This document shows, piece by piece, positions 1 through 64,000 of a stretch of 64,000 nt of DNA (position 1 is its first letter; each line of letters opens with the position of its first letter). Source of the DNA: Anaspis maculata. Lineage: Eukaryota > Arthropoda > Insecta > Coleoptera > Scraptiidae. Under the pieces are notes generated by a model, which saw only the letters and a program-made list of their open reading frames with translations, had not been told where the DNA came from and searched no databases. Made by a program: the position numbers and the translations under genes. The DNA lies in assembly GCA_949128115.1 (NCBI GenBank), contig OX421965.1, positions 37,443,681 to 37,507,680 on the forward strand, written 5' to 3'.

Positions 1-985
1 AAAGATTGTGTCCAATTTAAATGGAGTTCGACTTTAATTCAACAATATCTCGTGCTAGTGAATTTATGCATGCCTGCCACTTCAATTATTTGGATCAAAT
101 CAGTGATGATTTTCTTGCCTTTACTTCAAGAAGAGAACTCCACACTAAATACCACAATCACTAAATCATAATCAACTGATCAACAAATACATATAACAAT
201 GAAAAAAGGAATGCTAAATAAGGCGTCGTTCTAAACCCTCTACCCTTGGCATTCCAACGCAAACCATCTCGCGTATTTCTAGACTTCTTGGCTCGACCGG
301 TTCATACCTTATTTTAATTTCGACAGCTGAAGCTACGCTTTCATTTCTCAATCAACTATTTATTTTATAGGTAGGCCAATCGCCACAATATATCCCGTTT
401 TTTTTTTGACAGCCATGTTGAGTAGAGCTAAGTTTCTCTTAAACCTCAGGGTCATCTACGTAGAAGAAATACTCTTGCGTATGCATATCATTGTTTACTT
501 CTTCCAACATTTCAACGAGAACCACTGCTTGCTCAGTGGTCGGTGCTCAGTACTGGTCGAGCTCTTGAAACGTGATCGAAAAAGCGCTCCCACTGGAGTG
601 ACAGTAACCAGACCAATGATACAAATCTAATGGTGATTGGTGGAAATTTCTCGGACTATTATTTTAGGGAACAAAACAGAGAATAAAACAGTCAACTGGT
701 TTTCACCGGCTTGGTCGCTACCTTGACTTCCCTTTTTGAAGCAGTAGTCGAAGAACCGACAAATGACTGAATGACTGTGAGAATTGTACCATTCAAGAAT
801 ATTTTTCATCATGAAAAGAATCCGACCAAATAGGGTTTGTGACTTCTTTGACAAGACAAATTACCATTTCATTATTTCTTATTTCCACACAACTCCAGTG
901 CCAATGATGGTCTTTTTTAGTACTGGAAACGGTACAATATGTTTCAATCCTGTAAAACTTGATATTGATAGTTTGTGGTCAACTA
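1..985. other. Unassigned AT-rich DNA
   Basis: No gene, RNA or repeat boundary is recognised here. Frames of 74-79 codons occur on both strands, but they overlap each other, have no domain and show no codon bias I can judge. This is background sequence left of the first foldback. Confidence 0.5.
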
Positions 986-2152
986 CGTGTTTGAATATTT
1001 TCAGCCGTTTTAAAAATATTTAGAGTTCAGTGGTCGGTTTCATGGGAATGGACATTTTGCAATAATCTAGTGATTTTCCAACATATTTGGATAAATCTTT
1101 GTTCTTACACAAAGAATGACCTCATGAATGAAATGTGATGTGTTGCCACCGTCCCCGCCTACTATATTTGAAAATATGACAGTCGACTGCTTTTTTCCTT
1201 ATGGCCGCCATTTTGAATTAGCCCATTATGGAATAATAGAGAAATCAATTGAAACTAGTAGTAATAATCATAGACAATAATCTGAATGCAAAAATAACCG
1301 TTCTAAGCATGGATGTAGGAATGGCCATTTCTAAATCCATGATTCTAAGTGAGTAACTCTTTGTAATTGGCCATAAGGAAATGTTAACCCATTTTTACGA
1401 GTTTTACAGCTCTTCAGCGCTTACCACGACCTTATTGACAACTGTGAAGATGACTATGGGGTATTGAATCAATCCAATATCTTGGTCAATATGAATTACG
1501 AAACCATTTTGATTCTTCATCATTCATTCCCAAAATATACTGAGAATATCTTGAAAAAATGGGACAAGTTTTGGAAATACGTTTATTTGATAAATTTCTC
1601 GTTTTTTGACTCGCCGTTCTTTTTGTCGGTGGGTCATTTTTTGTATTACAATTTTTTTCGGAAATGCACACTTGCCAAAGAGACCAAACAAGATAGGTAA
1701 TGGATTATTTCCAAACTACATTTTCGTCTTTACAATGGTCATTTTGGTCGTGTTAAGCGCCGTAGTGCTATAAAACTCGTAAAAATGGGTTTAACATTCC
1801 CAAGTGGCCAATTACAAAAAGTTACTCACCAAGAACGGTTATTTTTGCATTTATATTATTGAGTGTGACCATTACTGCTAGTACCAGTTGATTTTCCGCT
1901 TATTCCATAATGGGCGAATTCAGGATTGCGGCCATAAGAGAAAAAGGAGTCGACTGTCATATTTTAGAAAATAGTAGGCGGAGACGGTGGCAACACATCA
2001 CATCGGATGATTGAGGTCATTCTTTGTCGACATGCAAAGTTTTACCCAAATATCTTGAAAAATCCCTGATTTTTTTGTAAAATGTCCATTTCCATGAAAT
2101 CGACCACTGAACTAAAAATATTTCGGAAACGGCGAAAAATATTCAAACGCGG
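986..2152. repeat. Foldback (inverted-repeat) element, about 1.17 kb
   Basis: The first about 410 bases recur inverted in the last about 390. Paired landmarks include GTGTTTGAATATTTTCAGCC near 988 with its complement near 2145, the phrase TATGACAGTCGACTG near 1174 with its complement near 1950, and GAGTAACTCTTTGTAATTGG near 1351 with its complement near 1790. Arms are diverged by scattered substitutions and small indels. The central spacer (about 1410-1770) holds no recognisable gene. It is probably a MITE or foldback transposon. The outer ends are approximate and no target duplication was seen. Confidence 0.75.
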
Positions 2153-3957
2153 TGTGTTTTAGCTTAATAAGCATTGAATTGTGAATCTACATGCTAATTT
2201 TCATGACTCCAACATTTTTGGTTCATGAGTTGGAATTTTTATATTTTTGATCACCCTGTATACGGCGTCTGCAAGGACCGCCATCTTGGCAACACCTCTT
2301 AAAATTAAGGCAGGGGTATGTATAACATTCGTACCAAACGGCACTGCTTAATCATTTAATGCAAGGTGGTGGTGGTTTTATGGCTCTTAACATCCGGACT
2401 ACCTCTCAATTCAGGTATTCTTGAGATTCTGGCTTTTAGTATTTTTTCAGCCCATGTGAGGACTGAACAGTAAAGACTCATAGTCTGGAAGTTTGATGCC
2501 TATTTTCTGCACAGTTAGATCTTTAGTTCCACTTACCGCCTTTTTTGCCATTTGACCTCAATTCTGTTCCACAGAATCTCCGACTATTTCTCCTCAAAGT
2601 TGATTGGGGATCAAAACGCTGAGACGACTGAGATGTGGTGTACCTCGGATGTGGACAAGGAAACGCCTAGAATACGTAAACAACGATTATTTACAATATT
2701 TCCTGTTACTCGGTGCAAATCGCGTCTAAATGCCAACTTAATGAACAGCTTAATCAAAGTTATTAGATTCTTATTTACGACCATTTATCGGCTCTTATTA
2801 AAAATCTACGGCACAGTTTACCTACCCATACGAGCTGTGGCGTTGTGGTATAGATATAGACAAACATTACGTTAATTTTGCAACTAACGAAGAGAACGCG
2901 AATTAAAGGAGAGAGTAGCCGGTACGGTTCAGGCAACCACGTGAAATTTTAAAAGCGTTATAAACGGAGCACTTGATTGCAAAAAGTTTAAAGTTGTAGA
3001 ATAAAACAGAAGATTTAGCCAACATTTTATGCTACACCTGCCGCCTGAAGTTTTCCGTGGAATAAATTCATATTAAAACTATGATGTATCTGCTCGAGAG
3101 ACTGTTTAAAAATTTTAAATGTAAAAAGGAGAATTCATAAACTTGAAATTAGTGTGACTGCTATTTAGAGTGCAGAGCCTTTTGGAAATAAACTCTCAGA
3201 CGTAAGTTTCTTTCAATTCAGAAAGACCAGAATCTAGTTGATTAATTTCGTTTATTATTGTTGAGTTTATATATGGTTATATTGAAAATGTAAAGAGATT
3301 GTACAGTAATTATTCACAATGTGTAAATGAGGATCACAAAAAAATTTATTAATAAAACACCTAATAAGAAGACCGAAAAGTCGAGTCTATTGTGTGAATT
3401 TAGATTCAAGTTTTAAATGATTGACTTGAAATGATTTTTCTTCAAAACAAAGAGTCCATACTCCATCCTTTGGTTCATCGTCATTTTCACACTTGAATTG
3501 CTTCGCAGAGTATCGACAGTGCCTCTACACGTCATATTTAGTCGAACACTCGTGTTTGATCTGCTAATTATCGAGGCTCATTGAATTAATTGGATTTTTC
3601 TCAACAAATTAGCATTCATGGCAATGATCGAAATATCGGCAAATAACTCTTTAGTGTCTTACATCATTGCGGATCTTACATGTTGCTGGAAGATAAATAT
3701 TGAAAAAGTAGGACCCATAAGATCAACATTGACATTTGTAGGTATCTTCACGGTAGATAGGTACCTACTCAAGTGGCCGATTTAGTAATAAATTGACCAA
3801 CGAATTAATTCGAAGAGGAGTTATATTTCATGTGAAAGGTCAATTGTGTTTATGATAAATATTTGAGGCAAATATGGAGTAATGGATAACGATGATTGCT
3901 CGGATAATCATTATTGGAACATCTTGTACGAAAATGATTGGGTGCTCGCGAGATTTG
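2153..3957. other. Unassigned DNA with one CACCCTGTATA end
   Basis: A single ACCCTGTATA end (about 2254-2263) marks a relic of the CAGGGTG-ended foldback group. A 107-codon frame at 2552-2875 has no recognisable domain. Nothing else is supported. Confidence 0.45.
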
Positions 3958-4986
3958 TACAGGTGTCCCGGAATAATTGCAACAAAATTCACAGGGAGGT
4001 AGAAAATTGAAAAATAAGGGGACTTCCATGATAAAAATACTCTCGCAAACGTAATAACGGAGATACAGGCCTTCAAAGTTGGTTTTTCAAAACAGTTTTT
4101 GTTGCATAACTTTTGAACCGTTGAGCCGATATCATTTAAATTTGAAATAAAGTTCACTAAAATAGATCTCTATCGAACAATGATAACGCATTTCATCAAA
4201 CATTTTCAGGGGCGAAGATAATAGGGGATACCTTCTCCCTTTTTTCTCTATTTTTCACCCCCTTGAATATTTTTGGAAATGGTTTCAATTTTTGAATTCA
4301 ACGTTCAATTTAGAGAAAAAGTTACTTTGGCAAAATTTTGATTAAAGGCTTCATTTTCGAGATATTTGGGTCTGAAACTTTGAAAAACGTATCGAAAACA
4401 CCACGTTCAAAAGCCTTAAAAATTAAAATTCAAGAAAACTCAAGATTCAAGTTCCAGGTGTTTTAGGTCGATAAACCACCATTTTTGGTGAAAAACATAA
4501 AGTTTTCCAGAAATAAAAAATTCGGGCTCTGGAAAGTGGCGACATCGAGATGTTTTCCAATGTTTCAATCCCGAATATCTTCAAAACGAAGCCTCTAATC
4601 AAAATTTTGCAGGAGTAACTTTTTTCTCAAAATTGAACGTAGGATTCAAAAATTGAAACCATTTCCAAAAATATTCAGGGGGGTGAAGAATAGGGGGAAA
4701 AGGGAGAAGGTACCCCCTATTATCTTCGCCCTTAAAAATATTTGATGAAATGCGTTATCATTGTTCAATGGAGACCTATGTTAGTAAACTTTGGATCGAA
4801 TTTGAATAAAATCGGTTGAACGGTTCAGAAGTTATTTAAAGAAAAACTGTTTTCAAAAACCAACTTCGAAGGCCTGTATCTCCGTTATTACGTTTGCGAG
4901 GGTATTTTTATTGGGGAAGTCGCCTTATTTCTCAGTTTTCTATCTCCCTGTGAATTTTGTTGCACTAACTTCGGGACACTTGTATA
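3958..4986. repeat. Foldback element, GTACAGGTGTCCCG family
   Basis: Long terminal inverted repeats start at TGTACAGGTGTCCCG (3956-3970) and end in CGGGACACTTGTATA (4972-4986). They stay alignable for about 450 bases per arm. Markers are CGTAATAACGGAGATACAGG near 4049 with its complement near 4877, and ATCTTCGCCCCTGAAAATG-type arms flanking the centre. Internal phrases (GAAGCCTCTAATCAAAATTTTGC, CTTCAAAGTTGG, the AATAGGGGG tract) recur in the foldbacks at 23829, 25215, 20250 and 54120, so this is a family. No transposase frame is present, so it is non-autonomous. The termini fit CAGG... ends after a TA dinucleotide. Confidence 0.85.
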
Positions 4987-6605
4987 GTTGAAAAAAATTC
5001 GCTACGTAGAACTTTCCAAATCAGTAATTTTATGTAAAAGACTTTTTTTATCTCGTAAGGGAAGGGCGCTAGGAAAGCCTGATGCATTGTTGAGGGATCC
5101 TGTATCAATTCTCCTAGGCTACTTTTGTCGGCATGTTGTTTATCCCGCCATTATTACTTGTAATAGAGTTATACTGCCGTGTCAACAAGGTCAAGAAGTG
5201 TCGTGTCTACAAAAACAAATCGTCAGCTTTTACCATTTTTCTTTTGAATACTCAAGTATCAAGTGTTATTACGATGCCTTGTGTAAATAAGACAATAATA
5301 AACGTTGGCAATAATGTGAGTGTACTTTGTTATGACCCTAGTTATGGCACTGTTCAATCTTGTTAACAATTTTGTGGATACGACGCTTGACCCTAACACG
5401 GCAGTATACCACTATTTTAAAACTGGCTTTGAAACAGCCCATAATATTGCCCTCGATATTGAAGAGTTATTGCAGATGAAATAGGGGCAAGCAGTATTAA
5501 AAGCGGCACTATTTTGGCACCTACGCTTGCGCAGATTAGTGCGACGGCGACGTTAAATTTCCCTTAATAAGGATAGTGCCTGCCTTTATTTGTGCACACT
5601 TTAGGTCGACCTTATTCATACTTTATTTTGACAAGCCCCAAAAATGGCCCTGTACTTAGTGTATTGTTGGTTGCCTATATTCGTCCAATTTCTATCAAAC
5701 TTCCCTTACGTTATTGAATAGGGGGCCAATTTTTTGCAGATGGACTCTGCAGGCCTTGCAGTGCACGTGTGCAAGAAATCAGGCCCATCAGACGGGTCCT
5801 TGTGTCCCGCATGCAATTTGCACTCTAACTTTAAATTGAGACTAAAAATTGAGGTTAGGAAATGGGAATGACGGGGCAGGTAAGGGAATTTGCGATCTGC
5901 AATAACTGTTATTCAACAACCATGTGACGATAATTTTCGCAAGGTATCATTTTATACCATCCTGTATTATCGAAACTTAAAATGAATAACGGCGCGTTGC
6001 TAGCCTTGGTTTTACTGTATTATTTTGGAATAGATAAGACTTTTTTGTGGAATCAGAAAAAGAGAGCGTTCGGCGACTTCGAGTGAAAATCATCATTATA
6101 TTGGAAGCGTAAAATTGTGCTGAGAGCTCATAGCCCATCTTGGTTCTGTTCTGTTTCTCGATTTGTGTTTCGTTACCGAAATTTTGGACAGAGGAACTAT
6201 CGCACGATTTGCGGATAAAGGCTTGGGTTCTCGCTTCTCGAAAAGTTTTAATTCGAGCGACCTAGTCGGATTTATTGCAATTAACGTTTCTACGCATAAA
6301 AGCCATCTACACCTGAGGTATTGTAGTCGTCGTCTCTTTCTGTTCTTTGCTTCATTATTTCATTTCGTTTCAGGCTTCAAGTACCTATGTTTTTGTACAT
6401 TACCTACCTGCGTTTTTGGTGAATGATACTCGTCAATTCCGGAGATTCACCACATAAAAGAAAAACCTCCTTCCACCTTGAGGTACCTACAGCTCGATTT
6501 CATTTCTTTTAGCGCAAGCTGACGCTACTATTGGTTCTAGGTTTTTTTTTTCTTTTGGTCTACCTTTTGGGATTTGCGGAATTTGACTACGTGCTACTAC
6601 CTACT
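4987..6605. other. Unassigned DNA
   Basis: Short frames of 77-100 codons occur (4988-5290, 5133-5366, 6163-6426), with no domain, start context or codon pattern to support coding. No repeats stand out. Confidence 0.4.
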
Positions 6606-6606
6606 A

Positions 6607-8802
6607 GGCCAGTCAAATTAGAACAAATTTTTCCGTTTGAGGGAAAAAACTGTTGGAGTTTTGCAAATTTGACAGTAATGTCCGATAAGGTGTACTGTTG
6701 AACATACTAAAAGTCCCCAACTCTACCTATTGAGCTCGAGCCGCCATCTTGGAAAAATGGTCCTTCGATCCAGTTTTCTGCTCATATTCCGCTAATCATC
6801 AGAGATATTCAATTAAGTTTAATAAAAAATCAAGGCTATAAAATTGTCTACAAAAATTGTTTCATACCGATTTTTTCTCGTATCTGTTGAAATTAATTAA
6901 ATCAAATTGACAAAAAAAAAATCAAAAAATGAGCGATTTTTTGCCTATGGCTAGAGATATTGTCTTCAAAATTTGTGAAGATGTTGGCAGTCTACATCAA
7001 AGCTGAACGTGACAGTTGAGATAGAAAAAAAAATTGCGAAAATATTTTTTTAATTTTTTTTAAATTAAGCAAAAATTTGGTTTTTGAGTTTGACATTTCC
7101 AACACGGCGGAGTAAAGGTTTCAATCGAACATCAATCAGTTTTGATATTTACATATTGCAAGACAAGATTTCATCAGTATTGTGCCTTCACGAGCTTCTG
7201 GAATGCTCGATATGAATTAAACTGAAATAATAATAGCTAAATCCAAAAAGTGTTGTCGATTGGTTCTGAAGGTAACATTTCAAAACAAAAGACATCAGCA
7301 AAGAATATACAGGAGGTCCAAAGGTTATTCAACTGTATATAAGCCCCATATTGATTTGCCTTGTCCAAAATAGTAAAAAGAATCAATCATAATGTTAAAA
7401 TCCACCCTGTATAACAAAAAGTAACGATACAAAATGGAAGTAGTAGATCATACCTGGTGCCAAAAATACAGCTTTTACATTGCTAAAAAAAAAGAACAAA
7501 ATTATTTGATTTATTTCAAAGTTATTAGTTCTCAAACTTGACTTCACAAATTTCAGCCAGTCAAATAGGGAAAAGTAGAGAGAAGTAACGGTCGGAGTTT
7601 CAGAAATTTGACAGGAATGTTCGCTAAGGTATACTCATAAACATACTGAAAGTCCCCGCCCCTACTTATTGCGCTTGAGCCGCCATCTTGGAAAAATGGT
7701 AATAAACTTGATCGAAGGACCATTTTTCCAAGATGGCGGCTCAAGCGCAATGAGTAGAGGCGGGGACTTTTAGTATGTTTATAAGTATACCTTAGCGAAC
7801 ATTCCTGTCAAATTTCTGAATCTCCGACCGTTACTTCTCTCTACTTTTCCCTATTTGACTGGCTGAAATTTGTGAAGTCAAGTTTGAGGACTAATAACTT
7901 TGAAATAAATCAAATAATTTTGTTCTTTTTTTCAGCAATGTAAAAGCTGTATTTTTGGCACCAGGTATGATCTACTACTTCCATTTTGTATCGTTACTTT
8001 TTGTTATACAGGGTGGAATTTCACATTTTGATTAATTCTTTTGTACTATTTTGGATAAGGCACATCAATATGGGGCTCATATACAGTTGAATAACCTTTG
8101 GACGTCCTGTATATCCTTTGCTGATGTCTTTTGTTCCGAAATGTTTCCTTCAGAACCAATCGACAACACTATTTGGACTTAGCTATTATTCTTTCAGTTT
8201 AATACATATCGAGCATTCCAGAAGCTCGTGAAGGCACAATACTTATGAACTATTGTCTTACAATATGTAAATATCGAAACTGATTGATGTTCGATTGAAA
8301 CCTTTACTCCGCCGTGTTGGAAATGTCAAACTCAAAAATCAAATTTTTGCTTAATTTAAAAAAAAATAATAAAATATTTTCGCAATTTTTTTTCTATCTC
8401 AACTGTCACGTTTAGCTTTGATGTAGACTGCCAACATCTTCACAAATTTTGAAGACAATATCTCTAGCCATAGGCAAAAATCGCTTATTTTTTTATTTTT
8501 TTTTTGTTAATTTAATTTAATTAATTTCAACAGATTCGAGAAAAAAATCGGTATGAAACAATTTTTGTAGACATTTTTATATCCTTGATTTTTTATTAAA
8601 CTGAATTGAATATCTCTGATGATTAGCGGAATATAAACAGAAAACTGGATCGAAGGACCATTTTTCCAAGATGGCGGCTCGAGCTCAATAGGTAGAGTTG
8701 GGGACTTTCAGTATGATTAACAGTACACCTTACCGGACATTACTGTCAAATTTTCAAAACTCCAACAGTTTTTTCTCTCCAGCTTTCCTTATTTGACTGG
8801 CC
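6607..8802. repeat. 2.2 kb near-continuous palindrome with GGCCAGTCAAAT ends
   Basis: The left arm (6607-7700) is repeated inverted almost throughout in 7715-8802, with only about 15-20 bases at the centre unpaired. The ends read TA-GGCCAGTCAAAT and ATTTGACTGGCC-TA, so a TA target duplication is plausible. A second pair of GCCAGTCAAAT ends lies inside (7556 and 7864), as do paired CAGGGTGGA-type ends (7404 and 8017) and paired CAGGAGGTCC/GGACGTCCTG ends (7309 and 8101). One arm therefore already contained nested elements before the whole was duplicated in inverted orientation. GCCGCCATCTTGGAAAAATG occurs in direct and inverted form four times. No coding frame is supported. Confidence 0.9.
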
Positions 8803-8831
8803 TATACCTGGAAAACAGGACGTTGACGTTG

Positions 8832-8990
8832 CGGTCGGAACGAAATTAGTTATCTACCACTCACCTTGATTCTGGAAGTACCGGACCTTGCGATCGAAAC
8901 GAAAATTAGTTACCTACTACTTACTTGGATTCTGGAAGTACCGAACCTTGCGATCCGAACGGAAAATTGTCTAATTATCTACCACCTACC
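8832..8990. repeat. Short tandem repeat, about 60-bp unit, 2.6 copies
   Basis: Units begin at 8832, 8891 and 8951. Each contains a CGATC-GAACGAAAATTAGTT-type phrase followed by TTGATTCTGGAAGTACCG and CCTTGCG. The third unit is partial. Divergence between units is modest. Confidence 0.8.
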
Positions 8991-10051
8991 TGTCGAGGAA
9001 TAGCTAAGACAAAATAAACCTTTTTTTTCGTTTAGCTACGGCTGAACTCACCGGTCAGACTGTATGTACAAACCTTTCATAAAACGTCAGTGAATTTTGT
9101 CATTTCATCAGAGTTACCTAACTTAAAGTTATAGTGTAGACTGTAGAGAAATACGTGTCGTTTGAAACCTGCTCGTCCTTTTTCGGGACTAGTTTCTTTC
9201 TTTCTTTACCCCAAAAATATACTGAGTAGGAATTGAGAATTTAATAGCGTCAGTAGCGTCATAGTGACACACCCGGTAGACTGTTAGGTGCACAGCTGTG
9301 AAACCTGTATAGGTACCTACCGTTTGAACTCCGAACATTCATTACCCAAGCTTAGGTATCTTTAAATCTCAATCGGACTCAGTAGGAATTAAGAGAGTCA
9401 ATCAATATATTTTTTTTAACACTTCATTTCTCTGCATGTTTAGTTTTTGACATTTTTCTGAAATATTTAGTTTGTCTGTTTTCAATTTATACCTGTTTAA
9501 ATTTAAATACATACTTTCTTCTGTATTGTGGGAGCTCACACACATACACACACACACACCAAGTTTTGTTTTGCGTAACTCAAGTGTCTCAATAAAATTC
9601 TGAATTCGAACCTCACCATTTAGTTTTTTTTTGTAATCATAATCGGGTATTTTCGGCTTTGAGTATTTTGATTTTGAACAGGGTTAGTACTGGGGGGTAA
9701 CGCTTCAAATCCGTGGCGCCTTTTTTTGAACTTGAACCCAGCCTAGACCGTTGACGCTGGCCAGGGTCGTTGCTTCCCAACAGAGTGCTAACACTTGTGT
9801 TCGAGAAAACAAACGTCTGTGACGTTTGGGGCGTGACAACCAAAAATAAGGTAAGCAGTATTTTAATAACGCCTCCTTTAATAGTGCCGTGCAGTAAAAT
9901 GGCATTCTGCAATAACTCTCTATTGCCCAAGAGAAAAGAAATGTTCGCTACTAGAAATACTGAGCGCCGCCATCTTAATGGCTATTCGGCCGTTACCTCG
10001 GCCGTGACAAACGGTAACAGGGGCCCGGCTAGCTAAGGAAGTCAAACAACG
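8991..10051. other. Unassigned DNA with a CA microsatellite
   Basis: Apart from the CA run at 9536-9560, I recognise nothing. The overlapping frames on both strands near 9637-10036 have no domain. Confidence 0.4.
9536..9560. repeat. (CA)n microsatellite
   Basis: A run of CA dinucleotides with one TA interruption. Confidence 0.9.
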
Positions 10052-11510
10052 GCAGCGGTTAACTACCATTTTTCAGGGAAACCTTGCATTTTGTGATAAA
10101 AGCATGAAATTTGGCATATACGCTCTACAGACTTTCCTTTGCTATTTACGAGGCGGACCCACGATGGAACCGCCATGCGGCTGTCGGGATTGCCATTTGC
10201 CTACCTTTCAGGGGCAAAAACTGAAGCCGGTTATCAAGTTGATTCAAAAGTGACGTCTATCAATGACGTAGACCTTCACAGTAAAACTTCACCACAACAG
10301 ATGTCAATATCACAAGAGGAAGGGGAATGGGAGGGGATAATTCCAGTCGGGGCCAAGATTTTCTTTTTTGTTAATTGCGGACCAAATTAACAAGTTTGAT
10401 GAATTTTCCGACTAAATTCCATCTTCTTATTTCAAATAAAGTGTTGTGATTGCAATTTGAAAAAAATTGTTCTTTTTTTGTTCAAGAAAAAACATTTAAG
10501 AAAAAATCTTTGACTTTTTTATTTTGACTTTTATCCTAGTTCAAGGCATTCGAAATAGAAATCCTTACTAGTTCACTTTTTCAAAGCTTTTTGCACATGG
10601 AAACCATGTATGAGACCTGATTTTTATTTTGATAAGATCGTGAGCCTCATTTGTTCCAAAAGTCGTGAGAGTAACATGCAATCATTTTCATGTACGAATG
10701 GAAGTGTACGTGCGAAAGTATCGCGGCAATTTTGCCAGCTGCACGGCGGTTCCGTCATGGGTGCACACCTCTTATATCGTGAAGGACAGTCCATAGACCA
10801 TGTATGCCAAGTTTCAGGCTTTTATCACAAACTGCAAGGCTTTGCACGCACACCTCCATTCGTACATGAAAATTGATAGAATTATTGGATATTACTTTTA
10901 CGACTTTAGGAACAAATGAGGCTCACGATCTTGTCCAAGTAAAAATCCGGTCTCGTACATGGTTTTCATGTGCAGGAAGCTTTGAAGAAGTGAATTAAAT
11001 ACGGATTTCCACTTCGAATGCCTTGAATTAGGATAGAAGTCAAAATGAAAAAAGCCTACAATTTTTTTTCTGAAATATATTTTTTTTAACGGAACAAATT
11101 TTTTTTCAAACTGCAATCACAACATTCTATTTAAAATCAGGAGATGTAATTTAGTCGGAAACGACACCAAACTTGTTAATTTGGCCCGAAATTAACAAAT
11201 AAAAAAATCTGTGCCGCGGCTAGAACTATCCCCTCCCATTCCCCCTCCTCTTGTAATATTGACATCTGTTTTGGTGAAGTTATACTGTGAAGGTCTATTG
11301 CATTGATAGACGTCACTTTTGCATCAGCTCGATAACCGACTTCAGTTTTTGCCCCTGGAAGATAGGCAAATGGCAATGCTGACAGCTGCACGGTGGTTCC
11401 ATCGTGGGTCCGCCTCGTAAATAGTATAGGACAGTCTGTAGAGCGTATGTGCCTAATTTCATGCTTTTATCACAAAATGCAAGGTGGTTCTTACTAACTG
11501 CCGCACTACA
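10052..11510. repeat. Foldback element with a nested TIR element in its centre
   Basis: The left arm (about 10078-10440) returns inverted at about 11120-11490. Markers are TGCATTTTGTGATAAAAGCA at 10087 with its complement near 11465, and GGCGGACCCACGATGGAAC near 10151 with its complement near 11396. A further pair (CATTTGTTCCAAAAGTCGTG near 10648 and its inverted copy near 10910) closes on the centre. The mirror frames at 10139-10390 (+) and 11176-11391 (-) encode similar peptides only because they are the two arms. Outer ends are estimated to within about 20 bp. Confidence 0.8.
10687..10874. repeat. Central insert with 27-bp inverted ends
   Basis: The ends TTTTCATGTACGAATGGAAG and CTCCATTCGTACATGAAAAT are inverted copies and extend to about 27 bp. 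The interior (10738-10850) contains a third, diverged copy of the outer element's terminal sequence, including GGCTTTTATCACAAACTGCA, suggesting repeated insertion into self. Confidence 0.7.
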
Positions 11511-12675
11511 CGGTCCCATATGGTCTCAATGTGAGCACATAACTTGATTCACACCATCAAACTGCTACCACTTTTGACACTTTATTGAAGCTTCATTCAC
11601 GCCGAGTTCAGTGGCTCCCAACCGTTCAACTCGACGACCCACTTCAGTAATAATTTGCAGTTTCAAGACCACTACACTATACGGGCAATTGAATAGGGAT
11701 ATCTGAAAAAACTAGATAGATATTGCAAAACTGCAATAAGTTTAGAACAGTTTCACGTCTCCCAAAGCCTCGCTTAAAGCATTCCGGGGTATATCGCTCG
11801 GTATTTTGGGAGCCACCCGGAATTAAGCATCAACATTACTCCATTTTCTAGCTCCTTCCATTCTCATTCTTATGCGCAAAAGGTTCATGAGCGGTATAGC
11901 CATTCAATTAAGTATATATGGGCCGGAGCCCTTGAAGGAGCCCGCAAGCCCACATTTTTTTTTTTGTACAGATTTTTGAGTTTCATTTTTTTGTTGCATC
12001 CGTTCCATTCCATTTCCATCAGAATTGCACTGCTAACACTCATTATAATGGACCTTCAATACTCTATGCAGCTCTGCTTGGGCCAGGCATGGATGTAGGA
12101 CCGGCTGGATGAAGCATAAAGCGACAAACAATTGAATTTTAGATGTCGATTTCAAGCACGTGGGGGGGTGAGTCAATCTTGAGAAAGCGTAATATCGAAT
12201 TTATTTGCTAATTAAAAAGGCACGCTTGAGCACCTACATGCACTTTGGCACTTTGGATTTGGATTTGGCCCGTTTCCTGTAACGGCCAGTTTTTATTCTT
12301 CAGCAGTGGGATGCTGTGAATTCCTGTGATGCAAGTTATGTGCACTGTGCACTAACGCAAAAACACCCCCTCTTCAAAGGTAGGGGCTGTATTTCGCCGG
12401 AAAGATAATTTACCATAATTGCGAATTCACTTAGCTGCTCCGCTGTTGCTCGGCCACATTAGTTGCCAAGAAAACTCGAATAGGATGAGCCGAGGGATGA
12501 GCTGTTTTCTGACGAGTGCGGGCGAGCAGCACTGGAATGGCACTGGAGCACTGGAGCAGCCGAAGGAGCAGCCAATAAATGATTTCGCCATACGATTATC
12601 ACGACTATTACCTAGTACGCCCTCACCGTGTAATATTTGATGGATGGTAATAAAACTTCAGTTTAATTTAGCTCG
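11511..12675. other. Unassigned DNA
   Basis: Contains a G-rich stretch near 12160 and a CTGGAGCA-type local repeat near 12540-12570. A 73-codon frame at 12419-12640 shows no domain. Confidence 0.4.
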
Positions 12676-12937
12676 CGGTTGCACTAACGGATTTAATCAT
12701 GAAATAGCTAACTGAGCAGTTTCTTTAGTGCATTTTAGTGAATTGAAAAAACGCCATTTCACGAAAGTTTAAGGACGGAGTTAAGTTGGTGAAGTCAGCC
12801 GTTGCGAAATCAAGTGCTTCGGGCGGATTCTTTGACAGAAATTTATCATTCAGGTCTCTTTCGAAAGCTACAAGGATGTATACGTTGTTTCAGATCAATT
12901 GCTATCCCAGTAGGTCATGAAAATCTAAATGCAGCTA

Positions 12938-13510
12938 AAAGGGCCTTCCACACGCACAAGCTTTACCTCGCGCTTACTTGTACGGTATAATTTGCGCAAG
13001 TTATACGGAACACCACAGGGCCTGCCACACGCACAAGCTTTACTTCGCGCTTACTTGTACGGTATAATTTGCGCAAGTAATACGGAACACTACAGGGCCT
13101 GCCACACGCACAAGCTTTACCTCGCGCTTACTTGTACGGTATAAATTGCGCAAGTAATACGGAACACTTAAGTGGCTTGCACGTGCTACCATTTTGTCGT
13201 CCACACGCACGGGTTTCCCGATACATGCCAGTTTGCACAAGTGAAAAGGGCCTTCCACACGCACAAGCTTTACCTCGCGCTTACTTGTACGGTATAATTT
13301 GCGCAAGTAATACGGAACACTACTGGGCCTGCCACACGCACAAGCTTTACCTCGCGCCTACTTGTACGGTATAATTTGCGCAAGTAATACGGAACACTTA
13401 AGTGGCTTGCACGTGCTACCGTTTTGTCGTCCACACGCACGGGCTTCCCGATACATGCCAGTTTGCACAAGTAAGCGCGAGGTAAAGCTTGTGCGTGTGG
13501 CAGGCCCTTT
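12938..13510. mobile_element. MITE with internal 77-bp satellite, inserted in copy 1
   Basis: Terminal inverted repeats of about 45 bp run from AAAGGGCCTTCCACACGCAC to GTGCGTGTGGCAGGCCCTTT. Copy 2 of the host element lacks it and reads GCAGCTTTAGATTTAG at the same place (about 14634-14649), giving the empty site. The flanks read GCAGCTAA and TAGATTTAG, so a short T/A target duplication is likely but altered. The TIR and short target are loosely Harbinger-like; I do not assign a superfamily. Confidence 0.85.
12948..13480 (+). repeat. 77-bp tandem repeat array inside the MITE
   Basis: Units start at 12948, 13025, 13102, 13255 and 13332, each opening with CCACACGCACAAGCTTTAC and containing ACTTGTACGGTATAA. 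After the third and fifth units a variant (CCACACGCACGGG, at 13201 and 13431) intervenes, producing a 153-bp higher-order step. Frames seen here on both strands simply track the repeats. Confidence 0.9.
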
Positions 13511-15118
13511 AGATTTAGTTACAAAAAACGTCATATCAAAAGTGTCAATCTCATGGAAACTTCATAATTTATTCTCAGGTTGTGAGTCAGATCGTTCATT
13601 CCTTTCAGTCAGAAAGTATTTCTTCAGGTTTTTATCGATTATCACGTGCAGCACTTCATTCAAGGTGCACTTGAAGGAAGATACATGCAGTCTTGATGTC
13701 AAACCGTCTGTTTCCGATCTCAGGACTAAAAAAAATTGGTACCTGGGGAGTCATCAGATTTCCTTCTTATCACAGTCTCAATCAACATTGTGCACATGTA
13801 GATAGTAAAGCAGAAAAGTAAACTCCATGGCCTTGTTCTACTTCAACTGAGCCTTTTCCTTTTAGTGTTACTGTAGTCCAGAGGTTAGTGACATGGACCT
13901 GCACAATGTGCAATGCACATGGTGACAGAAGCACGAAATCTGGTAGATGGCACAACAGACTGTACTGTACCCTGTATCTACTATTTTGATTGAGAACGGG
14001 CGGGCGCCTGGCAGATTATTTTCTCGACTGGCTCAGGAAACCACGGCCACTTTTGGTTGTAGTGACAAACCTTGGCTTCTTTCTGGCAGTATGCGTTCGA
14101 CCGTTCAGTACGTTACTAAAGAGCAAAGCAACGCGCTGAATGCTGGCAGCTGCATTGTTGGAATCGCTGAAGAATTCTTCGTAACAGCGTCAAAGTATTT
14201 CACGTTCTCTCGCAGATAAACGAGATGGATCCCCCACACATGGCGTGAAAATTTTCAGGTAATCAAAACCAATGAAGGAACAACACAACAGTAACAGTAG
14301 GTATAACGTAACAGGAACAACAGTAACTGTATAAGTAACACGTACAGATTCTTAAAACTTGCGTCGATAGGTGCTTATTACGATTTTCTTTCCAAAAGCT
14401 ATCTAGGTGGACAGAAACATGACAGTTTGGACGACAGTAAAAAACTTCGCGGTTGATTTTGATTGACATGTCACACTGACTTGGGACTAAAACAAACGTT
14501 CTGGAACTAGACAAAGCTGAAGCGACTTTTACCATATACTTCCATTGCCAACTGAGATAGCAATTAATCTGAAACAACGTATATACGTTGATTCAGAAAT
14601 ATTGCTATCCCAGTAGGTCATGAAAATCTAAATGCAGCTTTAGATTTAGTTACAAAAACCGTCAAATCAAAAGTGTCAATCTCATGGAAACTTCATTATT
14701 TATTTTCAGGTTATAAATCAGATCTTTCACTCCTTTCAGTCAGAAAGTATTTCTTCAGTTTTTTATCGAGTATCACGTGCGACACCTTATTCAAGGTGCA
14801 CTTGAAGAAAGATACATGCAGTTTTGATGTCAAACCGTCTGTTTCCGATCTCAGGACTAGAAAAAAATGGGTACCTGGGAAGTCAGCAGATTTCCTTCTT
14901 GCATAACTTCTTGCATAGGTTCAATCAACATTGTGCACATATCACACAGGTAGCTAGTGAAGCAGAAAAGCAGACTCCATGGCCTTGAGAGAGATCAGAT
15001 ATCAAGAAAGATCTTATTCTTCTAAAGCCGAGTTACGCTGTTCTATTTCAACTGAGCCTTTTACCTCGGGTTCCACCAAACTTGTATCAACGCGATAACT
15101 TTATCACTCTGATAGTAA

Positions 15119-15262
15119 TGTGGCGGCTCTCATATGGGCATGTGGCGGAGGAACTGTTGTCTCCCCCGATAGCTTAGTGGTCAGAGTATCCATCCGGCAA
15201 ATGGAAGACGCGGGTTCGAGTCCCGCTCAGGGCAGACACTTCTTCTCCGTCACATCGCGCCA
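15119..15262 (+). mobile_element. Solo LTR of the tRNA-like TRIM family
   Basis: This 144-bp sequence starts TGTGGCGGCTCTCAT and ends CACATCGCGCCA (TG...CA). It matches the LTRs at 52201-52344 and 52614-52755, which lie in the opposite orientation. It is flanked by a perfect 6-bp duplication, TAGTAA, at 15113-15118 and 15263-15268. No internal region is present, as expected after LTR-LTR recombination. The tRNA-like portion lies at 15163-15234. Confidence 0.93.
15163..15234 (+). other. tRNA-like sequence with Pol III A and B boxes (in solo LTR)
   Basis: A box TAGCTTAGTGG at 15170-15180; B box GGTTCGAGTCC at 15213-15223. The anticodon stem TCCAT/ATGGA is fully paired around loop CCGGCAA, so the triplet in anticodon position is GGC, with an unusual C at position 33. 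The T-stem GCGGG/CCCGC is fully paired. The acceptor stem has two mismatches (first and fifth pairs), so a working tRNA is unlikely. It is tRNA-derived rather than a tRNA gene. Confidence 0.85.
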
Positions 15263-16799
15263 TAGTAACTAAGCAACTGGCCATCCTATTGGCTGGTGCA
15301 TAGCAACTATCAGCGTGATAGATTAATTCTCCTCTTAAAATTTTGGTGGAACCCGAGGTAAGTGTTACTGTAGTCCAGAGGTTAGTGACATGGACCCTGC
15401 ACATGGTGACACAATCACGAAATCTGGTAGGATGGCACAACAGACTGTACTATACCTACTCTTTTGATTGAGGACGGGCGCCTGGCAGCTTTTTTTTCTC
15501 GACTGGGCTCAGGGATCCACGGCCACTTTTTGGTTGAAGTGACACACCTTGGGTTCTTTTTGTTAGTATCCGTTTGACCGTGCAGTAAGTTACTAAAGAT
15601 CAAAGCAACGCGCTGAATAATGCTGACAGCTGCATGGTTGGAGTCTCTGAAGTATTCTTCGTAACAGCGGCAAAGTATTTCACGTTATCTTGCAGATAAA
15701 CGAGCTGGATCCCCACACAGCCACACATGGCGTGAAAATTATCAGGTGATCAAAACCAATAAAGGAACAGCACAACAGTAACAGTAGGTATAACGTAACA
15801 GGAACAACAGTAACTGTATAAGTAACACGTACAGATTCTTAAAACTTGCGTTGATAGGTGCTTATTACGATTTTCTTTCCAAAAGCTATCCCAGGTAGAC
15901 AGAAACATGACAGTTTGGACGACAGTAAAAAAAACTTCCCAGTTGATTTTCATTGACATGTCACACTGACTTGGGACTAAAACAATAAACGTTTTAGAAC
16001 TAGACAAAGCTAAAGCGACTTTCACCATATACTTCCATTGCCTACTGAGATAGCAATCAATCTGAAACAACGTTATGCTTTGGTTTGAGCACATTTGACA
16101 TTTCCAAAATCCAAAAAATCAGAAATTTTGAAGTTTGAAAAAGTTTATTCTGGATTTTGGAAATGCCAATGCCAATCCTTGTAGCTTTCCAAAGAAACCT
16201 GAATGATAATTTCTGCCAAGGAGTAAGCCCGTAGCACTTGATTTCGCAACGGCTGATTTCACGAATTTACTTGCCAATTTAACTCCGTCCTTGAAGGAAA
16301 ATGTTCAATTAGCTATTTCATTATTAAAATTCTTGTTGCAACCGGGGGTTTACTCTCGGGTTTACTTCAATTTACTGACAGCTAGTTCCACTAAAGTCTT
16401 ATGAGAGAATCAACTTTATCACGGTCATAGTTGCTATAGGTGATTTCGAGGGTGATTTACATTTTGAAAACGCCACCTGGTGTAGAGCTCGGTACTTGAT
16501 CGTGCAGGGATTTTTTTGAGAATAACACTTACAGGGACGTCTAGTAGCCTAGGTAGGCGCTAGTAGATACCTGCAATACCCACATCAATGACATGAAATT
16601 TGACAAGTAGAAATAGTGTAAAAGAGGGTGGGGTCTACTTTTGTGTCCCCCATTTGATCTTGTAAATAGAGTATGTAGCAGGCTACTAGTAGATCTAGTT
16701 CCAGAGGTGAGGGGCTGGAAGACTGCGCCAGGAGCAATGCATTGCATTGCAGTTGCGGTGGAAAAGTTGCGACTGGTGACTGTTACTTTACACCTTCCC

Positions 16800-17658
16800 C
16801 AGTGCTTCTTTAGTTGTCCAATAATTTATAATTCTCGACCTCCCAATTTTCTTAAATGCAGTCAACGTTATCCTGCACATCATCGGAGGAGGAAATTTTC
16901 TGTGGAAAAAGTGCCACCCAAATTCACTCCTTCGCTCCTCCCACCTCACCTTAAAAATTTAAAATGACAATACTTACTTTATAATACACTGAATTGAAGG
17001 AAATAGAATTCTCTTCTTGGAAAAAAAATTTTCACAATTTTTAAAACCCCCCGTTTCTATTCTAGGATACTCCAAATGTCCAATTTAATGAGGAAGGGGT
17101 GGAAAATTAAAAAAAAAATGTTTTCAGGAAGAGAATTCAATTCTCTTCAATTCGACGTCTCACAAAGTAGGTGGTGTTTTGTCGAGTGTTTTGTTGAATT
17201 TCGAAGTTGAGGTGGGGGAGAGCAAAAGGGTGAATTTGGGTAAGTTTTTTGCCATCAAAAATTCTCTTGTTCGATGCTATCTAGGATGACGATGACGCTG
17301 ACTAAATTGGAAAAAACTTGGGGGGGGGTCCAGGATATAAAATGGGACACTTGGAGAATTTTTAGAGAGAAAGGGGGTGGGGTTAAAATTTTTGAAAATA
17401 CTTTTTCCAGGAAGAGAATTTTATTCTCTTCAATTTGACAGTACATTGACTTCAATCCAATGTATCGCAAGGTGGGTAGTGTCATTTGAAATTTTAAAGT
17501 TGGGGTGAGTGGGGGCGAGGGGACCAAAGATGGAAATTTGACAGTGTATGTTGTAATCTCCTACTCGATATAAAAATCGACCTATTCTTGCTCGAAGAAA
17601 TATTCACTAGAAATCGGGAGTTATTGCAGGTGGGTAGTTTTCAAATGATCACCCGGTA
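16800..17658. repeat. Truncated copy of the CCGGGTGATCATTTG foldback
   Basis: Parallels 49240-50086 in the same orientation. Shared features include GTGTCATTTGAAATTTTAAAG, the GGGGTGAGTGGGGG tract, GAAGAAATATTCACTAG and the end AGTTTTCAAATGATCACCCGGTA. The left terminal arm is missing. Purine/pyrimidine-rich stretches are part of the element. Confidence 0.75.
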
Positions 17659-18198
17659 TGCCTTGGAGGCCTTTTCTGATTTCCGGTTGTGCCACGCGTT
17701 CTTTGACGCAATACTCCATCCAGCCATGCATTTCTACATTCAAGGGGCCTGACCAAGGACCAAGCTTTCGACGGCCCTGATGTTTGACTGTTTGAGTATC
17801 TAACAGGTACGGGGACTGTGTACTCACCTATTTTATCAGGTGAGCTTTTTTTCTGCCTACTTCAAATCAAATTTCGCCTTCACAGATTGCATCGGGTTTC
17901 ACTACCCCTTGGAATATTTCACTTCGCGCACTTCGCACTCTAAAATCACAACACTTTTTCACCAAGAATATACGATTCACCTGCCTCGATCACAACATCC
18001 TCGATCACAACATCCGCATTCCGCATCCAAGCAGGCGCCAACGTCAACGTCAACCGTCAAGCTGAGCAGCAGCAGCTGAGCTGAAAAAGTGACATTAATG
18101 ACAAGTGGGAGTGACAGCAGTGACAACTGACAGCAGGAGTGCGTTTCTCTCGCGGGAGAATGTCACTCGAGGTGCACTTCATCATCGATAAGATAAAA
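17659..18198. other. Unassigned DNA
   Basis: A small local repeat (GATCACAACATCC twice, 17988-18015) and an AGCAGCAGCAGCTGAGCTGA stretch (about 18065) are visible. A 79-codon frame at 17840-18079 has no domain. Codon-like richness here could be a transcribed leader, but nothing supports it firmly. Confidence 0.35.
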
Positions 18199-19130
18199 TA
18201 TAGTATGTTCACTTGTACCGTGATTCTAGTCGGCTCGGCTGTGAGATTTTGTTTTAAGTTTCCCTTTCCAAATCTGAAGTATAGAAAATTCCCAAAACTT
18301 TGCGATTGACTGCTCTGGCTTCATTTGGCACAATAATTCACAGAGAGACACGAAGTCGTGCGGACCACTTTTGGAATTCATTTTTCACGCATTTTCTCTG
18401 CAGATAGACGGAATTTTCTTGCAAGACGTGATATCTGGCGCTTTTTTCTATTTTATTGGAAAATGTAGTAATTTTTGACCTGTTCTTAATTTTCGCCAAT
18501 GAGCAAATAAATCAAAACGGCTTTGACATTTGACAGGTGTCAAAAATATTTCTAACCTCTCGAACTTTACGTGATTCAAACTAAAAAGATACTTGCCCTT
18601 CGTCCGAAAAAGGGGTCCCATGAAATCATAAATCCTTTTACCTCTTCAAGTCGAAAAGACACGCCGAACCATGAAGTACTATTGGCAAGACAAAGAACAA
18701 CCCAGCAGGCCTGCTGTTGCAGCAGGATTTACGTGTAAAAATTTAATAATCCGAATTTCAAAAAACCCAGCCGCTCAAAGTTGCGTATTGGACCGAAATT
18801 TATGTGAGTACTTTCAGTTTACAATTTGCTTTCGTTTTGGACCTTGGCGGAACGAGTTTTTGTCGGCCTTGAATGGCCGCCGTCGAGATGACTCAAATTG
18901 AAGGCGGCCCCGTAGGGTTCTGGTGTCTAAATGACGGTAATACATCTCTGCGCCCCTCTAGTCGCATTTCCACGTATGACAAGGTCAGTTCCCCAAAATT
19001 TCAATATCAATTTGATAAGAAATATAACTTCACTTCTAGAGAAGTCAGTTTCACACCAGGTAAAAAGGCGGCAAGTCTATACAACGCAAAAGTAGAAAAT
19101 TTGCTCAGCCAACTAGAGTCACAGTACAAG
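18199..19130 (+). mobile_element. TIR element, TATAGTAKGTTCACTTGTAC family, right end damaged
   Basis: Left end TATAGTATGTTCACTTGTAC; right side still has AGCCAACTAGAGTCACAGTA (19108-19127) but lacks the last bases of the TIR. The interior matches the reverse complement of 33604-34509, including the CACACCAGGTAAAAAGGCGG and GTGTCTAAATGACGGTAA phrases. The 126-codon frame at 18873-19253 starts inside and runs out past the element's end, so it is not a gene of the element. Confidence 0.8.
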
Positions 19131-19865
19131 CAGTTGTGTTCTAGACAACGAGCGGGTATGCAAATCCACAAAGTGAAATCGAACCAAAAAAGGATCAATC
19201 ACATAGGGTCTAGACTCCAGAGCTCGCTCCAGAGTCTGTTATGGTTAGAGTGAAACTCCAGAATAGCACTCTGCAGATTTGTCTCCAGAGCCAAAAGTAG
19301 CGATTTTTTTGCACTTTCCGCGGCAAATTATCTGTTTCGATAGAAGCGATGCCATTCAGATAGTCATACCACCGGAAAATGTCAATTTTAACAAGTCATA
19401 AACTTCAATATTGACAATTATTCTAACAAAAATGTTTGCAACTGCCGCATGAGGGTGCTGGAACGGGCGGGAGATTCAAAATGTGCATAGTGCCTATATA
19501 GCGGGATAAAGCCAAAGGCGTAACTTCCCGAGCACACCACCACAAGACATGACAACCGACGAGATTCCTGTACGAAAAATGATGATGTTCAAATGCTGAA
19601 ATGGAACATTTCATGGAAGTAGATTGCATTTTTCCGTAATTAGATCAACTAAAAATTGTACTATTGGGAGGAGAATAGTGGTATAATGGTTACTGTAGAA
19701 TGTGAGGTTTTAGTCGACCTTCATCGCACCTCACACCGTCATCGTCACCACAATTGGCGTTTATTTGTTCCCGAACTATCTTGTACTTTTACGGAAATTC
19801 GGAAATACAGCCCTTCAAAGTTGGCTAGCCAAGAACAGTTTTCGATTTATGCCTCAAGAACCATT
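19131..19865. other. Unassigned DNA
   Basis: Contains three CCAGAGTC/CTCCAGAG-type near repeats at 19218-19285. No gene or RNA is recognised. Confidence 0.35.
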
Positions 19866-20577
19866 TGAACCAGCTTGTTCAAATTTGGGTTGCCCCCTAA
19901 ATCAGTGGTTGCCGTTCCCAGGTTCCCACTCATCTGCACAGCAGACGTCACAAGCATTGCCGGAGTTTCAATAAAATTCAACAACTGGAACTGGCATAGA
20001 ATAAAAGAGGGATTTTACGAGGGATTATATCTTTTTCATCTCTTGTAATCGTACTCGGTTGGAACGTACCACATCTTCAATTTTGTTCAATAATTTTTGA
20101 ACAAAATTCATGGGGTTCCCAAAGAACGATTTATCTCAAAGAATTAGGTTGAACTTTTAGTGAAGCTTACAGTTCAGGAGGAAATGGCCGAAAACCAAAC
20201 CATAAATGTCAAGGTCTCGGTCAAGGCCTCAACCAAAAATTGGGTTCATTCCTAAATATAATTGGGGGGGGGGATAGTGGAACAAGGGAGAGGGTACACC
20301 CTATTATCTTCGCCCTCAAAAATATTAGATGAAATGTGTCATCATTGTTCAATCAATAAAGACTTGTTTGACTAAACTTTGGATTGATTTTCGATAAATT
20401 TGCGATTGAATAAGTAGTTCCAAAATTCTGCAGAAAACTGTTTTCAAAAAGTTACAAGGCCTGTATCTCGTTATTTTTCAATTTTCTATCTTCCTGTGAA
20501 TTTTTCTACTCTTATTTCGGCACACCCTCTGTAAGTGGCATTTGGCAACCCAAGTTTGAACAAGCTAGCTCATTGTC
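19866..20577. repeat. Degraded foldback relic
   Basis: Short inverted ends (AGCTTGTTCAAATTTGGGTTG at 19872 and CAACCCAAGTTTGAACAAGC at 20549) flank a right half resembling the right arm of 3958-4986. Shared parts are the CACCCTATTATCTTCGCCCT tract, CAAGGCCTGTATCTCGTTAT, and the ending CACACCCTCTGTA at 20521-20533. Confidence 0.6.
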
Positions 20578-21590
20578 AGCTTAATGGCTATGGCTGTATC
20601 TCTGTGATCAGAAGAGTTAGGCCAGGGAAAATTAGCGTCAATCGTCATCATTTGAGTTAACAAATCTAGGGTTTTTATTTGACAGGGTGTCCTAAATCAC
20701 CATCTTTTTATTTTTTAATATAATTGAAATTATTTATTTATTGTTATAATCGTTAAGTGAATAGTTGAAAAGGGGTGCAACTGGTGACATTCCTGACACT
20801 ACAATTGGGTTTGACAAGTTATGCACTAGTTGCGACCCACATGGTGAGCAAGGCCAGATTAACCATCAGGTTGAGATGGGTAGCCTTTAAGCATAGCAGG
20901 GCCCTGAGCTTCTTGAAGGCTCTTTGATATTCGATGTCATTGTCTAACGCTTTTTCGGAATTTAAATGCCGTGGTTCTTACAGTTCCGTTTTTCTTTAAT
21001 ACCTACCCTCTTAAGACCGTTTTGAATTGTACAATTTAATTCGAGAGAAAAGCTACCACTAGATGGCTTCTTTCAAATGTCCAAAATAACTGACGAAATA
21101 GGCAACTGGATGTTTTGTGAAAGTCAAGTTCTTTGTTCAAAATATCATTGAAAATTGAAACACCAAAGTCAAATGTGTATCCGAAAAAAAAACTAATAAC
21201 GGATGGCGAAGCCGTCTTTCAAGCTGGGTATGTCATATCATGCCAGTAGAGAACTCTCCTCTTAGTCGATTAGAAATGTATGCTTTGATTTTGCAAACTT
21301 TTTTCCTGATGTCCACCACCCCACAAGCCTAATTTGCATCTATAAGGTCAGCTAGACCAGTGGAAATGCTCGTGTCTTTATTTCTTCAACTTTGTCTTTC
21401 GGGGAATAAACAGAGCTTTTTGACTACCACAGCATGGGACTACCAGGCCAGAGCCCCACAGACACGTGTTCCTCCCACTATTGGGGGTTTATCAGTGCGG
21501 AGGCATTCGAGAGTCCGACGATCCGGAACAGTAGCAGTCACAATCAGAGAGATCCTTGATGTAGGTATACTTTTGGATGACCCATAATAT
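20578..21590. other. Unassigned DNA
   Basis: A single ACAGGGTGTCC end near 20683-20693 is the only repeat-like mark. No gene is recognised. Confidence 0.35.
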
Positions 21591-23417
21591 GTGAATCTCC
21601 CTTACTGCGCCATCTATCCAAGGCATTACGCAATGCCATAAACCCTAAGCATAAGAAGGTGGGTAAGGAAATTGATGAAATTCCACGTAGAGCCAAGTCG
21701 TCACCAGGAGCATCGATGGTGGAAGTAGTGTGTACACACGTATACTCAAGCCAAGTAGAGCAATGTCAAGAAAAACAAACACGCGAATAGGGGATTCTAG
21801 TATATAGAGTGGTCGAAAGTGCGCAGCAGCAAGTTTGCTGAAGAGGCGGCAATTCAAACGATTCGTGCAAGTTTTTATTTTTACATGGGATATTGGCGAA
21901 ATCGGTAGTTTTTTCATACAAGAAATTGTTTCACGTGTACTAAATTTATAGAGCATGAAATTTAACACAATTTTTAGATAGTAACGCTATAAACAAAACG
22001 ATTTTTTTTCTTCTAAAAGTCAGTATTTTACAAATGAAAAGTGTGAAAACACCGAAAACAACACGATCGAGCGGGCGAGCGGCTATCACGTGACAACAGG
22101 GGTGCCAACATCACGTGCTACCAAGAGGTGCTACCAACAGTGGCTTGTACTGGGTCCGGAATCTCTTGTAAGGGCCCACTGGAGTGAACTGGAGCAGAGA
22201 ACATAAATATGTGATATGTGTCTTTTGTAATGTCTGCGACTGCGATACTTTGGAGTCGACCAGTGTCACAACCAAAAGGTTTACATAACCTAATCCATTT
22301 TCCTGACTTGTTGCATCGCGCACAGTTCTTCAATAGACCATATTAATTATTCTCACTTTCCCCTTCCACTAGTCATTTGTAAGTTAGGTATGTGCCTGTG
22401 ACCATGCGCACTGCAGTAGAAGATCTCGCGCGCCACAGCATGCATAGAAAACGGAACTTTGCTGTCGCTGTCAGAATTTACGATTGCAAGGTGTTTTCTT
22501 GATTCTTGGGACGTTTTAACTTTTTTAACCATACTTTTACGTGACGGCTGACGCTCGGTTCGCTTTCAAGCGCTGTCAAAACTCTCGTTAGCGGAAGTTG
22601 TGCAATAAAATATGGCGGGTAATTTGAAATTGTTTTGGATTCAAAAGCCCTATTCTAAATTGCTTCGCCTAAACTTCACAGCAAGATTTTCCATTTCATT
22701 ATGGTGAAAAGTAGATCAGGTATTCCTTTTTACACACTTGCTATGTTATAAATTCGTTGAAATTGTCAATTTGCACCTTGAATTGATCATTTTACAAAGT
22801 CATTCAACATGCATATTCTTATGGGAGTTTCAACTCAGCACATGTGGTTGTCTCTCTCCCCGATCTGCGACTGCGCTCTGAATAATTAATATGGTCAATT
22901 GACCTCGAAATTTACGTTTGGGGATATCACCTCCACGGTATTTTAAGCACGTTTTTGGGAATCTTTCAAATTAAAACAAGTTTTGCTCATTGTTAGCGGC
23001 TATCACTTCTGCAGTTCCAATCCGCTACTATTTTCGCCGATTTCCATTAGCAGTAACCACTAAAAACACACCCTATTATTCAATTATACTTTTTAGTGGG
23101 CTAAAACTTATGATTCTATCGCAAAAATCAGTATTCACTCAATTTTACTGTGTTAATTTTCGGAATTTGCACGAATTTTATCACGTGACCGGAGTGTACC
23201 AATGGCAAGCCCTCTACACTTCGCACATGCGTCAGGAGAAAAGGTAAACTAGATTCGTCTATGAATGCACCTTCTAGGGCCATAGCGAACAGCAGTAGTT
23301 TTAATAAACAGCTCTCCGACTACCACAAGCGTACGTAGTAATAAGAACACGGGTATCTCTTTGGGTTTATGGCGTCGCGGAATGCCTTGAATAGATGGCG
23401 CCGCAGGGGAGACTCAC
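21591..23417. repeat. Foldback with 60-bp arms
   Basis: The left arm (21591-21650: GTGAATCTCCC, GCGCCATCTATCCAAGGCATT, GCCATAAACCC) is mirrored at about 23359-23417. Between the arms lies a second, smaller TIR element. Arms differ by several substitutions, so the element is old. Confidence 0.7.
22331..22901. mobile_element. MITE with CAATWGACCATATTAATTATTC ends
   Basis: A 22-bp terminal inverted repeat with one mismatch (22331-22352 and 22880-22901). A similar end, ACTAATATGGTCTATTAG, occurs near 53390-53407. The interior (571 bp in all) has no coding frame. Confidence 0.75.
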
Positions 23418-23828
23418 GAAAACCACAATATAACCACCCGCACTTCCAACACGCCGAAGGCGTTGCACATACGTAGGTACGCGACTCCGCCTCAGTGATG
23501 AGCACTCACATTTTGCAGTCATCTATTATGAATTACATGGATAAGATACACGCGTCAAGAAAACGTAAACTATAAAAGTTCACTGGAATGTGACGGTTTT
23601 ACTGACTTCTTTGAGGGATTATAGGACACGGTTAAAAGAACCTAAACTGAGTTGTAATGTGTATGTTAACTTCTTTTGTAGGGTTTGTAGAGTAGAGCGA
23701 GCCGCCCCAGTAAAAGCAGGTCGCGGAGGACAGGAGACGTACGTACGAGGGTGCGAAGAGTATAGACGGTTTGAACCTTATCAGTGAGGTGTAAAAGACG
23801 CACTGTTACGAGTTCTATTATTTTTATT

Positions 23829-25203
23829 ATACAGGGTGTCCGAGGTTTGAATCCGGAAACTTCAGCAATCGATAGAGAATCGAAAAATGATGGGACTCTG
23901 TCCAGAAAAATGTTTTCAAAAATGAAAAATAACGAAGATATAGCCCTTCAAAGTTGGATTCAAAAAACCGTTTTTCTGAAATAACACTCACACCGTTTAA
24001 CCGATTTGGTCCAAATTTGACACAGGTGATCCCACAATACATTTATATCAACAGCTTGAGATGAATTTTTCCGAGTGACTCCAGTGGCGTAGATATTGGG
24101 AGGTTTACCCCTATTTTTCACGCAAATCAAAATTCTGAGAAAGCGACCCAAATTCTTGATACTGTATTCAATTCCAAGGAAAAAGTTACTCCTAGTAAAT
24201 TTTGATTTGAGGCTTTGTTTTTGAGATATTTGAGTTTGAAAATTCCAAACACAAATACAAATTGAAATCATTTTTGTTACTAAAAATTCTATTTATTAGG
24301 CTAACGAAGCCTCAAATCAAAATTTACCAAAAGTAACTTTTTCTTTTAAATTAAATGCAGAAATAATCACTTGGATTGTTCCCTCAAAATATTCCTTTGC
24401 GTAGAAAATAGGGGCGATAATATGAGTGGCTCCTCCAATATCTACGCCACTTCATTGTTTTTGGAATTTTCAAACTCAAATATGGCAAAAACGAAGCCTC
24501 AAATCAAAATTCAACAAGAGTAACTTTTTCTTTAGAATTGAATGCAAAAACAATAATTTTGATCGTTTCCCTCAAATCTTCATTGGTGTAGAAAATAGGG
24601 GGAATAATATGAGTAGCCCCCCCTAATATTTACGCCACTGGACTGTTTTGATCAAAGTAATAGTTTTTCTCATGGATCCAAGTATTCAAGCATCACCGAT
24701 TCAATTTTGGAAGAAATATCCTGAGTGACATAGAAAATAGAATTTTTAGTAACAAAAATGATTTTAGTTCGTGATTGTGTTTGGACTTTTCAAACTCAAA
24801 TATCTTAAAAACGAAGCCTCGAATCAAAATTTACCATCAGTAACTTTTTGTTTGGAATTAGATGCAGAATCAACACTTTGGAGCGTTTTTTCAAAATGTT
24901 CATTGACGTAGAAAATAGGGGAGTAATAGGAGTGAACCTCCCAATATCTACGCCACTGGGGTCATTTAGAAAAAGTCATCTCAAGCTCCTGATGTAAATG
25001 TATTGTAGGATCACCTGTGTCAAATTCGGACAAAATCTGTTCAATGGTGTGAGAGTTACTATGAAAAAAACGGTTTTTTGGAACTAACTTTGGAAGGCCG
25101 TTATTTTTCATTTTTGAAAATAATTTTCTGGACAAAGTCCCCTCATTTTCCAATTTTCTATCGGTTGCTGAAGTTTCCGGATTTAAATCCCGGACACCCT
25201 GTA
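23829..25203. repeat. Foldback element with ATACAGGGTGTCCG ends
   Basis: Left ATACAGGGTGTCCGAGGTTT and right CCCGGACACCCTGTA are inverted. The arms continue with GATAGAGAATCGAAAAATGA against its inverted copy near 25140, and the CAAAGTTGG block. The interior repeats the phrase GAAGCCTC-AATCAAAATTTAC several times in both orientations together with CCAGTGGCGTAGAT-type phrases, showing internal duplication. It lies only 11 bp from the next foldback. Confidence 0.85.
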
Positions 25204-25214
25204 GATGTTCATAC

Positions 25215-26267
25215 ATACAGGGTGGTCCAGGTTATAGTAGCAATAGTTTACCATTCGATTGACCATCAAACTAGGTCGACACGCATACTTTTTTTTTCTG
25301 TAAAACGCTTCCCAAGAGAGATGCAGCCCTTCAAAGTTCGGTTTTGAAAATCTTATTTTTGCAATAACTCTCAAGTCATCAAAGCGATTTTAACCAAATT
25401 TGGTACAAATACTCATAAAATAGATACTCATCACTTGACGTGAATAACTTTTGTCGAAATTGTCCAGTGGCGTAGATATGGGAGGATTGTTCAACTTATC
25501 CCACCCCATTTCCTACGCCACTGGATATTTTTGAAAAGTTATACTTTTTTGAATTCCTTGTTCAATTCAAAAAAAAAGTTTTCCCTGTAAAATTTTGATT
25601 AGAGGCTTTGTTCCCGAGATATTTGGGTTTGAAACTTTGGAAAACGCCTCGAAATCGTGACTTTCGAAGGCCTAAAAATTAAAATCCAAGAAAACTTATG
25701 ATTCCTCAACTGGAATGAGTTTTCCAGGTCGTTTAAGTTGATTTGTTGCTATTTTTTGCTAAGAAACAAGGCGTTTTCAGAGAATTTGGGCTCTGGAAAG
25801 TGGCGATTTCGAGATGTTTTCCAAAGTTTAAAACCCAAATATCTCGAAAACCAAGCATCTAATCAAAACACAAGATTAACTTTTTTTTCTAAATTGAACA
25901 AGGAATTCAAAAAAAGTATAATTTTTCAAAAATATCCAGTGGCGTAGAAAATGGGGTGGGAGAAGTTGAACAATCCCCCAGTATCTACGCCACTGGACAA
26001 TTTCGACAAAAGTTATCTACGTCAAGTAAGTGATGAGTATCTATTTTATAAGTATTTGTACCAAATTTGGTCAAAGTCGCTCTGATGACCTGAGGGTTAT
26101 TGCAAAAGTAAGATTTTTAAAACAGAACTTTGAAGGGCTGTATCCCTCTTGGGAAGCGTTTCGGAGAAAAATAAAATTATGCGTGTCGACCTAGTCTTCG
26201 ATGGACAATCGAATGGTGAATTATTGCTACTATAACCTGGACAAACAATGCCTGGACCATCCTGTAT
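25215..26267. repeat. Foldback element with ATACAGGGTGGTCCAGG ends
   Basis: Left ATACAGGGTGGTCCAGGTTA is mirrored by CCTGGACCATCCTGTAT at the right. Arms pair through TAGGTCGACACGCATA and its complement near 26180, and through CCAGTGGCGTAGATATGGGA and its complement near 25975. The centre is near 25740. No transposase frame. Confidence 0.87.
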
Positions 26268-29200
26268 ATTACTGATTGTTGTTGAATGCAGTGGTCATCC
26301 TAAAAGGCAGAGCAAGGCAAGTATAACAGTGATTAGACCCAATTTATCAAAGTGTCAGGTGTGCAAAATTGATTAGCACAAGTTGACTGTCGAACAAAGT
26401 GTACCTACAGTTCAAGTAAGTGGAGTAAACATAATTCTTGTTTCTTGGTCGTAAAAAATTGCAATCCTATCTCCGTCAGATTGAATCAAAAGTTCACTAA
26501 GCAAATTTGCGTGGTTTCTTTCTTGTGCAGGTGCTTTTAATTGGCTTTGTTTTTTCTCTCTTTTTTCGGTCAACCCTTCTACAGACTAGACTAGCAATAG
26601 CGAATACGTTAGGTTGTAAGCCCAGAAGTAACCAGGAATAGGTTAACACAGGTCGAGTCACAGGCGCCCGAAGAAAGGTTGAACACAAGGCTGAAATTGC
26701 CAAACAAACTCACCAAGTTTGAAGGAGAATAAATGAGATAGTTTTTGTGTAAGTAGTCTATTCTTCACAAAATTTTCAGTACTCCAGCGATTAGAACGAC
26801 GCATTTTGACTTTAGACAGTCAGCTTCAGTCAATACCAAAAAAAATGAAATTGTGGAAAGTCAACTTATCAAGGTGTCTATCTATCTATCTATCTATCAC
26901 CCATCTACCTATTTATCAAAGTTGATTCTTTATTCAAAACCAAACTTGCACATTCAATGAATTTGAAAAAAGTGCAGTGGAATGAACTTTGACCTGTGAT
27001 AATCTACACGCAATTCTAATTCAAGGTGCCAACATTCTTAAGTCATAGCTGGAGAAAAGATTTAATCGATTTTTAGAGAGGGAACCTTCTAGATCGGACC
27101 AACGATTTTCGAATTTTTGCGACTCGCGAAAATGCATTTCAAGCGACTATTTTATCCATAAACCGATTTAAATCAAACAAAATCCAAAATGAAGCCTGAT
27201 TTATTTGACAACTTTTACAATTGGAAATTTTGAAATATTTTCCGGATGTTCCCTGAGGAGTCAAATTAAATTCCCACAATTTTTCAGTTTTCTTTTCCAA
27301 AACCTAGCTCTATTTGTGGGGGAGAATAATAATTGTTCATGCCCAAAACCCTTTACATAAATTTCCTAACTTTGTTGGTTCGAAAACTGAATTTTCTTGG
27401 AACGCGAATTAAATTGGGACCCGAACGTGAGCTCCAAACATTCAATATTCATCCCAATCAATATCTTCTCAGACAGTTATACTCGATTCCACTTCCCATT
27501 TCATTTGGTGGTCATCATCGAGATGCTCATGAAATTGGGATTTTTTGAGAATTTTTTAAACCAATTTTCAATTTCAACAATAAAGTTGACAGATTTTCCG
27601 GGAAAAATATTATACACTTTTATAAAAAATCGTTTTTCCACGTTTTGGCCTCTGGAAATTCAGAGGGTACAAAATCGTTTTTCATTCCTGCAATCCATTC
27701 TCGAATTTCCTTCCGAAGAGACGCTTCGATCAAAATCATTGCTTGCGTCGCTGATTAACTTACTCTGGATACTACCAGGAAAGTATTGTATTTCCCACAG
27801 CAGATTTTTTGTGGAAAAATTCAAACACGGCATGGAACTTCCTCGGAGAGAAATGTACGGCCGATCCTATTAATTTTGAAATTTCAAAAAAAACCTCAAA
27901 GCCAAATGAAACTTTTTCCTCGAAACCTCTTAACGACAAAGGCAAAAGGTGGGGAAGCAGGCTACCTTTTGATTTCTTCTTTCTCGAGCATTTTCTGAGG
28001 TTTCTAATTTTGTGGGTAGGATTTTTTTAGGACTGGAAGAAATGGAAATGATATCCGGTTGGATTTCAAAATTGAATTCACAGACGACGACGATGGATGT
28101 GGAGATTTATTGGCATCAGCGATAATAGTCTTGTTATTAACCGTGAACTCGAGAAGTGAGAACCAGAACAGCCGAGAATTGCTTTCCAAGGTGGTCAATA
28201 ATTTTTCGAGTTTTTTTTTTTAATTCAATTTCAAGTTTTATCTCAAGTTTTATTGGCACATAAAACTGATTTAAATTGAGCAAAAACAGAGACATAAACT
28301 GACAAGTAGGGCAACAAAGGCACAATTACTTGGGTATTTCTGAGTACTGGAAATATTAGAGAAAATCAATTTCGAAAACGCTGGCTCACCCACCTATTTT
28401 GCCGTTAAACCGAAAAACAGGCGAATAACGATCATGTTCCTCTTTATCACAACCTATTAAGGCCGGCTGATGAGGTGCATAGGTGTATACCTACAACTAC
28501 AAAAGCGGGGTACCATTTCCATTTCTCCTCCACTTTCAACGTCGAAGTCTACAACACGTGAAACCAGCTGTGGCCAGTGTTCGATTTACTTTCTGTCCAA
28601 CCATCAGCTACCAACACCAATTATTATCCAACCATAAGCAAACAAAGTGCCCATCATCAGTCCTTCAAGAAGTGACCATCGAAGCTATGGAGGACCGCGT
28701 GCGCTCTTCGCGACTTTGATTTTTTTTTCTTCTTCTTCAAATCCACTGGAAAGTGAGAGTGAAAGAAAAGTGTTATGTGCTGAAAACTTCTCTGGGATTT
28801 TTTTTTGGATTTTAAAGAAACAAGTGAGTTTTCCAGCTATTTTATTATTGTTTTGAGCCGAGTGCTTGCTGAAATTAGAACTCCTGGTACAAAAAAGTAA
28901 AAGCACATGATCGAGAGCCCACCGAAAACGGATTTAATTGCAATACATCATCTGAATGCTAACATCGTTTCTATTCAGGTGGCCCGAATTGCGAGGCTGG
29001 TTTTTTGCGCCTAATTATTAAATTACGAATTAAGAAAAAAATTAATTGGATGAAATATTTATGTAGAGGCAGGAGAATGCCTGAAGTAAATCACGCCGAT
29101 CGCTGAATCTTGCATCTCGGCGTAAGGTAGGCGCTCGAATTGGGTTTGCGTAACGCTAAACGCTCTCATTGAAATTCTTCGGGGATCACTTTCGGTCAAT

Positions 29201-29316
29201 GCCAATGCTATGTAGCTTCCGATTCCGAAGCTTCGTTCTCAGGGGCGGGCTGGCACTACTGCTAATATTCTTTTGCTTGGGCAATGGAAGTCACGAGTCG
29301 TTTATTATTGTTATTA
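26268..29316. other. About 3 kb without recognised features
   Basis: Apart from a TCTA microsatellite, I recognise nothing. The 158-codon frame at 27397-27873 and frames around 28483-28719 have no identifiable domain. This is one of the better places to look for a diverged gene or promoter, but no claim is supported. Confidence 0.4.
26877..26898. repeat. (TCTA)n microsatellite
   Basis: About five and a half perfect TCTA units followed by degenerate ones. Confidence 0.95.
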
Positions 29317-29546
29317 CCGCGGGTTCCACTAAAAAATTAACACATTATTAACGCCAACACAGTGTTAAATGGATTTTGTTCTGACCAATGCTAGTTGATG
29401 GACCACTTAAAAATCCAAAGAACACCGACCATTTGTTCATCAATTGATTTTAAACTGGAATCCACATCGGTCAGTTGGTCAGAATCCACACAAGAAAATC
29501 TCAAATTAGCCATTCTTTTGATTAACTTTTTTAGTGGAACCCGCGA
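29317..29546. mobile_element. MITE with CGCGGGTTCCACTAAAAAA ends
   Basis: Inverted ends CGCGGGTTCCACTAAAAAA at 29318 and TTTTTTAGTGGAACCCGCG at 29528-29546, with ATTA just outside each. A second inner inverted pair (GGATTTTGTTCTGACCAA and TTGGTCAGAATCCAC) is present. The ends are related to the MITE at 15062-15360. Confidence 0.8.
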
Positions 29547-29755
29547 TTAGAGAATTATTTTACTGATTCGAGTATAACTATTGATTCTATAGTGGGTCCT
29601 TGAAAAATCGCCGACAGGGACAATGATAGGTATAGAGTGTGGATTTGGTCTTTTCAGGAAGCCTTAAAAACGACAAAAGACTTAGGTACTTATTTGGTAT
29701 TTCCGAAGTTATGCAGGATCAAAGTGTGGTCCTTCGATAGAACGGTAAGTTTGTC

Positions 29756-29763
29756 GTTATTTT
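29756..29763 (+). repeat. Target site duplication GTTATTTT (left)
   Basis: Identical to 31899-31906 on the other side of the hAT element. Confidence 0.93.
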
Positions 29764-29774
29764 TAGTGTTGCCG

Positions 29775-29935
29775 TCTAGAGTTAGACTTTCTAGACTCTT
29801 GTCTTGAAAAGACGTCAAGACTTAGACAAGACCTCTAGAAACTCTTGTCTTGAAATTTCTAGACAAGACAAGAGTAGGGCTGTCAAGATCAAGAGTCTTG
29901 ATTAGACTCTTGAAAATTAAAATGAAAAAAATCAG
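29775..29935. repeat. Subterminal CTTGTCTTG/CAAGACAAG motif cluster (left)
   Basis: Many direct and inverted copies of TCTTGTCTTGA and AGACAAGAC, plus the palindrome CAAGAGTCTTG. hAT transposases are known to bind clustered subterminal repeats, which is the likely role. Confidence 0.75.
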
Positions 29936-30055
29936 ATACATTTTTCTCTCTCTCTGGCGCTTTTTATTGTCTACTGAATGTGTGATCTGCTTGGAGATTT
30001 TTTACAGAATTTATTGACAACATGAAATAACATCAATAAGGGTGAAAAGTACATT

Positions 30056-30688
30056 ATACAGGGTGTTTGAAAACTTTGGGATAGAAAATCGAACCGCAGT
30101 TACGGAACTGCTTCAAAAGTATCAGACAAAAATTGTTGGAAAAAATTTAGGGTTCCAATTTTTTTAAATATGGAGGGTCAAAAGGTGGTCCTTCTTTCTC
30201 GATACTACGATCTCCTCTATTTTCGTTATTTCGAAAGATTTTAGTGAACTGTTCTCAACAGACCACGAAGTAATGTTTTTGAACCTTTGAATGTGTTTCG
30301 TAATTTTATTGACTATACAGGGTGAGTCGTGAATCCTGAAAATCCAGTTTTCTTGAAAAATGCACGCAGAAAATTTCATATGAGAACCATTTGTTTATAA
30401 CCTCTAGAACCTTTCACGGCCATTTTCGAGGGAAAATAGATTTTTACGATTCATGACTCACCCTGTACGCTAACTAAAACTACAAGACATATTCAAAGGT
30501 TCAAAAAATTTGCTTTTTGGTCTGATGGTAAGAGTTTCCTAAAATCGAAGAAAAAAAGGAGAGTCAAAGGTGATCCATATTTCCAAAAATAAATATCATG
30601 TTTTTTTTTTAATTTTTTCCCGGCACTTTTGGGGCATTTCTTCATCTGCGACTCAATTTTTTACCTCAAGTTTGCAAACACCCTGTAT
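30056..30688. repeat. Foldback nested in the hAT element, ATACAGGGTGTTTG ends
   Basis: Left ATACAGGGTGTTTGAAAACT and right TTTGCAAACACCCTGTAT are inverted. Arms share GGTCAAAAGGTGGTCC near 30177 and its complement near 30565. The same element, including the smaller insert, is found at 41197-42766. Confidence 0.85.
30315..30468. repeat. Small foldback inside the foldback, ACAGGGTGAGTCRTGAAT ends
   Basis: ATACAGGGTGAGTCGTGAAT at 30315 and GATTCATGACTCACCCTGTA at 30448-30467. A shared inner arm AAAATCCAGTTTTCTTGAAAA has its diverged complement near 30430. Relatives occur at 40796-40982 and 41443-41605. Confidence 0.85.
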
Positions 30689-31744
30689 ATTCACATGACA
30701 TCTCCTTCAGACTCTGTATGTCTCTACTGTTTTTTTTTTTCCGGTTCTCATGCGAAAGTTTCTTCCAAGTAATTTTTTTAAGGGCTGCTTCAACATCTTC
30801 ATTTCTACTTCTCAAAAAAATAGCTGCGCCTTCTCAGATAACAATTTTCGAGAAATAAGGTCGCTCAATAAGGCTTCTAAGAAGATTTTTGGTCAATAGC
30901 TGTGAAACAAAGTGTTTCTCGCCAATAGAAGGAAAATGATTCAGACAACATGCTGCAGCCAGATATCATTTCAATGTAGGTACCAAGGCAAAATACCGAT
31001 CAAGCTGGTGTTCTTTTTACAACTTGAGCTAAGTGAGTCTTCTTGCCCGCGTCAGGTTGACACAAGCGGGAATCTAACACAGGTTTTCAAACAATGGGTA
31101 TATTTTCAACAAAAATATTGGACCACGTCCGCAGCACGTCATCTGGGAACTCCGGGTTCTGCTTAAACCCGATTATTTACATTTCTTTTTGCAGCAGCAA
31201 TGTTTCGAACACCAATCAGCAGATATTGAAGTTGATTGATCGACTTTTTTTCGACTGGGACTCTTTCTCGTTGACTGTTTCTCGACGTTCATGTGGCAAC
31301 CTGATACTGTTCTTGGCTTGCTTACTCACTCGATTTGAGCAGATGGACTGCGGTGAGCTGAATTTCTATCTCCTTTCGCGGTGCCAGATTTTTTTAATAC
31401 TTTTTCAACTGAACAGTAGTTGACTGTATTTAGGTATCAACTCAAGGAAATAAAATCGTATCGTGTCATTTTATATAAGACCCCATTGCAGAAATACGTC
31501 TACTAACAGATCAGGGGTGGCGGTGGCAACCTCTTTTTTCAGCACTCACACCAATGATAAATTTCAGTGTGAATAAAAGTGGGTCTTTGTTTAAGAATTT
31601 CAACTCAAGTATACCCAAGTAAAATATTTTATTGGAGCGCAGTCTCTATTCGAAGGGTGCTCCTTGCTCCTCACAGTTTCTTTGTTTTTCTTGCTTAAAG
31701 CTGTTTATATTTTTGTCACGTTTTTTTACAGGAAAATGGGGTTT

Positions 31745-31885
31745 TATAGAATTTTAATTTCAAGAGTCTATCAAGACTCTTGAAAAATTTCCATCAAGAG
31801 TTAGAGTCTTGTCTTAAAATTTCGAAAAAATCTTGATATTTCAAGACAAGACAAGATCAGGGCAACTCTTGTCTTGTCTTGTCTA
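31745..31885. repeat. Subterminal CTTGTCTTG/CAAGACAAG motif cluster (right)
   Basis: Mirror of 29775-29935: repeated CTTGTCTTG, AAGACAAGACAAG and TCAAGACTCTTGA next to the right TIR. Confidence 0.75.
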
Positions 31886-31898
31886 GACGGCAACACTA

Positions 31899-31906
31899 GT
31901 TATTTT
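31899..31906 (+). repeat. Target site duplication GTTATTTT (right)
   Basis: Identical to 29756-29763. Confidence 0.93.
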
Positions 31907-33603
31907 ACATATGTTTGAGTTTTTATTTCCTGTTCTGGATGGAGGCCATTGCGTATCAATTTTGACGTGTAATCGTAACATACACAACTATGGTTCCTTG
32001 ATGCTTATTTCGTGATGAATTCTATGACCGGGAAATTTTCGTAATCCAAACTGAGTCTGGCAACTGTCTTCGAATTATCCAGTATGCATTATACTGTAAT
32101 TACTGCATTACTGTAATTAGCAAAAAATATGTATTAGACACTGCAATAAATTTCTGTTTTCTATACGCACAGGGTGAGTATTACGAGTCATAAGCTTCTT
32201 CCTAGTCTCTGGCTCACCCTGTATACTACTACATACCCAGTAGGTACTTGGTTGATATTTTCTTATTCATAAATAACTATTCTACCATGATGCAGAGTTT
32301 ACTAAAATCTTTTGGAATCACGAACCTAAAAGGGGACCACCCTTTGACCTTTCATAGCTTCGAAAGTAAAAGTGAAATTTTTTGTCATTTATTTCTGGTC
32401 TGCTGGAAGATTCTATACCTATACCACACTACTATCTGTGACCGCGATTTTTCAACACCCTGTATAGACTTGCTACCTACCATCTGCTACATTCCTTTGA
32501 AGTAAGTAGGTAGGTAGGTATAAGTATTTTTTTTTGTAAAATTCCTGCGTGATCTTGTTCAAGTTTGGAATTTTCTGAGTTTATTACCTCACTGTTGAGA
32601 TAGTTATTTTTGTATCAAAGCCCGCTTCATTCCCGCCTGGATCACAAAAGTCATACTCAAACAAAGGTTTTAGCCGTAAAATTCAGAATTGCAAGTGACA
32701 GGGAGATAGGCTGGAATAGTAGTTTTAGATACAAGAGCGCGTTTCCAGGCCCGAAGCCATTTTTCCCATCACGAGGCGTAGCCGACTGCTGCAAAAGAGG
32801 CTGAGGTCCTGGAAAAAGCACAGTGCTCGTGTATCGAACAACGGTTTTCGTAGCATGTAGTTAATGAAATTGAGAGAAAACTTGAATTTCTTGTTAACTT
32901 TGACACCACTTTGACTTTGACAAATGTCAAGCTGAATACAAAAAACGCAAAATTTATATGTTTGGTTATCTGCTACTTTGCGCGTTATATGTCTATGAAA
33001 CGATTACGAAAAATATGAAACGAGTGACAACAAGCGACCATAAATAAGTATAATAGAAAAAAGTGACACTTTGCGGTTGTCACATAATATGCTGAAAACA
33101 ATAATGTATTTTTGTAATAGCTACTCACAAAAAAAAATCCATATTTTATAATAATAGCTCAAAACAAGCGTAAGGATGGTTTGCTCGGAAACCATCATGG
33201 GAAGAGCTGGGAAAATCGTGATGCATACAAACTGCAAAATAATATCTTCGTTCTGCATACTTACACAATGAGGTCTAGTATAATTCAGTCACGTAATACA
33301 AAATTAAACAATATTACTATCATCATCTCAGTTCATCATTATTAACCTAAGTCGATGGTCGATATTGTTGTTGTTGCACGGGTTTCTTTCTTCTTTTCTT
33401 CTAAAACTCTAACTACAGGGTGATTCACAAATAATGGCACATGAGCTCTCCAAAATGTTGCGGTTGAACTTGAGTACTCAAGTTTGTAAAAGATGCAGGA
33501 ACAAATAGTGAACAAATTTTTGTCGTACTCGAGGTCGTACTTTTTCAAATGTTCATCCCAAGATAATAATTTGAAAATAGGTCTCCACTACCACGACATG
33601 ATA
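31907..33603. other. Unassigned DNA with CAGGGTG relics
   Basis: A 55-bp remnant with ACAGGGTGAG and CTCACCCTGT ends lies at about 32169-32221, a lone ACACCCTGTATAG end at 32457, and a lone ACAGGGTGATTCAC end at 33416. The last is probably the left half of a foldback whose other half is missing. Short GTAGGTAGGTAGGT run near 32506-32520. Confidence 0.5.
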
Positions 33604-34509
33604 TATAGTAGGTTCACTTGTACTGTGACTCTAGTTGGCTGGGCAAATTTTCTACTTTAGCATTGTAGGCTTGCCGCTTTTTCACCTGGTGTGAAACTGA
33701 CTTCTCTGGAAGTGAAGTTATATTTCTTATCAAATTGATATTAAAATCTTGGAAAACTGACCTGGTCATATGTGGAAGTGTGACTAGGGGGACGCAGAGC
33801 TGTGTTACCGTCATTTAAACACCAAAAGAGCACGGGGCGGCCGCAAATCTAAATCATCTTGACGGCGGCCCATTCAGAGTCGACAAAAACTCGTTCCGGA
33901 AAGCCCCAAAATGAAAGCAAATTGCAAATTGAAGGTACTAACATCAATTTCGGTTCAATACGCAACTTTGAGCGGCTGGGTTTTTTGAAATTTGGTTTAA
34001 TTTACTTTTTACACGTAAATTCTTTTGCCAATGACAGACTGCAGAGCGATCCTTGTATCGCCCATAATTCTTCAGGGTTTGGCTTGTATTTTTGACTGGA
34101 AGAGGCGAAAGGGTTGATGATTGCATGGGACCCCTTTTTTTGACGAAGGCCATTGTATACTCTTTAATTTGAAGCACCGAAAGTTGAACCGGTTTCAAGA
34201 GGTTAGGAATATTTTTCACAACTGTCAAATGTCAAGGTTCTCTTGATTCATTTGTTCATTGGCGAAAATTAAAAACAGGTCGAAAAATTGTTACATTTTC
34301 CAATAAAATGGAAAAAAGCGTCAGACATCACGTCCCGCAAAAATGTTCCGGCTATCTGTGAAGGAAATACGCAAAAAATGTGTTTCAAAACTGGTCCGGC
34401 CAGAGCAGCCAACTGCAAAGTTTTGGGGATTTTCTATATTTCACATTTGGAAACTTAGAAACAAAATCTCACAGCCGACTAGAATCACGGTACAAGTGAA
34501 CCTACTATA
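33604..34509 (-). mobile_element. TIR element, TATAGTAGGTTCACTTGTAC family, complete
   Basis: About 38-bp TIRs with three mismatches (TATAGTAGGTTCACTTGTAC at the left; GTACAAGTGAACCTACTATA at the right, 34490-34509). TA-rich flanks fit a TA target. The interior is the reverse complement of 18199-19130. No transposase frame; the frames of 66-94 codons on both strands are accidental. Confidence 0.88.
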
Positions 34510-35823
34510 CCTCCTAATATACCTACCTAAGCACAATATATTATTTTTTGTTAGTGGTTCCAAGATGCTTCTTTAATAATGAAGTTATAAATAGTTAGGT
34601 TAGTAGTGATTCAATAATAACAGTTCAACAAAACCGAGCTGATCATTGTTGCAATATTTCTAGGTCAGCTAGAAAAGTTGACAGGATACTTTTTCGACAC
34701 ACTTGCACAAATGATGAAGTTCTATGGAGAAAATCGTCGTCATGTCTGCCCGTCATCCTTCCTACAACGTCTTTGAAGGTCATTATTCCAATTCATGTAA
34801 AATTGCCTTGATAATGCTGTATTATTTTCGCACCTTACTCCATATGTTTTAGTTTAACGTTATTACAAAATTATTACAACATTACATTACAAAATTGGAT
34901 CAATTTTTTTATCAAATATGTTCGGTACCTTCTTTTTGAATCATCGAATGCCGAAGTTTAGGTTTTGATATTCTGACAGATGACAGATGGGTCATAACTT
35001 CTACATGATCCTAAATAGTGTCTCTGAAGGGCTTGAAAGTGTTCTTGTTTTTTGTTCTTTTGTACGTCAAAATTGTTACATCAAAATCCTCTGTCACTTC
35101 CTGACAGTGACACATTTGCGTTCGACAAATTCACAGAAATTGGCTGGACGGTTTGGGAATAAATCGACTGAAAAAACCGACACACACAGACCGACACAGA
35201 GCAAATATTATTTCTTTCAACAGATGTCAATGTTTCAGCATACGGGACTCAGTAAATACAAATTCGTTACAAAAACGATCATACATTATTTAAGTGTAGA
35301 AAATTTGGGGAAAAATATAGCGACTTTTCCATTATCTACGCCACTGGTCAGTGGTCACATGTGGTCAAAACTGAATTTCTGTATTTTAGGCAATGACTTT
35401 GGGAATGCAAGTTTCAAATTTGACCAAATGTTTTCGGAAAATGCCAAAGTTATGGTCAAAAACAATTTTCCAAAATTCCACTTTGAAGGGCTGTATTTTC
35501 GTTGATACGCATTGCTGATTTTTTTCATCAAGGAATATGTTCCATGATGCTCTGTGCTTCGATGGTTGATGATGCATGATGCTTCGAATCCAACAATGGC
35601 TGGATTGCCCCCCACACCCCCCACAGAGTAAACGTGCACTTGTACCGGCCGGCAATCTTTACTTTCTTATGCTTCCAGACCTTCTGAACATGGATTTGAA
35701 AAGAAATCGCGTTACACTATTCAATGTTAGCTAGAGCTTTGTCTAATAAATATAAGAACAGAGGAATAACTTAGCTTCGGGTTAGATGAGAGATGAGAGT
35801 GTGGTAGACTTCTGTATTCACTT
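34510..35823. other. Unassigned DNA with a foldback half-arm
   Basis: The 3' part of the 172-codon frame (about 35330-35505) is the foldback arm phrase CGCCACTGG...CTTTGAAGGGCTGTAT known from 23829 and 25215. The frame is therefore assembled partly from repeat sequence. Confidence 0.5.
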
Positions 35824-38659
35824 ATAGGACATCCACAATGATGTTATTGTTAATGAATGTTAACGTAATGTTATCGCGGCAATGGTAATGTTAGAATTCA
35901 AAGCAACGAGTTTCATTGGTAATGATCACCACTGTACCACTGACATAATTGTGAACGTCACCATTTAGCCCAGGCTTTTTAGCATTTAACATGAAACAAA
36001 TTAATCCACGTGCAATCTTCACGGTATCGTACCCACTTAACCTTACTAAACAACATACTAAAAGTCCCCAACTTTCCTCCGTGTGCGTCATAATTTTTGA
36101 GGGGAGGGGGTCAAAATTTGCAATAAAAAAATTCCAGGACAAAAATAATCTAGTCAGTGTCTTCAAATTTATTATATTTGGATACATTGGGTTATAAGTG
36201 AAACTTATTAACAAACTAAATATCTATGGTCCCCGTGAGGGGAGCTCGGGAGGGGGGCAATCGGTGACCTATGCAAGAAATTTGGTTTTCAATAATATTG
36301 AGACAATACTGGCATTTTGGGTATCGTTTCCCACTAAATCTGACCTTGCAAATCCGATTATGACATTTAAATTCTGTTTAAAAAATCCTTTGAGCAATTT
36401 TCGGCAGAAAAACGTGATTTTGGGACCAAAATAAAGCCGGTTTTTCAATTTGGGTTATTTCTGCGTTTGATGCATTAATCATTTGGATTTGACATTGGAT
36501 GAATTATATGGACTTTTCTGCACAAGACTATCATATCATTAACGCGACGTAAGTGGTTACAAGGTGAGAAAAATAATTTATTGAATAAAATGTCGAAGTC
36601 CTAAATGTCACTCAAAAATATCTCCGCGCAGTTGAAAAAAATGTATTCTAGCTGTAATATGGCTTTGATATCATCTTTCCAGGTTTCTTCTTGTAGTCAA
36701 AACAATTCTTTAGCTTTCGAAAAAAGAACACTCTACATTGAAATAATAATAATATAACAACAGCAACTTTTCCGCGGGTATAGCCACATTTTTCAGTTTC
36801 AAGCTGGCTTACACCGAACATCAAACCAACTCGATTTTATAGTATCCAAGAAATGATAATTATGTCGAATGCCTGATGTAAATGCGTGAAATAGTTGCAG
36901 TTATCGATCCTATTCAAAATTTCGAACATTGATGTATTCAACATGAAAATATCGTAAATTAAAAATCCACAATTTTCAAGAGCAAATTATCATTTTTTTC
37001 AATCAAAAATGGTCACAATCTTCTCAAATCAGAGCTTCAACATTGTATTTACATATTAATAATGTATTGGAAGTCTAGCACAGCACAGGAAAATTTTTAT
37101 AGCCATGCTCTGCAAAAAATTTCAAATTATTATTATTATAATTTCAAGTTCACTAGTAGTTGAAAAAAAATCGCATCTAGCTTACCATCCGTTCTCTAAG
37201 CTCATTTTTGTCCAATATTAGTTTCGTTAAAAACTCGTCTATCGATTTCCAAACAATAAATCGATAGTTACCTCGAATACCTACCGATAGTACCTATACC
37301 CATATAAAATAATAGCAAAGTTATCTAGCACCTAAAGGGACTAAATTCATAAGTTTATAAAAATAACAGATCGTTCTCAGGGTCAAACTCAACAAGGTGG
37401 GGTAGATTCTCACATGTTGTGCCCCTACAGAACTTACACATCTGCGAACAAGACAAGGAAGATCGCCTGCATCTGAGTGCATCGACATTTTAGACCGCGG
37501 TTCTTCTTGCAGTTGCAAGACACTATCTTCAAAAGAGTCTCCGGAGCTGGAGGAAGATGCGTCTTGACGGGGACAAACTACACGTGGGTGCTCCCGCGTA
37601 GCCCACCGTGTTGTTTGTTCACACCTAGAGTACCTTGGCTATTATTATCTAGCGAAAACCCCAGGTTAATCCGAGGTCTAGGAGCCGCGATATTGCGTGG
37701 AATGACAGACACACAGACGGACGGACGGACGAATAATGAAATAATATATCTTTGTTGTTTGTACATCTAGAGTACCTACCTAAGCTATCATCTAGCAAAA
37801 GCCCAAGCGCAATCCGAAGTTTAGTAGCTGAGATATTGCCGGACACTGCAGACGGCAATAACAAGAACAAATGTATAAGCGCTACAAGTAGTAGCGCTAA
37901 AACCATAGAGGAATATTACGAAACTGTACCTAATACCTACTCATATGAGTACTACCAGACCAGATTTAGTCAGTACGATGCTATGCATATTGGACGTAGG
38001 ATCAATTATCACAGATCAAAGTCTAGGTTGATAATGTTGAAGTGATTTTCTCTATATAATGCGTTTGACGTAACTTCATAGAATCCTTATTGGAATTGCT
38101 GGACAATTCACAATGGAGCTAAAAGATACGTCATTTTTAAGCTAAAGCTGTAGGGGATCTACTGCATATAATAATACCAAGTGATATTCAGTGGTCGATG
38201 CAAAAGTAAAATGTTAACTGAAGCATAAGAAAACAAACACGAAAAAAGTGTCATTATCAAGAAATTAAGTCTGTTAGTGTCAAATTTTGGACAAAAGCTA
38301 TCCTATATCATTCACTTTGTTTCATTACCTTCCATTCAAGACCAAGATAAGAGAAATCGATTGAGTGGTTGAGAACTAGGAGCATTTTTAAGCGGAAGGT
38401 GCATTTTGAGGTGTCTTCATCTTTGCCTGTCAAAAAAACAATGACGCACACGGGGGAAACTTGGGGACTTTTTGTATGTTATACAGCAAAGTCTAGTGAA
38501 CTCAAAACTGAAGCAATTGACCGTGTTTTAATTTGTTTCATGTTTTGCCGTTTTTTCGACTAAAAAGCCTGGGCTAATTTGAAACTCGTTGCTTTGAATG
38601 CTAACATTACCATTTCCGATAACATTACGTTAACATTAACATCATGGTGGATGGCCTAT
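35824..38659. repeat. 2.8 kb foldback, ATAGGMCATCCACMATGATG ends
   Basis: Left end ATAGGACATCCACAATGATG mirrors CATCATGGTGGATGGCCTAT at 38640-38659. The arms pair over about 250 bases, through AAGCAACGAGTTTCATTGG-type sequence near 35901 against its complement near 38590, and CTTTCCTCCGTGTGCGTCAT near 36071 against its complement near 38445. The 2.3 kb between arms includes a local duplication at 37612-37856 and a GACG microsatellite. Possibly an old element that has acquired insertions. Confidence 0.8.
37612..37856 (+). repeat. Tandem pair of about 145-bp units with (GACG)n between
   Basis: Units near 37612 and 37757 both contain TAGAGTACCT, ATCTAGCRAAA-CCC, AATCCGARGT and GAGATATTGC/GCGATATTGC, then degenerate. 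A GACAGACACACAGACGG microsatellite (37703-37732) separates them. The arrangement looks like a retroelement tail duplicated in tandem, but I cannot name it. Confidence 0.65.
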
Positions 38660-38757
38660 TTAACTTGCTTTGACTGAAGAGGTAAGCTGAGAGTCAAGGT
38701 GCCCTCTCTCGGTGTGGGGCTGACTTACGATTCATGAAGAACGATTCTCATGACATT

Positions 38758-39320
38758 ATACAGGGTGTTTCAGTTTCAATCGATCAAACTTTGGGATAAA
38801 ATTCTCCTCCCGATTCAGAAAAATTTACGTGCTTCCACTTCCTTTCTGAGAAAGATAGGTACAGAGTGCCAAAATTCACCTTTTTCGTTTTTTGAAAATT
38901 TGTAACTTGAGAACAATTCAACCAAATTTGCCTCAATTTAGCCCAGGCCGATTTATGACAATCGTCTACCTATACCCGTCAAATTCAGAAAGAATCCAAT
39001 CTGTGGCGTAGGAGCTATGGGAGGTCAATAATTAGAAGCATCTGAAGAACTTTTCAGATTAGTGTTCTCTCTAGAACTTCTAAGTCACTAGCTAGATTCT
39101 TTCGAAACTTGGCAGGTAGGTAGATAATTTTGACTGAATAGCCTATGCTGAATTCAAGGTAATTCGGTCACATGGTTCGCAAATGACAATTTTCTTGAAA
39201 TAAAAAAAAGTAGAGGCATGCATGTTATATTTTTTGAAATCAGGAGGATGAAGGAGAATCTTGTTTGGACCTCAAAGTTTGGTCGGTTAAAACCTTGGTT
39301 TAAACTGAAACACTCTGTAT
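38758..39320. repeat. Foldback element with ATACAGGGTGTTTCAG ends
   Basis: Left ATACAGGGTGTTTCAGTTTC and right AAACTGAAACACTCTGTAT, with inner arm pairs GATCAAACTTTGGG near 38781 and its complement near 39276. No frame. Confidence 0.8.
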
Positions 39321-40795
39321 ACTAAATTTGAGATATAAGTACGTTTTAGAACTAACTTGAAACCGAGCTTGAAACGTTCCAATTTAAAATAAAAAGAACG
39401 GTTTCTGACGAGTATCCAAGTTTCATACCGATCGGACTGTCGTATATAAGCCAGTCCATTGGTTTTTTATGACGAACCAGAATTAATAGAGGTTGAAATT
39501 TTGTGAAGGTGAAAAGGGCTAAATGTCCATAAAGGGATGATGTTAGTGCCGAGCTCGGTGCCGAGTTTCGTTCCGGTCTGGTGTTTTCAGATGCCCAATC
39601 CCTTCGATTTTTTTTTTAGCGCATATTAACATTCAGTGTAAGGGAGTTACCCTTCTTATCACTCCATCTGTGGGTAAATCAAAGATCAAAGTATAGTGTA
39701 TTTCCCATAAACCTAAACATCTACTAGCAAGAGGTTCTACTAGGTAGGTATAAATCGGGTTATTGAAGCCTCTAGTTATTGGAACCTATTCAGTGTGATG
39801 AAGGTCCAAGCTTATTTGGGCTGAACTGATTGCTGACGACCAAGAGTCCTGCACTCAGCTCATTAATTAGGTATTATGCTCCTTTTAGCATCGACAAGGG
39901 TCTCCCAGTTCTGAAATCTAGATACTCGTATCAATAATGACGAAAGACATTACCTTGCCGCAATTAATTGGCTTCCTAAACTGAAAAATGTTCTCGAACT
40001 ATAATATATTACTGCGAGGGTTAATGACAGTACCTACCCAATTTTGCACCAGGTAGGTATAACTTTTTGTAATCATTTATTGAAGTGTAAGGTCGCAAAT
40101 TCGCAATTAGAGCCACCTGTCAAATATTTGTCGCCAGGATTTGTTTAGAAATTCGTACCGCATTTATCGGGTGGTAAAAATATTGTCAACAACAACAGCA
40201 ATAACACCTTCGGTTTTATTTAAATAAACAAAAGAAGATTCAAAATTGACGGACGCACGAAACACGCGACCATTAAATTGCATTAGGAAGTCGTTTATTA
40301 CAGCTACGGCTAAGGCGCGGAAGGTGCTTAAAATATCTGCATAAATAATTCATCAATTAGGCAGAAGAGAATTGCATCTTTGTGTTGCACGCGTAGGACA
40401 TCTGAACAATAAAGGGGACCTTTTATTAAGGAAACTATGAGATTGCATTTTATTGCACGACCTTTCTTTATTATCATGCTTGCTTGTCGATGAAAATTAG
40501 CAATCAACGGCCATGCCATAGTTACAGCGGTATGTTTGCTAGGTCCTTTCCGAATATTTATACAGGTGTCTGAAAATTCGCACCTTCGGAGTTCAGGGCC
40601 GTTTGCAGAAAGCCTTGAAAAGTGTCGGAAAAAAGCTGAAAAAATTGGTATTTTATTTTCTAAGATAATACGGATCGAAGGACCTTGTAGTCTAATTTCG
40701 TTATTCCAAAAAATTGAAGTAATCTGTTGATAACAAAATTATGAATTAGAAATATCAACCACTGGGTGTGTACTTTATTTTCATTTACACCATGG
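39321..40795. other. Unassigned DNA with one CAGGTGTCTG end
   Basis: A single ATACAGGTGTCTGAAAATTC end at about 40560 begins a diverged foldback arm that resembles 41197 onward. The rest is unassigned. Confidence 0.4.
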
Positions 40796-40982
40796 ACAGG
40801 GTAAGTCATGAAATTGAAAATGCAATTTCACTACAAAATTCCGGTTAAAAAAATCATTTGGTTCAAATCCGTGTAATCTTCAGCTCGACATTTTGGTTGA
40901 AGAGCCAACCCAAAGGTTTGAAGCTCGGTTTGAAGGCATTTTTGAAAAAAAAAAATTCCGAGGTTTTTGACTGACCCTGTAT
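40796..40982. repeat. Small foldback, ACAGGGTAAGTCATGAA ends
   Basis: GGACAGGGTAAGTCATGAAA at about 40796 and TTTTGACTGACCCTGTATTG near 40964. A solitary relative of the nested units at 30315 and 41443, not inside a larger foldback of the 30056 type. Confidence 0.65.
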
Positions 40983-41196
40983 TGGAAAAAAATATTCAAT
41001 ACTCATACTCATGTGCAGTGATTGATATTTTCTACACATTATTTTGCCTCCAACAGTTTGCTTGAGTATTTTTGAATAACAAAACTAGACGAAATCGAAA
41101 GGCCTCTTCTCAACCCTCCATATATTCACGAAAGAAAAGGAAGAGCCGAGAGGAGCTCTCCTAGTTTCGTTACATAAAAAATCCGTAGTTGAGAAA

Positions 41197-42766
41197 ATAC
41201 AGGCTGTTTGCACACTTGGGGTGGAAAATTGAACCCCAGTTAGAAAAATGCTCCAAAAGTGCCAGAGAAATGTTGAAAAAAATTATTATTTTTATTTTTG
41301 GAAATATGGAGGGTCAAAAGGTGGTCCTTCGACCCCTTCTATTTTTGTTATTTTGAAAGATTTTAGGAAACTCTCTCCATCGGACCAAAAAGCAAATTTT
41401 TCTAAGCTTTGAATATGTCTTGTGATTTTATTCAATCTACCGACAGGGTGAGTCATGAATCGTGAAATTCTATTTTTTCCCGAAAATGCCCGTGGAAGGT
41501 TTTAGCTTCACAACAATTCACACAAATATTTAGTTCTCATTTAAAATTTTCTGCATGCATTTTTGAAGAAAATTGGATTTTAAGGCTTTACGACTCACCC
41601 TGTACAGTAAATCAATAAAATTACAAAACATATTCAAAGGTTACAAAACATATAATCAATTTCACGGCTTTCTGCATTAGAAGCAAGCTATGGAAAAATT
41701 GTGTTGTGTTGGTACGAATGATACGGTAACAAGGGGATGCCAGCCAGTTGTCTACACGTGCAATTTTTGATGTGACATCTTGTCATCGTGTCGAGGTATC
41801 ATGTACGCGAAAGTGAAAATTTTTAAGCATACGCCAGGAATCGTGAGCTTCTTTGGAGTGCTTTACAGTGTGGACGATAAGGCACATTGTCTTTACTCGT
41901 TGGTGGGTCTCCGCCAAGGTTGTTAGGTTCTTGACGGCTACCAATGAATGATGTAAAAGGCTACATCTTTTGATACACATCACTGGAGTAGTGAGTACTG
42001 GGTACCTTTAGCTCTAGCTCTACCTTTTATACCTACTGCAACAGCAAGCAAGTATAAAGACACATGCTCGAAGACAACACAGTGTACCTACCTACTCACG
42101 CCCAAATTGTCTCGTATCCGTACAGTTCAACTCCATAAATTATTGTCCTACTATCCATATTGTCCATCTAAAGAATAAGTTTTCTCTTGGGCAGTGGGTT
42201 TTTCTTCATTACATTCCATTTCTTCACGGCATCACGGACTTTCGGCATAATTTTCTTAGTGGCCGGCAAAAACCTGATAGCCTGGACGAAGACCCACCAA
42301 CCATCAGTGAAGACAATGTCCCTCATAGTCCTCACTGTAAATCACTCAAAGGAAACTAGCAATTCCTCGCATATTCTTGAAAATTGCCACTTTCACGTAC
42401 ATGACTCCCCGAGACGGTGACAATGTCACATTGAAAATTGCACATGAAGACAGCTAGCTGCCAACAAGTCGTCAACGTGCCATTCGTATCAACGCAACCA
42501 ATTTATTCCATAGTTTACTCCAATGCAGGAAGGCGTGAAATTGAGTATATTCAAAGGTTCAAAAACATTGCTTTTTGGTCTGTTGAAAAGAGTTCACTAA
42601 AATCTTACAGAATAACAAAAATAGAGAGGGTCGAAGAACACTTTTTGACTCTCCATATTTTCAAAAATAGTAACCCTAAATTTTTTTCAATATTTTTCTG
42701 ATACTTTTGAAGCATTCCTGTAACTGCGGTTCAATTTTCTATCCCAAGTTTGCAAACACCCTGTAT
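41197..42766. repeat. Foldback element, second copy of the 30056 type
   Basis: Left ATACAGGCTGTTTGCACACT and right TTTGCAAACACCCTGTAT are inverted. GGTCAAAAGGTGGTCCTTCG at 41313 is shared with 30177. It contains the same small insert at the same internal site as 30315-30468, followed by ATTCAAAGGTT. An extra about 800 bp (41660-42530), absent from 30056-30688, is unassigned. Confidence 0.8.
41443..41605. repeat. Nested small foldback, ACAGGGTGAGTCATGAAT ends
   Basis: ACAGGGTGAGTCATGAATCG at 41443 is mirrored by ACGACTCACCCTGTAC at about 41590-41605. Same insertion junction as in 30056-30688. Confidence 0.8.
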
Positions 42767-42796
42767 GTGAGAGAAGTGACAAACTCTTTTCTCCTT

Positions 42797-44034
42797 ATAC
42801 AGGGTGATTCACCACCAAATGGACATAGCTTAAGGGTAGGTCCAGTTTCTCCAGGCGAACCAGGATCTGAATTCGAAATTTCTATAAAGTTGTTCGTTTC
42901 GAAGCTACAGGGTGATTCATGTATTTCGTAGAATTTTTTGACAAGCTGTATCTTCAGAACGACTTAATGGATTCGATTGAAATTTTGTAAGTTGATTCTT
43001 CTATTGACAGCTGACACATCGCCTTATCAAACAGTTCAAAATTTCCAGGGCCGCTTTTGGAAAAAAAACTTCAAAGCTTTTTTCAAAAAAAGACATTCTG
43101 TATGCATATTTTTCAAAATTCAGTTTTATATTCAGAAACCATACGAAACATGCTAATAATATCGCAAAAAAATTGCTTGGCACCATTGAGCTGTCAATAA
43201 AATTTTGATGATCCTGAAAATTTTTGAGGTCATGATTTTTGGTAAATTGCTAATTCGAAATATTTGCAAATGATCTATTATGGCCTTGAATTTCAGCCGT
43301 TTCGTCAAAAAAATTGTGAAAATTTTTTCACGTTTTTTTGGTTTAAAAAAAAATTCATCAGAATTAAAAAAAAAATTGTTACGTTCCTCAACCTCACTTC
43401 TATCCCACATTGAGCTGAAATTGAGGGACGTGACATAAATTTTTCGAAAATTTTGCTGAATTTTTTTGTTGCACCTACATAAGTTAGTTAACTACTGAAA
43501 AACGTTGAAAAATTATTTTTTTTGACGAAACGGCTGAAATTCAAGGCCATGATAGATCATCTGTAAATATTTCAAATCATCAGTTCACAAAAAATCCTAA
43601 CCTTAAAAATTTTCAGGATTATCAAAATTTTATTGACAGCTCAATGGTGCCAAGCAATTTTTTTTGCGATACTTATAGCACGTTTCATGTAGTTTTTGAA
43701 TGTGAAAAAAAATTGGAAAAATATACATACAGAACGTCTTTTTCGGAAAAAACTTAAAAGTTTTTTTTATCAAGGCCGGTCCTGGAAATTTCGAACTGCT
43801 TGATTAGGCGATGTGTCAAATTATCAATAGTAGAACTAACTTACAAAATTTCAATCAAATCCATTGGATCATTCCAAAGATATGGCTTATTTAAAAAATC
43901 GACAAAATACATGAATCACCCTGTAACTTAAAAACGAACAGCGTTAGAAAATTTTCAAAGCCAGATTCTGGTTTGCCTGGAAAAACTGGACCTACCCTCA
44001 GGCTATGTCCATTTGGTGGTGAATCACCCTGTAT
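42797..44034. repeat. Foldback element with ATACAGGGTGATTCACCACC ends
   Basis: Left ATACAGGGTGATTCACCACC and right GGTGGTGAATCACCCTGTAT mirror each other, then AAATGGACATAGCTTAAGGG and its diverged complement. A second pair of ends lies inside at 42906 and 43925. A close relative lies at 58638-59740. Confidence 0.88.
42906..43925. repeat. Inner foldback with CTACAGGGTGATTCATGTAT ends
   Basis: TACAGGGTGATTCATGTATT at 42907 is mirrored by ATACATGAATCACCCTGTAA ending near 43926. Arms pair to the centre near 43410, which carries GAGCTGAAATTGAGGGACGT. Confidence 0.85.
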
Positions 44035-47000
44035 GCCAGGCTAATTTCAGCAGAACACTGTGTATGATAACAAAAAAAGTAGGAAAACATTTTGTAAGAA
44101 AACAGCAATGAGTATTACATCTAGGTATACCCAATATTGAAAGCGTGGAAAATATAGCACCGAGTCGACAATGAACAGAAAAAGTCATATTAAAGTAGGC
44201 AGGTGCTCATTACCTATTGAATTATGTAAGGTCTTTGCAACTATCAAAGTAGGTGCCTATACTTCTTGTTCTCTACTTACTAAGAATTTACGATTCTCTA
44301 TGGCGTCATACTTCTGCAGTGAAATTTACCGGGATTCAATAACATTTCCAGAATAACTCCAAGGTGATGTATAAGTATGCCAAAAAAAATTAACTACCGT
44401 ATCAAGAAAAAATGCAGGATTAGAAACTGATGCTTTGAATGTTCATAATTTTTTCATTCTTATTTTTCACTAATTCTTTTTCTCTTGTTATCTAATACTT
44501 ACCTGCTTTTCAAGCTCGAAAGGTATCAAAAGTAGATACCATTTCAACTTACACTCTCGAATAACAATGTGAAAGAGAAAAATTTAATAAAATAAAGAGA
44601 ACAGGAGAATTTCCTCCAATTTTTGTTTATTTTGCTATGAGTTCAGATTGTCCAGCCACTTCCTTCAAGTTCGAAGGATCATAACTTCTAAATAACGTCC
44701 ACGAGTAAAACACTTATTTCAGTGCCGTATAGGTACTCACACAGTCCTTGAAACAGGATCTTTTTCTTTCGGATAATGATAATTATTCACTTACTGGCTA
44801 TACACTGGCTTAATAAAGTCAAATTTTTTAAAATTTTGAAGCTCAATCGGTCTACCAAACGGGTTAGGTAGGCAGTACCTTCAATATCTTGATTATGATG
44901 ATGAATTGTGCGTCGGTACCTACCTAATTCTCATTTGCAATTTATGAAGTGAGAAGTGCTGAATTGGTTCCGGTTTCTTTTCAGACGCCACATCCTATCC
45001 ACTTTATTATTGTGCTGTCTCATTCCAGACATGACATAACCAGACATTATGACGTTATGTCATAGTTCATGTGGCATAATACCCACCGCTGGATGCAGTT
45101 CTAAAAATCCGTTTTCTCTTCCAAAAACCCCATGTTTTGGAGCAACGGCGAAAGTTTTTAACATGTATTTAATTCTCAAAACTGCCTACATTACGCAGAT
45201 TAACCACTCCATTAATTACTCACTTAATTTCGCAATACTTTATCACAGGTATTTACGCAAAGTTGGCCAATAACCATACCATACGACACTAACAACTTCT
45301 TCAGCGAAAACAAACCTTCATTATTTCGTATATCTTATTATTATGAGCCGAATACACAGGCGATTTATTAATTAGGAGAAAAATCATTTAGATAAATATA
45401 ACAAGGACGACTTGTCTGTGTGATGCAAAAGCACCTTTGATGTCATCGCAGAAAGGATAGTGAGCTGCTGGAAAGTCGAAGTACTGAAGTACTCTAAATA
45501 CATAATATTGATACCGTTCAAGGTCGCAGGTTTTCTTGCGGAATATAGCGGTTTTTATAACCTTTCACGGTTACCCACGTCCTTCCTTTTACCTTCGCCA
45601 TGTCAGAATCAGAATAATAAAGGCATTATATAATGTTAGACTTATCCATATCCAGGATGTGCTTTCAATCAAGAGTACTAAGTTAATTCACTTTCTGAAC
45701 AATTTTTGACTAGTTCAACCAAGTTCAGATCTTAGCATTCGAAGTAGGTAAAGTTCTAAATACCTATACGTATGTATTTTCAAACTATCGAAAAATTTCG
45801 GCTTATACTTAGTTCTCCGCAGTTAACTTGGTCAGTTGGTCACTTCGTTAGACTGGTTCATCTGCCTTTTCCTATTTTTGCATAGACTCGTGTCTTGGAA
45901 AGACCTGCATTCATGGTACCTATCGGCTGGTTACCAATACAGAATGCCCCATAATTTAATACCGCAAAAGTAGAGTGACCTTAGAGACTCCCTAGCAGAG
46001 TTTTCGCCAGTTACGTTCCTACTAAGTTCTCCTGCATGATTCATTTCATTTGATTCATAACTTATATCCTCGCTTATATCGAATAAGTACTTATTTAATT
46101 AAAGTTTCAAGCTGCTATTACTTTGTTGTTACGGTGAATTGTAATCAAATGCCAGGCAATCAAGTTAAGTACGTGATTAACAACAAGTTTTCAATTGGTA
46201 TCCACTTAAAAAAAAACGTATTATACTTACCTATACACAAAATTAAGATCATTTTTGTCGAAGACCGGCACCAGACACTTGTCATACTTGTTAAACTGTT
46301 AATTTTCGTGACTTTCAAACAGGATTCACAGTGCCTCCGTGATTTCGGAAAGTTGACTAACTAGGAAGCCCTAGAAAACTCTTGCATTAACATAATATAG
46401 AGTTAAGCAAACCTCCATCCTCCATCAGTTTTTTTTTGTAGACGGAAACAAAATACGGCTTCATCTGACATGATTGTGTTATGTGTCCAGACTCCAAACT
46501 CACTTGTCTTTGTTCCACCTTCCCTTTTCGAGCTTTTGCCTTACTCATTCACGTAGGCAATTTTTGTCGAAAACTGTAACGCCGGATTCGGTGCCCTCTT
46601 GACCAACAAGTCGTTATGTAGGTAGGTACCTACTCGATCGTCGAATAGCAAACATCGAAAAGAAAGTTCGAGCGCCGCTGATGGGGTTACATAAACCGCA
46701 ATATCGATCAAGACAAAGCGTTTAATTCCTCTCTCATACTCGGTACCGGTAGGCAGGTACCTACTCTGAAAAGTGCAAGTAGTTATAGTGAAAGAACGGC
46801 GCTGGAGACTCTTTCGCAACTCTTCTTGCTTACTTACCATTTCTCCGTCCGCATCCGAAGGAAATCTTGACGTTCCGAAGAGAAGCTTTCTACTACCGCT
46901 ACCGCTGCTTTATGTTCGGTGCCATCAGCGAGATAATAAAAAATGTTGTTTTGAATTTGGATGCGCGAAAATTTCTCTATGTGGTATTCACGATCTTTCT

Positions 47001-47346
47001 TCCCGCGGCCTGTAATTTCAAACCAATCAGCCGGTTCGGAGTACGATTTTTTTTACGCCGAGTGGTCCCGCAAGATTGAGATCACTCTCGAAGTGGCAGA
47101 TCTTTTGCAAATAAATAAAAACAAAGTCGTTACAGCTGTCAACTTTGGAGGCGTTCGATGAGAAGGCGTACAGACGGTCAGACATCAAGGCGTCGGTATT
47201 ATAGTAAATTTTCTGAGAAAATGCCCTGAAAAACATAAAATTCGCACTAATTTTTATTTATTAAATTACTGAATTATTGTTATGAACCTGAACCGTTTAT
47301 TGTGAACATTTTATTACGTTATTTCGTTGCATGTACTAAATAATTG
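44035..47346. other. About 3.3 kb without recognised features
   Basis: AT-rich DNA with scattered TACC/GGTA runs (for example near 46620-46635). Frames up to 104 codons have no domain. A relatively GC-richer patch at 46790-47170 has frames on both strands but none is recognisable. Confidence 0.4.
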
Positions 47347-47637
47347 TCTATAGTCAGTAGCGGCTTTAGGGTAGGGCGAGACGGGCGATCGCTCGGGGCG
47401 CCAGCTCATAGGGGCGGAAAAATCGCGGTTGAAATAAGAAAAATTGATAATTTACGAAAGCAAAAAAGATTTGCAGCGGCGATCACCGAATCTGCTTTTT
47501 TAAAGGACACAAAGCTTCATTATTGCAAAAAAATTACTTAAATTTTGCTCGCTTCGCTCGCGGACCTAATGTAGGGTCGGCGTTTTCGCATTCTTGCCCG
47601 GGGCGCCAAAACTGCTAAGGCCGGCACTGTCTATAGT
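47347..47637. mobile_element. Short hAT MITE (275 bp) with its target duplications
   Basis: The element is 47355-47629. TIRs are CAGTAGCGGCTTTAG and CTAAGGCCGGCACTG. It is bounded by the exact 8-bp duplication TCTATAGT (47347-47354 and 47630-47637), which makes it hAT. It carries GGGGCGCC near both ends and a CTCGCTTCGCTCGC motif. No coding capacity. A recent insertion judging by the intact duplication. Confidence 0.95.
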
Positions 47638-48139
47638 TACATTAACAAAGATAAAGACAAAACAGATATAATTAACAATTAAGACCCTACTAAAATAATT
47701 ACTTCTCCATTCGGTATATATATCTTTGTGCAAGCGCAATTTCTATTGAGTAATCGACTACTCACATTATAGAATTTACGGGGAAAAATCCGTGGGTGAT
47801 GTGGTTTCTAGCTAAAATCAGTAATTCCTTAGTAGACCTAACTGAACCAAGCCTCCATAAGAATCATGATATGTCTGTAAGTACCTACTTCACACGGAGT
47901 CTATCGATTTATTGCGGATTTTGGCTTTATTGTCACTGCGTGACAGCAAGCAGATCGGTCAACTTCGTGTGACAAACTATTCACTTTTCTTTTGAGAGCG
48001 AGGTGTTTATTTATTTTCTTATTTGTCGATATGCCACAAACGATTAGAAAATTCCGTGTTCTAAACACATCAACAGATGAAGTGGTCCACCCCAAAATTT
48101 CGTCTCACTTTGAGTGGGTGTATCTCGGAGAACAAAAAA

Positions 48140-48715
48140 CCGATTTTGAAAAACTAGATCATGTCTGAGAGCCTGATCATTAGGCAATAAATCATAGGAT
48201 GCGATTCAAAAAAATACTGAGGGTGGCTGGGGGTTAGGGGGGTTGCCGGTAGATCATGACACGTATCACGGAGAAACGACTTACCGTTTTTGAGAATCGA
48301 CCTGTTCGAGCGTTTTGCTTTTTTTGAAAAAATATGGTAATGAATCATGAATTTTGTTCCGGACTTTTGAGTAGCCCTGGGGTTTCCCAAAACTTCATGG
48401 TGAAGCGCCCGGTCCAACTTTCAATGGAAGATCTGAATACAGTTTTTGACAAGCTTCCCAACGAGGCCCCACAAGCCATAGGGTGCCATTTAAAAAAAAA
48501 TACTAAGGGAAGCTAGGGGCAAAGGGTTGACGGTGGATCAAGACACGTGTCATGGAAAAACGGCTCGTCTTTTCCAGAAATCGACCTGTTCGAGCGTTTT
48601 TCCTGAAAAAAATACGGTCAAAAATTATTAATTTTATTCAACAATTGCATCACTATCCGTCGTTCCCAGTAATTTCGACTAGGAAAGGCTCTCCCGCAAC
48701 TTTGAAAATTTGTAA
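48140..48715 (+). repeat. Tandem pair of about 288-bp units
   Basis: Both units contain an AAAAATACT-GGG-GCT-GGGG tract, GGTRGATCA-GACACGT-TCA-GGA, AATCGACCTGTTCGAGCGTTTT and GAAAAAATAYGGT. A third, inverted copy of the same core lies at 57275-57420. Frames of 60-87 codons here are repeat-derived. Confidence 0.75.
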
Positions 48716-48996
48716 CGCCCGACAGGGAAATGATAGGTAACTCCGACTGCTGACCATAACTACTTCCCTTTTTTTTCGTTGCCTGGCCTTTTGACGAATT
48801 TGTTTCAAATCCGTAGAACAGTTTTGGATTATTAAAAACTTCTGTTATTGATCAACTTTTGACAGGTGCCATTCGATACAGAAAAAAAAAGTTCAAATGA
48901 TTGATATTTTTGCCGCATTATTGCAATTTTCAAGTATTTCTGTGAACTACCCTAGACTCCGAAGGCGCGAAGGCAGAAATTTTGAGAGAGTTTGTA

Positions 48997-50086
48997 TACC
49001 GGGTGATTATTTGAAAACTATCCACCTGAAATAACTCTCGATTCCTAGTGAAAATGTCTTCGAGCAAAAACAGGTCAATTTTCATATCGACCATCTAAAA
49101 CACACATTGTCAAGTTTCTATCTTCAGTCCCTTCGCCCCCACTCACCCCAACTTTAAAATTTCAAATGACACTACCTATTTCGCGATACATCAAATTGGA
49201 CAGAAATCGATTCTCTTTCTTGAACAAATATTTATTCAATTTTCAGCCCCCCTCCCCTCCTTCCTAAAATTCTCTGAGTGTCCAATTTAATATTCTTGAC
49301 CTCTCAATTCTCTTCAATGCTGATAACGTCATCCTGCGCACCATCGAATGATGAAATTTTTTATGGAAAAAGTTTCACTTAAATTCACCCCTTCGCTTCC
49401 CCCACCTCATCTTAAAAATTTAAAATAACATCAGATACCTCTACTTTGTGATACATCAAATTGGAGGAAATTAAATTCTCCACCTAAACAACTTTTTTTC
49501 GAAATTTTCAAAATCCCCATTATTTTCCTAAAATGCTCCAAATGTCCAATTTGATGGGGAGGGGTTGAAAATTTCTAAAAAATAGTTTCTAGAAAGAGAA
49601 TTCAATTCTCTTCAATTTAATGTATCACAAAGTAGGTGGTGTTTTGATGAATTTTGAAGTTGAGGTTGAGGGAGTGCAATGGGGTGAATTTGGATAGCAC
49701 TTTTTTCACCGAAAATTCTATTCTTCGATGCTGTCTAGGATGATGCTGATTGCTGACTTAACTTAAGAGAATTGAGGGGTCCAGAATAATCCTTGGGAGA
49801 CTTGGACAATTTTTAGGGAGAAAGAGGGTGGGGTTAAGAAATTTATAATATTTTTTCAGAAAGAGAATATTATTTTCTTCAATTTGATGTATCGCAAAGT
49901 AGGTAGTGTCATTTGAAATTTTGAAGTTGGGGTGAGTGGGGGTGAGGAGGCTGAAGATACAAATTTGTCAATGTATGTTTTAGATGACCCCCTCGATATA
50001 AAAATCGGCCTGTTTTTGCTCGAAGAAATATTGACGAGGAATCGGGAGTTGTTGCCGGTGGATAGTTTTCAAATGATCACCCGGTA
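48997..50086. repeat. Foldback element with TACCGGGTGATTATTTGAAA ends
   Basis: Left TACCGGGTGATTATTTGAAA mirrors TTTCAAATGATCACCCGGTA at the right. Long arms pair with interior phrases such as GTGTCATTTGAAATTTTGAA and its complement near 49153, and the TTCTATCTTCAG block. TA bounds both ends. A truncated copy lies at 16800-17658. Confidence 0.85.
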
Positions 50087-52194
50087 TTGCGCCAGCTGTA
50101 CCTAGCGAAGCTTTCGGTGCAAAACGCAATCAGCTCAGAAAACAGCGGACCGGAAGTCTCGCAGAAGAACCAGGAAATCAGATGATTTGGCAGCAGTACC
50201 TAATTTGCTACTAATTTCAATTCGATGTGTGCCAGAAAAAGCGGAATCAATAACTAGGCAGTAGTATAATCTGCGGTGTGAAAATTGATCAAGCATAAAG
50301 ATCGTGAATACCTTTACCTAGGCAGGTATAGAGTTCCGGACACAACAGTTTGTCTGTGTGATGCAATGAAATGATGGTACTAAACCTTAATTGCCATAAC
50401 CAATACGGAAAAGGCTGAGGTATTGTAATGAGTGATAATATTCTATAGGTAGATAATACCCACTTGTTACACAATTCTGACATGTTTTATTGTTACTCTG
50501 ACAAGTAGTGACAGCTGATGAAATTTCTTGCTGCTTAGCGATGGTTGTTATCTAATTACTTTATCGGAAAAGTTGGCAACAGTGGTCTGCGCTTCGGTAC
50601 AATGTTAATCAGTAAGTAGGTTTAGCTGATAGGTGTACTTACCTATCTATATCTACCTAATCATATAAGGAATGATGAGGTATCTCACTCTACCTATTAC
50701 TTAATAATAAATCCTGAGCCCAAAGCGGTGTGACGGATGAGCGTGAAATTTGAGAATTATATGCAAGAAATTGCTGCGTCGGATCGATTTTGGATTTTGG
50801 ATTAATCAATTGCCACCGCTGACCGAACCGAGACCAAACTGAAGACTTCCGATTCGGACTTCCTTTCGATTTTCTAAGCAAATTTGTTCTGAAGGATTCG
50901 TTTTCAGGGCACGTTGAACTTGGAAGTAAAAATTACTTACATGGTTAATAAATGCCTTCTGCTGAGGGAATCAAAATCGTTTCAATACGGGGAAATAAGT
51001 TATGTCTTGTGCAGCTTCATGAAAGTATTGTTACGAGTTCCGAGGTTCTCGTGCATCCGAGAGCACACGCGGTCCTTCTAGACCGTTGGAACACGGTGTT
51101 ACGAGTTGCGAAACTCTCGTGCAATTCTAGTGCATTCGAGAGGCTGCACGTAGGCTATGGACCGTTCGAAATCACATGGAGACTTCAACATGCGGGTAGA
51201 GCACATCTATACCCAATTGACGGAGGCACCGCTTCCAGAACACGCTGGAAATGCGTGTAGTAATTGTAATGGCTTTACAAGATGAAGTTACGATCGTCTG
51301 GAAATTTCACCCCCAGAGATTTGTGTGGGGTGACTGAGGACACTGGTTGATGACTTCTTTCAAAATTTGGCAAGTTGATAGATAATTTTGAAAAAGTAGC
51401 TTATGCCAAGCTGAGCCAATTTTGTTGAAACGTTCCTGAGTTACAAATTTTTGAAATCCAAAAGTGAAATTTGAAGGGCTGTATCGTCGTCATTAAACCA
51501 AATTTTGCAAAATGGCATATAGGTTCTCGTCATATTTTGATGAGATCTGCTCACACTTAAATTTTTTGCTATCATTGCTGAAACACCCTGTATACCTACT
51601 TGCAAGCAAGTTGATATTGGCCGGAGCATTTTCAGTTGCAGAACAAACCGACATGTTGCTGGTTTGTGACTTTTGTGGAGGTACTGATCGAGCAAGTGTC
51701 AGAGAATACAGGGAGAGATTCCCTTTCCTTGATCTCTTTTTTGAAAGCCGTGTAAGCTATCGAAGTCTAATAATTCCTTTTCTCTTGTGAAAAACCCTGA
51801 AATTCCAGAATTAATGATGTGAAACGTACCTAAAATTGATCGTATGTCAAAAATACCTACATGTTAATTTGAAATTCCCAAGTCGATCGGCTAATTACTG
51901 TAAGGTCGAACATGGTGACCTAAGTGGTGACCTCTAGAAAAGTCAAAATTCAAAATTCGACAGATGCATATCGACTGTCTTCCAAAAATACACGTTGACT
52001 CAAAATCTCAAGTAAATCGGTTGGAAACTTTCACAGTTCAAGAAGGCAGTTACTAAAATAATAGATTTTGTACTTTAATCCATTTTGCTTGGAAACAGTT
52101 GGATTGAATTGAAATATTTTCGGGCCGACGACTAATATGAAATTGAAACGACTGTATTCATACTAGGATTGAATTACCATCAGCTACATGGTAG
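50087..52194. other. Unassigned DNA with a CAGGGTG-type relic
   Basis: A foldback half ends in AAACACCCTGTATACC near 51581-51596. Between 51028 and 51135 a GTTACGAGTT...CTCTCGTGCA phrase occurs twice, about 65 bp apart, in a 102-codon frame (50952-51260) with no recognised domain. Confidence 0.4.
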
Positions 52195-52200
52195 GAACTA
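52195..52200 (+). repeat. Target site duplication GAACTA (left)
   Basis: Identical to 52756-52761. Confidence 0.93.
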
Positions 52201-52344
52201 TGGCGCGATGTGACGGAGAAAAAGTGTCTGCCCTGACCGGGACTCGAACCCGGGTCTTCCATTTGCTGGATGGATACTCTGACCACTAAGCTATCGGGGG
52301 AGACAACAGTTCCTCCGCCACATGCCCATATGAGAGCCGCAACA
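52201..52344 (-). repeat. 3' LTR of the TRIM-like element
   Basis: On the minus strand it starts TGTTGCGGCTCTCATATGGG and ends CACATCGCGCCA. The tRNA-like part lies at 52229-52300. Confidence 0.92.
52229..52300 (-). other. tRNA-like sequence in the 3' LTR
   Basis: On the minus strand it has A box TAGCTTAGTGG and B box GGTTCGAGTCC. The anticodon stem has a change in this copy (CAGCAAATGG instead of CGGCAAATGG). The T-stem CCGGG/CCCGG is fully paired. The acceptor pairs 5 of 7. Confidence 0.85.
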
Positions 52345-52357
52345 GTACTCCCCTTCC
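52345..52357 (-). promoter_or_regulatory. Candidate polypurine tract
   Basis: On the minus strand it reads GGAAGGGGAGTAC directly before the 3' LTR, the position where plus-strand DNA priming occurs in LTR elements. Confidence 0.7.
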
Positions 52358-52595
52358 AGAGACGTCGTTCGTCTCGTATGTACCCCTGCGTTCACCGTAC
52401 TTATGGATCATTGACCGTTGTTCAGTACCCCCCACCTAGGGCGACGGATAGGACGTGGGTGGACGTAGGACAGAGAAGTGGCGGTGCTGTTTATTTGTTT
52501 GTTGCTTGCTTTGTACCTCTTTGCCTTCTGCATGTGCGTCGTTGCTTGCTTTGTACCTGTTTGTCTGAGTTGCATGTTGCGTGCGTGTTGTTTTT

Positions 52596-52609
52596 GTTCG
52601 GGGTCACCA
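52596..52609 (-). promoter_or_regulatory. Candidate tRNA primer-binding site
   Basis: On the minus strand TGGTGACCCCGAAC begins four bases after the CA end of the 5' LTR. TGG matches the universal tRNA CCA end and the rest would pair with a tRNA 3' end reading GTTCGGGGTCACCA. The primer tRNA is not identified. Confidence 0.75.
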
Positions 52610-52613
52610 TTTA

Positions 52614-52755
52614 TGGTGCGATGTGACGGAAAAAAAGTGTCTGCCCTGACCGGGACTCGAACCCGGGTCTTCCATTTGCCGGATGGATACTCTGACCACT
52701 AAGCTATCGGGAGAGAACAGTTCCTCCACCACATGCCCATATGAGAGCCGCCACA
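52614..52755 (-). repeat. 5' LTR of the TRIM-like element
   Basis: On the minus strand it starts TGTGGCGGCTCTCATATGGG and ends CACATCGCACCA. It is 142 bp, with a 2-bp deletion relative to the other two LTR copies. Confidence 0.92.
52642..52713 (-). other. tRNA-like sequence in the 5' LTR
   Basis: 72 nt with A box TAGCTTAGTGG, anticodon stem TCCAT/ATGGA, loop CCGGCAA, T-stem CCGGG/CCCGG and B box GGTTCGAGTCC. The acceptor CTCCCGA/TCAGGGC is imperfect (two mismatches, one G-T). It could direct Pol III transcription but is unlikely to be a translating tRNA. Confidence 0.85.
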
Positions 52756-52761
52756 GAACTA
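52756..52761 (+). repeat. Target site duplication GAACTA (right)
   Basis: Identical to 52195-52200. Confidence 0.93.
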
Positions 52762-52762
52762 T

Positions 52763-53387
52763 CATTTCGACGTGCGCATCCAACAACATCGTAACTTCAT
52801 TTTTGGCTATTTTGAGATTTCTATGCAGACCCACTGTGAAGAATATACCTAGTATGCTCTAATGACTGGTTCTGTTCATAAAGCAAAAAAAAACTTTTTG
52901 GGGACTCTTTTGAAAAAATAATATGATCGTAACTCAAGATAATTGAGCTCAATAAAATCGTGTCTTGAGATACGAATTGTTCGTCACGAGAACTGAGTAA
53001 AATATAATCGTAACTTCGGACATAATTATACGATCTTATTCAATTAAAACTTACGAGTAAAATATGATCGTCTCTTAGCTTACGATCTTATTGTATCAAC
53101 ATTCAGTTAATTTTAATACATCTTTCAATATAATCTCTACATATACGACAATATTTCATAAAAATTTCATGATAAAATAAAATCGTAACTCGTCAATCAC
53201 GCCTTTGCATCCATTTGGAAAAAATTAAAATATCTACATTGGAAGAACGTCTACCTAGTTGGGGTAAATGAAAAATCTTCACTTCAATGCAAAAACCTGA
53301 TTTTTGATAGTGACTTGAACTTCAAACGCGCCTCCTGTTGAATCACTGTTTTCAAGATACGATGTTATTAGATGCGCACGTCGATTT
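52763..53387. repeat. Foldback with CGACGTGCGCATC arms and ATCGTAAC motifs
   Basis: ATTTCGACGTGCGCATCCAA at 52764 is mirrored by TAGATGCGCACGTCGATTTA near 53369-53388. The interior carries many ATCGTAACT/TACGATCTTA motifs in both orientations (52930-53190). The TRIM-like element sits immediately to the left and probably inserted into this foldback's outer arm. Confidence 0.75.
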
Positions 53388-53643
53388 ATACTAATATGGT
53401 CTATTAGGGCGATAATCAGCAAGATTTAACTGGTCCTTTGTGTTCTATTCGAGTTGGATGTTTTGAATACCTCCAACAAACTATCAATCACTCAAAAAGT
53501 AGACCCGATATTATCTTTTAAAATGATTCAAATGAAAAAACACTGAGCACTTATTATATTACTTGTGATTATAACTTTTCTTGAATAATTTTCCCCGTGG
53601 ATGCCAAAATTATAAACCATATTATTTTTTAATCTATATCTAT

Positions 53644-53750
53644 ATATACAAGGTGCCACAGAAATATTTTTGTTGATGCGGCATCCTGTATCGTCATCCT
53701 GTATCGCGGATGCCGCATCAACAAAAATATTTCTGTGGCACCCTGTATAT
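53644..53750. repeat. 107-bp hairpin element with 43-bp arms
   Basis: Arms 53644-53686 and 53708-53750 are complementary at 42 of 43 positions (the exception is the eighth base). They start ATATACAAGGTGCCACAGAA and enclose a 21-base loop with two partial TGTATCG repeats. The ends are of the ATACAGGGTG type. It is either a minimal MITE or a hairpin-RNA source. Confidence 0.88.
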
Positions 53751-55083
53751 TTGACTTGCAATTGATGTACTTTTTTATTCTGAATACAAATATATACCAC
53801 AATGTCGAGTTAATTCCAAAGGCGAATGGTCAGAAGAATCACAAAAATCCCATGATATTGATCTAAGCTTCTGTCTATTTGGCTAGAAAATTTCTCAAAT
53901 TTGGTTAGATTTGTTTTTCCGGGGAGATAATTTCTTTTTTTTAAACTTGAATATAAGCCTAGAACTATTCAAAAAAATTGTGGACCTTTCGGAACTTTTT
54001 TTTAGCCAAATTAACGTAAGTTTAGGTCAGTATCATGGGATTTTTGATATTGCAACATTGTGGCATATGGATAGGGTGTTTCCAAAATTGTGATACAAAC
54101 TTCTAGGGGAGATTCTCCATCAAAACCTTCAATCCTAAATATCTCCCAAACAAAGCCTCTAATCAAAATTTTGCAAGAGTGATTTTTTCTCCAATATTGG
54201 ACGTAAAAATCAAAATTATGAACAGTTTCCAGTAGAAATAACTAGGGGTGTGAAAAATAGGGGAGGGGGAGAAGTAGGGAGACCTCTTAATGTCCACGCC
54301 CCTGAAACTTTTTTATGAATCATGTTATGATTGTTCGACAGGGGATAATTCCAGTAAACCTTTGGTTCTATCTTGAATCAAATCTGTTGAACGGTTCAAA
54401 AGTTATGCGGAAAAAACGATTATTGATTTATTTCCAACTTTGAAGGGCTGTCGTATCTCTGTTATTAGGCATTTCTCAAATATGTTTTCTGAACAAAGAC
54501 CCTTTTATTTTTCATTCTCTATCGATCTTTAAATTTAATTACATAAAAGTAGGACCACCCTGTATATTTGTTTTCGGAATAAAAAACTACATCGATTTCA
54601 ATTTAAATAAATATACAAGATGTCGCATCAATAAAAAAGTTTTTTGTGACACTCTGTATATTATCAGTTGTGGAATATTATAGTTTCCAATATTGAAGTT
54701 CATGGAAAAAATTGTTCAAGGAAAGTTTTCTCCTTTTCAAATTATCTCGAAGAAGAAGTCTCCAGTATGGGGGAAATTTTCGCGTGATCATCCTGCACCC
54801 TGTATATAAACTTTAGAGTGTATAGAGCGCTATGCTGTATCTCAATCCATTCATGGACCATCAAGGATCATGGAAAATTGTGGTGGAGCATTGGCACCTG
54901 GTGTTGCAGGGAAATATGGTGGAGGCGGCAAAATGGGTCCTGTCGTGAAATAAGAAGATGCATGGGTTTAGGACATCCATGGTTCAGGATGTATTTCGTT
55001 CACTTTTGAACAAATTTCTACAGTTTGTATACAAATAAATTGAAATAAAAATCTGAATAAATCATCGTTTCCATATCTAAATA
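53751..55083. other. CAGGGTG-type relics
   Basis: A half-foldback at about 54063-54568 resembles 3958-4986 (AATATCTCCCAAACAAAGCC, CTTTGAAGGGCTGT) and ends ACCACCCTGTATA. A 51-bp mini hairpin lies at 54611-54661 and a lone CACCCTGTATATA end at 54787. No gene is recognised. Confidence 0.55.
54611..54661. repeat. 51-bp mini inverted repeat
   Basis: ATATACAAGATGTCGCATCA at the left and GTGACACTCTGTATAT at the right are imperfectly inverted. The left end resembles that of the 53644 hairpin. Confidence 0.6.
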
Positions 55084-56070
55084 TCAAAACACAGTGGCGG
55101 CTCGTGAGTTTTTTGCAAGGGGGGCTCAAGTTAATAACAAATTCGCGAGCTGAGAACTATATTGTTCTATCTGCACTTCTTGTAGAAAATGTTTTTCGAA
55201 CTTCGAACCAGCAAAACATGGACAGAATGTTTTCTGATATAAACAATATTAGATCAGAAACTAGAGAAAGAGGCTTTTATTCCTTTCCCGTTTCTGATCT
55301 ATTTGTTTAAATCATGAAACATTTCGTCCATGTCTTGTTGGTTCGAAGTTCGAGAAACATTTTCTACAAAGAGTGCATATAGAACAGTTCTTAGTTCGCG
55401 AAATGACGAAACTCGAGACAAAAACTTTTTTGTCGTATCCACATCACAACCATATGGAGTTTTAGCATTTACTGTTTTGTCAAAATTACGTGTGAGTTAA
55501 TGCACCACGAATTTATTCTTGCGGGTTCGATTTGCTTTATATTCAGTAGGTAAATCAATGCTGTAATCGGACGTCCGTTGTTTTTTTGCATTTATTTGTT
55601 CTTGTAGGCTTGATGACCTAAATGTTACTTTTTTAGGTCAGCTATCTTCATGTTTGCAAACTGTTGACTAATCGAAGAGTACATAAATAATTATATCGAT
55701 TATTTCAATCGGCTGGGGGCTCGAGAAACGGAGCTTATATCTGCAGTATAGAGCGGGAGCCGCGTCTCGCGTTGCCATGGTTACGGCACATGTTTTGCGC
55801 GGGTGCACCCCGGCATCACCGCATCGGCGGTGGGCGCCGAATGCGGAGCCCAAGACGAACTTCTTCGACCGTGCGATCGCTTAGAATTATTTTGTTAAAA
55901 TATTAATTGACCAATGACTGAACGTTTTTGCACTAAACCAAATCTTTGGAATAAGTATAATTAATAAAATGCATTCCATGTCTTCCTACCGATAAAAATC
56001 TCTTGCCGCCTTTAGCGTTGGGGGGGCGCCGCCCTTGAGCCCTCTCTCACCAGCCGCCACTGTCAAAACA
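55084..56070. mobile_element. Non-autonomous hAT element (971 bp) with target duplications
   Basis: The element is 55092-56062. TIRs are CAGTGGCGGCTCGTGAG and CTCACCAGCCGCCACTG, bounded by exact 8-bp duplications TCAAAACA (55084-55091 and 56063-56070), diagnostic of hAT. It contains an inner inverted repeat (about 55145-55415, TCGAACTTCGAACCAGCAAAAC and its complement) and a GC-rich block at 55739-55860 unlike its surroundings. No transposase frame. Confidence 0.95.
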
Positions 56071-56249
56071 GCACTTGAGAACTATCAACATTGTCTTTTC
56101 ATGGTAAGCTAATAAAATATGTCGTTTTCTATAGTTATCCGGTAGCTTTTGTCAGTCAGTCAGTAGGTATTTTTGGCAAATATTCTGTAGGTACATAAAT
56201 GTATTTCTTGGTTATTCACCTAATAGGTAACCTAATACCTACCCATATA

Positions 56250-56280
56250 GGTAGGTACCTACCTACCTGCCTGTCTAGGT
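56250..56280. repeat. TACC/GGTA simple repeat
   Basis: ATAGGTAGGTACCTACCTAC followed by CTGCCTG; one of many such runs in the window. Confidence 0.85.
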
Positions 56281-56600
56281 AATAAAAGTAACAACAATAA
56301 GCTTTATTAAATAAAATTATACCTATGTGCTTATTACCGAATCGTCGAGAAAGCGCCTCTTAAATAGACAAATAGTAAAAAAAATGTTTTACACATCGAA
56401 TTAGGTACCTAGGTACCTAGTTATTAATCTGTTGGTGAGAAAATACTTTCTTGTAATAAGTATATTGTAATAATACTAATTATAATCAATATTATTCAAT
56501 CGTATAAACTAAATTATTATTTTATTGGTGTTTGTCATTGGCTCACGGCGCCTAGAGTGCGTCGTGACTCACATGCGTGCGGAGCTTCCCGTTTCCTCAA

Positions 56601-56672
56601 GGTCCCATGGTGTAATGGTTAGCACTCTGGACTTTGAATCCAGCGATCCGAGTTCAAATCTCGGTGGGACCT
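56601..56672 (+). tRNA. tRNA-Gln: tRNA-Gln (anticodon TTG)
   Basis: A complete 72-nt cloverleaf. The acceptor is GGTCCCA/TGGGACC with discriminator T. The D-arm is GTGT/GCAC. The anticodon stem CTGGA/TCCAG encloses loop CTTTGAA with anticodon TTG at 56634-56636. The T-stem CCGAG/CTCGG encloses TTCAAAT. A box TGGTGTAATGG (56608-56618) and B box GAGTTCAAATC (56650-56660) are the internal Pol III promoter. No intron; CCA is not encoded, as usual in eukaryotes. It reads CAA codons. It is solitary, about 530 bp right of a hAT element. Every stem pairs, so I see no sign of a pseudogene. Confidence 0.97.
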
Positions 56673-56677
56673 CGCAG

Positions 56678-56686
56678 TTTTTTTTT
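56678..56686 (+). terminator. Pol III terminator of tRNA-Gln
   Basis: Run of nine T starting five bases after the tRNA 3' end, the normal RNA polymerase III stop signal. Confidence 0.93.
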
Positions 56687-57274
56687 CTCACAATTGATTT
56701 TAAAATTCTACTTCAAGTCCCATTATTATTGGCAGAAGTTAATAAACGATTTTTTCATTTTTTTATTCGATCCTGATTTTAATAATGACAAAAAATTACA
56801 TGTTTTCCTCCTCATTTATGAAAATACAGATCGGGTACATGATACAAATAAATCCAGAGGCTAAACATTTTGAATATCATTAATCTCGATTTCGCATGTT
56901 TGTTATACTTATGTACTTCCGGAAAAAAGATTATGTTTATTATTATTTCAAATACATGTATATGTATATCAACCGTGGGATAGATAAAATAATAATATTA
57001 CATTTACCTATAACAATTATTGTGATGATAGCAGTCAGTAATGGGTAGATATTTAAGTATCTAATTATTATTATTACAAACATCAATGAGGTTCATTATT
57101 CTAGATGTAAGCAGTAAGCACGAACTTGCACTATGAAAGAGACTCGCTGGCATTGTGAAAGTTTTGGACTTAGACTTAGGAGTAGGACTTAGGCCCTTAA
57201 TTAAGAGCAAACACCAGTGGGGAGGCAACCCAGTTAGGTACATAAAGGGTTATTCAAAAGTTTGGAACGAAATT

Positions 57275-57420
57275 CATAATTTTGTACCATAGTTTTTTTC
57301 AGAAAAAACGCTCAGACAGGTCGATTTCTAAAAAAGGGCAAGCCGTTTTCCATGATAAACGGGAAAACGGGCTGACACGTGTCATGATCCACCCCTTGAC
57401 CCCTAGCCCCAAAAAAAAGG
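57275..57420 (-). repeat. Inverted third copy of the 48140 repeat unit
   Basis: On the minus strand it has GGATCATGACACGTGTCA, AAATCGACCTGTCTGAGCGT and GAAAAAAACTATGGT, as in the two units at 48140-48715. Confidence 0.7.
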
Positions 57421-57449
57421 GAAAAAGGCGCTCTCAGCTTCAGTTTGTT

Positions 57450-57480
57450 CGTCCGTCCGTCCGTCCGTCCGTCCGTCCGT
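57450..57480. repeat. (CGTC)n microsatellite
   Basis: Nearly eight perfect CGTC/GTCC units. Confidence 0.95.
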
Positions 57481-57506
57481 ACCCGGGATAACTTCTCAGG
57501 GAAAAG

Positions 57507-58180
57507 AGATATCAATGTGGGGTGAACGCTGATCGATAGTACATATGTCCAGGATGTCAAGTTGACTTTTGGTTTTTTGTTACTTTGCCGCCATCTCTGA
57601 TCCGTCATTTTGAATTTCTCTGAAAGTGGTCCGATTTGAGTAAAACTCGCAGGCGATGTGAACTTCATCAAGAGATACATCCGATTTTGCACAATTAGTG
57701 CTCCGCCGCCATCTTGTACCTATTCTCCATATTGAACATGTTTCAAAGTGATATTGAACTAGGGGAATTTTGTTTCAACAAAAAGAGATATATCGATGTA
57801 GTGCAAACACCAATCGAATGCGTACGACGGGTCCACCATATTAAGTTGACCAATGGTTTTAGTCACTTGGCCGCCATCTTGAGTTTCTCTAAAAGTCGTC
57901 TGATTTGAGTGAAATTTTCAGGCGATGTGAACTCTAATAAAATACATCCGATTTTGGACAAATAATGCTCCGCTGCCATCTTGGCCGCCACATTGGAAGC
58001 CGAGTTGAAATCTCTTATTAGTGGAACGATTGTCATGAAACTTGGAACGTAACCTTGTCTCGTATCAGCATTCTTATTCTCTAGCTCAATTTCAACATTC
58101 CGCTGTCATATTGAGATCTCTCATTATTGGAACGATTTTCATGAACCTTGGAACTTACCTTGTCTAATAGGTAGGGTCAT
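57507..58180 (+). repeat. Diverged tandem units with GCCGCCATCTTG motifs
   Basis: Two units (about 57507-57720 and 57785-57985) share GATATCGATGT, TCAAGTTGAC, TTGGCCGCCATCTTGA, TTTCTCTAAAAGT, GATTTGAGT-AAA, CAGGCGATGTGAACT and ATACATCCGATTTTG. Then two shorter repeats (57998-58070 and 58108-58170) share TGAGATCTCTCATTATTGGA and TCATGAACCTTGGAAC. Nothing codes. Confidence 0.75.
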
Positions 58181-58637
58181 TTCAATTTTCAAGCTGAATC
58201 TCATGATAATGTCACTATTTTGGCCGCCATATCGAAATTTCTGCCCAAACCACGGTAGAACCCTAATTAACATTTTGCGTTCACTAATCCTCCAAAAAGG
58301 AAATGCGCTACTAAGCCTCACGCCCGTGAGGCATATTCGCTTGTTTTGAATGTCATCCTATGGTTTGGGGGGGGTCTGGTTGGTAAGCTTGTCAAAAACG
58401 ATTTTTCATGTGTTCTTGAATGGATTCGATATACCGCTTTGAGGTCCTATTTTCGGAATACGTAATCTATTTACATGTGACGTAGCTAGGCAACTGGGGC
58501 TGTGATTGGCTGCCACCTCTAGGCAACATCACATGAGGCGTAGTTCTCCGGTTCCGAAAATAGGGCCTGTGGATTCGGAATGCGATATTCTTTAGACAAC
58601 CTGTACAGCTATTACATCATATTTGATTATCTCAATC

Positions 58638-59740
58638 ATACAGGGTGATTCAACACCAAATGGACATAGCTTGAGGGTAGGTCTAGTTTTCCCAGGCGAG
58701 CCAGGATCTGGTTTTGAAATTTTTCTAAAGCTGTTCGTTCTGAAGATACAGAATGGTTTTGATTTGAATTCTGCAAAGCTTTTTTTAAAAAAAACACATT
58801 CTGTATGCATATTTTTCCAAATTTATTTTCAAATTTATTTTCAAATTCCGAAGCTACATGAAACATGCTATTAATATCGCAAAAAAATTGCTTGGCATCA
58901 TTGGGCTGACAATAAAATTTTGATAATTCTGAAGATTTTTGAGGTCAGGAATTTTTTGTAAATCAATAATACTAAATATTTCCCAATGATTCATTATTAT
59001 AGCATTGAATTTCAGAAATTTCGTCAAAAAAATTTCAAAATTTTCTTTTCACGTTTGCTGAGTGCAGTAGCAACAAAAAATTTCATCAGAATTTTCAAAA
59101 ATTCCTTGTTACGTCCCTCAACTCCACTTTAATCCTATATTGAGCTGAAATTGAGGGACGTGACATGAATTTTTCGAAAATTCAGATGAAATTTTTTGTT
59201 GCTACTGTAACTACTGAGAAAATGTAAGATTTTTTTTAAATTTTTCTGACGAAACGGCTGAAATTCAGGTAATAATAGATCATTTGCAAATATTTGAAAT
59301 TATTAGTTTACAAGAAATCCAACCTCAAAAATCTTCAGGATTATTAAAATTCTTGACAACTCAATGGTGCCAAGCAATTTTTTTGCGATATTAATAGCAT
59401 GTTTCATGCAGTTTCTGAATTTGAAAATTATGCATACAGAATGTCTTTTTTAGAAAAAAGCTTCAAAGTATTTTTCATCAAGGCCAGCCCTGGAAATTCC
59501 AAACTGCTTGATAAGGCGATGTCTCAGCTATCAATAGGAGAATTAACCCACAGAATTTCAATCGAATCCATTGGATCGTTCTAATAAAGATACGGCTCAG
59601 TACGAAAATTGGCAAAATACATGAATCACCCTGTAACTTCAAAACGAACAGCGTTAGAATTCCAAAGCCAGATCCTGGTTTGCCTGAAAAACTGGACCTA
59701 CTCTTGGGCTATGTTCATTTGGTGGTGAATCACCCCGTAT
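58638..59740. repeat. Foldback element, relative of 42797-44034
   Basis: Left ATACAGGGTGATTCAACACC and right GGTGGTGAATCACCCCGTAT. The right inner end ATACATGAATCACCCTGTAA (59617-59636) is kept, but the matching left inner end is deleted at about 58750, where CTGAAGATACAG jumps to AATGGTTTTG. Confidence 0.87.
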
Positions 59741-60470
59741 AACAACTTCGGACATATTCGCAACAATTTAGCAAACGATGTAGGTACGTTAATAATGGGG
59801 CGTGGCCTAATGTTCAGGCCTCGTCTACGCATATTCTGGAACAACTCAGGGGGAATTTCCAAATAGATAAATGAAAATAGATAATAGGTACCAGGTGTTC
59901 ACGATAAAATTCACCCCCCCCCCTCTAGGAGATTCCTCTTTGAGATATTTTGGAAAACTTAAAACTTTTTCCCTACGATTTTTTCCAGGGATTTTGAATC
60001 AATTTTCTAAAAGTTTTCAATTGGTACCCCGTATACAGAGTGTGACATGTAACTTTTGTATTTCAAATACGACACCCTATATTTCATTACGTCATTTGAT
60101 GGAGCCTTTCTTTCTGATCACAAAGATATATAACATTCATGATTTATTTTGACAAGGAAGCTGTCAAAAAAATAATAAAATAGGTAGTCAAATGAATTGA
60201 AAATTGAAAATGACACCCTGTATCAGGAACAAATTAGACCATTTTATCCATGCAGAGTTGAATTCTGCAGACAAAATGCTGCGAGATTAACTTTTTCTTG
60301 AGTGAACTCTAGAAACCAGAGCCATCTTGCCGCGAAACAAAATTATTTGACTATCTATTTTATAAATAAGTGAAAATCAATTTTGTCTTGTAGTGGTGTT
60401 GTGTAAAGTTGAAATGTATATTTGTTGAATCTTGAAACTACACCACAATTTTTGTATTTTTTCTTTCACC
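59741..60470. other. Unassigned DNA with CACCCTGTATC relics
   Basis: A C10 run at about 59915 and lone ends GACACCCTATATTT (60069) and GACACCCTGTATCAGG (60213). No gene is recognised. Confidence 0.4.
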
Positions 60471-60499
60471 AACCGGTTTCGCCTTTTGGCATCGTCAGG
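60471..60499 (-). other. Hammerhead-like / Penelope-type motif
   Basis: On the minus strand CCTGACGATGCCAAAAGGC is followed by GAAACCGGTT. It contains CTGACGA, a GCC-AAAA-GGC stem-loop and GAAA plus the short palindromic ACCGGT followed by T. This is the order of a hammerhead ribozyme core with a short stem III, as reported for Penelope-like retroelements. One extra U after CTGACGA is non-standard. No reverse transcriptase frame is nearby. Confidence 0.4.
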
Positions 60500-60675
60500 G
60501 TTCTGTGATTTCAAGAGTTGTATGAAATAAATTGATATAAAATTTGATTAAAGCTTACTGTATAATATTCAAAATATATTCGTTTTTGGAGTAATTTGTA
60601 AAAGTTTTGACATTCGTCAAAAATTATTTCAATTGACATAAGTAATAATTAATTTATTTGACATGAAAAACAGTT

Positions 60676-60816
60676 GGTTCAAGATATCATGATAACAGTT
60701 CATTATAAATTTAAATTTTGATAATACATCCTCCTTAATCAGTGATCAACCTTTTTCAAATCTTCTATTCTCAAAATTTAAATTTATAATAAACTGTTAC
60801 CATGTTATCTTGAACC
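60676..60816. repeat. Inverted repeat with 45-bp arms
   Basis: 60676-60720 and 60772-60816 are complementary at 42 of 45 positions with a 51-bp spacer. The arms begin GGTTCAAGATATCATGATAA. Right of it, CCGAACCGAACC and ACTACTGCCGAACAAGTAGT repeats occur. Confidence 0.8.
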
Positions 60817-60822
60817 GCTACT

Positions 60823-63800
60823 ACCGAACCGAACCGAACACTACTGCCGAACAAGTAGTGCGGAATGAGGTGGAACGATCCTTTTTGACTATTGAAGAGG
60901 GACACGGAGTTGAATCACATCAACTACTGACAATTGATATAATAATACGTAATAATCTTATTATGTATCTATAAGAACGCAATAAGCGATATTTGACAAT
61001 TTAAGTGTTCAATCCCTTCTCCTTCCGCCGCCATTGGTGTTGTCAGTGTCAATAGATCACGTTATTAGTGTGTTGAGAGTTGAAAGATGGCTTGACAGGT
61101 AGTACTTGCTTCAGATTTCAAGAAGATGCCACTTTTTTGATAGGGACCGTGATACTTGAGCTACTGACTTTTTTGACTGAAAGGCTGCCATTTTTGTTTT
61201 GTTTGTGAGGCAGGATTCCAATTGTTTTTCTAGGTCAAATAGAGAATCAAAGAAAGATAAAAATGGCATTTTTTTGACCCTCATTGTATCAAAAAAATTG
61301 GGCTCCTGCACTTTGCGGCCCGGCGCCCCCGGAATTGTCTAGGTCACGTAATTTGTATCAGAATGGGGCATTTTGAATTCAAGAATCGACTTGTTCAAGG
61401 TTTTTGATGAAATGTTTTTGGTTATTGAATTACTGAATTTAAACAGATTGAAGTTTCCACGCTGTATAAGCGGTATTCAACAAATAATGCCTCCTAACTG
61501 ACAATGATTGTTTTTCATAACGGGCTTGCGTTGGATGGGGTAACCTAAACCGGTCTAGAAAATCGGAGGAAGCGGAGGAATAATAATAATGAATTTTGAT
61601 AATAAAAGTTTTTCATTGATAATAGTCGCTGCGAAGCTCAAAAATTTCGTTCGAAAAACTCTGGTACACATTTTGGTTTCAATCTGGCTCCAATACTTTC
61701 AGTAGCTAGTCCAATGAACGATAGCTAGTCAGTTCAAGTTCAAAGAAATACAGTCTCTGCAGCTCAACTGGATACTGGCAAAACCAGATTCTGTTGTGGG
61801 GTGGGTGTTAAGACTTGCTGGCCATAGGCTATGCTAATATGCATTGGCAATGTTCACGTAGGTACCTTTGTGCATTGGTGGATATAGAATCTCGTGTGTT
61901 TACAGAGCAACGAACAACCGTGCAAGACAAGAAGCAGGTATCAAAGGAAATGGAGCCAGACCATGCCATGTGCATTATCAGTTACGTAAATTTATGGATT
62001 ATTCCTGTTCAATAATATGAATATGTATTGCGACTTTCGATATTATTTCATGATTAATTTATGCAACGATAACGCCTCACTTGTGCAACAATAATGCAAA
62101 GAGATAAAATATGGACTTGCTTCGTTGCAGGCAGATAACGGATGGTGCATCCGTTCGCTGCAAGCAAGGTGAATAAAGCGGAACCACTTTTATTTTTGGC
62201 GTTTGAGCTTTTATATTTTGTGTTATATCGTGCGGCACAAACTGGATGAAGAATGTTGGTGTATAATTCTTCGTAATATCATAACATCAGCTAATTCATT
62301 TGGCCTTCGCGAAAATCATCAGACCCGAAAATTTTCCCGAAATCCAGTATGTACACATGAACGGCATGAACTTTAGCTTAGTAAAGTTATTGTTGCCGTT
62401 CCAAATCCAATCGAGTCCTGGTGAAAACGAAGCCAAAAAGGGCCTCTTGACGTACTTACGCCACTTTGGAATGCAAATTTCAACTTTCCGTAGGCGCTGG
62501 AGAACTGCTGTCGTATTATCCAACAGGGATGCCTTGAGTCCGGAGACATTTACTGCTCGGCCTGGTATGGTGATCTTCAGTCCAGTTTAGGCATGGGTCC
62601 ATGGTCCATGGTTCAATCTTATGTGGTTCACTAGGACGATTAAATCGCTTGGCAATATGGCGAAAATATCGTCAGTGACAACGTCAAATAACGATGTCAG
62701 TAGTGTCATCTATGCGTGCCAAACCACATGACTAACTGATGTTTCTTGCTGAATTATTTTCAACTGGCTAGTTTTGACCACAAGAGCTCTTCACATCACA
62801 GTCACATAACCCAACATACCTACGTAACTTCTCTCGTCTAGCATTTCACGTGTTACTTCGACATCAGATGTCTAAAGCTGAGAAGACCAATATCTCTTAA
62901 AGTCGAGCTAAAAGTAGGTACATAACAAAATTATTCCCGTTACCTGCCGGCGATCAGGTGAACAAAATCCATCCAATCGCCCTATTCAATAAAATATCTT
63001 CAAATGTCGGAGCTGATTTGAAGTGCGGCATGATAACGTGATTTTCTGATTTTTCAACTCTTGAAGTAGATAGACAGTAGACAGTGAAGTTACAGCACAG
63101 TATCGCGTTCCTTCTGATAAGCTGTCCCCTCTGGAGAATTTCTGCAGCCCCTAAGACTTCCTGAATTTAGGCCTTCCAAAATGTTGTGCTTTTATCTCGG
63201 CTTTGATGCTAGACAATTTTGATAACAATAGGTGATGCACCCGGGCCTTGAAGTTTCAAAACATTCCAAATTCTCAGAGTCTTTTCACTTTGAAACTTAA
63301 TTTCAGCTTTCGTCTGAAAATGTCCGCTTTCCTTCTCACCTATAGGACATGCTCAATCATTCTTAAATTGAAATTGAGATGCGAGAGAGAGAGAAGGGTC
63401 TTTATCCTCCGTGCATGTTCAGATTTTTTCAATCACAGCACACATATTTCATACCTACCTAATTATGCAAATTCATAAATTATATGTTAACACGCAAACG
63501 TCTTCTCTTCGACTTGTAACACTACTGACCTAGACAGAAACTAGATTTCGGCACTCGCTGGCTCTGGCGCTGGCCCGCTCGTCCGACTGGCTTTTTGTAT
63601 CTGTGAATTTTGTAAGAGCTAGTTTTCACTCTGAGGATGGGATAGACCGTCTCCGCCGATGTTTATGTGCAGAAGTGCAGGTAGTCAGGTGCTTCGAGTA
63701 TGTTAAATGCTACAGTTATTTGCCCCCTCTCAGTTAACTTTATACGGACTTTCTCTTTCGGTCAAGGTCGGATAGTGTAGAGAATAGTGTTGTAGTAGTT

Positions 63801-64000
63801 TTTTCTTCATCGTGATACACTTAATTAACTCCCAACATAAATTAGAGTAAACAACGAGTTTCACTCTTAAATTAGCACGCCGTGTCACTTGTGTCATTGT
63901 CAAGTTGGCCCCTGCCCCCTGTGCTTTGTTGTAAGAGCTTAATGTTTATCATGGTTAAAATTAAAGACATGATGATCAGGATCGGACTAGAAACTACTAC
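60823..64000. other. About 3.2 kb of mostly unique DNA
   Basis: No foldback, TIR or RNA gene is recognised. A 96-codon frame at 62300-62590 lies in a less AT-rich stretch free of repeats but matches nothing I know. A GC-richer patch near 63550-63600 is unassigned. Confidence 0.4.

Follow-up and report, generated by a model that had tools for sequence, protein, structure and literature searches.

A probable Helenus-type TRIM with tRNA-like sequences in its LTRs in the beetle Anaspis maculata

Which kind of element carries a pair of neighbouring tRNA-like sequences in the genome of Anaspis maculata, and how might it be transcribed? The question arises from an initial annotation of a stretch of 64,000 nt (contig OX421965.1, positions 37,443,681 to 37,507,680; hereafter the window), in which a LTR retrotransposon had been described with all its parts within 555 bp. 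The two-LTR anatomy was confirmed, whereas the extent has to be revised. The element spans ~557 bp on the minus strand (52755-52199) and is bounded by two near-identical direct terminal repeats, i.e. the LTRs. It is very probably a TRIM of the Helenus type, that is a LTR retrotransposon without coding capacity, here ~557 bp long, with a tRNA-derived Pol III promoter in its LTRs. Helenus elements are TRIMs with tRNA-like LTRs, a primer-binding site (PBS) and a purine tract, described from fungi, animals and one lycophyte (Kojima 2024, PMC10886601). The assignment is based on the LTR pair, an independent solo LTR with a duplication of its own, covariance model matches in three of three LTRs, the promoter boxes and the PBS. 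The main parts of the element are:

52612..52755, minus strand: 5' LTR, 144 bp, TGTGGC...ACCATA (142 bp with a CCA end at 52614)
52598..52609, minus strand: primer-binding site TGGTGACCCCGA, which pairs over 12 nt with the 3' end of tRNA-Trp
52345..52611, minus strand: internal region, 267 bp, coding domain not found
52348..52357, minus strand: polypurine tract GGAAGGGGAG, 3 nt upstream of the 3' LTR
52199..52344, minus strand: 3' LTR, 146 bp, TGTTGC...GCCATA (144 bp with a CCA end at 52201)

The direct repeats are 413/411 nt apart. Over 142 aligned positions the 5' and 3' LTR differ by 6 substitutions and one 2-nt gap. A LTR of 144 bp had been proposed at first; the repeats themselves are confirmed, but their lengths are 142/144 bp (CCA end) or 144/146 bp (CCATA end). 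The distance between the two LTRs (6 in 142) is not below that between the 3' LTR and the solo LTR described below (5 in 144), hence the full element did not insert very recently. A Pfam scan of the five overlapping frames of the element (≥75 aa) gave no match at the cut-off. One weak match below it was to DUF7378 (16.3 bits vs. a cut-off of 27). Moreover, a protein homologue search with the frame spanning the 5' LTR returned zero candidates. Within the internal region, positions 52501-52566 hold a 26-nt direct repeat (92% identical, 40 nt from start to start).

Both priming signals named in the initial annotation were recovered at the expected places. TGGTGACCCCGAAC follows the 5' LTR at 52609 and its core TGGTGACCCC occurs a single time in the 64-kb window. 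The PBS proper, TGGTGACCCCGA, is spaced from the 5' LTR by 2 nt if the LTR ends with CCATA or by 4 nt if it ends with CCA. Its pairing with tRNA-Trp comprises 12 contiguous nt and ends past position 12; the reference was an engineered human tRNA-Trp gene as printed in the excerpted text of PMC6379413. The purine tract GGAAGGGGAG is located at 52357-52348.

A tRNA-like centre with A and B box had been claimed for each LTR. ARAGORN, Rfam and the positions of the boxes all agree with this claim, also for the solo LTR:

52642..52713, minus strand: tRNA-like part of the 5' LTR, RF00005 50.4 bits, ARAGORN tRNA-Ala (ggc)
52706-52696 and 52663-52653, minus strand: A box and B box of the 5' LTR, located in the sequence
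52630..52636, minus strand: T7 run, candidate Pol III terminator just past the tRNA-like part of the 5' LTR
52229..52300, minus strand: tRNA-like part of the 3' LTR, RF00005 52.8 bits, ARAGORN tRNA-Ala (agc)
52293-52283 and 52250-52240, minus strand: A box and B box of the 3' LTR, located in the sequence
52219..52223, minus strand: T5 run, candidate Pol III terminator just past the tRNA-like part of the 3' LTR
15163-15234, plus strand: tRNA-like part of the solo LTR, RF00005 56.7 bits, ARAGORN tRNA-Ala (agc or ggc)

The Rfam cut-off for RF00005 is 29 bits and all three LTRs match the model end to end. The A box TAGCTTAGTGG and the B box GGTTCGAGTCC are identical in the three LTRs, 43 nt apart, and fit the motifs described for Helenus (TRGCY, YGG, GGTTC) in each of them. 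The LTRs vary at 9 substituted positions, none of which changes a box, as counted over three similar copies. Nineteen of 21 cloverleaf pairs are formed in each LTR, and the same two acceptor-stem pairs fail every time. A free-energy fold of the tRNA-like stretch yields no clean cloverleaf in any of the three. A 31-nt probe from the tRNA-like part found three matches in the window at ≤3 mismatches (two exact, one with 2 mismatches) vs. 0.00 expected. For contrast, the window holds a seemingly ordinary tRNA-Gln (TTG) gene at 56601-56673, which scores 70 bits, has a T8 run shortly downstream and looks like a tRNA gene of an animal. Three of the four tRNA calls of ARAGORN in the window are the LTRs.

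As Rfam and ARAGORN both call tRNAs here, one may ask whether two SINEs or tRNA genes came to be neighbours by chance and were mistaken for a LTR pair. This is highly improbable. The repeat covers the whole 144-146 bp, well beyond the 72-nt tRNA-like part; duplications border the element on either side; a PBS and a purine tract are correctly placed within it; and the solo copy has the identical two ends. A SINE, consisting of a single tRNA head and a tail without LTRs or PBS, does not agree with the LTR pair and the PBS.

A BLAST search of the window with the element as query revealed the solo copy, which is absent from the initial annotation. It is 94-96% identical to the LTRs of the element, and the match is confined to the LTR. 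Its surroundings, together with the target-site duplications (TSD) of both insertions, are:

15119..15264, plus strand: solo LTR of the same family, TGTGGC...GCCATA
15115..15118, plus strand: TSD GTAA left of the solo LTR (in the 6-bp reading TAGTAA, starting at 15113)
15265..15268, plus strand: TSD GTAA right of the solo LTR (in the 6-bp reading TAGTAA, starting at 15263)
15064..15358, plus strand: MITE-like palindrome holding the solo LTR, ends CCTCGGGTTCCACC...GGTGGAACCCGAGG, flanks TTA/TAA
52756..52759, minus strand: TSD GTTC on the 5' side of the element (in the 6-bp reading TAGTTC, running to 52761)
52195..52198, minus strand: TSD GTTC on the 3' side of the element (in the 6-bp reading TAGTTC, taking in 52199-52200)

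The palindrome is situated within the longer of two paralogous units (~14640-16080) and corresponds to a gap in the other (~13507-14600). Without the LTR and one duplication, the MITE aligns with its own reverse complement over 151 nt, ungapped, at 72% identity. Since the palindrome becomes ungapped once the LTR is excised, the solo LTR represents a discrete insertion with the same ends. Copies with other ends, or an independent SINE, had been named in the initial annotation as findings that would speak against a LTR element; the one further copy agrees with the LTR reading instead. The window thus contains two insertions of the family with three LTRs per 64 kb. Anatomy, LTR pair, duplications, third copy and its empty site are all directly observed.

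Where exactly do the LTRs end? The flanking duplication, GAACTA on the plus strand, reads TAGTTC in the sense of the element. Its length varies between 4 and 7 bp depending on the LTR end chosen. Two readings have to be considered, either TAGTTC/TAGTAA (6 bp, ends TG...CA) or GTTC/GTAA (4 bp, ends TGT...CCATA). TA follows CCA also at the junction of 5' LTR and internal region, so that the LTR can equally end with CCATA. Each reading requires one coincidence per site. The two insertions alone are therefore indecisive and leave 4 and 6 bp equally likely. The same element with true 6-bp duplications and TG...CA ends would have an integrase unlike that of the described animal Helenus elements. Both TAGTTC/TAGTTC and TAGTAA/TAGTAA match across 6 bp, TG...CA is the usual rule for LTRs, and one CsRn1 element, CsRn1_Cv1 of Calliphora, has a 6-bp duplication according to the excerpted text of PMC3630058. 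We nevertheless regard this reading as unlikely. The TA past CCA at the 5' LTR/internal junction cannot be explained by a duplication, and the PBS would lie 4 nt from the LTR, vs. 2 nt with CCATA. CsRn1-like elements, with a PBS TGGTGA(G/C)CCCG(T/A) complementary to tRNA-Trp, end with TGT...AAA or TGT...ATA and make 4-bp duplications as far as the excerpts of PMC2582038 go. Helenus duplications have 4 bp in animals and 5 bp in fungi and plants (PMC10886601). Hence a 4-bp duplication with TGT...ATA ends is probably correct, being better supported and fitting the known relatives, CsRn1-like elements and animal Helenus. The 6-bp duplication with TG...CA ends of the initial annotation does match in the flanks over 6 bp but was probably over-read, given the recurrence of TA at the junction.

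The two empty target sites (52756-52764 and 15110-15118, each with its right flank) agree at 10 of 12 positions, TGATAGTNNCTA. Among random pairs of window sites, 10/12 in some 12-nt stretch within 26 bp is reached at a rate of 0.0008. A preferred target nucleotide is not reported for CsRn1-like elements in the excerpted text of PMC2582038. As the agreement concerns two sites, was noticed post hoc and stands contrary to that paper, a target-site preference is possible but is taken as a lead only.

An animal analogue of the plant element Cassandra had been suggested for the locus. This is right in kind; such elements are already published as Helenus and grouped together with Ajax and Cassandra as TRIMp3 (PMC10886601). 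With Helenus in print, the class itself is not a new claim. The present element shares with Helenus the miniature LTR format, tRNA-like LTRs with A and B boxes, PBS, purine tract and solo LTRs, and its ~557 bp are inside the span of 311-1263 bp given for Helenus. If its LTR ends with CCATA, it also shares the 4-bp duplications. A tRNA-Trp primer is used by some hymenopteran Helenus families and also by Gypsy-32_NVi (PMC10886601), and Ala-type tRNA calls are known from some fungal families (Table 2 in PMC10886601). In contrast, the list of bivalve Helenus primers is without tRNA-Trp (PMC10886601), and the duplication would differ if that of the element were truly 6 bp. The likeness was assessed against the published description of Helenus.

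Cassandra elements resemble the present one by the promoter of a small RNA gene within the LTRs of a TRIM. The promoter is 5S rRNA-derived there and tRNA-derived here; in the element, Rfam at gathering thresholds returns tRNA only and no 5S rRNA match. The tRNA-derived SINEs (SINE2) are likewise short and have a tRNA-derived Pol III promoter, whereas our element differs by its LTR pair, its PBS and purine tract, its integrase-type duplications and LTR-type mobilisation. As for other TRIMs of animals, ta-TRIM and PbTRIM use a tRNA-Leu primer and biv-TRIM is without a clear primer site; a LTR-borne tRNA promoter is not mentioned for any of the three in the excerpted texts. Other papers on LTRs with tRNA promoters were not found among the matches listed in the open literature (titles and starts of abstracts).

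How would such a non-coding element move? Reverse transcriptase and integrase would be supplied in trans, most likely by a CsRn1-type Ty3/Gypsy element making 4-bp duplications. Judged from the cis signals, we consider this driver fairly probable. We had at first taken the PBS of the element to be typical of BEL. A BEL/Pao driver was set aside as the excerpted papers link tRNA-Trp, 4 bp and TGT...ATA to CsRn1 (PMC3630058, PMC2582038). Members of the CsRn1 clade of Ty3/Gypsy (PwRn1, AgCR elements; PMC2582038, in excerpts) resemble our element in the PBS TGGTGACCCCGA and, under the better-supported reading, in TGT...ATA ends with 4 bp. Unlike it, they are autonomous, with gag and pol and about 4.2-6.2 kb among the rows of Table 1 in the excerpted paper (PMC2582038). 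The clade is proposed as trans driver, distinct from the element itself. An autonomous partner of this type would be marked by a CHCC motif in Gag and a GPY motif in the integrase; none was noticed in the window.

Transcription of the element by Pol III appears likely. The polymerase would initiate in the 5' LTR, close to its tRNA-like part, pass the T-run there as well as the internal region, and terminate on reaching the T-run in the 3' LTR. The resulting RNA would start and finish with a tRNA-like part, and this repeat would act as the R region during strand transfer. Minus-strand synthesis would be primed by host tRNA-Trp at the PBS, plus-strand synthesis by the purine tract. Recombination between LTRs would finally yield solo LTRs such as 15119-15264.

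The T-runs complicate this scheme. Transcription by animal Pol III generally stops at four or more Ts. With such a terminator-like run in the 5' LTR, a full-length RNA needs read-through, and the run should halt Pol III before it enters the internal region, provided that read-through is not frequent. The solo LTR carries a broken run (TTCTT), so that the run is intact in one of two insertions. As the LTRs of a pair are identical when made and the first five Ts are kept in both, each LTR must, by parsimony over the three LTRs, have carried T5 or more at insertion. At the position extending the run to T7 the 5' LTR alone differs. Expression without a Pol II promoter in the LTR, as initially suggested, is plausible but complicated by the T-run after the tRNA-like part. 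In the main text of the Helenus paper, 'terminator' appears once, in the introduction on Cassandra, and 'TTTT' zero times (PMC10886601).

The T-run also feeds a different explanation. Here the tRNA-like part would be the relic of a captured tRNA or SINE, and the element would be an ordinary TRIM that depends on Pol II, with transcription from U3 or from promoters nearby. A T-run immediately behind the tRNA-like part would stop Pol III within the 5' LTR, and Kojima states that Pol III activity of Helenus is unproven without experiments (PMC10886601). Against a relic speak the A and B boxes, unchanged in all three LTRs despite the 9 substituted positions, and the 19 of 21 cloverleaf pairs kept in each, which with three similar copies is weak evidence. 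Taken together, a relic does not seem likely, and we continue with the Pol III-transcribed Helenus-type element.

Could the tRNA fold be maintained beyond the promoter boxes? When the full element is compared with the solo LTR, one T-stem pair, outside the B-box core, is changed on both sides (C-G to G-C). At a second variable pair the 5' LTR has U-G where the other two LTRs have C-G, such that pairing is retained. We simulated four random substitutions in the 72-nt part. Of the trials, 1.9-2.0% produced one or more pairs compensated on both sides, and 0.6-0.8% did so with zero broken pairs. Being a single event in three sequences that was spotted post hoc, the compensated pair is a lead only, and the compensated T-stem change gives a hint that the fold is conserved. 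A more far-reaching scenario, which we regard as quite unlikely, is that the tRNA-like part is kept as folded RNA and not just for its promoter boxes. The genomic RNA would then be composed of tRNA-like part, internal region and tRNA-like part, with a whole cloverleaf as R. The stop at the 5' T-run would mostly release free tRNA mimics of ~80 nt, read-through RNAs alone would be mobile, and the terminator would set the ratio. The fold could then matter for the stability of the RNA, for its processing by tRNA enzymes, for strand transfer or for packaging into a CsRn1-type particle. For Helenus, predicted RNA structures are said not to support a tRNA function in general, while a capacity to encode a tRNA is ascribed to seven bivalve and 15 fungal families (PMC10886601).

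Contig collections were searched for copies outside the window. CTCATATGGGCATGTGG and GATAGCTTAGTGGTCAGAGTA had 0 matches in viral contigs and GATAGCTTAGTGGTCAGAGTATC had 0 matches in genome contigs. For GGCTCTCATATGGGCA, two loci in viral contigs (L001, L002) were returned; the best match is a 17-nt exact stretch, L001 also having matches at an E value of 0.98, and both were rejected as chance. As these collections are viral and prokaryotic, zero matches say little on an animal element.

Further features of the window are given for completeness. For the ORF at 18873-19250, a homologue at E ≤ 0.001 was not found among 6 candidates; it lies in a repeat that is 85% complementary to 33666-33870. 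Seven ORFs of the window gave nothing above the Pfam cut-off, with F5_F8_type_C_2 and DUF5423 as weak matches below it. A tandem array occupies 12940-13472, where a 77-bp unit (6.0 copies, 76% matches) overlaps a 230-bp unit (2.0 copies, 96%). Long nested inverted repeats are found at 6639-8801 and 10081-11485, with arms of 386, 354 and 238 nt that are 89-95% complementary. They are perhaps foldback elements or inserted transposons.

If our reading is true, the LTR elements with tRNA promoters, a class described only recently, gain one more family. Its agreeing cis signals, i.e. the primer site together with LTR ends and duplication under the better-supported reading, would tie it to the CsRn1 clade as likely helper; the 2024 Helenus paper, in the excerpted text, names Gypsy as the superfamily and gives a single family for tRNA-Trp (Gypsy-32_NVi; PMC10886601). 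LTR-borne tRNA-like sequences would moreover inflate tRNA gene counts, as documented in rust fungi (PMC10886601). Finally, a Pol III terminator in both LTRs should end most transcripts within the 5' LTR, which poses a testable problem.
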